The notes under the pieces were generated by a model that saw only the letters and a program-made list of their open reading frames with translations, was not told the origin of the DNA and made no database searches. The position numbers and the translations under genes were made by a program. Positions 1 through 64,000 of a stretch of 64,000 nt of DNA are shown piece by piece; positions within the stretch are counted from its first letter, which is position 1, and every line of letters starts with the position of its first letter. This stretch comes from Utricularia gibba (lineage: Eukaryota > Streptophyta > Magnoliopsida > Lamiales > Lentibulariaceae): assembly GCA_002189035.1 (NCBI GenBank), contig NEEC01000008.1:2170001-2234000 (forward strand). Reading direction: 5' to 3'.

Positions 1-1381
1 TCCACTGGACTGAGATGACAGGTTACGTTGACGTGAACTATTCACAGAAAGTTGATGAAAACCTGGTGGAGGCAAAGAAGTATAAGACATCGTTCGGCCT
101 AATATAGGCTCACTCGAAAACTTATGCAATTGTTGATTCTGCTCAGGATATGAGGATGTTCTGTAAAGAGGTTTTGAATCCGAAGTGAAAGGATCACTGG
201 AAAAGAATGATAGCTGCTGCTGTTCCAGCTGAAGAGGGTAAGATGACGCTCTATATAATGGTTTAGACTCTGAAGAAGACCCTGAAGAAAAATGAGACTG
301 GGGCGACCATATTTTATTTTCTATAGAGAGTTCCGAGTCCGAAAAATGGTGATCAAACCAATCAGAAAAATCTGCTTCCTTCGTCCACTCAGTAGCTGAT
401 GAACCTGAAGTTACAAGAGTACATCAGTAATAGAAAATGCCCCAAATGCAATAAACATTCATGCATTCTATATTAAAATATAAAAAAATGAGAATTGCAT
501 GGATGATATTACTTCAAAGAAAACTCAAAGACCAACCAGAACAAAATACTCAGGCCGTAAAACTCACTTTCCCGAGAAAAAGAACCAGATCCTCGATCGC
601 CAATAATCCCAGGATGCTTTGGTTCAGAAACAAATTTGTTTATCTGCAAAATGCACAGATTTTGATGAAAATGGCGGGTTTGTAGGTTCCATTTGACAAA
701 GTGGTAACCAAAAAGAAATTATCCTGCATCTCCCAGAGAAAATCCAGAACTCCTTGAAAAAGATTTGCGAAGATTATCAGCAGAAAGAAAATCACCTTAG
801 CAAAAGTAGTTGTCATGTCATCTATGTCAGATAATGATCCGAGTGCTAAACCCTGTTGTAGCAAAAAGCGGGTAAAGGTACTTGATTCCGCCAGTAACAC
901 TATTATACATACGTGCATACTTTTGTCAATTTACCTCGTATTTTTCAAGCAACTGATACTCGTCTAGATCATGATCAGCAACACATATTCCAGTAGAGCC
1001 AGCCTCTTCATCTTCCAAGCTCCCAAATTTCTCATCATCAAGGATCTCCGTCCCAAAAAAGGCGTGATGGGACGCATCAAACACCTCTCGATCTGGATAC
1101 AACATTAAAATGAACAGAGCCGAAAATCAAGACCAAATACACACACATGAGCCCCAATACGGACGCAACAACGATTAGAACGCAACAAGCTGTTGCTTAA
1201 TCAAACAAATCGGAGTTCTCCCTACGAACAAGGGCCAAAACCCATATCCATTCGAGAGTCAAAACACTTTTTTCTTCCTTTTCAACAACTGAAGGCGCCA
1301 AAGTTCAAGCAAAAAAGCAGGAAAAAAAAAACCCAGCCGCGAACCTGAAACCCAGCTGCCTGAGAGCCCCCGGTAAGCCAT
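1..1381 (-). CDS. PAT1: PAT1 homologue, mRNA decapping activator (5' part, cut by window start)
   Basis: Five exons read on the minus strand: 1345-1381, 935-1092, 796-852, 568-643 and 1-404 (continues outside). All junctions are GT-AG and keep one frame from the ATG at 1381. The first exon encodes only 12 codons. The second holds the family signature [10 protein letters not shown] followed by an acidic stretch; the third has [14 protein letters not shown]; the fifth begins around [14 protein letters not shown]. These match the conserved N-terminus of plant PAT1 proteins, which bridge deadenylated mRNA, the LSM1-7 ring and the decapping enzyme in cytoplasmic P-bodies. The C-terminal PAT1 domain lies outside the window. 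Identification is by family memory of the N-terminal motifs; the splice sites are seen directly. Confidence 0.85.
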
Positions 1382-2497
1382 GCTGACGAATTCGGGCTAG
1401 TTTCTACAAGCAATCCCGCATAAAAAAAAACTTCAAGATTCCTTGTTTTTTTGGGAGGGGGTAGCTGTGTTACTACACTGAGGCCCGGGGCCAGCGCGGT
1501 ACGAAGTCCGGCATAAATTAGGGTTTAGGTGGAGACAGATCCACAACTTCCGGGACAGAGACGTGCACGCCGTGGATGATGAATGAAGCTGGTACTTGTT
1601 TGTCCCCTTACTCGCCCTCACCAAACATCTTGTTGTTTGTCTGTTTGCAGTTGGTACACGCTTCGCCATCAAGATTCCGCTCATGACTTTTCTTCTCTCA
1701 AAAACAGAAAAAAACTTTAATTAATACGGAATAACGTAAGCATTATGATTTTTCTATATTTATTTGAAAATGACTTTTTTCTTATTCAAATTTATGAATA
1801 AAAATATGATAATAAAACTGAATAGGAAAAGCATATAGAAATAGTCTCTTCCTTGTAATTGTCAAATTAGTGATGAATTTTCCACACAAAAAAATCAATA
1901 AAATAATTGAAATCTCTCCACACTATTTTTTAGTACAAAATTAAAATTCAGACTAGATTCAATGCAAATTATGTTCTATGATTTGAAATTTTGTTTCAGA
2001 TTATGTAAAACAGAATCAGATTTTAAAACCGTTTTTGAATAATGTAAAATTATATTATAAATTTTATATATTTAAATTATTATATAATTTAAATAAATAA
2101 TATAATCTTCAAAAATTAAACAGAATCACTTTGATAAATTAATAAAACAGAACAATTTCATGTATCATTCAATAATTAAATTTAAATAATTATTGTTATT
2201 TTTCATAGAATTCAATTCAATACATTATAAAAAGAGTTCAACTCAAAATCATATATAACATAGAATGAATTCAATTGGATTTTAATTCAATGATTCATGT
2301 AATAAAATTATTCTCATTTTTTCTTATGTAATTTTTTTAAAAAATAAATAAGTGTCATCAGAAATTCACAATGCATCAAGCAGGCAACAAAAACAGAGTA
2401 TGAGTCAGAGTCATTCTTCAACAAGGCGCTTGGGGGTGTGGAGGCAAAATATGTGAGGGGTAGTGAAGATGTGTACTCATTCTCCAGGCTTCTTCTT
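1382..2497. other. Intergenic: PAT1 5' flank and AT-rich spacer
   Basis: The first 300 bases are the presumed 5'UTR and promoter of PAT1 (minus strand). From about 1700 to 2350 the sequence is very AT-rich with no sustained reading frame. The last ~150 bases are the 3'UTR side of the CCCH gene. No RNA gene or mobile element recognised. Confidence 0.6.
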
Positions 2498-4052
2498 TCA
2501 GTCAGAGTCATTCTGGTTAGAAGCTGCACAAGAGTGTGGAAACGAGTCAGACCGATCGGGGGACCCTCCCGGAGTATTCTCCTTCGGCGGCTCATCATCG
2601 TTGACCGCCGTGGGTTTCGCTTGAGGAGGTTCGGACGAGGGCGATGAGGAGGATTCGCGTCTCTGCAATGGGGAAACCAGAAGGAAGGCAGTGGTTAGGT
2701 GGAGTTATGGAGAATTTTAACTTGGTGAGGGAGAAGGGATTACTAACAGGGCCTGAAGGAAGACGAGGCGGTGCCACAGGGATGGAGGCTACCTGCGAGA
2801 TCCTCCCTGCTGGGTGGTTGTATCTGCAGTTTGATCCATATCTACATGTCCCGTGACTGATGAAGTATCGGCACTCCGGTCGACCGGGCCGCTGAGGAAA
2901 ATCATAAGAAGGCGGTGCAGTAACGACATGAGAAGCAGAGGCAGGCCAAGCATTTCCCTGCTCACAGATCACAAGTTTGTATGCTATTACCAATAACACA
3001 TCGCAAGATCCAATCCAAATACAAGGTGGCTTTAGCTTGTCTTCATACCATATACAAGGGCCAATCTTGCGGCGAGTAGATGAAGGCTGGGGGGTAACTT
3101 TGCCATGGTTGAAGGGAAGAGCCAATTAAGTAAGGTGATGATGAAAAGGTTGCAGGGGGTCCAAGAACAGGGAAGAAAACAGGAGGTGGAGAGGGTTGAG
3201 GATGATGGAACTTGCAAGCATGCCCATATCCACACACGCCCATCCTCATATAAAAAGGACAGGGCTTTGCATCCTGTGAAGAAATCACCAAAATTCGCTA
3301 CATTTTCAGACAGACGCAAGAGATGGGAATTAAAGAAACGCCAGACTGAGTGAAGCAAAGAACCTGACGCATTGGTAGACCCAAAATGTTCATCCATACA
3401 TCAGCCTGCTTACCCTTGGGGTGATTATATTTACAAGAACTTCCATATTTGCATGTACTGGTCTTCAAATAGTACTTCAAGACAGCAGAAAAGAATCAAG
3501 AGGGGAAGTTCAAGTTCTTAGATTCAGAGAAAACCAGAACGACATTTATCAAAGGTGAAATCAATTACCTCACAATCTGGTTCTCGGACTCTTTCTGGGA
3601 ACTCGAGAGTGTAGGCAATGCCATGATCCTATTAATCATCGGGCAAATCAAGAAAAACCAATCAGAAAAGTCATCTGCAGAATCTAACGTGAACAGGATG
3701 AAGTTGTTTACATAAAGCGCGTCACGTGGATGATTGAAGCGGCAATTCCTTCCATAATCACAAGTTCCCGTTCTCAAAAAGTGTTTGCAATCGGGTTCCC
3801 CAGGGCGTTCCGGATACATACTCGAGGCGCATCTCAATTGACTACCATCAGCGGTGTCGTTGGTACTCAATCGTCCCACTGCTCCTGCAAATTCCGCTGA
3901 TTAATCAACTGCGAAGCGTAAACTCAGAAGCAAGAAACACGAAGACAACCAAACAAGTTCCCAGGAATAAACAACAAGGCCACAAAAAGGGATGATCTCG
4001 CAAAACGTAATTCCTCACCCACAACTCCTCCTGATGTCAGACTACCATCCAT
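2498..4052 (-). CDS. CCCH-type zinc finger protein with four fingers
   Basis: Seven exons on the minus strand: 4019-4052, 3712-3884, 3569-3628, 3364-3474, 3049-3273, 2748-2957 and 2498-2662, giving 325 residues without a frame break. Four C-x8-C-x5-C-x3-H fingers are visible: [60 protein letters not shown] and [20 protein letters not shown]. The linkers ([30 protein letters not shown]) are typical of the plant ZFN/C3H family of nuclear or cytoplasmic RNA- or DNA-binding proteins. Related ZFN proteins usually carry five fingers; here there are four, then a Ser/Pro/Glu-rich tail ending NQNDSD. The start at 4052 is chosen because its 34-base exon splices in frame to exon 2. Targets cannot be told from sequence. 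Confidence 0.85.
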
Positions 4053-7000
4053 CGCTTTTCCCGTCCTCCGGCGTCAAACAGAAACAAAGAAAACAAAAGC
4101 GTCGCCGAAGTGCTTCGGACGCGACAGCGATGCTATATCATGTTCCTCCGGATTTCAGGGAAGACACAGGCAGACGGTAATGATCAATGAATGACCGGCA
4201 ACAGCGACTTCAATCGCGAGCAGGAGAGGAGTTTCACGTACACAGAAGAAAACCCTTCACCCAGATTCCATGTTTCTCCCGATCCTCCAACAAAGCATGA
4301 CGATAAAGAAGAGCAATTTCCTGTCCGAGGAAGTTCTCTTCTCGTCCTCTCCCCCTCTCTCTCCGAATACCGAAATTCCTAAGGAATAATAATTTACGCA
4401 CATTTTTATCGTTATCTTAGTTGAATTAATGCAGAGAAAAAGGGGTTTTGTCCTTTTTTTATTATTTTTCCACGCTTCGTATAAATGCCTCCATTAATGT
4501 ATTCCTTTGAATCAATATCTTTGGTAACTAAAAAAATTCAAAAAAATCAATCAAATATCATTTTTTTAATCTCCATCTTAAATTCCAGGGAAGAATCTTC
4601 TTATCAAAACCCTTTATCTGCAATTTTTTATTCATATACATATATGTTGGTTGAAAGGGAATATTCTCTCAAATAATAACCTGAATTTAATTATTTATAG
4701 GTAAATATTTTTCCAATGGTTGGGATCTTCATATTTTATATAAATAATACATGATTATGGAAATTTACTTGGCAATTCTCTGAGGAGAATTTAGGAAACA
4801 GGAGGTTTTTGAAGGATAATAGTGGAAGTAAATTCCAAAAATAGGACTTGAATTTTGATCGAAAAAGAAAGGGTGATATTATTATTATTAATAATTTAAC
4901 TAAAAAAAATTTTTAAAAAATATTTAAACATCGCATATAAATGCATATTTAAATATTATGATGGTTTTATTTTCCGATGGGATTGACGTGGAATGAGTCC
5001 GCTTTCGGAAAGTGGATTCTGTGGGAGAGTTGGTTTCCCAGGCGCAAGATAGAGAGCCTACGGGGAGAAGGTATGACTTCCTTGTACGGAAAAAGGAGGA
5101 CGCTCGTGGACATGTAATAAAATGGAGGGACTAAAAAGCGAAGAATCGGTCTACATTGATTAAGGGAGTATATAAAGTACTTAAATAAAATGAATCTTCA
5201 TTTAGACTTTTTTCTCAAAAAAAAATGAACGTAAAATTGTGAGGATTAAGTATTCGAATCGTACAATATTATATAAAACGAATGTGAATCGTGACATTTG
5301 ATATCATAAGATCCTTGGTATTTGATTGAGTCTTGTGAGTGTTTTACAGTCAAGTGGAAATTTGGTGAGAGTGTTGGAGACCATCTTCGGTCCGGGCAAA
5401 GCTTAGGGTTGAAGAAATCAACCCTGGCCAGACACTTTACCCCTTTCTTGACATGAAGTCGTTGGTACCTGATAATGAAATTATTATATGAATATTTTAA
5501 AAATCTTTAATTTCAAATAAACAATTCAGTGAATTATAACATGTGATCTTTGGATTTTATGGACGTTTAAAAATCAAATGGGCCACCTGAAGGCAGATGG
5601 ATTGAATTGGGCTCTCGAAAGCCCATTTACTGTGTTTTTTTTTTTTAAACATGGTAGAAAGTACATGTCTGATTTCATCGGCCGTGATTCACGTGGGTTG
5701 CACATCTTTACACATGGGGTCCACACTCGCACTAAAATAAGTAATCTTATTGGATGTTTGCCTAATCATGGCATTTGCCACTTGAAACCACAACCCTCCA
5801 AAAAATAGCATAGTCGATTCTAGATGATAACGTTTGGGATGAATGGGTGATATGACGATCCTCAAATTCAAACTATATGATTGTTTTAAATACAAATAAT
5901 TCACATATATTATTAATTAAACTATAATATCATCCCCCCACAACAAGTAACTTGTATGCATCTATCCTGGTCACCATGAAATACTTCATTAATTCCAGTG
6001 GTTCATTCTCAACGATCGCGGGGGAGGCTAATTATGAACGATAACTGGGCGCCAAAGGGGTGGCGTGGTAGCTGCGGGCGACAACTCACTTGGGCCACCC
6101 CCACCGCCCCCAATTTCATTTCAGCAAACCCGTCACGTGACAATTCTCAACCCCATACGTAAAAATAAAAATAAAAAAATTTCATAATAACACATTGTTG
6201 CTATTTACGTTTTCTTTTTTTTTTTTTGTTGTCCAAAGAAACCGTGAATTTAAAATTTTGTACGTCCCCGGCACGAGTGTGGGTCTCCCACGTTAGTTGT
6301 CACCATGGAATAACTCGGTGTTTAAATGTAGAAACCATTCTAATTTTTATATAAAGTAAAATGACGTAAAATCATAAAGATTATATGTTTAAGATGAAAA
6401 ATATGGTAGCTGAGCATTGAGTATGATCTATATAATAGGTGGATAAGGGTGACTATATATATGTTTATTTATTTATTTATTTGTTTATTTGTTTCTTTAT
6501 TTATTGTAATATAATAAGGTAAGGAAGCAAATATAAAACATGAGGCACCGACAGTGGGGCGAGGTGTGGTTGCGCGGTGCGGGTGCAGTGAACCCAGGCA
6601 GCTATGAATAAATGTATGGCCCTTGGGATAGTATAAAACCTTGCATTTATCGAGTTTGTGCAATGTGAACAATATTAACCGTATTTGAAATTAACACGTC
6701 ACGTGCATGCACAGTATAACTGCAACTACACCCTACCCGTACCTTACTAATCCAAATACCCAAAACACATCAAACTGTAAAAACCATTCACCATCACTAT
6801 GATATTATGATATTATTGTATTGATTCTCGTATATTAAAGATGAGAAAAACGTAAAATCGGTATGATATAGACAATACTAATTATTGATTGGATACAGGG
6901 TTATCAAATTAAAATACATATCCCTAGATGCAATGTGCGATTCTTGATAATATTGAGATAAAAGGGAAAGAGAAAAGGAAATTATTAGTAAATTTGAAAA

Positions 7001-7187
7001 TACATTTTTTTTATTCCACATAAACAAGGAGGGTTGTTGTCTGTTAAATTGCGATGGCGCTTGTCTGTGTGGTGCTGGTGATATCCTACTTCACTCGTTG
7101 GCTTCCTACTTTCTCCGGCGACGCATAAATGCTGAATCTACGGTCGTCACTGAGCTCTCATCATCGATCTCTTCTCTACGTCGCGTC
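4053..7187. other. Long AT-rich spacer
   Basis: Contains the CCCH gene 5'UTR/promoter (4053 to about 4400). Beyond that I see no supported gene. A GC-richer island at about 6010-6120 and one at 6545-6610 stand out from the AT-rich background but have no coding frame. A run of ATTT units lies at about 6465-6505. The stretch 5280-5460 reads like low-copy repeat or transposon residue but has no recognisable ends. Confidence 0.5.
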
Positions 7188-7194
7188 TATAAAT
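7188..7194 (+). promoter_or_regulatory. Putative TATA box of glycine-rich protein gene 1
   Basis: TATAAAT lies 66 bases upstream of the chosen start at 7254 and 24 upstream of a possible earlier start at 7212. That spacing suggests transcription begins close to or after the upstream ATG, which favours the 7254 start. Position and consensus only; not tested. Confidence 0.5.
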
Positions 7195-7253
7195 TCATTT
7201 AGTCAAGATGCATGCAGCCGCACTGTGAAGGTGGTGGTCATCCAAGGGACGCA

Positions 7254-7793
7254 ATGGAGGTATCCCCGAGATGGCTTCGCTTTTGCTTCTATCTTGTTCT
7301 CATGTTGATGCTGAGCTCGCATTGCGCTCACGGAGAAGAGAGTGTCGTTGTTCCTGAGAGATGGGGTGGAGGCGGATGCAGGCTGGGTAACCGCTGCCTG
7401 GGTCGCCGCGGCGGCGGCAGCGGGGACGCCGGTTTCGGGAAAGGTGCCGGCTTTGGCGTGATTTCAGGGCCCGGAGGCTACGCAGCAGGAGGCGGTGGTG
7501 GCGGCGGAGGTGGGATTGGGTCGGGTCACGGTAGCGGGTTTGGGTTCGGGGGCGCCACGCTTGGTGATGGGAGAGGAGTCGGCGGAGGTGGTGGCGGAGG
7601 TGGCGGTGGTGGCGGTAAAGGGAGCCATAGGGGGTTCCCCGGCGATTTGGGTGGGTTCGGTGATGTACCCGGAATCGGTAATGGCGGAGGGTTTGGCATC
7701 GGTGTTGGTATCGGAATGGGGATCGGAGCTGGATCCGGAGCGGGTCGCGCGATCGGAGTCGGGAGCGGTGTCGGTTCCGGCGGCGGACATTGA
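7254..7793 (+). CDS. Secreted glycine-rich cell-wall-type protein
   Basis: Single exon, 179 residues from the ATG at 7254; an in-frame ATG at 7212 would add 14 residues with no signal-peptide character. The start at 7254 begins a clear signal peptide (MEVSPRWLRFCFYLVLML, ending near SSHCAHG). The mature part is mostly glycine, with runs of ten or more glycines, GFG/GIG repeats and a short Cys/Arg segment (GGGGCRLGNRCLGRRGGG). Such proteins are usually apoplastic structural or stress-related proteins, but low complexity makes orthology uncertain. It is followed 1.1 kb later by a second glycine-rich gene in the same orientation, suggesting an old local duplication. Confidence 0.75.
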   Translation: MEVSPRWLRFCFYLVLMLMLSSHCAHGEESVVVPERWGGGGCRLGNRCLGRRGGGSGDAGFGKGAGFGVISGPGGYAAGGGGGGGGGIGSGHGSGFGFGGATLGDGRGVGGGGGGGGGGGGKGSHRGFPGDLGGFGDVPGIGNGGGFGIGVGIGMGIGAGSGAGRAIGVGSGVGSGGGH

Positions 7794-8942
7794 CGACTTC
7801 GTTGGAATCAACCTCCTGTCACCGATTGATTCACCTCACCTTCCTGTACTTTCATGAATATTATTCCAATATTGTCCCTTCCTTTCTTTTTTCTTTTCCC
7901 CATCGTGTTCAATTCAAATTAAAAAAAATAAAAAATTATAAAATTAAGAATATAAATTTAAGTGATTATTTTTATTTAAAAAAGGGAAAAAATCCAAAAT
8001 ATTTGTGCCAAAAAATTATTATCATATCATAAGAACGTTTCCTTATAAAGTCACGTTTCCAAACTTGAGTGGGACCCACGTTTTTTTTCTTTTTCGAGCC
8101 ATTCAATTCATGCATGCATCTCTATGTGGTTTGTTGTCGTCGTCGGTCGTCATTAATGGGCTGACATATGGGCCCCGTCGTTGGGCCCAATAACCTCACT
8201 GATCCAGTCCATTCCAACCTCTCCATTAAAATGGGCTGTTGTCAGCCCATTTGATCAGGAAAGGGGTGGGTCCTCAAAGACACACACACAAACTTGTACG
8301 GACACTCCTAAATCATTGGCATTGCGCATTAATTAATTTCTAATAATAAAAATAGTAGCATACTTATTATTAGAATAGACAAGGAAAACCCTACTACTAT
8401 AACGAGTGACGTAGCATTAAAGTTTGCATGTGGCGTGGGGGCGGGATGCCAATAATGTCCCTGCCTAGGGAATATTTTTTAACCTTGCTCCCACCCTCTC
8501 TATGTATATACATATGGTTACACTTGGAAATATGTATATGCAACATTTATATATTAAATGTGTGTTTTTTATTTATTAAAAAATTATATTACATTTTTTT
8601 CTCATGAAATTGACCTCATATGAATTTTATTAATTAAAGGAAATTTAATTTCTTAAATGCATTTTTAAAAAAAATATATTTATCAAATACATTATAATTT
8701 TAAACAAATAGTTGTGATATCTCATCATGTTGTTGTACAGTCTAGAAGTGTCAATAATGGATGCCTTGTTCATCTTCATCGTAGCCAAACAGCCATTTGT
8801 TGGGAGTTGGAACCAACTTTCCATCCTTGCAGACGGGTCACATGGCCATGCAAATTAATGGCGCTTTTTCAAATCCCTTCTGATATATAGAGACGTACAT
8901 CGGTGGAGGAGAGTTGCATCGCACTTTGCAGGTGCAGGAGCG
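7794..8942. other. Intergenic between the two glycine-rich genes
   Basis: 3'UTR of the first glycine-rich gene, then AT-rich sequence without a supported gene. A TATATAG motif at about 8883-8889 lies about 55 bases before the next start codon and is the likely core promoter of the second gene. Confidence 0.5.
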
Positions 8943-11007
8943 ATGGGTTTCGGGCTCGGCGTGTCTGCGTGCCGGTTACTCTGCTTCATTATCGTCCTGA
9001 ACTTGATAGTACATTGTTTTGGGGATGGGAGGAAGGAGGCACTTGGCAATGATGGTCGTGATTTCCGCAAGGACTTCTTCGGGCGACGGGTGGGTGGTGG
9101 CCACGATGGTAGGGAATTCGGGAGGCATTTCTTTGGTGCGCGGCCAGGGCACAGACGGGGGAAACCCGGCCACCATAAGGAGGAGCCTGCAATCAGTGGC
9201 AAAGAGCATTTGGTGGGTAGAATAAAGGGTGGTTTAGAACATGGTGGGGGAGTTCGTGATGTGGGTTCGGGGTTGAATGGTGGTTTTGAGCATGCTGGAG
9301 GAGTTGGGAGAGAGGACTTCCAATTCGTGTTGGTCGCCTCATACGGAGACATCACGTGAGGCACAAGGGAAGAATCAGTGCAGGAGGAGCAGGAGGTAAG
9401 GGAATCTTCGCCTCTGGAGGTGGTGGCGGTGGAGGAGCTGGAGTAAGACATCATGGGATAGGGGGAAGATTGGGGAGAGGAAGAGGAGTGGGTGTTGCCG
9501 GAAATGCTGGACACGGAAGTGGAATTGTTGCCGCCGGAGGTAGTGGTGGTGGCGGTGGAAGTGGAATAGGTCATCATGGGATAGGAGGGGGATTAGGGAA
9601 AGGCGGAGGAATTGGTGTCATCGGCCATGATGGACATGGAAGTGGAACTGTTGCCGCCGGAGGTGGGGTGGCGGTGGAGGTGGAATAGGTCATCACGGGA
9701 TAGGAGGGGGTTTGGGAAAGGCGGAGGAATTGGTATAGTCGGCCATGCTGGACACGGAAGTGGAATTGTTGCCGCCGAGGTAGTGGTGGTGGCGGTGGAG
9801 GTGGAATAGGTCATCATGGGATAGGAAGTGGATTTGGGAAAGGAGGAGGAATTGGTGTAGTCGGCCATGATGGACATGGAAGTGGCATTGTTGCCGCCGG
9901 AGGTGGTGGTGGTGGTGGAGGTGGAATAGGTCATCATGGGATAGGAGGAGGATTCGGGCATGGCGGAGGAATTGGTGTAGTCGGCCATGATGGACACGGA
10001 AGTGGAATTGTTGCCGCCGGAGGTGGTGGTGGTGGAGGTGGAATAGGTCATCATGGGATAGGAGGAGGATTCGGGCATGGCGGAGGAATTGGTGTCGTCG
10101 GCCATGATGGACACGGAAGTGGAATTGTTGCCGCCGGAGGTGGTGGTGGTGGAGGTGGAATAGGTCATCATGGGATAGGAGGAGGATTCGGGCATGGCGG
10201 AGGAATTGGTGTCGTCGGCCATGATGGACACGGAAGTGGAATTGTTGCCGCCGGAGGTGGTGGTGGTGGAGGTGGAATAGGTCATCATGGATAGGAGGAG
10301 GATTCGGGCATGGCGGAGGAATTGGCGTCGTCGGCCATGATGGACACGGAAGTGGAATTGTTGCCGCGGGAGGTGGTGGTGGTGGTGGAGTGGAATAGGT
10401 CATCATGGATAGGAGGAGGATTCGGCATGGCGAGGAATTGGTGTCGTCGGCCATGATGGACACGGAAGTGGAATTGTTGCTGCCGGAGGTGGTGGTGGGG
10501 CGGAGGCGCGGAATCGTCATCATGGGATAGGAGGAGGATTCGGGCAAGGCGGAGGAATTGGTGTCGTCGGCCATGCTGGACATGGGAGTGGTATCATCGC
10601 CGCAGGAGGTGGTGTGGTGGTGGTGGCGGCGGAGCTGGGATAGGAGGAGGATTCGGGCAAGGCAGCGGAGTAGGAATTGTCGGTGATGCCCGGCATGGGG
10701 GTGGAATTATCGCTGCTGGAGGTGGTGGCGGAGGAGGAGGAGGTGGAGTGGATTAGGCGGAGGATTTGGAGAAGGAGGAGGATTAGGCGGAAGTATCGGC
10801 ACCGGAGGTGGTGGCGGCGGAATCGGAGCAGGATTTGGAGGAGGCAGTGGTTTCGGTGGGACAGATGGAGGAATCTTCTCTGGAGGCAGCGGCGCCGGCG
10901 GCGGATTCGGTCTAGGAGGCGGGTTTGGTATCGGGATCGGAATAGGCTTTGGAGTAGGAGTTGGCGAAGGCGGCGGAATCAGCCTACCTGGAGGCGAAGG
11001 CCGGTAA
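8943..11007 (+). CDS. Glycine/histidine-rich repeat protein (frame broken several times)
   Basis: Starts at the ATG at 8943 with a signal peptide (SACRLLCFIIVLNLIVHCFG). Residues after it are Gly/Arg/His/Asp-rich. The first frame stops at 9359; coding character continues at once in another frame and then through a tandem array of about nine ~39-codon units (GHHGIGGGFGHGGGIGVVG, then HDGHGSGIVAAGGG and a glycine run) to a glycine-rich tail ending ISLPGGEGR at 11007. Unit spacings of 117-121 bases, with values such as 118, 119 and 121, break the frame repeatedly, and several breaks are one G missing from a run (GGG to GG near 10287 and 10406). As other clearly functional genes here show the same defect, error is as likely as decay. 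Probably one secreted protein of nearly 690 residues. Confidence 0.6.
9561..10640 (+). repeat. Tandem array, ~117-120 bp unit, about nine copies
   Basis: The marker TCATCA (from codons Gly-His-His) occurs at 9571, 9690, 9811, 9931, 10048, 10165, 10282, 10400 and 10517. Spacings are 119, 121, 120, 117, 117, 117, 118 and 117. The middle copies (9931-10282) are almost identical, the outer ones more diverged, as expected from unequal crossing-over. The unit is 39 codons when intact. The reverse strand is also open over long parts of the array, as a Ser/Thr-rich shadow of the same codons. Confidence 0.9.
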
Positions 11008-11300
11008 GGCTATCGTGCTAACGCTAGCTAGAGACTTGGGGAAAGGGAATATCATAAATAAATACCATATCGTACGCATCTCCTCTGTTCCATTGCTCAT
11101 GTAACCAGAAATAAGCAAGCAACAGTGACATTGTTTCTTCAAGAATCCTTCTGCATCATCAACAAAAGCATGTGGTAAGAATTCATGATTACAACACAAT
11201 CCATAATATGCATCCAAATCTTCCTCCGGCGAGCCCCGGAGGGAAGGATAACTAGCTAGTTGAGCCTGAACTCAGGCCTGTGGGAGACGAGATGAACTCA

Positions 11301-12632
11301 TCACAACAAATCTTTAATGAACTCAAGGCTCAAGGTGTCACGAACAAGGAGGTACAGTCCAAGAACTATGATGCACATTATGCCTGAAGACATGATCCCT
11401 GCTCCAACTCCAAGGGGAGCTTTCTCCACCTCTCAACGCCTCGACGAGGATCAATGCTAAAGACCCGCCATCTAAAGCAGGCAGAGGAAGCAGATTGATC
11501 ACAGCAAGATTGATGTTCAAGACAGCAGCAAATTGGAAAAGTCCATCAGAACTTGATTTTGCAACCTCTGCACCAACAGCTATGATAGCCACAGGGCCGG
11601 AGACTTTGCTGGCTGATTGAGAAAAGTTCATTACTGTTTGTTTTAAGTTGTCCACGACGCTGGAGGTCAAACCCCAGAACTCACGGCCGTGAAGCTAAAC
11701 ACTTCGAAAATGTTCTTAGGGACAACTTTGGAGAACTTCACGTTGGGTGATAACTGAACTCCTATCCTCCCTGTGCCATCTGAATTCTCATCAGGGGTAA
11801 CCTTGATCCCCACCAGTTCTTCCCCTCTTGCTATCTTGAAAACCACCTGTTTTTTTGGGCTTTTCTTAATGATTTCCACGACTTCTGAGACTAAGCTTGG
11901 ACTTGGTTTCGATAGCTGTACATCGTTTATCCCCAAAATAACATCACCAGGCAATAAACCGTCTCTGGAAGCCGCTGAAAAGGGCCTAACCTCAGGTACA
12001 ATAACCCTGGAAAGGCCTCCTGAACAGGCAATCCAACAAACAAAACTTGCGCAAGAACTATTGCATAAGCAAAAACTACGTTTGCTATCACACCAGCGGA
12101 AATGACAATCACCCTGTCAATAATCGGCCTGTTCTTCAGTAAATTCTTGTCTCCAACAGGAATATCACTCTGCGGATCATCATCAGGGAAACCCACAAAC
12201 CCACCAAGCGGGAATGCTCGGATAGAATACTCCACATTATTCGAATTAAACTTTGGCCAAAATTGGGCCAAAACCAACTGCGAACTTACTCACGTGAATC
12301 CCTTGCAGATAGGCAGCCAAAAAATGTCCGCCTTCATGAACAACGATGATACCAGTCAATACTCCAACTGCCTCCAGTACCGACTGAGCGCTCTCAAACC
12401 CTCCAAAATCAAGCGCCGCGTTTACCGCCAAGGACCGCCTGTAATTTTTTCTCCCATGTTTTCTAAACAGGAAAAAGCCCCTCCTGCCAAATCTTGAGCA
12501 TGACGGCACTGAAATCAATGGCTTAGAAAAACGGCTTTTATTTTCCAGAACAAAGTCTGGGACCGGAACACTCGAATCCCCGAATCTCAAGAGATTATGA
12601 GGGGAAGAGGACGATGAGAGAGCTGTGATCAT
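11301..12632 (-). CDS. ARASP: Chloroplast site-2-type membrane metalloprotease, ARASP-like (frameshifted)
   Basis: Single exon of about 443 residues, close to plant ARASP. The N-terminus is a Ser/Arg-rich plastid transit peptide. The zinc motif HEGGHFLAA (HExxH type) is followed by FNSNNVEYSIRAFPLGGFVG, a PDZ domain (around DGLLPGDVILGINDVQLS) and the second active-site motif NLLPLPALDGG. These are the hallmarks of S2P/RseP-family intramembrane proteases; ARASP sits in plastid membranes and is needed for chloroplast development. The frame is broken five times: one extra A near 12252, and one base missing near 12005, 11695, 11423 and 11398, mostly in short runs. Restoring the frame at each gives family-like sequence on both sides, so I regard the gene as intact and the breaks as sequence error. 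Confidence 0.85.
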
Positions 12633-12993
12633 TCTGATGCGACTCGCGCAGGATTCTGGGAGAAGAAATCAATCAATCCTAACCCCAAAGCTCAGGAAGA
12701 AGCCATACATTGCTGAACGGAAGGAAGGCTGAGGAGAAGACATTTTTGAATGGATAGAGTACTGTTTTTCTTCCAACTTGTGATCCAAAACAATCTGCCC
12801 TCATCCCACTTTCTATTGGCCAAAAAAATTCAAACAATTAAAAAAACTTGAAGAATTCAATTATTCTTGTAATAATAAAATTGTAAATCAATTTTAGTTT
12901 TTAAATCCTTTAATAACGTTTAGTATGTGTTTAGGATTAAGTTTCAATCGCTTGTAATTCACGTACTAAACGTGGGTTTATTACTAAATATAC

Positions 12994-13076
12994 AGATTTC
13001 ATTTTATTTTAAATAAATATATTATATTTCAAGTTTTAAGTTTGAATCTATAGATTTCATTTTATTTTAAATAAAT
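12994..13076. repeat. Direct repeat, ~25 bp, 58 bp apart
   Basis: The string AGATTTCATTTTATTTTAAA continues with TAAAT and occurs at 12994 and again at 13052, within the AT-rich gap (12633-13264) between the ARASP gene and the proline-rich gene. No other feature is seen in that gap apart from the ARASP 5' flank. Confidence 0.7.
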
Positions 13077-13264
13077 TATGAAATGTGTTAGAGAAAATGG
13101 GGACAATTCAATTATTATTGCAATTCTGATGAATATTATATGTTTTGAATTTCAGTTTTTAATAATAAATCATATGAAATAAAAAGTGGGAGATATTTAA
13201 ATAAATAATGCAGCATTTAGTAACATCAAATCCATGGAGGGGAAGCATGTGTCTTGAAGAAATG

Positions 13265-13864
13265 CTATGGACCACTTGAGGGAATGCCAACTGGACCTGG
13301 AGTTACTGGGAGTCCTCCAATCGGAGGAGCCAATTGGGGAGGCGCTGCCGCAGGCGGGGGCGGAGAAAGCAATGCAGGGGGCGTCGACAATTCCGGAGGC
13401 GATGCGGAAGGCAGCTGAGGCGAATCCGAAGAACTTAGGGGCGGCGAGAGCCATGTGGGAGGCGGTGGCTCAACCGGAGGATTTGGGGGCGGAAAACCAG
13501 ACGTCGTGGACGGCGGAGGCTGAAGAGGAGGATATGGAGGCGGAAAACTGGTCATCATGGACGGCGGCGGCGGAGGATATAATCCCGGCGAAACGGGCAC
13601 ATTACCATCGATCGTCTGGGGCGGCGGCGAAGCCTTAGGGTGGCGGGAACTGATTGGAGGTGACCCAGAAGAGGGAATACCAGTATTTGGGTCAGGGAAA
13701 GACCGCGGGGTCTGCTCAGAGCAAGAACTGGAAGAGCACTGCAGGTTTCTGTTGTCGCCGCGCTGGCGGTGCACGACCGCAAGCACGAGGCCGATAATGA
13801 TGAGGAGAATCACCACGGCCACAAAGATCTTGGTAGCTTTCCCCACGTAACACCTCAGTTCCAT
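13265..13864 (-). CDS. Proline-rich single-pass membrane protein
   Basis: One exon, 199 residues. A short basic N-terminus is followed at once by a strong membrane segment (IFVAVVILLIIIGLVLAVV, residues about 12-31). The rest is Pro/Ser-rich with PPPPP and SPP motifs and no kinase or other domain. It resembles the extracellular part of PERK/extensin-like proteins, but the membrane helix is N-terminal and no kinase follows, so it is not a receptor kinase. The predicted topology would place the proline-rich tail in the apoplast or in the cytosol; sequence cannot decide. Function unknown. Confidence 0.65.
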   Translation of the reverse strand: MELRCYVGKATKIFVAVVILLIIIGLVLAVVHRQRGDNRNLQCSSSSCSEQTPRSFPDPNTGIPSSGSPPISSRHPKASPPPQTIDGNVPVSPGLYPPPPPSMMTSFPPPYPPLQPPPSTTSGFPPPNPPVEPPPPTWLSPPLSSSDSPQLPSASPPELSTPPALLSPPPPAAAPPQLAPPIGGLPVTPGPVGIPSSGP

Positions 13865-14282
13865 GAATTCGCAAGCTCAGAACTCACACTGCTCCAAGAT
13901 TGAGTCTTTTTGCTGTTATCATTCGTTGACCTCTAAATCTGAGGTCACCGGTGGTGGGGTTGCTCGGTTTTGGTCGACACGTGACCCACACTGCTTATGC
14001 TTTTGTTCTGGTCTCGGGATTTTACAGTCCGAAACTTGCTGCTATATTCTTTGTTCAGATCAGAATCATTGTCTCTGCATAAATGCAAGATCTGTAAATG
14101 CAAGATTTTGGGACCCAAAACCTGATCATTGCAACCCACTTCACAGAAACTTCAATGTGGGGAGTACGTGACTACAATTTAGCAACTGCAAATTGCAGAG
14201 GAGTCTTACTATTTTCATCACTTAATCCCGTCATATTGATCAACTGATACAGCACAAAAGCCCTATGATTTTAACCTTCATC
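13865..14282. other. 5' flank of the proline-rich gene
   Basis: Upstream region of the minus-strand gene at 13265-13864. Contains a G-box-like ACACGTGAC near 13977-13985. Nothing else supported. Confidence 0.4.
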
Positions 14283-14608
14283 TCAATCTCCATCGGAAAG
14301 AGGCAAATTGTGTGGATCAGCCTGAGTCACGGGCGGCGGAGACTCGACAAGCTCCGCAGCACTGACTTCCTCTACGGCCAAGCCGTTCGGAGCCTGCACC
14401 GCCTTCCCGGGGGCGGCGGAAACAATCAATACGTGAGATTGGTTGGGATGTAGTCAATCAGAAGATTCCAAGCGGAAATAACTCCTCCAACGCATCCGGC
14501 CGTGTGCCGATTACCATGAGCTTTAACCCCAGATATCTCAATTCCAGATACAAAAACAATACTCTGGAAAATGAACATATTTTCTGCAGAAACAATTCGA
14601 GGGACTGA
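14283..14608 (-). other. Unidentified coding-like fragment
   Basis: On the minus strand, 14608-14426 is open for 60 codons and reads like a folded protein (VFVSGIEISGVKAHGNRHTA then GCVGGVISAWNLL). A second frame overlaps it and continues VLIVSAAPGKAVQAPNGLAV to a stop at 14283. A single-base shift between them would join the two, as seen in other genes here. Upstream, a third frame has AKFSVILTLESEIGNLLSVV (about 14650-14710). I do not recognise the family. It may be a small frameshifted gene or a relic; no convincing start codon or splice pattern was found. Confidence 0.3.
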
Positions 14609-15331
14609 TCAAGAACCGGACTTTGTAGCCAGTGGCTTGAACTACAGAAAGAAGATTGCCTATTTCACTCTCCAGCGTCAAGATGACACTGAACTTGGCC
14701 ACGCGAAGACAATTTGAAAATGGAGTTAGGGATCATGGCTGATTTCTCACTATCCGGCCCAACACAAGAACATTCCGATGGCACCGGCCACTGTGCCTGT
14801 TTTTTTTTTGGGCCTAGAAACTTTCCGATTGCACCGGTCCAAGAGACGAACGTTCCAACAGAGACGACATTTTATAGTATATTTTTAATTATAAAACCAG
14901 CACACTGATTTCCCGACTATTTCACAGTTCAGATTCTCGCCCTACGCTGATCTCCACCCAAACAAGAATTGTTTCGATCCTTCTGATTTCAACACAATTT
15001 CTCATACCCATTTCCCCAAACCCACCTGCGACTTTTCCCATCGTCCCTACGCCTCCGTCGAGAAGCGTGAAGCGTAACCCCGCCTCTGATCGTTCGATTA
15101 ACCTCTGGTTGAGGCCGGTTTTTTTCTATACTCATCTATTTTTTGAGATTTCAACGCTCTCTGGGGAGTGGAGGTCTTAAATTTTGTATATGGTTTCCAG
15201 TTGAAATGGGGTCCTGTGACTTGTCTGCCTGTCCGAATTCGGTACTGCTTTTGGGACAGAATGCTGTTTCTTAATTCCTGCTTCTGGTATCTGGGGAGTG
15301 TACCCTTCCTTCAAGCTTTTTATACATACAA
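14609..15331. other. Promoter and 5'UTR of the FAR1-related gene
   Basis: Contains two short diverged copies of a GGTGC(A/C)ATCGGAA-like segment near 14780 and 14835, then a pyrimidine-rich leader leading to the ATG at 15332. I looked specifically for an upstream exon coding a FAR1 zinc-finger domain and found none. Confidence 0.5.
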
Positions 15332-17057
15332 ATGAATAGTAGGCCCCGAAGTATGGGGTTCATGATTCAGTGTTTGCTTGATTATCTGAAAAGGATGCAA
15401 GATGAGAACCCCAGTTTCTTTTATGCCGTTGATGATGATGATGAGCAGTTGGGAAATGTATTCTGGGCTGATTCCAACTCGCAGATGAATTACTGCTATT
15501 TTGGGGACACAATTAGACTGGATACATCGTATAGAACTAACCGTTCAAGGATGCCACTCGTAACCATCACTGGCATAAACCACCATGCGCAGCCAGTACT
15601 TTTTGGGGTTGGATTGATTCTTAATGAATCGGAAAACACATTCATTTGGCTGCTTGAGTCTTTTCTTCAAGCAATGTCGGGTAAGAGCCCTATCTCCATC
15701 ACCTGTGATCCTGACAGAGTCATTCAGATGGCAGTCTCACGAGTACTTCCTGCTGCGCGCACTCGTTTCTGTCGGTGGAGCATATTCAGGCAGACACATG
15801 AAAAGATGGGTGGTGTAGTGCAGGATAATCCTGGTTTTGATTTTGAGCTCAAGAAATGTGTTAATGAAGCCGATATAGTGGAGGAATTTGAGTCCTCTTG
15901 GGCGACCCTTTTGAGCAGCTACTTCTTGATTGATGATGAGTGGCTGCAATCCTTGTACAATATCCGCGATCAGTGGGTTCCTGTGTATCTGAAAGATGTG
16001 TTTTTTGGGGAAGTTTCCATGGTGGAGTGCGTGGATCCCTTGAGCCTACTCTTTGATGGTTGTTTGTCCTTTTCTACCAGCATACAGTCGCTGATTAAAC
16101 AATATGAGAAGGCCATTACCAGTTGGCATGAAAGGGAGTTAAAAGATGATCTTGATACTTGCAGCCACGCCCCTGCTCTTAAAACACCATCCCCAATGGA
16201 AAAACAAGCTGCAGATGTGTATACCAGAAGGATTTTCTTAAAATTTCAAGGGGAACTAGTTGAAACCCTAGCTAACTCTGCAAATATTGTCGATGATGCA
16301 GGCACAATATCAACATATCGTGTATCCAAATTCGGTGAAGAGAAAGACCATATTGTTAGATTCAATGCATTTCAGATGAAAGCAGCCTGTAGCTGTAGAA
16401 TGTTTGAGTTTTCCGGTATCGTTTGCCGACATATACTCTCTGTATTCAGAGCAAAAGATGTGTGGTTGCTTCCTGATGAGTATGTTCTGAAACGGTGGAC
16501 CAGAAATGCCAAAGCTCCCTCCAATGAACCAACAGTTCCTGCATCTGCTCCCATGCTCCCTCATAGTTATTATGAATCCAGAATCATTCGCCAAAGCAAC
16601 CTACGGGAAGAGGCTATCAAGTTTGTGGAAGAGGGTTCTAAATCCATACATGTCTACAATGTAGCAGTGAATGCCCTCCAGGAGGCCTCCAGAAAAGTAG
16701 CAGCTGTGAGAAGCAAAACCGGTGCTTCCTCCAAGGGTACTGCTAATGAGGCCAATGGTGGAGATTTGGAATCACATCCAACCCAAGATCATGCTTCTTC
16801 TTTCATGTCTCAGGTTCCATACTTGTGCTCTCTCACCCCAGTTTGAACATTTCCCTTAAACCCCTCAGTTTTGGCATGTGACACCGCAGGAAGAGAAAAA
16901 GAAGAGAATATGCGACCTGGAAAGCGAGCTGGAGGGAGTGAACCAGAGATGTGCTTTGTATCGCACGGTTCTTCAGGCCCTCTCCAGAGACATTGAAGAC
17001 CAGAAGCTGAAACTGTCGGTTAAGGTTCAAAACGCCAGGCTTTCTCTGAAAGAGTGA
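15332..17057 (+). CDS. FAR1-related (FRS) protein lacking the N-terminal DNA-binding domain
   Basis: Two exons, 15332-16813 and 16890-17057, 549 residues. The first carries a MULE-type transposase-derived region (FFYAVDDDDEQLGNVFWADS, then FGDTIRLDTSYRTNRSRMP and SPISITCDPDRVIQMAVSRV) and a SWIM zinc finger (CSCRMFEFSGIVCRHILSVF). The second exon adds a coiled-coil tail with LESELEGVNQRC. FRS/FHY3 proteins are domesticated Mutator-like transposases acting as light-signalling transcription factors. Here the FAR1-type DNA-binding domain that normally precedes this region is absent, and the WHI histidine of the family is Ser (FCRWSIF). The arrangement most resembles the FRS3 group. It may act as a dominant partner of full-length proteins, or a 5' exon lies unrecognised upstream. 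Confidence 0.85.
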
Positions 17058-17541
17058 AGAAGAAAAGGAAGCAAGCATAGACATTGTGAAGGTTTTGTCT
17101 TCGCCTGAGATGGGTACGGGGCGGGTCACCTCCTCTATGTTCGACAGATCTGGGCCCGGCGGGGGTGAGGCTGATTTTTGAGCTGAGGAGATCTCCACGT
17201 CGTCTTCTCAGAGCCGGCGAAAATATCTTTGCGCTGCGCCGACGGGTAGCCACGTGTATGCGCCTCGTTCGCCTGCGACGCCCCGAGCGACCTCCGCCAC
17301 TCTACTACCCTTGTGTACGGTGACCACAGGAATTAATCTGGAATATTTTTTATTTCCTTTTTTATTATTATTTAATTAGAGAATCTCGTCGTCACTATTC
17401 TTCATCGACGACCTGCAACAATGGCATTACTATAAATTTCGCCCTACGTTTCGTCTTCGGTTCCAAAACGTTTCTGGCAAGGAAGCGAATCGATCTTCTT
17501 CTCGCTGATTTTACGGCGAAAATTTGCGGGAGAGTCACAGA
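17058..17541. other. Intergenic, B-box gene 5' flank
   Basis: 3'UTR of the FAR1-related gene followed by the promoter and leader of the B-box gene. An ACGTG core (CCACGTGTA) lies at about 17250-17258. No further gene. Confidence 0.4.
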
Positions 17542-18009
17542 ATGAAAAGGTGCGAGCTCTGCAAACGGGAGGCGCGCGTGCAATGCGACGCGGATCTGGC
17601 TGCCTTGTGTTGGGATTGCGACGCTACGGTTCATTCCGCGAATTTCTTGGTAGCGCGGCATAAGAGGAGCCTGCTCTGCGAACTCTGCGCCTCGGTATTG
17701 CAGTGGTCGGCCGACGGAAGCAGATTGCCTCCGATATTGTCTGTTTTGTGCCAGCAATGCGCCAGCGGGCGCAACATAGGCGCGAAGAAGGCGGAGGATC
17801 GCGTTACTGAGGAGGAGGTTGTTCATGTGGTTCCAAGTTCTCCGGCCGATTCATGTTCGAGTAGCAGCAGTAAACACGAGTTGAGGGACGGAGATGCGCG
17901 ATCGAGAAGTAGTTGTTCGAGTAGGCGTAAGCGGGGGAAGTGCGACGACGTTCCGGAGGATTTGCGGAAGCGGCGCAGGGCGGAGAATGGGTGGGATTTG
18001 ATGAACTGA
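17542..18009 (+). CDS. Single B-box zinc finger protein (BBX32-like)
   Basis: One exon, 155 residues from the ATG at 17542. The N-terminal B-box is complete: CELCKREARVQCDADLAALC, then WDCDATVHSANFLVARH. A second Cys-rich segment (LCELCASV...LCQQC) follows but lacks a full second B-box. The C-terminus is Ser-rich, then basic (SSRRKRGKCDD...RKRRRAENGWDLMN), suggesting a nuclear localisation signal. There is no CCT domain. This layout fits group V BBX proteins such as BBX30-32, regulators of light signalling and flowering that act by binding other BBX or HY5-type factors rather than DNA. Assignment to BBX32 itself is tentative. Confidence 0.8.
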   Translation: MKRCELCKREARVQCDADLAALCWDCDATVHSANFLVARHKRSLLCELCASVLQWSADGSRLPPILSVLCQQCASGRNIGAKKAEDRVTEEEVVHVVPSSPADSCSSSSSKHELRDGDARSRSSCSSRRKRGKCDDVPEDLRKRRRAENGWDLMN

Positions 18010-18857
18010 TTTAATTGTATTCTGAACTACTTATTTCAATATTCAACTAGGTACTGTTAAAAAATCAGGTTTAATAAAAATGAATTATAACCATATCTTT
18101 TTAATTACAATATTATTGTAATCACACACACACATATATATATATCTGGTAATGTGTGCAATAATATGTGACAACACGGTAATGTATGCTTTCCAAGCGA
18201 CGGCTGAGTGTGCTTACGTAATAACAAATAATTTAAATAAAATATTAATTAAATTATTTTACTAAAAACCGTCTTATGGATATGAACCTCAACCTTGCAC
18301 AGCAAGGTCATGCGTAAGATGTCCCTTCCAAGTTCTTTTTGCTACCCAACGCAAAATTGGTAGGATTAGTTCCACGAGTTGTAGTGTTGTGTGTGGTCAA
18401 GAACGAAGAAAAAAAAGAAAGTGTTGTGGGGTTCCCTGAACCAAATTTGAGGTCAAGAATGAGAGGGAAAAGTGGACAGTTGTGGCTGAGGCAGCTTCCT
18501 ACCGCATGGTAGAAACCTTAGCTGACAAGGAAAGATTTGGACCAGGAAAAGAGAGAAATCAAAACTGGGCCATGTTCTATTCTAACCTCCACTTCCCTGT
18601 GGCGGTCATTGTGTGCCACAAGTTCAAAGTATGGACTTCAATGCATGGTGGGGGCGGGCATTCCTGAGTACTGGGACTATACCTCAATACATGCTTGTTT
18701 TTTGTTTCAATTTTTCCAATGGGATGGTCAGTAATGTGTAACAGGATGCACTAATCGGTAGAACTCGATACTCGAATGAAAGTGAACTTAGACATCTGTT
18801 TAGCATAAGAATCTAGGCCTAGGAACAAACTCAGAGGGGTATGTCATGTATAAAAGC
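18010..18857. other. Intergenic
   Basis: Downstream of the B-box gene. Includes the CA/TA microsatellite at 18124-18145. Short open frames at 18480-18730 have no protein-like character. Nothing else supported. Confidence 0.5.
18124..18145. repeat. Compound (AC)n(AT)n microsatellite
   Basis: About five AC units followed by about six AT units. Simple sequence repeat. Confidence 0.9.
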
Positions 18858-19923
18858 TTAGGCAAGTTTTATTGGTTTCCCGCAGAGCTTTTCTAACTCA
18901 GTTTCCAGTACCTTGAAAAGACTTCCCTGTGTGCGCCGGTATATCCAAGACTCTGTTGCTTGGTCCCAATCAAATCTGGATGGTCCACTGTAAAAAAGTG
19001 ATGTTGAGCTTCTCAAGGATTCCAATGTAGGACAGCATCGCGGTAGTAGGAGATGAATGAAGCTGGAGGAAAAGTACCTCACGGGGGATGACATCCAAAT
19101 CTGCCTGTTCGGCGTTTGCTTGTTTATGACATATGTTCCCGAGCTCCCAAGCTTCAAGGTCAGCACTTGATTCTGGATGACAAACAAAAGTTGTAGGGGA
19201 AACTGGATAATGCAGTCAGCCTTTAGTTAACAATTGATAAAAATAGCTAACCCCATAATCTATGTCAAAACCATCCATCTCCACCGCGTCCCGTATTCCT
19301 ATACACAAAAGGGAACCACTAAGATACATACAAGGAGAGCTTATGAATGAGCTAAACGATACCAAAAAGTTCCAAAGGGATTATAGCAACAAAGTTGAAC
19401 CATCAAAGGGAATCACCTCGAGCTTTTCAAGAAGATCATGGATGGTGGTGTCAGCCAACCGGTGATACTCGTCTTCCTGGAGGGCCGAGCTGAAAGAACA
19501 AGAGAAAATCACCGATCTTTCAGAAGACACCTTGATCGAAATCGAACGTTAAAGAATCCCTCCCTCTCCATAACGAATCCAAACTCAACAAAGGCAAATT
19601 ACTACCATTCACTACGTGAATTTACCCGAAGAAATCAAAATCCCCGAGTGGCGCATTCATTCCTCAAATACTCACCGGTAATCCGTTAATTCTGGCCCTG
19701 CAGACTCTTCGTTGATAGAAGAGTAAGACAGAGCGCGATGGTGCGCAAAACCCCAGCGCGATGAAATTTGAGAATCGGCGGCAGATGAAATCGACCGAGA
19801 TTTACTCAACAGAGACAATTGCGGAGAATTCTGGGCTCTAGAAACCGGAGACAACCACCGAAACGATACCAAAGCTCGAATCACCGCTCTGCTACTTGAG
19901 TAGAAGCAGCGAGGAACGGCCAT
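18858..19923 (-). CDS. FH: Mitochondrial frataxin homologue
   Basis: Five exons: 19676-19923, 19417-19489, 19252-19298, 19078-19172 and 18858-18987, about 197 residues. The first exon is a Ser/Arg-rich mitochondrial presequence. The frataxin fold is recognisable from [57 protein letters not shown] and SGPSRFDWD, to LCGKPIKLA at the end. Frataxin helps deliver iron and activates the cysteine desulfurase complex for Fe-S cluster assembly in the mitochondrial matrix. Exon 3 is 47 bases instead of the expected 48: the GGG at 19290-19292 (read on the minus strand) should be GGGG, after which [15 protein letters not shown] reads through. All splice sites are standard, so this is likely a base-call error. 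Confidence 0.92.
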
Positions 19924-20339
19924 TTCATCAGTTCTGCAGTAGTTGCACTGCCGTATCTGTCACCTGATTGTCCTGACCTTTAGATGGGCTTTTAATTGGG
20001 CCACAGACAATCGGCCCAATAAAATCAACATTGAGCCCAACTTGATGAGCTGGTGTGTGGTCTGAACTCTGAAGAAACATTGATGGGTGATTATTACGCA
20101 TTCGCCCTTGCTTGGTATCAGGTCAACGATGCATCAATTATAAATTAAGAAGGATGGATTACGCTGATCGTAATTACCCAAGAGCCCTGTTTTCGATCTC
20201 AGGAATATGTGATATTATCCATTTAATGTACAATAAAATAAAAAATTAAAATACATTACTAAATATATTTAAACAGAAGCACAACTCTTTGATACTAAAA
20301 ACAGTAAATATTATATCCTCAAAGAGTGACATGATGATC

Positions 20340-21830
20340 TTTCATCAACCAGCTCTTCTTTTGTTATTGCAAGACTTGGAACACATCCTCATGGCACTTG
20401 AACCAGAATCCGGCGCCGTTTGTCTCCCGCCCAAGAGGTCTGGAACATGTGAAGACAACGTTTCGGCTTCGCATTCAGAATTGCAAAAACCACATCGAAA
20501 AGAAGAGATGTCTCTGCGGCACAGTGTGGATCGGATGACTTGCAATGCTGAACCTACAAGCGAACAAAATTCAGGCTCTTGGGATCACCCCTTCTACCAG
20601 ACTTTCCAATGAACCATCACAAGCATGAAGATGATACATTTACAAATTAGACATGTGGAGTGCCTCAGAGATAGATGTATAATCACTTGCAGTACAGACC
20701 CACCAAGTATGTTATCCCTGCGGAGCAGGGGCTTGGCTACCTGCCGCTCATATACTATCCAACGAAGCATCACCGGCAAAATGTGAGTGTTCCCCAACAA
20801 ATCAAAAAGTTCAGTGTAAATATGCACTCTTTTATGCGAATCTAGTGGCTTTAATTTCAAAGCATGAACAAGGTAAGCATCCAGAAAACGAGACCAACAG
20901 ACCATAATACATTGCTCGGTGGCAAAATGAGAATGTTCCCCGACAAATGAATAAGCTACACTGTAAAAAAGCAGTCTTTTCTGAGAATGCAGTGGCTTGA
21001 ATTACAGTTATTTCCAAGCATGAACGAGGTTAGCATCAAGAAAACGATACCAACAAACTAGAGTAAGTTGATGGGTGACACCAACTTTCTACCAATCAAG
21101 GGTTTTCTGAAGCAGGACGGGCATTCCTAGCGAGTATTCATCGTCGCCATGAAGACTGCAAATCAAATGTCTAAAAAAAATTGGCTCATATCAAGAAATT
21201 CAACCATAATCCCTTGATGCTTCATAGATTGCACAGTGCAAGCCTCAGAAGCGCGGATAAAAGATTAATCATAGCCAATTTGAATGTTTTTTGCACATGA
21301 AGAAAAAAAGGAACGATCTTGTATTTTCAGATATTGCGGATGTCTTTAGAGGTAAAATCATTGAAGAAGAAAGACGAAACCCCCACGTGAAAACCCGCAT
21401 TACATATTTGCCTCCATGACTAGCCCCTTTCCCATTGCACTAAGCGATCGGGAAACAGCTAAAGGTGTGGAGAGGCAAAAGCAAAGAAAGTGACGGAAGA
21501 CAAGAACTTGATCGCTTCATAAACGAAAAGCCAAACGATGACGACGGATTCGATACGAATCCAGAGACGCCATGAATCATGAAGCAAACCTGCTTACAAG
21601 CTTGAAGGAAAGGCTGCAGTTTATCGCCCAGCGGCTACTAGGGTTTTATTATGAATTGTGGCATCGGCTAGGGCTTCGTTTCGTATAGGGCCCGGGCTTA
21701 CAAATGAATTGGGCTTTTCTCTGAAATGGAGTGTGTGCAGCGGGAAGAGGGAAGACGGCGGCAGGCCAGAGACGAATTCGCGAAAATGCTTGCTTGGCCT
21801 AACCTGAATCACCCATGAGCTCATCGGCGA
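20340..21830 (-). other. Unresolved region with exon-like pieces on the minus strand
   Basis: Two stretches look like terminal exons on the minus strand. One (about 20345-20560, after a TTGTAG acceptor) reads SSFRCGFCNSECEAETL, VPDLLGGRQTAPDSG and ends CNNKRRAG. The other (about 21092-21155) reads LHGDDEYSLGMPVLLQKTLD and then a stop. At 21621-21824 a short frame starts MSSWVIQ next to a possible GT donor. I could not join these into one gene and do not recognise a family. A non-coding transcript is possible. The 19924-20340 stretch is the frataxin 5' flank without other features. Confidence 0.25.
20775..21060. repeat. Diverged tandem duplication, two ~140 bp copies
   Basis: GGCAAAATG...GTTCCCC.ACAAAT at 20775 recurs at 20921. 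The copies continue in parallel (a TGTAAA.A.GCA.TCTTTT core, then AGTGGCTT.AATT, AAGCATGAAC.AGGT and GAAAACGA.ACCAACA) with an offset of 146 bases and perhaps 80-85 % identity by eye. It lies in the unresolved region and crosses no supported exon. Confidence 0.75.
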
Positions 21831-22376
21831 GTGAACAATCCAGACACCTTCGGATGCTTTTACTGGTGTTTTGGAATGTGAGGCCTTGCATTTAATGAAT
21901 GATCAGAAACGCCGAGGGAAACTTCCGGCGCGCCAGATTTCTGCCGGGAAACTTGTATTTTTCTGGGTGGAAGTACTTAAGTTTCAACTTATATCTCCTC
22001 ACTCTGAGACTACTGAACTTATTCTTACATCATCATCATCAACATCAGAAAGGGGTGTTTCAACGTTTCAGGAGTGCCATCACAAGCCTGAAGATGACAA
22101 AAGACCAGCCTTCGAAGGCTTTATGTGCTGAATCACGAAACAACAACCTTATCGAGAGGATAGTGCAAACAATAGATACAGGGTCCCCGCCCAGCTGGTG
22201 AGGTTTAGCATACATAACCGTCATTGGAACTTCGAAGTTCTCAAAACTTCACGGCGGATGATGATCAACCGGAATCCGTTTGTTCGGCCCTAGAAAAGGG
22301 AAACATGAGCTGAGCATGTTGCTTGAAGTTGTGACTGGGAATGAGGGGTGTAGTCCTAGAATCAGTTGTCTTCCTC
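21831..22376. other. Intergenic between unresolved region and receptor gene 3' end
   Basis: Open frames at 21871-22201 on the plus strand have no recognisable domain and no splice support. The stretch after 22200 is the 3'UTR side of the minus-strand receptor gene. Confidence 0.4.
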
Positions 22377-25300
22377 CTATGTGCTCAAAGCCACCTTCCG
22401 TATCAGATCCAGGAGGTCACGTACAACATCAGACATGAGTGGTCTGAATTCCGGCTCATTCTGCAACAGAAAAACAGATCCCTGTATTGTGTTTGAAGAC
22501 AGAATGTGTTGCTACTTTGATCGTGCAAGAAGAACACTAACCAGAACACAGCGTGAAATGATATCAACGAAGTGGGACAAGGATTTCCCCGAGCATTCTC
22601 CAACAAGCGCAGGATCAATCATTTTTGACAAGGCATCGATGTCGTGGAGTTGTGGGATAGCCCATCTCACCAGATACTGCTCTCCCCGGGGTCTACTCCT
22701 GTGAAGAGTATGTAACACACATGATGAAGACTACAGGGAAACCAGAGCAAGCCGGTGGTGTTATGTTTCTTTACCGGTCGTATGGCATTCTTCCTGTTAG
22801 AAGCTCAAGCATCACCACCCCAAAACTGTAAACATCGCTTTTGGTGGTGTATATCCCTGACTCGAATTCCGGTGCACCGTAGCTGTAAGTGGTGAGAAGC
22901 TGTTCTGACAACTAAATCATCAAGGTAAACAATTAGCATCTGCATAAAGCTTTAGGCAGGATTAGAGATTATAAAGATGACCACCTGGCTTACATCTACT
23001 GACTGCATCAATGGAGCCAACCCACAGTCAGAAACAAGAACAGAAACATCTTCATCAAGTAGAATGTTTGCAGACTTGAAATTTCTATGAATAATGGGTG
23101 GTTCGCAGACCTCATGCATGTACCTTACACCAAAGTTTTGTCAATCCAGCAGAACTCATGAGTCCAAAAAGCTGAATAAAAGCATGGTAGCTAAACTAAG
23201 TTGCGTCAGTGAACTTACTCCAGTGCCCTGACAGCCCCAAGAGCAATTCTGATGCGCATATTCCATGTCAAGTTCTTCTTGAATTCATCATCCGAGTGGA
23301 GAGCATCATACAGAGTTCCATTGACACAAAATTTGTAAATGAGAAGCCTTTGGGAATGCTCTGAGCAATACCCCATCAGGTCAACCACATTCGCATGCCG
23401 AATTTTATCAAGGCTATTGATCAGGTCAATAAACTGGTCATCCTTCAACTGGTTTGCTACTTTTGGGTCCAGTTTCTTCAATGCAACCAACTGCAAAATG
23501 CATGAAAATGAATTTCCAAAATGATTTTTCACATTCCGCAGAACACAGATATGAAGTAGAAATCATACCCTTCCATCTGGTAGTTGTGCCTTGTAAACAG
23601 CCCCAAGCATACCACTTGCAACAAAGTTTTCCCTTGAAAAGCTATCAGTGTACTGCTGAAGAGATGCTATTGTATACGCCCTTACTGAAGTTCTTGACTC
23701 TGTAGAAGGCCTGATGGAGGCTCCTTGTGGAGGTGAAATTGGATGTACAGTAACTTTATCAGGAAGTATAGGGGGAGTTGGCGGAGGTGGAGGAGGCGGC
23801 AATATATCCATCTCAAAGCTACTAGTATCAGTCACATACTCATTTAGCTTAGAAGCTCTCATATTTTGTGTGCTCACATCTTCATTTCGCAGCTTAGGTA
23901 TCAAACCCATTGATCTATGATGATCCAGAGGTTTTACCAAAACAGCAGGTGCAGTAGAAGCTGTTACATGGAGTTCACGAGCCCGTCAGGAAAAGGAAAT
24001 CATCAAACATAATGAATGCATGAAAGCAAGCAACCATCAATTGCTCATACAAATGATTACCTTTCTGTTCTCCGTGGCTTGGTAAAGTAACTGAACCAGC
24101 ATCTCTAAGATTCTCTCTGGTGCCAGTTTCAGGAGCAATCTCATATCTTTTTGGGGTCCTATGCGATTCACTCCCTCTACTCTCCCTAAGGCATCTCGGC
24201 AAGAGAAGCAGGATTACCAACAGCAATACGACGAAAGACAATGCTACTGCAATGGATATGACTACAACTCTTCTCGTGTTGGAGGAGGTTCTTGAAGTAC
24301 TTGAATTTGAGTGAACTTTTGTAGATGGTCCTTCAGCATGGGTCGGTGGTGGCGCTCGCCCTGAGGTCGGTCCAGGGAAAAATGGCACTCCTGGAGGCGG
24401 TTTTTCAACAGAAGGAGGCTGAGCTACTGGAACGAAACTGCTGGAGTTAAACGGATTCCCTTCTTTCCTGCACTCAAAAAATATTCAAACATCATGTCAG
24501 CACACAAGCAAAAAAAAGATCAGGCAACTGCTCAACATCCACAAGGTACAAAGCAGGGGTTACCGGAAATTAGGTATGTTCAGTAGCTGTGAAGGTATTG
24601 GCCCCGAAAAAAGATTGTTCTCTATGTTTCTACCATTCAGAGAAAAAGAAAGATGACTTGCCAAGCTTATGGAAGACATGAACAGATACACAGCACGTAT
24701 GAGAAATATTACAAATCCTTCAGTGGAAGATCCTGCAAAACGTCAAGAGTTCCAGAGAGCTGATTATTCTGCAAATGACTGCCAATGAGACTGTGAGTTA
24801 CTTCATGCAAATAAAAAGAGCAATTATCACAATATCCTATTTACTCACAGGGTTGTAAGGGATGACAGATTCTGCATTGAAGGGGGTAACTGTCCACTAA
24901 AATTATTGCTTGATAAATCACTGTATAAATAAGAGTTGAAGCTGCTCATAACCATCTGTGCTTTTAATGCTAAAAAATATGCAAAAATCAGACACGTACA
25001 AATTAGTCAAAACTGAAAGGTGTGTGAAAGAATCAGGAATTTCTCCAGATAATTCGTTGTCGTTGAGGGACCTGATCAAGTTCATTCTGTTAAAAAAGGG
25101 TAGAACAGACAAGCATGAAAAAAAAAGAATAGTGTGGTACTTACATCGCTGACAACTGAGTCAGAGAAGATAAACTACTTGGTATAGTTCCAGTAAGCTT
25201 GTTGTCTGAGAGAAAGCTGTGAAAAAAGCAGAGAGTGCGTCAAATTCCTAATTGACACAGATCATTTCCATTTCTTCCTTGAATGATGTTCAAACCTACA

Positions 25301-26019
25301 AGTTCATCAATGTGGGTGGTAAGCTGGAAGGAATGCTGCCTCGAATAAGGTTGTTGCTTAGAGTTCTGCAATAGAATAATCCCGTCACCCAGAAGAAATG
25401 CAGAAAAGGGACATTGTTATACTGATACTCACATGTCTCTGATAGAAGAGAAGTCACCAAGACCATCACCAAGCTCTCCAGCCAAATTGGCCCCAATGAT
25501 TTTTCTGAAAAACAATACCATACAAGTATTCAGTCGGAATTCGATAATCCAGAAGAGTGAGCTTCAGGAGAAGGTCCATACATGGAGGTTATGTTAGGTC
25601 CACCCTGACAGTCAACTCCTTGCCACTTTTCACCACAAGGATCTCCACCACTGGAGATCCATCCTGGAAGTGAGGGTGATCCCAATGCAATGTGTAAGGT
25701 ATTGATGGCAGCAACTGAAACAAATCAAACGAATCAGCATTCCATAAGACAGTGAAGCAAGAACAATGAGTTATCGACATCCAGAAGAAACGAGATGGTT
25801 AGCATCTTGACGAAAAGTGATACCATCTCTGCCGTGAGAACCACAAAATACAGTCACTGCAATTTCGAAAGAAGCACAAGAGTTTCATTTATGGGGCTCA
25901 CCGTCACTGGGATTGGTAAACCCATGTGACAAGCTGATGAAAAATAGGAAAGAAAATCCAAGCAGAATCTCCCAATCAGAACAATTCCCAGTAGATCTGT
26001 TCCCTGACATTGGCAGCAT
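22377..26019 (-). CDS. SRF: STRUBBELIG-family LRR receptor-like (pseudo)kinase
   Basis: Sixteen exons: 25902-26019, 25582-25714, 25433-25504, 25300-25365, 25145-25216, 25000-25071, 24849-24920, 24713-24778, 24564-24629, 24061-24467, 23569-23960, 23219-23490, 22985-23123, 22775-22911, 22542-22698, 22377-22460; 774 residues with no frame break. Order: signal peptide ([15 protein letters not shown]), SUB-type N-cap with [13 protein letters not shown], seven LRRs on separate 66-72 base exons, Pro-rich spacer, membrane helix ([18 protein letters not shown]), juxtamembrane region, kinase domain. The ATP lysine is present (VALKKLD), but the catalytic loop is [10 protein letters not shown] (HRN, not HRD) and DFG is SDCG, so catalysis is doubtful, as for STRUBBELIG. 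The acceptor at 25072 was preferred over one 15 bases upstream because it restores the family SLNDN spacing. These receptors signal in tissue patterning. Confidence 0.92.
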
Positions 26020-27826
26020 AAAACACCAGTTTTTTCTTCAATCTGCTCTGCCTCCAGATAGAAACTATTTAATCAATTCAAAAAACACCGCCCAGCCTGA
26101 GAAAAACAAACATCAATTGAGGAAAGATGAGAATTAAAGGCATGAATTAGACTGGTCCCGGATAAAAGCATTTAAAGTTACCAAGAAAGTGAAAATCAAA
26201 CCCAGCCACCCACAACCACCAATGAAGCAGACCCAAAAACACAACTTAAATGAACTCCAACGGCTCTCCGGGAAAATTAAAAAAGGGGCGAACAGAAAGC
26301 AAAAAAGGACCGTTTGAAGATTCTCAGGTATCCAGACGCATCATAACAACAAAGTTTTCAAGACCCGATTTTGCGTTCGTGTCAGAACTCCGTTTAGCAG
26401 CAAGACACTCGAACATAGAAGCAAGCTCGAGAAACCCGCTAATGAACAAACGTATGCTACTGTAGCCATGAAATTCAGTGCGCATTCGGCATGAAGAAAG
26501 AAAGACGTGCAAGGCTAATCAAAGTAAATAAGGGATCATCCAAAACAAGGAGGAAAAAAGCCGAACCCGAAACTTCCACCGAGATGGTGCGGGAGCGCAG
26601 AAGAGTAAACAGAACCAAAAATATGGAATGAGATGGAGAGAGAGAGGGAGACAGAAGAGACGGAGAGAGAGGGTCCCCTGAGTTTCTGTAGAAAACTTGC
26701 CGAAAAAGCGAGATGGGCATGGGAAGTGGAGGCGATGATGACGTAGCTATTTTCCTATCTGGCGACGCAAAAAAACTTGATCCTTATCCTCACGCGCCTC
26801 TAGCGCGTGATTCCAGACAGGTGTATGCTTTAGGCGCGCACCAACATTTATTAATAAATATTTATAATTTGTAGCACATTGAATAATATTTAACAACTAT
26901 TCAAACATCCCAATTTAAAATTCACTATAATCCAGAAAATAAATTTAATAGAGGCTTGTCAGTTGTCATGAGTCCAAGTATCCAATAGGATCCCTTTTCC
27001 CAAAAGGGTTGGTGATTTTTGGAAAGTTTACTTTTTGACTTTCAACTTCAAAGCAAAGTTAGTAAATTTGAACATATAGATTAATCATATAATGAAGTTA
27101 CTATATTTAAATTTTGACTATCCTAATACTTAATGACTATTTAGTAAAATCAAAAATTAATATTTTATGATTAAATTTAAATAATATTAATTTTTTAATT
27201 ATAGATTAATTAGAAAAATTATATTATTTATTTATATTTATTTTAAAATATACTTATAATATAATATTAAATTCTATAATAATTTAATACATTAAAATTT
27301 ATAATTTATTTTTTTATTTTTTATTATAATTTTATATTATCCTAAATTTTTGTTTACAATTTTAAAATTGATTTTATTCATATAAGATCACATTTGATTC
27401 CATTTTACATAATCTAAAATAAACTTTTGAATTACAGAAAAAATCTATAATTTTCATAAAATTGTAAAACAAAATGATTACAATCGAAATTTAAAATTTT
27501 TAGGAGTTTTGGACTCTTGACCTTTTAAAATGTTAATAGTTCAATACTCTGTATGCAATTTTTGTGTGATTTTATCAATTATTTATGTAAATTAAGTATG
27601 CTGTGATCATGTTTTAAAATGAATTAACTTGTGGATTTTAAAACATAGTTCAGAGCTTTCATTATATGATAGACGGGCCTGCGAATATCTGGATTATTGG
27701 GCTATAGGCCCATGATGGAGAGTTGGGCTGGCTTGTCATCCGGTGGGTCGAATTTATTTAATTAAAAATAATACTAAAAAGCGATACCGATATATATCGG
27801 TGGGAGGAAAATGGTGGAGCTTGGGA
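26020..27826. other. Divergent promoter region between receptor and lipoyl synthase genes
   Basis: Shared upstream region of two divergent genes. The first ~700 bases are the receptor 5'UTR (GA-rich, with an AGAGAG tract near 26630-26670 on the plus strand). The stretch 26840-27600 is extremely AT-rich and without genes. Confidence 0.5.
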
Positions 27827-29328
27827 ATGGCTTCCATCGTCGCACGATCGCGGGAGGCCAAAGCTTCTCTTCATCATCTATTTCGTGTCGGGCGGCTGTT
27901 CTCTACCGCGTCGACGAATCAGGAGCCCGGGAGTTATCCGGCAACACTGGATGGCCTGCGACGGCGTCTGGCAGATGAATCGCTTTCGCTCTCTGACTTC
28001 GTGAAGCTTCAATCGGAGCAGAGCTACTCTGTTGAGGTTGGGACGAAGAAGAATCCATTGCCGAAGCCGAAATGGATGAAGGCGTCTATCCCTGGTGGAG
28101 ATAAGTATGTCCAGATTAGTAAAAAGTTGAGGGAACTGAAATTGCATACTGTGTGTGAGGAGGCTAAGTGCCCTAATTTGGGGGAGTGTTGGTCGGGAGG
28201 CGAGACGGGAACCGCTACTGCTACGATTATGATTCTAGGCGATACTTGTACTCGTGGTTGCAGGTGAGGGATGAATCTCCTTCCCCCTTTGGTTTATCCA
28301 TGCAATTGTTGAATGAAAGAAGGTCTTTTCGCAGATTCATCTCTTTCCGATTCTCGATTTTTACGCATTGGCTGCAGTGATTAGTGAAAAACTCATGCAA
28401 TGTACAAGCTTTGTTTGTTTTCCCCCATTTTCTTAATCCAAATCTTTTGCAGGTTTTGCAATGTAAAGACATCACGTACTCCACCTCCGCCTGACCCCAA
28501 CGAACCTACAAACGTTGCGGAGGCAATAGCATCGTGGGGCTTGGATTACGTTGTTATCACCAGCGTTGACCGAGATGATTTGCCTGATCAAGGAAGTGGC
28601 CATTTCGCTGAAACTGTACAGAACCTGAAGAAGCTGAAGCCTAATATGCTTGTAGAAGCTTTGGGTATATATAAAGTTCTCCATTACCCTCATTTCTCTT
28701 AGATGACTTATTTCTTGGTGATATTTGCAACGCGTTGCTGGAATTTGCAGTTCCTGACTTCAGAGGAGACGCTGCCTGTGTGGAGAGAGTGGCGAAATCT
28801 GGACTAGATGTTTTTGCTCACAATATTGAGACAGTGGAAGAGCTTCAGAGTTTTGTCCGTGATCATCGTGCAACCTTCAAGCAATCCCTAGAAGTTCTCA
28901 CGAGAGCAAAAGAAAACGCCCCACCAGGCACACTCACCAAAACATCGATAATGCTGGGCTGTGGAGAAACACCCGAGCAAGTTGTGAAAACCATGGAGAA
29001 GGTGAGGTCTTCCGGAGTCGATGTCATGACATTTGGACAGTACCTCCGACCATCCAAACGCCATATGCCTGTTTCTGAATACATCACACCGGAAGCATTT
29101 GACAAGTATCGGATTCTCGGGATGGAAATGGTTTGTCCCAATCGTTTTCTTCTCATGAACTGAGTTGGATGGATGCGTTTTGTTGGTGAAGCTTTATGCT
29201 TTTTCCCATGGCTGCAGGGCTTCCGGTACGTGGCATCGGGGCCAATGGTGAGATCTTCATACAAGGCTGGAGAATTTTATATAAAGTCGATGATAGAATC
29301 CGACAGGGCTGCTGCTACTCGGTCCTAA
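27827..29328 (+). CDS. LIP1: Mitochondrial lipoyl synthase
   Basis: Four exons: 27827-28263, 28453-28664, 28751-29130 and 29218-29328; 379 residues. The N-terminus ([19 protein letters not shown]) is a mitochondrial presequence. The first cluster motif is [12 protein letters not shown] and the radical-SAM motif CTRGCRFC is split across the first intron. Further family signatures: [82 protein letters not shown]. The enzyme inserts two sulfurs into octanoyl groups on carrier proteins of pyruvate dehydrogenase and glycine decarboxylase, using S-adenosylmethionine and two [4Fe-4S] clusters. The ATG at 27827 is the first that gives a presequence; the frame is open further upstream without one. Intact. 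Confidence 0.95.
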
Positions 29329-30189
29329 GACCCCTAGCCAGCCATGGATGTTCTCTAGTCCCAACAAGCAGCAAAACTGCCTCATTTTTTACTGCAGTCT
29401 ATTTGTATCGCTTCTTTCTTTCTCCAGGATATAAGACAACGATATAAAGACACCACTCCTCTCCGTATCTCTCCAAAAAAAGTGGGTAAACCAGCTCCCA
29501 CACTCAACAATGGAATTCAAATCGACATCAGAAGAATGAATGTTCAGAGTACTTAATACATCAGAGAGGATGATGGCATGGAGGAGGAAGAGAAGGGATA
29601 GCACAATATGCATTGTTTGTCATGGTGGTGGCGCAGGTTGTGCGATGTGTGTTGGAAAGGCCTCTCCGGGCATCAACACCGATACTCCCAAGGATTAGCC
29701 TCTGCCTGCACATTTCAGTCACATCAGACACTGCTTCATCATCTCATCAAACCTTCTTTAATGCAAATTGCATGATCCATGGCCCAGGAATCAGCTCAAA
29801 CCTGGCCATATGATCGACTCCAACCACACAGAAAAATGGAAATAGACATCACATGGTTCTGGTGACACAGATGGGTCGAGGGATCTGATAAATGAACATG
29901 TGACCAATGAGTATCTGTAGCAGGAACTGGTCAGCAAGATGAAGCAGGGTTCAGTGGGGTTTACAGCAGTAACTTGTAAAAGATGATTAGATGACCAGAT
30001 ATTTGAAAAGCAAGAAGAACACCATCATTTGCTGTCATTGAAGAAGAGAGAATGATAACACGATATTATTCTTTTTCTCAGGTGGGCCAATGCGCCAGAA
30101 AAGTGATCAGCCATGTGAAAAAAACAAAGCGTATGGACGGACTTATCAGATTGTGGCTCTGTTGAAAGCAGAGGATGTGATGTGAATGA
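29329..30189. other. 3' flanks of convergent genes
   Basis: 3'UTR of lipoyl synthase and of the minus-strand small membrane protein gene. No supported gene. Confidence 0.5.
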
Positions 30190-30525
30190 CTAAAAACCAC
30201 CATAATCACTGAAACATGCACACAGGTTTGGAGCATTTGGATCAGGTACCTTGGGAGGAGATTGTTCCAGTTTGGGAACACTGGTTCCAATTGAGCTGCG
30301 GCCGTCTTCTTGGGGTTGAGTCAATGTTCTTGGGCGAATGAACCTTTCGAAGATGGCCATGACGACAAACATGGAGATGAGAATTGCAGTGGCCACGAAC
30401 CCAAACGACACCGCTTCAGCAGAGTTGTAGGAATTCCGCCATTGCTCACCTCTGCCCACCTCCCTATCTACCGCCGCCTCCGGCCCCGGCGCCGCCGCAA
30501 AACCGCTCCCTGAACCTCTCACCAT
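30190..30525 (-). CDS. Small single-pass membrane protein, unknown function
   Basis: One exon, 111 residues from the ATG at 30525. The frame is open for 50 further codons upstream but that part looks like 5'UTR and the next in-frame methionine codon is not supported. The N-terminus is Gly/Ala-rich, residues about 40-60 form one membrane helix (SFGFVATAILISMFVVMAIF), followed by ERFIRPR and a polar proline-rich tail ending CACFSDYGGF. The basic residues after the helix suggest a cytosolic C-terminus. I recall uncharacterised plant proteins with the same NSAEAVSFGFVATAILIS core, but no known role. Confidence 0.65.
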   Translation of the reverse strand: MVRGSGSGFAAAPGPEAAVDREVGRGEQWRNSYNSAEAVSFGFVATAILISMFVVMAIFERFIRPRTLTQPQEDGRSSIGTSVPKLEQSPPKVPDPNAPNLCACFSDYGGF

Positions 30526-31880
30526 TCTCCACAAATTAAATACTCCGACCACTCTCAAGTCGGTTGTATTTTCAATATGGGTTTCTGTACAAGGACATGA
30601 CACAGAGAGAAAAGGTGAGTTCAAGTTTTCAGTTCGGCTCAAGGGGTTTGTTTGTTTAGCTGGTGGAGGCACCAAACTGACTGTAAATAAATAGATGCTG
30701 TAGGAGTTCAGTTCAGGGCTGTGCTGTGCAGTGCAGTGGGCTTGGAATGAAAAACTGAGAAGAGCAGAGCAGTTTCAATTCCCGAGGCAGAGACTCCCTC
30801 TAACTCACTCAATAAAAGGCTCTCGGGTTTATCAATGAAACTCTCACTCATTCCTTTAAAAAGCCAGAACTCAGGGCCTTTCCCTTCTTCCCACCATCAT
30901 ATAATCCAAGGATCTCACTGTTGGATAACCCTTTTCTTTTTGAACAGCAGACTTTTGCTTGCACATTCCTATTACATACATAAGGCTGATGATAACACTG
31001 TCTCAAGGCAAGATTCATGCCCAAACTGTAGCCTTGGACTTGTGAGCACAACCATGCCTAGTGGTGATTGAATTCATCCCTCCACAGACGTGTCCGAGTG
31101 TTAATTCAATGCCCTCAATATCAGTATAAACCACCCCACTTTGTTCTGATCAGTGTTACTACAACACACATTTTTCAGACTAACCATGATGAGGGTTCAG
31201 AGAAACTGAGCTTAGGAACAGAGTGGTAAGAAATGTTTTCTCCCTAAAGATCATCTCTGTCGCTGCATATTCCCTGGTTTGGTGAATGCAGTCAATTTAG
31301 CCCCACAGGTCACAACTCAATGGGGGACGCCGGTCTATTAATGTTTTTGGGATCATTCATAATTCACTGACAGTTGAGTCCCCTCCACTACCAAGTCTTT
31401 ATTGGAGAATTCCCCCCTCCTTTCGCTTTTCCCAATTGGTGTTCATTGCTTTTTCACTGCATAAACCCCATCTGGCTTTTACTGGGAGTGATTTAAGGCC
31501 ACTAATTAATTCCATCATCAACTAACCACATAATGAATAGCATCCAGCACCTCGCCACCACTGAGTTTAGGCCCAAAAAGGTTATATCCGTACAACAGGC
31601 GTCAGTTAATGACTCTAGTACAATGCGCACCGGCGTACTTTATAGAAAACCCATGTACATGATCATATTAGGGTTTGATCATTCGGTTTTCATTTGATTT
31701 CTTGAGGTGGGATTCTTGATTATGATGTGGAGGTGGTGAATGTAGTGGAAGAATCATCCGTCTAACAAAAGCAAAAACACACAAGCGAAGTACGCCTTCG
31801 AGTACAACTTATTCGCTACACAAAATGATCATCGCCCCCTGCAGCAACATCTGAGATGAAAATGAAAGCCGAACTCGAGC
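30526..31880. other. Intergenic
   Basis: 5' flank of the small membrane protein gene, then non-coding sequence to the 3' end of the cell wall protein gene. Only short, unsupported frames. Confidence 0.5.
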
Positions 31881-32257
31881 TCAAGGGGTCGGTTGCGCGG
31901 GCGTGGCACCGGTGCCGGCGGCACCCCCACCCCCACCCGCGCCAGGGAAGATGGGGATCTCGAACCCCGGGTTCGGAATGATGTTGTTGTCCAATCCAGG
32001 GATATACCTCCGGGGAGTGGTGACTCCCCCGATGACCGGAACTTGGACCCGCCCGGGGCGCCGGTGATGGGGTTAGCATGAAAGGGGTGAACGCCCCATT
32101 TGGGAGGCACGAAGCGGCCGATGCCCGGAATCCAGAACGTCCCGTCGAAATGTCCGAATGTCTGCGGCTGTCTGGGGGCCTCTCGAGCCGAAACCGAAAC
32201 GACAAAGCATGCAACAGCGGCGACCAGGAGAAGCATGGGAGATGAAGAAGTGGCCAT
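31881..32257 (-). CDS. Putative cell wall protein (secreted, frameshifted)
   Basis: One exon, about 125 residues. It starts with a signal peptide (SSPMLLLVAAVACFVVSVSA). The mature part carries the plant putative-cell-wall-protein pattern: FDGTFWIPGIGRFVPPKWG, then GVTTPRRYIPGLDNNI, IPNPGFEIPIFPGAGGGGG and an Ala/Thr/Pro tail. The two halves lie in different frames. The break is at 32048-32050, where GGG on the coding strand should be GGGG; with that the family-like C-terminus reads to a TGA at 31881. Such small Gly/Pro-rich apoplastic proteins have no established enzymatic role. Confidence 0.75.
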
Positions 32258-34589
32258 CGGTGAAGCAGGAGACGATGGTGGGAAGTTGGGTGGTATTTGG
32301 AGGGCTTTTTAAGGTTTGATTCGTCGCTTCTGCTTTGGCGGTGGGTTGAATGCGGATGGGGTAGAATGCATCTGACCAAATGCGGATGGCCAGTAAATGC
32401 TCCCTTTCTTCCCCTCCATCCTCATACATTCTTCCCCTCCCGCCACCCACACACTACACCCGCGGCCGCCTACTCCTAAACAATACCAACATTTTTTTTC
32501 TGAAAATTTAAGATAAGAATATTTGTGAGAGTTAATGAATACTACAATTGAATTCTTCTTATCCTTAGAATTAGTTTGATATTAGCATAGGTATATATTC
32601 AATTATATAACGTTTGATATTAAATGATATAAATTTAAATATATTAATAATATATATAATTAATATTTATTCTATTTATATATATCACCCACATGCTTAA
32701 AAAATTAGTATATAAATAATATAGTCATACAAATTTAATATATATATATACAATATATATATATATATATATTAGTCAATCAAATAACAATTTATATGTA
32801 AATGAGTATAAATTTCTATATTATACTATCAAACAACTCCTTACAAAGATGAACTATTGTCTATGGTAATTTTTTATAATTAAAAATAAAAAATTAAAAA
32901 AAGACTGATTCAATCAAAATTTGAACTATAGGATCGAACTATGTTAACCTTGAATAAATCATGCAAATCGATCATGATTTTTAACAGTATATTCATAAAA
33001 TGTATATTTTAAATTTTAACTGCATGATGCATGTTTATTGAAATATAAATAATCTAAATACATTATTAATTAAACTACACTATCAAACATCTTCTAAATT
33101 ATTACGAAATGATACCTCATTTTCATGAATTTTATAATTATAGGAGCTCACATGCCATGAGACCGTGACATGAAGCTCCAACTCTCCCATTAAAAAAATA
33201 TGATAAAAGAAATATAATTTGATAGTTCCAAAATTAATACCGTATTTTTTTATGTAAAAGTAAAATGAATAAATGATTTCACTGTTGAGAGTGACGTCAT
33301 CAGAATGTGGGCGGCTGCTGGTAAATTCGCGCATCTAGACCCCTACAGACATGTGCCAGGCCGCTTTCTACCTTGGAGTCTTTTTTGTCCTCGGTTAAAA
33401 TAATAATAAAATAACAAATATACAGCTGTAGTTATATTTTTAAAAAAATAAAATTGTTTTCTTCCATGGGGACCCTCGTCCCTAGATCTACCCCCATAAT
33501 CAAAGAGAACTCACCAATGAGGTAAATTTCCTTTTTTGTTGAAATTAAAAAAAATTAAAATCATAAAAATTAATTATGAAATACAATGGATATGATTTAG
33601 GGTTCAGGGGCTGATTCCATTTCTCATATCATGCACCTAAAGTGAAAAAACTGTGAGAAAATATGGGAGTGAGGTCGGGGTATTCTGGTCATTATTCACA
33701 TAAAATCAATGCTTCCCCTTGACATTACAGAACCAAAAAGAATAAAAATAAAAATGAAAATAAAAAAGCATTTGTTGGTAGTGAGTAAATGTGAGAAGAA
33801 ATTCCTTGCATTGTGTTGGGGTGGCGCGTGGGGAGGTGGTGCTGTGGTGGGCCCCACTTTGTCATTCTGAGGTACTGTAGGGATTCATGGATGGTACCTC
33901 ATACTATATTTTTTTATCTTCAATATTTTATTATGTTATTTGTTATTGGTGAATAAAGTTCATATTTAAAACATTATTCTTCTTCTCAAATGTGTATATA
34001 TTAATAGCTTTTATAATTATAATAGTATTAACAACATACTTATTTTTATAATAAATATACTATATTTTATAATTTGTCGCTATACAAAACATTTCCTGAT
34101 AACAACGGTCAAGATTGGATTAGGAATTGACCAGATGGAAGTAGTTGGTCGATTACATGGCTATCAGCTTTGATAGGGCGGTTCCTTCCTGGCCCCACTA
34201 ACTGAATGCGAGACACTACGGAGGCGGACCGGACCGGACCCGGCCGGACCACCCATTTGTCAAAATGACCCTCTTTCGGATCGTTTTCCCTGCGGAAATA
34301 GCCTTTGGGTAAAAATTAATTATATGAAAAATAAAGAATTTTTTCAAATTTCAAAATTCGAAATTCGGGGTTATAATTAAAAAAATCCGAGAAAATGTGA
34401 TTTTTTAAGGTGGGCTGGGCTTAAAGGAAATAGGCGGTAGACGGAAGGCCCTTCGGGCTTGGAGTTGAGTGGGAGGGGCTGGGCCCAAACACGAATTTTG
34501 GAATTTGTTTATTTATTTATTTGAAGGTTATTGACTATTTTTGGCGTCACCCATGGCACACGTTGATCTGTCTAGCGCCACACGATGAG
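32258..34589. other. Long AT-rich spacer
   Basis: About 2.3 kb without a supported gene. Very AT-rich from 32490 to 33300, including the TA-rich microsatellite at 32738-32772. A purine/GC-richer patch at 34200-34270 contains a GGACCGGACC repeat. Promoter of PSB27 at the right end. Confidence 0.5.
32738..32772. repeat. (TA)n microsatellite
   Basis: Two runs of TA separated by a single CA unit. Simple repeat in an AT-rich spacer. Confidence 0.85.
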
Positions 34590-34611
34590 GATAAGGAGAT
34601 AAGGCCACGTG
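34590..34611 (+). promoter_or_regulatory. I-box / I-box / G-box light-response cluster before PSB27
   Basis: GATAAG occurs at 34590 and 34598 and a palindromic G-box CACGTG at 34606, all within 22 bases and 67-88 bases upstream of the PSB27 start. Paired I-box and G-box elements are the classic minimal light-responsive unit of nuclear photosynthesis genes (rbcS type). Motifs seen directly; function inferred. They may lie in the leader rather than upstream of the transcription start. Confidence 0.6.
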
Positions 34612-34677
34612 GCACCAGTCGGAAGTCTTATCTCCCCCGAACGAACGCTACTGAGCTACTCGCTGTTTTTCTCCGCC

Positions 34678-35205
34678 ATGGCTTCCCCTACTCTGGTCAC
34701 CCCAACCTCCGCGGCCACCAAGAAGCCAACTCCGATTCTGAAGAAAGTGTACGCGGCCACCGCCGTACTCCCCAATGCAGCCCAGCCCAAAGCTGCCGCC
34801 GTCGCCACACCCCTCCGCCGCAAATTCCTCCTCTTGTCTGCCGCTGCCGCTGCCATTCTTGTCCCGATTACTCCGGCGTCGGCGGAATCGGATGAGGAGT
34901 ACATCAAGGAGACGTCGGAGGTGATCAACGCGGTGAGGACCACCTTCACCCTCGACAAAAACGACCCCTCTGTCGCCGACGCGGTGTCGCACCTCCGCGA
35001 GGTGTCCAATTCGTGGGTGGCCAAGTACCGGAGGGAGAAGTCTCTCCTGAGCCGCACCTCCTTCCGCGACATGTATTCCGCACTCAACGCCGTGTCCGGA
35101 CACTACATTAGCTTCGGGCCCACGGCTCCCATTCCGGCGAAGCGAAAGCAGCGAATCCTGGAGGAGATGGACACGGCCGAGAAAGCTCTGCAACGTGGCA
35201 GATAG
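34678..35205 (+). CDS. PSB27: Photosystem II repair/assembly protein PSB27 (thylakoid lumen)
   Basis: One exon, 175 residues. An Ala/Pro/Thr-rich chloroplast transit peptide is followed by a lumenal targeting segment with twin arginine (TPLRRKFLLLSAAAAAILV, then cleavage near TPASA|ESDEEY), indicating Tat-type import into the thylakoid lumen. The mature domain has the PSB27 signatures SNSWVAKYRREKSLL, SFRDMYSALNAVSGHYISFG and IPAKRKQRILEEMDTAEKAL. PSB27 binds CP43-containing PSII intermediates and helps Mn-cluster assembly and repair. The ATG at 34678 was chosen over upstream in-frame codons because it begins the transit peptide. GC-rich relative to its flanks. Confidence 0.95.
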   Translation: MASPTLVTPTSAATKKPTPILKKVYAATAVLPNAAQPKAAAVATPLRRKFLLLSAAAAAILVPITPASAESDEEYIKETSEVINAVRTTFTLDKNDPSVADAVSHLREVSNSWVAKYRREKSLLSRTSFRDMYSALNAVSGHYISFGPTAPIPAKRKQRILEEMDTAEKALQRGR

Positions 35206-36625
35206 GCGATGGACACGGCTGAGAACCAATCGAATTATCAAGAGATGTTTTTATTAAAAAATAATAATAATTTCGACGTCCTTTGTGTGCAACCGAGGCA
35301 ATTGCATCCACGGCTCAGATTACATTTGCGATTGAACAAATTATTATGTACGAACTAGTAATGTTCATGTGCAGGGTTTGGTACGATACTAATAACAATT
35401 AAAATCGAACCAGATTAAAGATTTGTATATCTAGATCCGGATTGAAACTGATTTGATATTAATCAGATTTGGGTGAAAATCGAATATAATTTTTTTTTCA
35501 ACCGTTTGAGTGTTTTTGATACATGAATAAATTATATAAGAGATAAGATATGATATATAAAAAATAGTTATATGACATTATTATTTTATATCAATTCATA
35601 TTATCTTATTATTTTATTACATATTTATAGTATAATTTATTCTGAGTATAATTTATCCCATTTATAAAATATATTTTTTTTCTCATTTAACTATCCCCTT
35701 TATTATTTCTACGAAACACACTTTGAGTATTGTTATTACAAGTATTTCAATCCTTTTGATATAACATTTTTTCCATATTAGAATCATTTATTAACGATTT
35801 TAGATTTGACATTTTTAAAGTGATTTTAATTATATTCCATTTTCAATAATACCGGACGATCCGTGTACCAACCAAAAGCAAAGGTGGCGGCTTCCAGACC
35901 AAAGACAAAAATGACCTTGGCCTGCCCGCCACTGATTGGTTGTACCAAGACGTAAATGTGGTTCAAGTACATTCATATTTAATGTTACAAATAAGCAATA
36001 AAAATATTTATCTACAAAAAATCAGAGGTTATCTTTAAATTAATTAGGTCGATGATTTAATTAATAATATATTTAATTTGTTGTGTTTATATAGATATAT
36101 TTATATACATATGTATAACAATTGTAATGTTTAAAATATAAGAATAAAGGTGGGGGATCGCCGGGGTAGCCCCAGGCGGCCGGAACTGGGAGTACGAACG
36201 GAGACGTTTGGCGAACCTAGGACACATGGGAAGGGGAAGCAAGGACAATGATGGTGGAATGTAGGAAGGATATAACGTAAATAGCCCATCTTGTGAATCT
36301 CAACTCTCTGATAAACCTGGAGAGACTGACCGGAGAGGCGGAGGCGAGTGCTGTGCTGCGCAATCCAATAGCGGGTATGTTTTTGTGTGTGTTCTTCCGG
36401 TGGTTGTCGTTTGTTTCAAAAAAGTTGATTCCTTTGTTCGAAGCCTTGGCACAATTCTAGAAACCAACTTCATATTTTTTTGTGTCTTCGCCTTTCTATT
36501 CTAGCAAAGTTGAGTGATTCCCTCTTCCTAGTGGTTGCTTTCTTCCGACGGAACGCGTATTCGCTACAGGAGGAAGACGTGGGTTTTGGTTCATGCTAGT
36601 GAACGTCCTTTTCTGAAGGGAAAAA
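35206..36625. other. Intergenic and DUF789 gene leader
   Basis: AT-rich and geneless to about 36130. From 36250 to 36625 it is the probable 5'UTR of the DUF789 gene. Confidence 0.5.
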
Positions 36626-38444
36626 ATGGAGGGGGATTCTAATGTTACTGTAAGCAAAAGACTTTCGTTTAATTCTCCCTGGTTCTTCTGGGTATCTTCT
36701 CTTGGTCCATTGAATTGAATCGAATCACAGGTTCTTCCTTTTCTTTGTTGACGTAAATGAGTTCACATTCTAAAAGATTGGACTTTTGGGTTCTGGCCAT
36801 ACGTTACCAATTCGCTGGTAGTGAGAGATTCTGAGAAGGATGTATTGATCCTTTTCCGACTTTGTTCTTTGCAAGAACCATTTCTTTCCTTAAATTTTCT
36901 CCTCCGTCTTTACATAACCAAGATCCCGTCTATCTCTCTCCTCCACCTTTCTTGTATTCATCTGCCTCCTCCTCTTCTCATCTTTGCACCCCTTTCTCAG
37001 AAGGAAGAAAACAATAAATTTGGGGGAGAGAATCAGGGGCAATTCAGTTTCCCTTTCTCTGTCTTGTTGTTTCTTGATGAAAAATATATTTGATCCTTTG
37101 ACAAACGTTTCCTCCAATGCAGACAAACCTTGAATGTTTCTTGGAATGCACAACGCCTCTGGTCCCATCTCAATCCTTGTCTAAGGTTTGTTCATTCATC
37201 ATCAGACCAATATTATTTACTGTTGCATTCTCCATCCTGTAAGGGTACAAGGTTACCTGCTTCTTAGGTTTTTAGTCTTTTTCTTTTTCCATTCCAGCGT
37301 CTTATTTTTCACATATCCTGCTTTAGAGTGAGGCCAGGAAGCTCAACAAGCTATGGCATCCATGGGAAAGACAACATTTGGACTACTTTGTGCTCTGTGA
37401 TCTTTGGAAATGCCTTGATGAAAGGAGTGCTTATGGACTAGGAGTTCCGGTAAGAACAGAAGATGGGCAAAACATAGTCCAGTACTTCGCGCCCTATCTC
37501 TCAGCTATACAAATTTTCACCAGTTCTTCAACTGGATGCTTAAGGTAAAACCTGTTTTAGTTCTCTTTCAAACTCAGTAGCAGTTGCTGATGAAAAACTC
37601 TCAATCTGGGACAGGGAAGAGACAGATTCAGTAACTGAATCGAAGGGGTTTCTTAGCAACTTGTTCAGTGATGAGATCGAAAGCGAGAAGCTATCAGGGT
37701 GGGATGCATCTTCCTCAGAGGAAGGAGCACTAGAGCAAGAAACCTTCTGGTTTCCAAACCAAAGATTAGGGAATCTTTACTTTCAGTACCTTGAGGGATC
37801 ATCACCTTATGTAAGAGTGCCTATTGTAGACAAGGTAAATCCTCCATGTATTCTGCTGTGATGTAAAGGGAAAGATCCTTGAAGTATTCTGTTTTTGCCA
37901 TAGCAGATTCACAGTCTAGCCAAACGGTATCCGGGATTGATGTCCTTGAGAAGCGTCGACCTCTTGCCTGCAAGTTGGATGGCCATCGCCTGGTTAGTTC
38001 TTCCTCATTCGTGCTACCATTCACCTGAACTCAACTAAGAGTTGCAGATCATTGTGTCACTAGGTACCCCATTTATCACATCCCAACAGTCAGCACCATG
38101 AGGGATCTGCAAACATGTTTCCTAACATACCACACTCTATCATCGTGGTTCGAAGGTGAGAATTTGGTCACACAATTCACGTAAGAACTCCCCTTATGAC
38201 TGTAATCTGAAGAACAGATATGGAGTTGGAATATGACAAGGAGGACGGCGAGAACCGGATCGCCCTCCCGCCGTTCGGGCTGGTTTCATACAAGATGCAG
38301 GGGAAGATATGGCTGTCAACAGAAAAGAGCGATGAGGACATCGAGAGAATGAGTTCCCTATTGAGCGCAGCAGATTCTTGGCTGAAGCAGCTACAAGTCC
38401 AGCACCATGACTACAACTTTTTCATGGGAATCAGACATGGGTAG
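36626..38444 (+). CDS. DUF789 family protein
   Basis: Seven exons: 36626-36649, 37123-37185, 37327-37544, 37615-37834, 37907-37992, 38064-38155 and 38218-38444; 309 residues, all phases consistent. The first exon has only eight codons. Family landmarks: TNLECFLECTTPLVPSQSLS, LDYFVLCDLWKCLDERSAYG, VQYFAPYLSAIQIF, a Ser/Glu-rich insert, FQYLEGSSPYVRVP, LPASWMAIAWYPIYHIPT and a C-terminal segment with LPPFGLVSYKMQGKIW. DUF789 proteins are plant-specific and uncharacterised; no catalytic motif, signal or membrane segment is visible. An apparent GTAAGA after GVP (37452) is read through, since the sequence beyond keeps the family pattern. Confidence 0.88.
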
Positions 38445-39108
38445 GTCTTACTTTTAGGAGACACTGGTTTAGTTTGCAGGGAGGGGCTTGTGCTCCACTG
38501 CTGCTATCCGCCATGGTTGTCAGCTGCGAGGAAGGATGAAGAACACCTCCTGGCTTCACGCGTGTTGGTAGATTAGATTTCTGGACAGCAATGTTTTCAG
38601 GTATAATCCCGTAAATCCAATAACGTGATCACGCCGTACAAATCTGGGCAGAAGAAGTTGAGTTGAAGACGAAGCCTGTCTGAACATCAGGACTTAGATT
38701 CATTTGTGTCTGAATAAAGGTTAGTTAAAATAATAAATTGTATAATTTTTTAGAATTGATTCAATAGTTTATATAAAAAATTAAAAATGTTAAATTTAAA
38801 TAATAATTTTAACTTTTAAATAGTGTATAATAAATATAGTTAAAAATTAGTAAATCAATCCAATTAATTGTAAAAAAAAAAAAAAAATTCAAGCCACAAG
38901 AAAAATAAATAATATCTTTCTATTATGGACAAATAAATACAATATTTTGTAATTTGTATCGAGAGAATTCGGGGCTCGGATTCTGATTGGGCAGAAGAAG
39001 CTCAGTTGGGGCCCACGGCGTCCTCTTATCCTCGAAGACGAAGAACTCACAGAAGTTCCGATAAGCGGCGGCAGTTTCAGGGAGGAGGCGTTGTTTTTCT
39101 TCGCTGGC
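38445..39108. other. Intergenic, POR promoter
   Basis: 3'UTR of the DUF789 gene, a 16-base A run at 38872-38887, then the POR promoter/leader, which holds a reverse I-box CTTATC at 39025-39030. Confidence 0.5.
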
Positions 39109-40643
<1,535 letters not shown>

Positions 40644-41352
40644 TCACTGAACCAAGCATGGATGAACAGAGTAGAATGCCAATACACATGAGCAAGAGAT
40701 ATTCAGGGGGCTTCAGAATAAGAACCTTTTCAGGTTCAGTGTTCTTTTCTAGACAGATCCTCTTCTTCATCATGAGAAAAAAGCTTGAAAGTTCTTGAGC
40801 TGGATTCACCCCTCATTTCCATTTCTAAGCTTTCTGCTGATTCCATGGACAACATCAAACCAAGTAACAAAACAGACATGGGAAAACAATCAACGAGTTG
40901 CATGGTACTAAACTGAAAAAGATGATTACATCCTACACAGTGTTCCTGCAGTCACATAGGTCTCAATTCCTTATAGTGTGAAAAACCAGAGTTCTCTGCC
41001 AATGACAAAGAAGCTATCAAGTCATTATGCTAAAAGCTAATCACGCTTCTTCATCCAGTTGTATATGATTTATTTTCGTCATTTTTTTATTTTTTAAATT
41101 GGGAATTTGGACAGATGGAATAGCAGAAGCAACAAAATGTGCTTCTGTTGGAGCATCAATTTGGGATGTTTCAACGTGAAGGTCCCACAGCCACTCACTC
41201 CCCCTTCTTGTTGAACCTGAAAGTCTCTGTAAAGAGAGGGACAGTTGCACAAAACTTGGACTGCAATCATTTCTTTGTATCTTCATTTCCTCTAGTACTG
41301 ACGAGATTCATTCACATGATGTGGGGTGGGAGAAAGCGAACAAGCCAAGGGA
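40644..41352. other. 3' flanks of convergent POR and RMA genes
   Basis: No supported gene; 3'UTRs of both neighbours. Short frames on both strands lack protein character. Confidence 0.5.
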
Positions 41353-42049
41353 TCAGAAGAGAAGAAGACACATTACAGTGCAGCAGCATAGAAAGAAGCA
41401 CAGCCTGCTAAGTGATCTGTTCATCTGAGTCATCCGGTGTTGTTGGCGTGGGCTTGCTGTGTATCGGTACGACGCCGGATATGTGTACAACGCTGCACCA
41501 GAGTTACCGAATATCCTGGCATAAACCATTTCCCCAAACACACCGATCCTGGGATCAGCCGTGGGTGCAGGAGGGGTGTGGCTCACTGCTGTGAGATACG
41601 GCTGCTGCTGCTCTGGTACTGTGAAGCTCCGGTGGGGAAGATGATTGAATGGCGATGAGCGGTCGGTGCGTGGCACCGGAGTTGAGGGCCTCTCGGGGAT
41701 GAGGTGAGCATCATGTTTGGAGGGGTGCGTGGGCTGTCCTCGGCCGTATAGTGGGATCATGGTCTTTTCTGAAACCTCGGTCTTGCAGACAGGGCAACTC
41801 GGGTCTGTTCATCTGGGTCGTTTGGGAAACTGATGATCCATTTGTAGATGCACGACCAGCAATAGAGGTGCCCACAAAATGTGACCACAGGATCCTGCAC
41901 AAGGTCCAGGCAGATGTTGCATTCGAACCCTCCTCCCACTTGATTTTCTTCCGGTTCCGGCTGGTCGACCTTGGAGGCCAACGGCTTGCAGGCCACCTCT
42001 CCGGTGAAACTATTGCCAATCGGCTCTGCTCCCCTAGAAAACGCTCCAT
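41353..42049 (-). CDS. RMA: RMA-type membrane-anchored RING E3 ubiquitin ligase (frameshifted)
   Basis: One coding exon. The RING finger reads FECNICLDLVQDPVVTFCGH, LYCWSCIYKW, then CPVCKTEVSEKTMIPLYGRG. The C-terminus has the RMA pattern of a hydrophobic anchor after basic residues (MNRSLSRLCFFLCCCTVMCL) ending LLF. RMA proteins sit in the ER membrane and ubiquitinate secretory-pathway clients such as aquaporins. Two breaks: TT at 41796-41797 should be TTT (before CPVCK), and one base is missing just after the ATG at 42047-42049 (GGAGCG region), beyond which SFTGEVACKPLASKVDQPEP reads in frame with the RING. If the second is not an error, translation could start at 41996. A 5'UTR intron probably ends near 42064. 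Confidence 0.82.
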
Positions 42050-43739
42050 GATATATGCTGCTTCACAAACCTGAGAACAGAACACTTGAATCATGTAATC
42101 ATCACATCTAGATTCATTCACAATACTATGCAATGCACCACACGGATATAATAATTTGATACCATAAGCAGCTGCAGCAATCAGAAAAAAACAAAAACAA
42201 AAAGAAGTCACATAATTATCATCTACATTGAGAAAATACTTAAACGTGTGGGATGAGTTTTGCCAACAAATACTCAACGTCAGAACCAGTTTTTATAATT
42301 GGTAAGGCCTAGTCGTCTCCCCAAAGAGTGTTATTGATTGGAGATGCCACCGAACTAAGTACCTAACGTTGATGATATTAAAGGTGAAAGCATGAAGTAG
42401 ACAGATAAACAACACGTCAATTCATCGCAAGCCATACACATCTGCTAAGCAGATTCACAGGAAGGCGCAGAAAGGGTTAACGATAAGTAGGATGCCCCAA
42501 CGCAGAAAGGAAACCTGCCCATGTCCCAGAACAAATTCAGGGGAAGGGAACCCTCAATCCGAAATTCCCATTTTCATTCAAGAATTCAAAACACGAGGGC
42601 GCATACCAAAAATTAGGACGAATCCGCTGACACCCCTCCAATCCTCCAACAAATAACAAAGCTAAATCGTCCCCAACACAAAGCAGACGCTTAAACACAT
42701 GGAAGGCGAAAATATCTGGGAAGTGGGTATCCTTTAAAGGGAAGGCGCCTGAACCCCCTGCAACAGCTCTATGCCGGAAATATTGAATGCAGAGAAGGAT
42801 GAAGCTGGGAAGCAGATAGAGAGATGTGTTTGTTTTTTCTCTGGTTATCGAAAGGGGAGAAAACGAGGGGGATTTGGAGTATTTGGATGGTGGTGATTCT
42901 GGATCAGCACGTACAGAAAGTCTATGGGCTCTGGGGCCCACCATCATTATCTATACCTAAATATTTTATTTTTTAATCACCATTAATTCATTTTTAATTC
43001 TTCATATAATATACAATTCCCCAGGTTGGCGTTGTTTCCTGACTTTTCACCACTTCCTTTATAAATACAAATATAATAATACAATTACATTTTTGTTACC
43101 CACAATTAAAATAATATTATACTAACATATAAATGATCAATTTGTATATAAAATAAATATTTTTAAATGAAATCAATTTTTATCTCTTTTTTTTTTTTGA
43201 AATTATCATATTTTATTCTTTTATTTCTTTTAAATTATTAAAGTTGATGGACTGATTCCCCATTTCATTTTACTAAATTGTACGGTAAACCCATTGTTTG
43301 GATAGATGGGCTTCTGGCCCGTGGGGGAGCCCGAGCGGACTCCTGATCGCCGTTCGTTCTTCCCCGGGGATTTGATGATATTTGGGTGCGATTCGTTTCT
43401 GTGTTTTGTTCTCTCTGAGGACTGTATGGGTTTCCGGGTGTCATTTGTTGATGCTGTCGATCGTGGGTTTTAGGTTAAGTTTGTTGATTTTTGGGGTTGT
43501 GGATGATTTCTGTTGGTAGAGTCTTCATTGTGGAACTTGATCCGTTAAGTGGTGATTGCTGGCTCTTCGGCCAAGTTTGTTTCTTGCTGGTGATTATTCA
43601 TTTAATGATGATGGTTGGGTTTGATCAGGGATTCGAGGTTTTGACGTCTTTATGTGAAGAACTACATTGATAATCTCCTGCGTTTTCTTGACGGAATAAG
43701 ATCTCGTGTGGCCCAGAGTGAACGCCATTGCCATAATGT
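42050..43739. other. Divergent region between RMA gene and DUF1421 relic
   Basis: RMA 5'UTR, with a likely 5'UTR intron and first exon near 42780-42940. The 136-codon minus-strand frame at 42537-42947 lies in that leader and has no protein character. AT-rich spacer 42950-43290. From 43300 to 43740 a transcribed-looking leader precedes the DUF1421 relic. Confidence 0.45.
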
Positions 43740-44850
43740 TGATATATCGGTGAAAATTGTTCAGAGTTGAGTCAAGATCCGAGGAATCACAGGGGAAGCT
43801 GAATTTCCTGGAAAAGTGTATGCAAGAGGCATCCTCTGGTTCTTCTGTTGTTTCAAATGCAGGTTCACAGGTCTGTCGAGATCCTAAGAGATAAGAAAGA
43901 GTTGCTCACTATCCAAGCTTCAACTTGCTCTGGAGGAAAGTTCCTCATCTGGTAAAACTCTGGATGATGATAGAATTTTGGTCTCTTTCGAATCTGAAAA
44001 GCCTGAAATCTCTCAAGATTCACATGGGAAGAAACCGGCACCGGTACACTATCAGGCGGCAGTACCACGATCAGTCCCTCGGTCAGACCACCTGATGTCC
44101 AGCACTCGTCTACACGAGACCCTTCATCTCTGCCTCCACCTTTTATGGCAGACGGACAAGTGTACTACATGCCTCCACCGCCAGTGATCCCTTCATACCA
44201 ATCTGAGGCTCAGTACCGACCAAGCCAACCCCATGTTCAAGAGATGACTGGGATTTCCAGTTCCCCGGCACAATCTCGAATGAATCCAAACCCCCAGATT
44301 CAATCAGGGGCTCCATGTCAGACAGTGGCCCCAGCATCTTCAACAATCTCAGCATCCCACCATGGAAACAAAGATCAGAACTTGGTCTCAACATATGTAT
44401 CCTTCATATATGCCTACTCCTAGCAGCATGTCAATGCAGCCTGGTGCATCACAGCCAGGCTTTGCTGCCTCTGAAACGTCGTCCAATGCAACAACTGCCT
44501 CAGGAGCAGCAATTCAAGGCTCGGTATGGTTCACAATCTGGAGATGGATGTATGGCTGGGGGTTGGGGCACACCGCTCTATGCTTCAAGGTAGAAATCCC
44601 TACGAGAGCTTTAACAGCGACGGAGGAGTAAGGCGCAATGGATCACCAGCTCAGCATCTGCAAGGTTCTTTTCCTCCACCATGTTTCCCTCCACAGAACA
44701 TGCCCTCTTGATGCAGCCATCCATATAGCGAGCTAATTGAGAAGCTTGTGGGCATGCGGATATGGCGGTGATCGTGTCCTTGGTCAGGCCAACCGAATTC
44801 AACTTGGTGCTCCGCATGCTGAACGATTGGGGTTCTTCTCATAGAAGCTG
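43740..44850 (+). pseudogene. DUF1421 (FLOE-like) gene relic
   Basis: Pieces of one protein appear in order but in changing frames: VHRSVEILRDKKEL (43863), KLQLALEESSSSGKTLDDD (about 43912), a long Pro/Gln/Ser-rich region (ADGQVYYMPPPPVIPSYQ, YPSYMPTPSSMSMQPGASQ), NPYESFNSDGG, and the DUF1421 core HPYSELIEKLVGM (about 44715-44755), then GYGGDRV after a one-base insertion and a degraded NFNLVLRMLND. DUF1421 proteins include FLOE1, a seed water-potential sensor that forms condensates. An in-frame TGA at 44709-44711 sits just before the core, several shifts are not in homopolymers, and the conserved N-terminus (DDILCSYDDY type) was not found upstream. I therefore call it a decayed copy, though sequence error may add to it. 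Confidence 0.7.
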
Positions 44851-45404
44851 GCCTAGCTAGGGGAAGATTCGCAAGTCTTTCCACCATTGTGATGCTGCCT
44901 CAGGATTCTGCATTAGCTCCTGATCTATACCCCTGATGGTGCTGCTGAAGGTTGAGAACCAAAGGGCAGGCGAGGCCATTCCTTCCCTCCCACTGCATTC
45001 AATGCACCCACCCACCAAGATCTGCCGACTAGAAAATGAATAAGACAACTAGATTTTTTTTTCTCTTGTATTTATCTCCATCTTTCTTTTCTTTTCTTAT
45101 TCTGCATTTCTGTGAATACAAAGTCTTCTAAGAAAATGTAATTTAATCGGTTTGTCAAGAAAATCAAAATAAAATATATTCATCCACTCAAATAATAGTG
45201 CTGATAATTATAAGAATAAAACAAGGAAAAAGAAAAACGGTCCCTCTTATCTTCTCTATATACTGTAATTAAAGATTGCAGACTTCCGTTGGTCTAGTTC
45301 GTTCATTCACTCAGAATCACTCCACGGAGCTCTTCTGCATTGGAGGCAATCCAGAGAAGTGTGTGACGTAAAAGGGGAATACACTTGGACGGTGTGGAGT
45401 GGAG
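44851..45404. other. TPC1 upstream region
   Basis: End of the DUF1421 relic, then AT-rich promoter and leader of TPC1. A CTCTATATA TATA-like element lies near 45255. No other gene. Confidence 0.45.
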
Positions 45405-48400
45405 ATGGATGTGCCATTACTGGGTCGTGATCGTGTCACTAGGGATGGCACGCGCGTTGTTATTACTAGTGTTTTCGGTCTACGGTCATCTGCTATTGCC
45501 CACGGATCACCATACCAGAAGGCGGCTGCTTTGGTTGATCTCGTATGTTATCTCCGTTGTTTTTGTCTGAACTCTGATTTTGAGGCATGGGTGTAGATAG
45601 GTAGTGGGTGAAGCAAAGAGTCATCTTTGAACATATTGTCTTAGAGTCTGGTAATCTGGGGCCATACAATGCTGGAAATATGTGACTTAAGCGAAGATTC
45701 TTCATTTCAAGGTTATATAGCTTGTTAGCCTTGACAAAATCTCGCAACTCTGGTTTTTTGTGGGCGTTTTTTTTTTTTGTTTGTAACAAGCGATAGGCAA
45801 TTGTTGCTTCTATTTGCGAAAAATCATGTTCTGTGGATCTTTGAATTATCTGTAAGTTTCTTTTGAATGGTGCCGCAACGTTGCAGGCTGAAGATGGAGT
45901 AGGCATACCTGAGGAGATTCTTGACCACCCAAGATTTGCGAGCTCCTTAAATTCATACTTGTTTTTCATACAATTTGATTTCCTTTGGTCTCTCAGTTAC
46001 ATTGCACTGATTCTTCTAAACTTCTTAGAGGTATATGCATAGATTTTTTTTTACCTGTCTTTTCATCTCGTTACTTCAACTTATCTGAATTTAAAGCGTG
46101 TGTTCTATATATAAATGAATTCTTTATTTCAGAAACCTCTGTGGTGTTCGGAGGATTGCAGTGATAGGGACTACTACTTTCTTGGGCAACTTCCTTACTT
46201 GAGTGGTATTGGAAATCTCATATACGAGGTAATCTGAGAAGCTGATTTACTTCCTTGTTAAAAGTGTTCTATGAAGTATTTTAAATGTCTCCTGTAATCT
46301 GCATCTATACTTTGTACTGAAACCATCAACGGCATTAGCAGTTTATGAAGCATATGATTTTCAGCTCTCTTTCTTAGTTCACATGTTTTGCTGGATTCTT
46401 ACCATGGCCAATGTGTTTTTCAGGGAGTAGTACTTCTGATTCTCATTTTTCATACTCTTTTTCCTGTTACATATGAAGGTTTCAGTGTATTTTGGAAGAA
46501 TCACATAAATAGAATCAAGGTAAGGGTCCAACCTCCTAAAATAGACTCCCATTACTACTTTTTCAGCAGTTAGACTTGAGAAAATGAGTCTGTTTTCTCA
46601 GGTGTTAGTTTGGGTTCTGTCTGTGTTGCCTCAAATCCTCATTTACCGTACTTTTAATATGTATCTTCAGGTTCTGTTTTTTTTGCTGTTGATTGCTGAC
46701 TTAGCAGTCTATGCTGTATATCTCTCGCCAATCTCGTTCCACACACTCCCATTCCGGATTGCTCCTTATGTCCGAGTTTTTCTTTTTGCTGCCTATTTCA
46801 GGTTAGTGGGAGGCTAGTCTCTTTGAAATTTTTTTTCTTAATCTCAAGAATATCTTCAACACAGTACATGTGGAGAAATTGACTCTGGGTAATATGACCG
46901 TACATAAATTTTCAGGAATATTACCGATAGCACCAAGATACTGTTTGGAATGCTTCTCACGTATCTCAATGTTCTGGTGAGTTACTCTGACCAGTGCCCT
47001 TTGGTACCTTCCTATTACTCAACATATGTCAGGAACACAAATTTTTATGATGGGCGGCCATTTGTAGGCTTTGTGGCTGCTATTTCTTCTATTTTCCAGC
47101 TGGTTGGCATACCTTCTGTTTGAAGATACTGATCAGGGAAGGGCTATATTTACATCCTACGGGACTACACTGTACCAAATGTTCATTTTATTTACGACCT
47201 CCAACAACCCTGATGTCTGGATTCCAGCTTACAAGTTAGTTGCTTTCGGAAGGGTGCTCATTACACAGAAAATTGTATTGTAATTGCTAGCATCTGTAAA
47301 TTTTGAATCCCCTTGTAGGACCTCACGCTGGTATGCCATATTCTTCGTGCTGTATGTGCTCTTGGGAGTTTATTTTGTCACCAATTTGATCCTTGCTGTT
47401 GTATATGATAGCTTTAAGGGCGAGGTATGCTTTAAATCATCAACTGCTAACTTTCATGATAATATGACTTGAGAGCCTAGTGTTTTAATTCTTTCTGTGC
47501 TCCTTCTTGTGTTGGTCATATATGCAGCTTGTCAAGCAAGTGGCCGAGAGGGATCGTCTAAGAACAAGAATACTGAAGAGAGCCTTTCACCTGATTGACG
47601 ACAAAGTCAGCATTTATATTGCAACTTCGCATACTTTATTCTTGCTTTTTGCTAGTGAGGTCTCAATAATGCCCTGGTTGACAACGAATTTGGTTCTTTT
47701 TTTTTAGATAAATGGTTTTTTGAGCAATTAGCTTGTCATTTAGAATTGTAACTGCCTTGAGCATTCGTCTATGATAACTATGCAAAACAATACATCGTCA
47801 ATACCTGATAGTTAAACCCATTTGATATTTTCAGAACCTGAGTTACCTTGACAAAGATCAATGCATCCGGCTATTGGAAGAGCTTAACAAATACAGGTAG
47901 CACTTATTTTTCTTTGAGGTTGATTGTGAAGGCGTTTCTTATTTAATTTGATATGAGAAATCGTTTGTTTTGAACTGAGCAGGACGCTGCCAAAAATTTC
48001 ACGTGAAGATTTTGAGTTAATTTTCTATGAACTAGATGACAGCCATGATGTCAAGGTAGCTAAATGGACATGGACTTGTCCTTTTTATTCCTTATACCTT
48101 GGCCTCTGGTTTTCCGTGTGTTCAATTTTATGATCATTTTCATGAGTACATCTAAAGGAAGATTATTCTCTTCATGGAACTTTCTGTTTGATTTGTCCTT
48201 CTTGTTGGCACTTTCAGATATGTTTAGAGGAGTTTTATGATCTTTCTAATGCAATTGGACTCAAGTTCCAGAAAGAAAATTTGGTAAGCAGTCATTTTTA
48301 CAGACTTGAACATCAATTTCTGCTGAATGTCATCCAGCCTAAGAAAGCCATCTCTTCAGGCATCCTTTTTTGACAGAACCTGCCCATCTTTTTATCACTC

Positions 48401-50406
48401 CCCCATCTCTGAGAAGCTAAAAAATTTCGTACGAAGCTCCACATTTGGATACATCGTCATGTTCTGCCTAGTGATAAATTTCATTGCCGTGGTTATAGAG
48501 ACAACGGTAGGATACTGGCTCTGATCTGATTTTATTGGGATTTCCTTGTCAACTGACTGTATATTTCTATGAATTTCAGCTTGACATTGCCAACAACTCT
48601 GGTCAAGCTGCTTGGCAAGCGGTCGAATTTGTATTTGGTGAGGCTCCATACATCCTCTTTTATCACTGAATAAGTGGTCAAGATCCTTTTTTTGGGAAAT
48701 ATAAATAAAATGTCCTTCCTTTCTTTCATCAGGATGGATTTACGTCATTGAAATGGCCTTAAAAATTTATTCATATGGGTTCCTGAATTATTGGAATGAT
48801 GGGCAAAATCGTTTCGACTTCATAATAACCTGGGTTATTGGTAAGCGCCTTTGTGAAGAATGTGATTCTCAGGCCACATCAGAGATAACTTTTTCTGCGT
48901 GTTGCAGTTATTGGAGAATCAACCACTTTTCTTACCCCTAGTGGGGTCACTTTTCTTTCAAACGGAGAATGGTGAGGTTTCTTCAACTAGTATTTTCCCT
49001 GCGTTTGTTTTCTTCATCTAATTTTGCAAAGCCTGACTTTTTCTCCAAATTTAGCTTAGAATGCTTCCCAAAACAAGGTTCTGTGCCCATTTTACAATGC
49101 ATCAAGTCCAAAACGCACTAGTACTGCTAAATATGTTGTGTTTATTCATCTACTTGATATCCCTCGTCTCAGAAAGTGAAACAATATCTTTGTTGACGGG
49201 CATAGTTACTTTCTTACAATTTGCTTTACCTGGAAAAAAGAAAGGCTTTGCTATGTTTGAATCTTACCACTATTTTTTTTTTCTTTTTTGCAGGATCCGT
49301 TATCTTTTAATAGCAAGGATGCTGAGGCTGGTCAGACTATTATTGCACGTTCAACAGTATCGAGCTTTTGTTGCAACATTCTTGACACTTATTCCAAGTC
49401 TAGCACCTTATCTGGGAACCGTGTTTTGTGTCTTATGCCTTTACTGCTCTCTTGGCGTACAGGTAATACACTCCAGGCACACATTTTTTTTAGAATCCGA
49501 GGTTCCCTGCAGATTACTTGGTTTCTTATTCATTCTTTAGATCTTTGGGGGTATTGTAAATGCTGGAAATCCAGACCTCAGTGGCACCGATCTCGAAGAT
49601 AGCGAGTATCCTTTTTCCCATGAGTGCTATGCTGCATTGCTTAATGACCTTTGAGACTTTCCTCTGTTTCCTTTGACGAATGTCAGCTACCTCCTCTTCA
49701 ACTTCAATGACTATCCAAATGGAATGGTAACACTCTTCAATTTGCTAGTGATGGGAAGCTGGCAAGTCTGGATGCAGGTACACAAATTAGTTCACCTGTG
49801 TTTTGTGGGTCGATATTCGTGTAAGGTGTCTAACTAAGGTTTGAAAACTCAGAGCTACAAGGAGCTGACGGGGACTATATGGACGTATGCCTTCTTCATC
49901 AGCTTCTATCTGATTGCCGTCTTGCTGCTGTTGAACTTGGTATGCATCTCCAAAGAGCATTGTTCCTTTTAATCCAGCTCTGATCCCAGACAGAATAAGA
50001 AAACAAAACATCTCTTTTCACATTGTTTCAGATTGTGGCTTTCGTCTTGGAGGCTTTCTTCGCCGAAATGGAAATCGAATCAGCTGGTAATGGTGAAACA
50101 GAGGTCAGTCACACAGATTCAATGCATAAAAATGTAGCACACCACACTTGTGATGATAAGGTTGCCTCAAAACTGAACTTGATGCAAATCTCAGGGAACC
50201 ACAATACGGAAGCGCAAAGTTGTGGGGTACGTACACAAAACTGAACACTCTTATCTGAGATTGCAGCTCAAGCAAGAGATGTCTTACACTTAACACAACT
50301 GATGATTCACAGGACATCATCAAGGAACCAAAGGGTTGATGCGCTGCTGCATCATATGCTGAGTGCAGAGCTGAACAAATCAGGAGATGCTGCTGCTGCT
50401 CCATGA
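45405..50406 (+). CDS. TPC1: Vacuolar two-pore cation channel TPC1 (SV channel)
   Basis: Twenty-three coding exons: 45405-45542, 45887-46030, 46133-46228, 46424-46519, 46671-46801, 46916-46976, 47068-47234, 47319-47424, 47528-47605, 47835-47896, 47983-48055, 48218-48283, 48348-48506, 48580-48637, 48733-48840, 48908-48971, 49294-49462, 49541-49605, 49687-49777, 49853-49939, 50032-50103, 50195-50226, 50313-50406; 738 residues, no break. Two Shaker-like repeats: pore 1 around [18 protein letters not shown], pore 2 around [17 protein letters not shown]; second voltage sensor RMLRLVRLL. Two EF-hands lie between them: the first loop ([12 protein letters not shown]) has lost several ligands, the second (DDSHDVKICLEE) is better kept. 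TPC1 is the Ca2+- and voltage-gated vacuolar channel of systemic signalling. Luminal Ca2+-sensing residues are partly substituted (see findings). Confidence 0.95.
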
Positions 50407-50630
50407 ACAAGAGAAAGATGCACTTTGAGCTTGCTGCTCCCTCCTCTTCTGCTTTCCCTTTTCAGTCCGTTTCTGTCATCAAGTTCAGAACTTCAGCTCA
50501 AATGCCGAATCTTGCTGCTGCTCCATGGACAAGTGGAAGTTTCCCTCGAGCTTGCTCCGGTCATCTTCTTCTGCATCTCTCTGTTTCCCTCGAGCTTCAG
50601 GTCAAATGCCCAAATCTCTCTGTAGTGCTA
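50390..50630 (+). repeat. Tandem duplication spanning the TPC1 stop codon
   Basis: TGCTGCTGCTCCATG occurs at 50390 (the end of the coding region) and at 50512, an offset of about 121 bases. Parallel similarity continues (ACAAG, GAGCTTGCT, TCTTCTGC, TTCAG/GCTCAAATGCC) to about 50615. The second copy is in the 3'UTR. It could give a read-through extension but the first stop is intact. Confidence 0.65.
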
Positions 50631-50850
50631 CGTTCTTGTGTTGTATTTGTAGTAAGACGGAAATACCCTCGAGAATAAAATTATATTTGAAATTTCAAAA
50701 TTAAAAATAATCTTAAGTACAATAAATGCCATCAGTCTTGAGAAAATGAAGTGATTCAAATAGAAGGCCGAGAAGACTGGGGGGCTCTCTTGGCTTAGAA
50801 AAACCCTTGCCGTGTCTCGGTAGGCGTTTCCAGTAACACATTGCTTGTCG

Positions 50851-52202
50851 ATGGGCGCGTATCGAGCTGACGACGACTACGATTACCTGTTCAAGGTTGT
50901 GTTGATTGGCGATTCCGGCGTCGGCAAATCTAATCTTCTCTCCAGGTTCACTCGGAATGAGTTCAGCTTGGAGTCCAAGTCCACAATCGGAGTTGAGTTT
51001 GCTACGAGGAGCATTCGCGTTGATGAGAAGGTGGTGAAAGCGCAGATTTGGGACACTGCTGGTCAAGAGAGGTACGCTCGTCTTACCAGATCGTGTTCGG
51101 GGGTAAAACTTGGTTAGGTGTAATGCGTGGTTCGGTTTTCTGCTAACTTTTGGCGGTGAATCGAGATCTTCATTTCTGGTTGGGATGATAATGGGATCGC
51201 TGTCTTTAATGCTGTTTCTTGTTTGGTAGCTTTTTATATTAGACTGATTCACGTAGATCTGGGAATGCGGTGGCCCGATCTGAAATTTTTTGACGGTCGG
51301 AATGACCTGATCTGCACAGTTTGAATTGCTAGGGTTGTTCGGATCACCGATATCGTGCACATGAATTTGCCTTGCTGCTTTTCCCATGCTAGATTTGCTG
51401 CATGGTCATGATGGCCATCCCATCCCCCCTGTTGCTTGAATCAGAAAATTACACTTGTTCATATATGAGCTTCTCAATCTAGTTTCTCTAGAACCATTCT
51501 CAGCGAATGAAATTTTCGAGAATCCTAGCATCTGATATCCGTGTCAATCTGCTGTTGTTGATCTTATGCCCATTCAGTGTTCTGCTTGCTTGTTTTCTCT
51601 TCACCAGTGTTTTCTTTTCTTAAAATGTTTTCCACTCATCAATTCGTGACATGAAGCTTGCCGTGGAACAAGGGCTTCTTCAGTTTTTCTGTTCACTGTT
51701 TCCTTTGTGAAACACCCTCTGGTTTCTACCATATGCATATATCTAATCACTGATTCATTCTTTCTGAAGGTATCGTGCGATAACAAGTGCTTACTACCGA
51801 GGAGCTGTGGGTGCGTTGCTGGTCTACGATGTCACACGCCATGTTACATTCGAAAATGTGGAGAGATGGCTCAAGGAGCTCAGGGACCATACCGACTCCA
51901 ACATAGTTATCATGCTCGTGGGAAACAAAGCCGACTTGCGACACCTGCGTGCTGTTTCGACCGAAGACGCCACTGCTTTCGCCGAAAGGGAGAAGACATT
52001 TTTCATGGAAACCTCAGCCCTTGAATCAATGAACGTCGAAAATGCCTTCACCGAAGTGCTCACACAGATTCATCAGATTGTGAGTAAGAAAGCTCTCGAA
52101 GCTAGCGATGATCCCGCATCTTTACCAAAAGGGCAGACCATCAACGTTGGTTCCAAGGATGATGTCTCAGCTCTTAAGAAAGCCGGCTGCTGCTCTACTT
52201 AG
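50851..52202 (+). CDS. RABA1: Rab11-type small GTPase RABA1
   Basis: Two exons, 50851-51071 and 51770-52202, 217 residues, no break. P-loop GDSGVGKS, switch I effector region [12 protein letters not shown], switch [22 protein letters not shown], base-binding NKADL and SAL motifs, hypervariable tail and C-terminal CC prenylation motif (KKAGCCST). The intron splits the QER|Y codon, the usual place in plant RABA genes. RABA1 proteins traffic cargo from the trans-Golgi/recycling endosome to the plasma membrane and cell plate. Overall sequence is closest to my memory of the RABA1f group. The ~700 bp intron is the longest in the window. Confidence 0.95.
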
Positions 52203-52606
52203 ACACTCCATTTTTCCTGCAATGCCGCGCACCAGACTACACGGTGATGGTCTATTCTCCTTCGCTATCCATATGCTTTCATTTTGGATCCCTTGTTTGT
52301 AATGCCTGTGTTTGATTTATTTTTCTTGGTGGAAGCTGCTTATTCTAGTAGTTGCTCAACTTATCTCATCACTATGAAGCTTGCTGTGTGCTGTTTCTTC
52401 TTCCTTTTCATCAAATTGCATGACTAGAAACTTGAACCAACACATTGCACAAGCCAAGTTGCTGTTCATTACAGAATACAGACAAGGAAATGGATGCAAG
52501 GGTGGTGCCAATGTAACAACCAGAAACCATCTTCAACCAGAAGCAGTAGTCATCGTCAATCTCCTCAAACCAAATACACTAAAGTTTAGGAACGAAGAGC
52601 GTACCG
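52203..52606. other. 3' flanks of convergent genes
   Basis: 3'UTR of the Rab gene and of the minus-strand gene at 52607. Nothing else. Confidence 0.5.
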
Positions 52607-53152
52607 TCAACCACTAGAGCTAGGGCGGTTCCCACCTCCAGAAATGGGTCTTCTCTCGAACACCTCAGGCGCGAAGCCTCCAGCGCGGTGAATCGATGCC
52701 GGACGGTGTCCCCTCGGCTCCGGCTTGCGGCCGATTTCGATGCCCTTGGTGGGCTTCTCCTCCCTGGGTACGAACCCCGGCCTCAGATGCGGCGGAACGA
52801 AGCGGTCGGACTTGACGGGAGACGGATTGATCGCGGGGATGGAAATCGGAGGATTTAGGGGAACAGGATCGGGATCCGAAAGCGGCGGTTTCGGTTGGTT
52901 CGGGGAGGAGGCAGATGAAAGAGGAGGAAACTTGTCTCTGGTTTCCGGATTGTTCTGGGCGGAGGGCGATTTGGGAGCTGGACGGCTCAAAACGAGCATG
53001 TTTCCATGGATTCTGGAGTTGGAGAGAAGGGTTTTAGTCTGATTGGGGAAGGATTTGGGTGCGGCGATGGGACTGGTTGCGCCCTCGTTGCTCAGCTTTT
53101 TCTCGAAGATTCCATTGAAGTTGAGAGGGGTGTACTTGTTGCTTCTTGCCAT
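52607..53152 (-). CDS. Uncharacterised proline/arginine-rich plant protein
   Basis: One exon, 181 residues from the ATG at 53152 (MARSNKYTPLNFNGIFEKKL). The frame is open further upstream, but that part is a translated (CGG)n microsatellite and poly-Arg, so it is 5'UTR. The protein is Pro/Ser-rich with basic patches (SDRFVPPHLRPGFVPREEKP) and a Gly/Ser tail; no membrane segment or known domain. The conserved-looking N-terminal 20 residues and the VPPHLRPG motif suggest a real, probably intrinsically disordered protein. No function can be given. Confidence 0.6.
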   Translation of the reverse strand: MARSNKYTPLNFNGIFEKKLSNEGATSPIAAPKSFPNQTKTLLSNSRIHGNMLVLSRPAPKSPSAQNNPETRDKFPPLSSASSPNQPKPPLSDPDPVPLNPPISIPAINPSPVKSDRFVPPHLRPGFVPREEKPTKGIEIGRKPEPRGHRPASIHRAGGFAPEVFERRPISGGGNRPSSSG

Positions 53153-54150
53153 CCACCTGCTTCTCCTCCTCCGTCGCCGCCGCCGCCGCCGCCTGTATAA
53201 TTCTTCTTCTCGGGGGGAGGGGAGGCGCCGAGCTCTCTTACCACTTGTTTTCCCCTTTTTAGCCCGGGTTTGTATTTTTGTGCCTGCCTCCAATCCAATC
53301 AGGACGCGCCACGCTCCTAGCCACGTTGAAGATCTATTCTATATTACTAGCGATCGAATTTAATATTACTACAAAAATTAAAATTGTATTTTGTTTGTTT
53401 GGTGTGATCCTTTTCATTTAATCCACATTTTAAAGATTTCTCTTTAAAAATGCATTATTCTTGTTACATTAATTTTCAGATTGGTAAGCAAAATGTCACT
53501 CCTCAGTTCTCCCTTTATTTGAAATTTTAAAAGAAATGTCTTGAAAATGAGAATAATTATTTTGAAAAAATATATAATAAATTTAAAAGTCAAAAAGTTA
53601 GGCTCAAATTATTATGTACATGCTTACATGGCACAGCTAGCAACTGCATCATTTTCCTCTATTACCTAATACCACTTTGACCTTTTTTTGCATTATTTGT
53701 TATTTTTAAAAGGGATTATTTATAGATAAAAAAATGTTTTGATAGAATATTATAATAATAATAATGTAGTTAAAAAAATATGTAATTATTTTATAAATTA
53801 ATTGAATATAATACAAACACACAATTCCTCGTACATAGTAAAACCAACAATGTAATTCAAACATTTTAGATGTACGATTGTTTTACTTGGTATTCTTTTC
53901 AAGCATTTCTCTGTGGGATTGTTTTACTTGGAGCATTCCTCTGATTCGTTTGTATGCATCTTTAAACTCTGATGTGCTTTCCCAGTGGTGTGCACGAGCA
54001 TGGAGTGTGACATAACCACAGACCAGAAAGAGCATCATGTTGGGCCACCATCGAGGAATATGATGTGCAGAGGGCAAATTCAGTTGATCAGAAACTGAGG
54101 TCAGGGATGCCGATCAGCTCCCCTGCATCTGCTCTCGCATTAAACATGGG
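53153..54150. other. Intergenic with (CGC)n microsatellite
   Basis: Contains a CGC triplet repeat at 53172-53193, then AT-rich sequence to about 53870. On the minus strand 54077-53883 reads HHWESTSEFKDAYKRIRGML to a stop, which looks like a terminal helix-rich exon, but no upstream exon was found. Confidence 0.4.
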
Positions 54151-54468
54151 GTGGTATCAGTTATGACAGACAACATTCCTCTTCGTGTTGCAGCCTGTTT
54201 TTCAGAACCCCATGAACGCCCGAGCTGCGAGGGAATCCTGACTCGCTTGTTGGACTGTGAATTAGCACTTCGCGTACAGGAAAACCAACACAGGGTCTCA
54301 TTTCTTGTACATGGGAAATTTGATATCTACTCCCTCGTACATGTAATTGATTCTCATGATGAGAAACACAAAGCTTTACATTTCATGACCCGCTCGTCTC
54401 TTGGGAAGGCCTGGGGTGCTCCTGTAGCTAAAACATTTGAGACATATTGGGGATTGGTCATTCATTAG
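54151..54468 (+). other. Orphan open frame, possible kinase-tail relic
   Basis: A 105-codon frame on the plus strand. The part LRVAACFSEPHERPSCEGIL followed by TRLLDCELAL resembles subdomain XI at the end of a protein kinase domain (invariant Arg before Pro-Ser). The sequence beyond does not look like any family I know and may be intronic. No other kinase exon lies upstream, so a truncated relic is the most likely reading. Confidence 0.25.
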
Positions 54469-54643
54469 CCATCTGAAGCAAGGTTTATTGATGCATGCTC
54501 ATCTCATTGGATACCTTTTTTTGCTTCAGATAATTAAATAGCGCAGAAAATTCAAAGTGCTTTCCCCTGTTTCCGCAGATCACGGACGCTTCTCTCGGCC
54601 TCAATGAAGTCTTGGGGAGGGTCTTGAGGCATCACTTGTGGTG

Positions 54644-56781
54644 CTACATTTTCTGTTGCAAGACTTGGCGCAGCTGAATCTTCCGGTTCTCCACACGAGC
54701 TTCCATCAGTCTGGCCTTCAAGCTATCCTTGACACCACTTCTCGGCCATTCAATGCACCCTTTGGCCTGAATTCCATGATGTTTCCCGGACTCCGGTGAG
54801 CTCATCTGTTCGGAAAAATCGTAAGGGAGGAAACCACCTTTCTTGGGGCCATTTTCCTTCGATGTTGTGGTTTGGTTTGAAAGTCTGGAGGCAGTGTTTC
54901 CATCAACAGATATGATTCTACAGTTGCCCCCATTGGCAGGGCATGACTTCCATATCTTAGATGCTGATGAACCCACGCTAGTATCCATGATGGGTGTCTC
55001 GCGTCTGACGTTGTTCCCCTCCCTGCGAATCCTTGCCCTTGAAGCACTTCTGCCATGGAAACCTTTTCCAGCTGAAGGATCGCTTCTGGAAGGTGAGTAA
55101 CTAGAGCCTCGATCATCCTCAGCTTGACTCACCGTCTCCCATTCACTGGTATCATCATCAAGAGCACCACTTTGGTCAATGTACCCATTGTGTTGGGCTT
55201 GAGTAATGTCGCTGCTAACCTTCTTCACCTCCGGACTCACTGTGTTGTTGGATGCATGGCTTGCAGGACTGTAGCCTACAAATGGTTCTTCTTCGTCTCC
55301 CTTGTGGTGAGATTGAGACTCACCCATAACATTTTCGAAAATGGAGAAGATCTCATCCTGATTTGGAGGCTCATAGTTCAAGTTCCTGACATCATGCATG
55401 TTAACAGATGCAGCAACCTGTTTCAGGAACTGGGCTTTCTTGATCTCCCCTGAATCCACCCTTTGAGCTGTAGAACTCAGGAAACAATCAAGATCAGCTA
55501 TAAGCTGGTTCATCTGGTTGTATTTCTCCTCAAGCATTACCTTGGCATCCACCAATTTCATCTGTACACGCTCCTCGCGCCAAATCTCAGCCATCTGCAG
55601 CATCTTCCTTTCGTCTTCAACTTCCTCCCGCACAAGAACAGTCTCTTGTTTCAGTGCTTCAACTTCCGCCTTGTCTTCTCCAATCTCCTTGGCAAGCTCA
55701 TCACATACTTCCTCTATAAGTTCACGAGACTTCCTCTCCTTCTCATACTCCTGAACGTAGTGCTTCGCTGATAGCTTGACGTTTGTCAACTCATTCACTA
55801 ACTTAGAATTCATCATCTCCAGCCTTTGACGGTTTTTCTTTTCTTGAAGCAGTTCATCTTTCATGTCATGCAATATAACACGCACTTTATCATACTCTCT
55901 GCTCCTCCAGGCAGCCTTCTCTTCGCTGACCTTTTCAAGGAACTGTTTGAGCTTCTTGTTTGAAGATCTGCGCTCAGTTTCAAGATGATTTATTCGGGCT
56001 TTCGCCTGATCGAGCTCTGCCTCAAGAGTGGATATAATAGCAGCAGACCGCTGGTCGCCAGGCTTCGTTCGCTTTATTGGCCCCTCCATTTCTGAGTTTG
56101 GACACTGATACAATGGATCAAACTGCAAGCTCTGCATATTGGAATATAGAAAGAAAAGTGAAGACAATCAGCAAGAAAGTGAATACCTTGAAGCGAGGCC
56201 CTTGTTTTGGACCAGATTCCGAATCCCGGCTGCTCGTTATATTCTTCACCGGAGAAGGATCCCCCATGTTTACAGGATTGCAAGGTGTGTTCTCTCCACC
56301 GTGTCTTCCTCCAACCTGCAGAACAAGGTAAGAACTACAGGTATCATTCAAGGATTGCGAAAAACTAGCCGACACAAGTAGGGATGGTGGCAATGATCTG
56401 TCAAAGGGAAATCTAATCTACCTGAACACCAATCCTTTGATCCTGCACATCAGGCAATTTCATTCGCCAGAGTCCGGCGGCAAGTTTCCTTGCCGACACA
56501 GCAGCCCTAATTCGGCCACCAACACCTTCGCGGGAGTTTTGATGGTCTTCCATGGACTCCTCATTATTCACAATGCGCCCATCAAACTTCCATTTGAGCA
56601 AAGGGGTTTCAGGCCTGCTATATATCCTAGCAGACGGATCCAGAAATTCCCTCCTCACCTTGAACCCACGCCTGGGATTCTTCGTTCTCCGGCGCGGTGG
56701 CTTCTTCGGAGGAAAAGTAGGCCTATTTTCCGGTGGCACCATTTCCTCAACACCATGTCTTTCACTAGAGACTAACTTCAT
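54644..56781 (-). CDS. Plant coiled-coil protein (At5g41620/USO1-like family)
   Basis: Three exons, 56422-56781, 56187-56315 and 54644-56131, 658 residues, no break. The N-terminus is basic and ends in the family motif SARKLAAGLWRMKLPDV. The third exon encodes a long coiled coil (about residues 180-400: LEAELDQAKARINHLETERR ... EKVSEEKAAWRSREYDKVR ... LMKD-type heptads), then an acidic/Ser-rich linker, and a C-terminal segment WPRSGVKDSLKARLMEARVE. Plant members of this family are annotated as At5g41620-like or intracellular-transport USO1-like; functions are poorly known, with cytoskeletal or membrane-tethering roles suggested by the coiled coil. The ATG at 56781 has a purine at -3. Confidence 0.85.
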
Positions 56782-59000
56782 TGCTATTGCTGCAGAAGAA
56801 CAGAAAAACCTCGGCCCAACTCCTGCGTCCCACGCGGAGGCGCGTGAGCACCCCAACCTCTCAGAGACGGGGGAATGCGATAATTCTCCGTGGTACTTTT
56901 CAGATCAGAACACCATCGAAAATGTAGGGATGTGTGGATTCAGCCGCAGTCAACCTCTCCTCAAGAACACCATCGGAAATCTTGGGGTACAGATTCCCTT
57001 CAACAGGAAAAAGGGATGGGCGCTGCCGAGAATCCAACAAACCGAAACGACGTCGTGGAATATGCGTCTCCCCGACAGTCCCTCTCCCTCTTCTCAGTCC
57101 CCCGCCAGTTGGACCGCTAAACCGCGGCCCAATTGACCACTGCTGCCGCCAATATTTTTTAATTTTTCCCCCATTTTATTTAATAATATCAAACATATCA
57201 AAATATTTTATTTTCTTATATTTATGTTTAATATATTTAAATATTATGATTTTTACATCAAATATAATTTATATGCATGTGTGTCCATATCTCCAAATAA
57301 AAAAATTCACTCAATTAAATTTTTGGAATCTTACACAAATTTTAGTATTTAAAAAACCCTCCACTTGTATGATGAGTGAAATGTGTCACATAAATTCTTA
57401 CTTCACTTTTTTTTGTTAGATATATTGGTATTAATATTAAAATTTTATAATTAGTGTATTCTATGCCATTTTTTTCATGTGTGCATATTATACACATTTA
57501 AATAGAGTTGCAACCTGTTCAGGACCGAAATATTGGAATAGAATTGTAATAAGTTGGAACTATAATAAAGCAAAATATAAAATTTGGTAGATATTAAAAT
57601 AATATGTAAGAAAAATTAATAATAAAAAAACACTTGTGTGCAATTGTGGCACAAATTATTTATAAGAATGAGGTTTTGGATGTTCATATTTTATATTCAT
57701 TACATATGATAGTCTTATAATATGAATTTTGTAATTTGTTTAATATAATTAAATAATTTAAATGCGGTAAGATTAGTAGGCAGATGGTACTGTGTGGCCG
57801 ACATTCGGTGGTTGACTGGCGTCCAAAAAAACCCTAAATTCCAGGTAATGACTGGTATTGCCCTCCTGGGATTTGCATCACTTCTGCAATCAAGTTGTTA
57901 GAAGGAAAGAGATAATCTTGGGCCGTTGGGGCGTTGACGGAGGTAATCTGTTGTTGTGTGGGTAGTATTTTGTATTTTCGCTTTTTATTTTTTATTTTCT
58001 CCTAATTTTTGTTTCGTGCTTGCGCTGGTGCGGTTCTTTTCTTGCTGTCGACGCATGCATGCTTGATGTGCTGTTTGCAAGTGTGAATTTCTGTTCTTTT
58101 TTTTTTCTTGAGGACGGTGTTTGGATTTGTGGGTTTTGTAGTGTTGTGATTTAGGAGTTGCTTCACTGTGACGAATCGTCAGCCTCGTCTGCAAAGGAAT
58201 GAATAGACAAGCAGGAGGCTTCCTTTTTTTAGTTTGGTGGGAATGTTATTCTTCTGAATTTAGACGTATGCGAGGCTGAGTTTGGGCTAACTCGATTCAT
58301 CTTACTAGAAATGGGAGTGTTGGTTACATGACGTTATATATGATAGGTGCGTTCTCCCCTCGCCTATTGTGACAGGCGAATAGCTGTATTTTACCTTTGG
58401 CTTGTGTTGAGATGGGTGATGTATTCAGCAATTGATCATCCAAATATAGTGTCGAGCTTTTGTGAGTTCCTTATCTTTTGATGATCTTTAATTAGGAAGT
58501 GAAGGCGATGGTATTCCTTTTATGCTCGAATAAAGTTAGACAACTTCTCTGTGTCATGCTGTGCACTTTCGAGGATTTCATCAGCTGTTTCCCAAGAAGT
58601 AGCGACCGATTATACTTTTGACAATTTGGTAAAAGTAAAAGAGTGACTAAGATTGAAGTATAGAATCGCTGAAGATTCTTCTTGATGCTGTACGTTTGAA
58701 AGCTTTTCAAATAAATTGCTATGCTCTAGTTTTGTATTGCTGCAATTATCCAGGAGCTTTTTTAAAAAAATTATGCTTCCAAGCTATGTGTCTGCTTCTC
58801 TGGTGTTAAAATGTCGCTACTTGTTTCCTTAATCAGTATGTTGTTAGTTTTGTGCTGTGAGCATTTATCACTCCTTTGTATCCCTGAGAGGTTTATCATA
58901 CAATTTTCTACAGGAATATACAGACATTTCTCTAGCCAGTCTAGCGAAGATCTATGTGATATTTTTCTGCATAGTGATAGTCGTTTTTAAAACTCTCTGA
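56782..59000. other. Divergent promoter region and AT-hook gene leader
   Basis: 5'UTR/promoter of the coiled-coil gene to about 57130; the open frames there (plus strand) are shadows. AT-rich spacer 57140-57780. From about 57800 to 59000 is the leader of the AT-hook gene; the TTTTCTACAG near 58911 could end a 5'UTR intron. Confidence 0.5.
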
Positions 59001-60172
59001 ATGAATCCAGTCATTCTACTTGAGACCTCTGGTGGCCCATCAAGTCATCAAGAAAAGCGTAAGCGTGGCCATCCACGGAAGGATACAAGCCTGAAGAACA
59101 ATGAATCCCTTCGTTTAGCATTTGGTTCACAGGATGCTCTTGGAGCTCAATCCATGGTGGGACAACCGGTAGCTGGTTTCATTGAGGCCTCCTTTGATGC
59201 TGGTTTTTTGCTGACTCTTAGAATTGGGAACTCCACTACAAATTTGAGGGGTGTCGTTTTCAAGCCAGAACACTCTGTTCCCATCACACCTGAAAATGAT
59301 GTTGCTCCACACCTTCAAAAGATCGGTGGGGATGTTCTTAGTTTTCTGCCTGAGAATCACAGTTGGACTCGCTATCCAAAACCTGCAATCGTAAAAGCCG
59401 GTACTAAACATGGATCTACAACTACAAATGCTGCTTCTGTCACTTTATTTGACAGCAGAGGTAATGTGGTTTCTATGTCCTTCAAGCTGTTAGTTTTGCA
59501 AGCCGAGTGCCAACTTCCAGTCTAATGCCTGCAGATGCATCCCAAACTACTCATCTGCTTGCTCTTGGAGACAAGGACATACACATGGTCGAGCCACTGT
59601 CTGCTATCCCTCCAAATCGAGCAATGCCAGTCGACCAGAGTTATATTGTGTCACCTCTCCCCACCAACCACCAAGTTTCACAGGGAATCCAGCAGCAGAA
59701 TTCTAATCGAGGCACATCTAGCTTTGGACAGGCAGAGAAGGCCACGCCAATAGTATCATCAGATACCGACAACATGACCTCTCAAGAATCATCTGATGAG
59801 CAATCTGAGAATGGCATTGATGAGGAGTTAGATGTTTCTGGTGATTTAGATTTAGCTCTTGATGTAAAGCAAGAAGCTACCAACTCCAATGAAATATTTC
59901 CTGCTGCGCCTTCCGATACTGCTCCCACAACAAACTTGTTCAGTTACGGAACTGGAAGGATGACTGATCTCTTACAGGTATGAAAAAAAGCAGAAAAGTT
60001 GGACACATTCCTGACAATTACTCCAGAAACTGCCATTTCTGACAGCTGGTTTCAGGCTGTTCAGGAGAACATCAAAGACAAGCAAGTTGAAATTGCTGAG
60101 CAGCGGATACCATCCACTTCCAAAGTTGAGTTCAATGAATTCGGGGCTTCAGCAGCTTATCCTAAGAACTAA
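59001..60172 (+). CDS. AT-hook motif protein (At5g54930-like)
   Basis: Three exons: 59001-59460, 59535-59977 and 60056-60172, 339 residues. Near the N-terminus is one AT-hook-like motif, KRKRGHPRK, with His in place of the core Arg of RGRP. It is followed by the conserved region MVGQPVAGFIEASFDAGFLL, TLRIGNSTTNLRGVVFKPEH, SVPITPENDVAPHLQ. The second exon is acidic and Ser-rich. The first intron is only 74 bases; without it the frame stops at 59525. An alternative last splice (donor at 60124, acceptor at 60189, phase 0) would replace the last residues by QEIPQTAGDLVVHAAYGF and beyond. Probably nuclear, DNA-associated; function uncertain. Confidence 0.75.
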
Positions 60173-60999
60173 CTCTGTTACTACAGCAAGAAATCCCACA
60201 AACTGCTGGTGATCTTGTAGTTCACGCCGCATATGGCTTTACACACAATTTCGATACCGAAGCTGGGGACCTCTGAAAGCCTGGTTTTACTACACATTGA
60301 TCACCAGGTTAACTCTTTCAGGTATGATAAATTTTCAGTATAGTATAAGTCGTGTAGAATTTAGCTGATCGCAGAAAAAGTATATGTCCTCAACAGACAC
60401 CAGATGGTTGTCTTCTCTGTCAAATAAATTGCAGTTTATTATTCAAATCAGTCATTTCTAACCTTTACTGGATATGTATTACCAAGATTTAGAAGGAACA
60501 TCTGCTGACATGAAATGCCACTTTTGGGTAGATGCATTCATCTTGTATGCAGTAGATACACATTTCCTTACATCCACAATATGCACCATGCAAACAGCAT
60601 CTCTTCTGGTAAGAGCAAGTATCAGTGATTCAGATGCATTTTACAGAGAAGGTGCAATATGCCTGTTGAAAATCTGTGAGTTTGTGTATGATACAACGCA
60701 TACAGTACATCACCCAGCTTGAGTATCAAGACAAGTAGCAACAGAATCCCAACTCGCTGTCAGGACTTTTTTTCCCAAAATCCGTACAAGTCATTCCATA
60801 GAAATGGGCTGAGACCAATATTACCAACATTGGAAGGTGCGTATTGTCATTTTTGCATGTAACAAGATAGCATTTTTAGAACAGAATTAAATGATAAAAT
60901 TCTATGGTTTGTTGTTATTAATGCTGCCTTTGCTCATGAAGCTGGACACTCTTTGAGAGGCACAAGTGTGGCGTTACTACCAACACTTTTGGATCTCCG
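60173..60999. other. Intergenic
   Basis: 3'UTR of the AT-hook gene and promoter/leader of the desaturase gene. The 82-codon frame at 60474 has no protein character. Confidence 0.5.
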
Positions 61000-61722
61000 A
61001 TGGCGCCATCGGAGACGGACGACCAGTGCAGGTATGCGGCGTCGTGGGCCGATCGGGTGTGGTTCTCCGCTGGCTGCGGCACCTTATTGATGTCTTTGAG
61101 CAAGGCAGTGAGGGGACTCGCCGCCACGCCGGAAAATCCACTGGTGTGGGCGAAGGTGGCCATGGTGGCAGTACTTGGATACCTTCTCGCGGATTTGGGT
61201 TCCGGTGTGTACCATTGGGCCGTTGACAACTACGGTAGCGGCGAGACCTTGATTTTTGGTGCCCAAATTGAATCTTTTCGGGCCCATCACCAGCGCCCAA
61301 CGGAGATCACCAAAGTGGAGACCGCCGGGATTCTGTCGATACTTGCGGCGGCCGTCACCGTCGCCCTCTTGCCGGTGAACTTATTCTCCAGCGACCCTGT
61401 GTTGCTTCTTTTCTTTGTATCGTTTGGTGGGTGCGGAATGTTTAGCCTCAAGTTTCACGCATGGGCGCACACCCCGAGAAAACGGCTCCCATGGACGGTT
61501 GCGGCTTTGCAGGACTTCGGCATACTTCTGCCGCCGCGGCGCCACTCTGCACACCACCGCCCGCCGTTCAACAGCAACTACTGCACCGTGTGTGGATTTT
61601 GGGATAAGTTACTGGATAAGTGTAACGTCCTCGCCATGGCGGAGTTGGTAGTCTTCCGGTGCACCGGAGTGCGTCCGCGGTCGTGGTCGGAGCCGATCCA
61701 TGGCTGGACTCCTCAGGAATGA
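61000..61722 (+). CDS. FAD4-type desaturase (TMEM189/Kua family)
   Basis: One exon, 240 residues. Histidine motifs of the FAD4/Kua family are all present: GSGVYHWAVDNYG, FRAHHQRP, KFHAWAHTP and HSAHHRPPFNSNYC, followed by the C-terminal GVRPRSWSEPIHGW. Membrane segments surround them (VAMVAVLGYLLADL; ILSILAAAVTVALLPV; PVLLLFFVSFGG). FAD4 makes the 3-trans double bond of palmitate on plastid phosphatidylglycerol; relatives act on other lipids. Arabidopsis FAD4 is about 320 residues; this one is shorter, mainly because a clear plastid transit peptide is missing at the ATG at 61000. Either it is a FAD4-like paralogue with a different location or an upstream start is hidden by an error. Intronless, GC-rich. 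Confidence 0.88.
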   Translation: MAPSETDDQCRYAASWADRVWFSAGCGTLLMSLSKAVRGLAATPENPLVWAKVAMVAVLGYLLADLGSGVYHWAVDNYGSGETLIFGAQIESFRAHHQRPTEITKVETAGILSILAAAVTVALLPVNLFSSDPVLLLFFVSFGGCGMFSLKFHAWAHTPRKRLPWTVAALQDFGILLPPRRHSAHHRPPFNSNYCTVCGFWDKLLDKCNVLAMAELVVFRCTGVRPRSWSEPIHGWTPQE

Positions 61723-61725
61723 CAG

Positions 61726-61742
61726 CCCCCCCCCCCCCCCCC
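61726..61742. repeat. Poly-C run, 17 bases
   Basis: Seventeen C in a row, four bases after the FAD4-type stop codon. Given the homopolymer problems in this sequence the true length is uncertain. Confidence 0.9.
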
Positions 61743-62248
61743 ATTCATTGAGTACTGAAATCCTGATGCTTCAAAATTCCGATGCATTTAATTAATCACC
61801 ATTATGGTTATTAAATAAAATCACTAATAAACCTTCCACGTTTCCTCACGTGCCTGATTATAGTATTTAGATTAGACGCGTGCCAGTGTCGGTGCGACAT
61901 TAATTATCATTTGAAATAAAAACATTAATTAAAACATATTTCTTATAATTTTTTACTTGAAATTTAACACTATGATATTCAAAAACCAATGAGAAAAACC
62001 TAATTCATATATTGTAATAGAAATTTAGATTGAATATTTTTTGAAATATTCGAAATTCCCAGTACATGAAGTTTCGTGGTGTAATGAACTGGGTCGGGTT
62101 CATGGATCCTGTGTCCATGGAATGTGAAAGAGACAAGAAACTACCGATCCATCTCTTTGTGGGTTCGTTCGGGTTCAGCAGACAATCGGATCCTCCACTT
62201 CTGTAGCAACACTTTGTTTGTTACATATGGGAGATGCTTCAAGCGCAA
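61743..62248. other. AT-rich spacer between convergent genes
   Basis: 3' flanks of the desaturase and VPS22 genes. No gene. Confidence 0.5.
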
Positions 62249-63787
62249 TCATGTTATGGAACTGGAACTCCCAGTCTCGTGTCCGGCATATGAGGAGGAC
62301 ACGCAGGGAAACCAGTATCTTCGTCTCCCATCTCTGTGGCCATCATCGATCATGGCAAGACCCTCCTGAAAACGCCACACAGGCTCATTGTCATTGTTGA
62401 TGCTCTCTGAATATAATGAGAAGATCGTGTTGCTTACATCTAGCAGTGTTTCCAGGGCATCAGTGGCTCGACCGGAGGACCACACGAGCCGCCTCTCGAC
62501 TTCATCCACAGTGACAAACCCTTCACCCTAAGATAAGCAGAAGCATGCCCTTGTTAAGCATGACTCAAGAAGCGAAGAGGAGTGTGCTCAGTATGACAGA
62601 TGGGTGAACCTGTGCTAGCTCCAGAATTTGATTGTGATCTTTGTTCAGTTCTGTGGGAACAGATCTGATGAGCTTCTTCTTGCCCACAGAAATAACCTCG
62701 AAACCATTGCCTAGAACCTGGAACAATCCGTGTGCGAAGCAAAGCCAGTAAGGATCATCGAAAAATACAAAAAATAAAGACACCCTCCATGCCAGAATCT
62801 TTAAAACTAATACTATCACTAAACCAAAAAATTCATCAGTTCAAGGTTAACTAGTGTTACAGCTAGGGAAAAGAACCATGAATCCTCAATGGGGAAGTCA
62901 CAAAAGCTATTGTAAATTACCTTGAGCTTGCTGATGGCACGTAGGCAGTCATCTTGAGATATGGGTTCACGTGAGTTCCTTCTTTTCTGAAGAAGCAATT
63001 TGCACAGCTCTTCCAAACTGATCAAACCTCCATTGTGTGGTCTAGTGGCCAAACAAATGTCGACAATCTGGACCCCTGCCTAGACAGTTTGATCGCTAAG
63101 TTTCTTGACCAAAACAATTTCTCAGTGATAAATCAATTCTAGAACGCCAAAAAGCAATGAGCCCGATTGATCACGAGGTGTACAGACAAACATAGCACAT
63201 AAATGATGATGATGATGCTAAGAAGATAAATCCGGTTTCCCGCATTATTTATTTGGAAGGCATATGATGAGGGCATAGAAATGCAACAGTACCAACCAAG
63301 TTCGTAATAGAAGTCACCAATTCCCAATAACTCAGCCCAGAAGCCTTTATTTGATGCCAAGGGATCTACTCCAACTTTGGCACACATCTCATGAAACTGA
63401 GCCCGGAAAGTAGGGTTCTTGCGGATATCGTTCTGCCCATATGAGAGTTGATAAGAGGATCACTAAAAAAACACTCTCTTGATTCAGCTAACTCCATCAA
63501 ACATTCTGACCAAAAATAAACCATCTAAGTCGTAATAGTAACGATCACCTTGTGTTTGCGGGCGAATTCTTCCAGTTGAGTGCGAAATGTAGCCAACTGT
63601 TCCTTCATTAGATCGGTACGCAGTTTCGCCACACTCTCCCCCACCACCCGAAATTGGTCCTTTAATCAACAACTCAAATCAGCCTAAAATACTATTCACG
63701 ATTCCATAAACGAACATAAAAAAAGAGAAAGCACAACCCTCGCCGCCGCCGCATTCTGCAGACCCCAATCCCCGGCCTTCGCCTCAT
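62249..63787 (-). CDS. VPS22: ESCRT-II subunit VPS22 (SNF8/EAP30) homologue (one frameshift)
   Basis: Seven exons: 63738-63787, 63549-63659, 63297-63432, 62921-63075, 62610-62717, 62438-62527 and 62249-62365; about 255 residues. Landmarks: [115 protein letters not shown] and [11 protein letters not shown], the coiled coil plus two winged-helix domains of the EAP30 family. ESCRT-II sorts ubiquitinated membrane cargo at multivesicular bodies. The first exon is one base short: CCCC at 63763-63766 should be CCCCC, giving [17 protein letters not shown]. It neighbours no other ESCRT gene. The poly-Ala codes in (GCG)n. Confidence 0.93.
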
Positions 63788-64000
63788 TCCCAAAAAAGTC
63801 TCGTCTCCTCAGCTCAAGAGTTCAACCCAACGCTCTTAAACGAAGGATCAAATATCAATCAGATTCAATACCGTAACGCCCAACTAAAATTGCAGGAAAA
63901 CTTCCATACTTTTGTGGAAAGATTCCGGTAACCCGATAGTCGACTCTTCAGAGAAATGCATCAGATTAGATGGAGGAGGGTTGGAGATGATATCATTGAA
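63788..64000. other. VPS22 5'UTR/promoter
   Basis: Upstream flank of the VPS22 gene; no other feature visible before the window ends. Confidence 0.5.

Follow-up and report, generated by a model that had tools for sequence, protein, structure and literature searches.

The TPC1 channel gene of Utricularia gibba: substituted luminal calcium-sensor residues and a predicted partial loss of calcium block

The question

TPC1, the slow vacuolar (SV) channel, is encoded in the window, a stretch of 64,000 nucleotides of Utricularia gibba DNA. Several acidic residues implicated in luminal Ca2+ sensing are replaced in this bladderwort channel, and an earlier note on the same DNA proposed that it may therefore open more easily. 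Does it? The explanation that fits best as a whole, to which we give a probability of about 0.55, is a TPC1/SV channel in which the luminal Ca2+ block would be somewhat reduced and not abolished.

The TPC1 gene and its product

The TPC1 gene extends from start to stop codon over 45405..50406 (+) and consists of 23 exons coding for a product of 734 amino acids. The exon model was built by hand on GT-AG borders after reading 43000..54500, with exon 22 ending at 50226, and the joined exons form a single uninterrupted open frame. The product aligns from end to end (residues 1 to 727, 1040.9 bits) with the sequence of the Arabidopsis AtTPC1 structure (PDB 5e1j), and 454 of the 720 aligned residues, 63%, are identical, close enough to solved structures for the fold to be known from them. 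The Ion_trans profile (PF00520) matches two stretches of the predicted chain with 190.6 bits, corresponding to the two six-helix repeats. In the alignment the repeat II voltage sensor retains R531, R537, R540 and R543, and filter I is unchanged. Judged from its sequence, this is an ordinary intact TPC1 channel gene of bladderwort, and the full-length alignment bears out the gene identity, residue numbering and residue assignments of the earlier note.

No second TPC1 copy was found in the whole assembly (100.09 Mb in 516 contigs; the genome is ~100 Mb, PMC8333044), where the gene matched its own exons plus one weak match on another contig (26% identity, E 0.66). A collection of bacterial and archaeal genomes together with viral contigs gave no confirmed relative of plant TPC1.

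Intron 18 (49606..49686, +) divides the codon of D607, one of the luminal sensor residues. Its donor, GTATCCTTT, agrees with the U12-type consensus in the form that starts with G (consensus from PMC6259924), and a branch-like TCCTTTGAC lies ~10 nt upstream of the acceptor, where there is no long pyrimidine tract. About 1.6 copies of the GTATCCTTT 9-mer are expected per window by chance, and it is the exact placement at the donor, rather than the occurrence of the 9-mer as such, that makes the intron look U12-type. A second exact GTATCCTTT at 42727-42735 (+) is tied to no intron; the number in the window is about that expected by chance. In the voltage-gated Na+ and Ca2+ channels of animals a U12 intron lies elsewhere, in segment 1 of domain I (PMC6259924). 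A splicing mistake as the source of the odd letters at the pore mouth was considered and rejected: no other GT lies close to the end of exon 18, this donor carries the complete U12 consensus, and after splicing the frame realigns without a gap.

The luminal Ca2+ sensor residues

Residue numbers are those of AtTPC1 (sequence of PDB 5e1j), and the alignment is gap-free at the sensor sites. Luminal site 1 (D240, D454, E528) is complete. D454 corresponds to D457 of the bladderwort channel and E528 to E531 (48967..48969, +). E239 and D240, which belong to sites 1 and 2, are also retained; the earlier note had said so of these two and of E528, but the codons of E239/D240, at 47122-47127 (+), lie outside its range of 48506-49690. 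In site 2, E239 and D240 are accompanied by a changed E457, which is N460 (codon AAC, 48592-48594), and the adjacent E456 is A459 (codon GCC, 48589-48591); the stretch from D454 to E457 occupies 48583..48594 (+). The retained D454 and the replacement of E456 and E457 by Ala and Asn had been read correctly by eye, and hold in the spliced frame.

At the pore mouth, site 3 is rearranged. The exon 18 part of this segment (49595..49605, +) takes in two bases of the D607 codon, whose third base is at 49687, and the spliced frame reads TDLEDS(D)YLLF. E605 is D608 (codon GAT, 49598-49600), D606 is S609 (codon AGC, 49601-49603) and D607 is retained as D610. The Asp and Ser claimed at E605 and D606 are therefore as the alignment has them. 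In addition A604, which had escaped the earlier reading, is Glu. Positions 604-607 are thus EDSD here vs AEDD in AtTPC1, with three acids in each, equal net charge and equal loop length. Positions 456, 457 and 606 are neutral, Asp at 605 is still acidic, and the acid at 604 is new.

Across sites 1-3, 6 of the 8 AtTPC1 acids are still acidic (75%), compared with 53 of 83 (64%) for all AtTPC1 acids. A sensor-specific loss of acids, also considered, was rejected on the same counts, 2 of 8 being lost at the sensors vs 30 of 83 overall. The substitutions are real, yet as far as the alignment goes they are not concentrated in the Ca2+ sensors.

They are also of a kind of natural variation already published for legumes, rice and barley. 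Asn or Gln is found at 456/457 in 11 of the 14 Fabaceae TPC1s examined, all but one of these 11 having in addition one or two neutral site 3 residues; position 606 is neutral in 2 of 12 Brassicaceae, and rice and barley TPC1 have the same triple state as bean (PMC10665017).

Predicted consequences for gating

Neutral residues at sensor positions can lower luminal Ca2+ sensitivity, and this part of the earlier proposal stands. Where such sites are neutral, as in channels of bean, Lotus, rice and barley, Ca2+ sensitivity is lower or appears to be so (PMC10665017). The further step to easier opening is a weak one, since site 1 is intact and E605D is still acidic. First, the site altered in fou2 (D240/D454/E528) is here unaffected. 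Second, AtTPC1 needs both E605A and D606N, a double mutant that suffices for VfTPC1-like gating (PMC10665017), while in the bladderwort channel 605 is acidic and 604 has gained an acid. Third, E457N adds nothing on top of E605A/D606N, and E457N/Q alone is reported to make activation harder, lowering Ca2+ sensitivity yet shifting activation to more positive voltages (PMC10665017). Finally, reverse mutation of VfTPC1, in which the acids were put back, did not regain Arabidopsis-like gating (PMC10665017), so the sensor residues by themselves do not predict gating from one species to another. As read from these residues, "may open more easily" lacks good support, and there appears to be no good reason yet to call the channel hyperactive.

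A bean-like hyperexcitable channel appears rather unlikely on this evidence. In this reading the missing acids at 606 and 457, together with E637Q, would cut the link between luminal Ca2+ and gating, and opening would occur close to the resting voltage of the vacuole. The retained acid at 605, the one gained at 604, the intact site 1 and the opposite shift caused by E457N/Q alone all speak against it, as does the reverse mutation of VfTPC1. It draws its strength from the neutral 457 and 606, which match two of the three Vicia positions and would count against a merely partial effect, and from the reduced sensitivity of the bean, Lotus, rice and barley channels. D606S alone could matter too, because D606 sits at the E605 position in the fou2 structure (PMC10665017).

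The equal charge and loop length at 604-607 suggest the opposite idea, that A604E with D606S shifts the acids of site 3 by a single position, leaving the charge ring intact and gating AtTPC1-like. The motif is very flexible according to molecular dynamics (MD) work (PMC10665017), which would favour such tolerance. This is nevertheless unlikely: E457N alone cuts Ca2+ sensitivity in AtTPC1, and the exact positions of the acids may be important, E605 being a metal ligand on the symmetry axis (PMC10665017).

From the gene identity, frame and residues given above we infer the gating, and a modest cut in the luminal Ca2+ block is the most that would be predicted: of the critical change at site 3 only half is present, the replacement at 605 is conservative, the acid at 604 may compensate, and the fou2 site is intact. 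In the preferred explanation, that of a partly reduced block, the protein would be a dimeric cation channel of the vacuole that opens on depolarisation of the vacuole and on cytosolic Ca2+. Site 1 of VSD2 (D240/D454/E528) is intact, and through it luminal Ca2+ probably still inhibits the channel, while site 2 would be weakened by E457N and site 3 would act in its rearranged form (E604-D605-S606-D607 for A-E-D-D) with three acids retained. The expected block would lie within the natural range between Arabidopsis and other plants and would not be fou2-like. Conservation of the S10 gating arginines, filter I and site 1 agrees with this explanation. A literature search found no electrophysiological recording of bladderwort TPC1.

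Filter II and the EF-hands

Three further changes, less expected than those in the sensors, lie elsewhere in the channel. Filter II reads VMGSW vs VMGNW in AtTPC1, a replacement of N631 by Ser (49757..49759, +) that the earlier note did not list. Asn is present at this position in all the TPCs compared, AtTPC1, mouse TPC1 and human TPC2. It has been described as forming the constriction of the pore and governing selectivity (PMC8370997). At the luminal entrance of the filter E637 is Gln (49775..49777, +), again unlisted before. In the tobacco orthologue, too, 457 is Asn and 637 is Gln, and both states would then predate Utricularia. In simulations D269 and E637 form a Ca2+ site beside the filter, and 637 varies between D, E and Q in plants (PMC8508871). 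E637Q may weaken that site, a point against a purely modest effect on Ca2+ block.

N631S at the constriction and E637Q could alter conductance or selectivity, so that permeation, more than Ca2+ sensing, would be what has changed, if anything has. The role of Asn631 at the constriction points this way, and D269A-E637A lowered ion flux in simulations (PMC8508871). Against this, Gln at 637 is natural in other plants, and the Na+-selective AtTPC1 mutant 5tua (VVNNW) retains Asn631 and alters the two residues that precede it; therefore Asn631 itself was not swapped in the Na+-selectivity experiment. Ser631 may also occur in plants outside those compared. A literature search covering N631 of TPC1, and the Utricularia channel, gave nothing useful, with no N631S measurement found. 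A change mainly in permeation is on balance doubtful.

The third change is in EF-hand 1, in exons 9-10 (47528..47896, +), where the loop is degenerate and most ligands are lost (D337K, N339L, G340S, E341Y), while EF-hand 2 retains D376, D377, D380 and E387. The EF-hand profile PF13499 matches more weakly here (22.2 bits) than in AtTPC1 (28.7 bits), both scores being below the 30-bit cut-off. In a review EF-hand 1 is called structural and EF-hand 2 particularly important for activation (PMC13114498).

Significance

Taken on sequence alone, the channel appears as a case of ordinary divergence at positions known to vary. If luminal sensing does differ, an aquatic carnivorous asterid would join those natural variants of TPC1 for which a tuning of vacuolar excitability to habitat has been proposed. 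N631S would then amount to a natural experiment, since the TPCs compared, from plant, mouse and human, all retain this residue. It is far less probable than any of the alternatives above that N631S, E637Q, the reordered pore-mouth acids and the degenerate EF-hand 1 jointly alter permeation and Ca2+ control, tuning vacuolar excitability to suction-trapping carnivory; Ser631 was found described for no other TPC.

Neighbouring genes and mitochondrial cox1

Just upstream of TPC1, at ~43600-45050 (+), pieces of a Pro/Gln-rich protein (SLPPPFMADGQVYYMPPPPVIPSY...) run across shifting frames. Contig C3 has a relative with 54% identity in an open frame of 361 aa, so the pieces look like a decayed gene copy. 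Directly downstream on the same strand, 50851-52202 (+) holds an apparently intact two-exon gene for a Rab-type small GTPase with a small_GTP domain match, the product ending in KKAGCCST.

Elsewhere in the assembly, helix 3 of mitochondrial cox1 (L006, 583-2271 (-), contig C515) reads LLLLCCSALVE with a Cys-Cys motif. Of the flowering plants studied, every Utricularia analysed and a single section of Genlisea are reported to have two contiguous cysteines there, and no others (PMC11688529). The cox1 open frame continues into what appears by eye to be an intron-encoded LAGLIDADG-type protein.

Comparison with known TPC1 channels

With AtTPC1 (PDB 5e1j, 5dqq) the bladderwort channel shares the VSD2 arginines, filter I, luminal site 1, D607 and the EF-hand 2 ligands at the overall identity given above. 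It differs by E456A, E457N, A604E, E605D, D606S, N631S, E637Q and the degenerate EF-hand 1 loop, and is longer by 6 residues near the N terminus and shorter by 4 before CxDRDYY. The fou2 form of AtTPC1 (D454N) belongs to the same channel family, but fou2-type channels are marked by loss of D240, D454 or E528, and here all three are retained, D454 unchanged. The TPC1s of Brassica rapa and Lepidium likewise have a neutral residue at the D606 position; their other sensor sites are reported as conserved (PMC10665017), whereas E456 and E457 are also changed in bladderwort. The Vicia faba channel VfTPC1 (PMC10665017) has in common with it Asn at the E457 position (Asn460) and a neutral residue at the D606 position. 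VfTPC1 has Ala at the E605 position and Glu at the E637 position where the bladderwort channel has Asp and Gln, and the VfTPC1-type neutral pair at 605 and 606 is represented here by one acidic and one neutral residue, Asp608 and Ser609.
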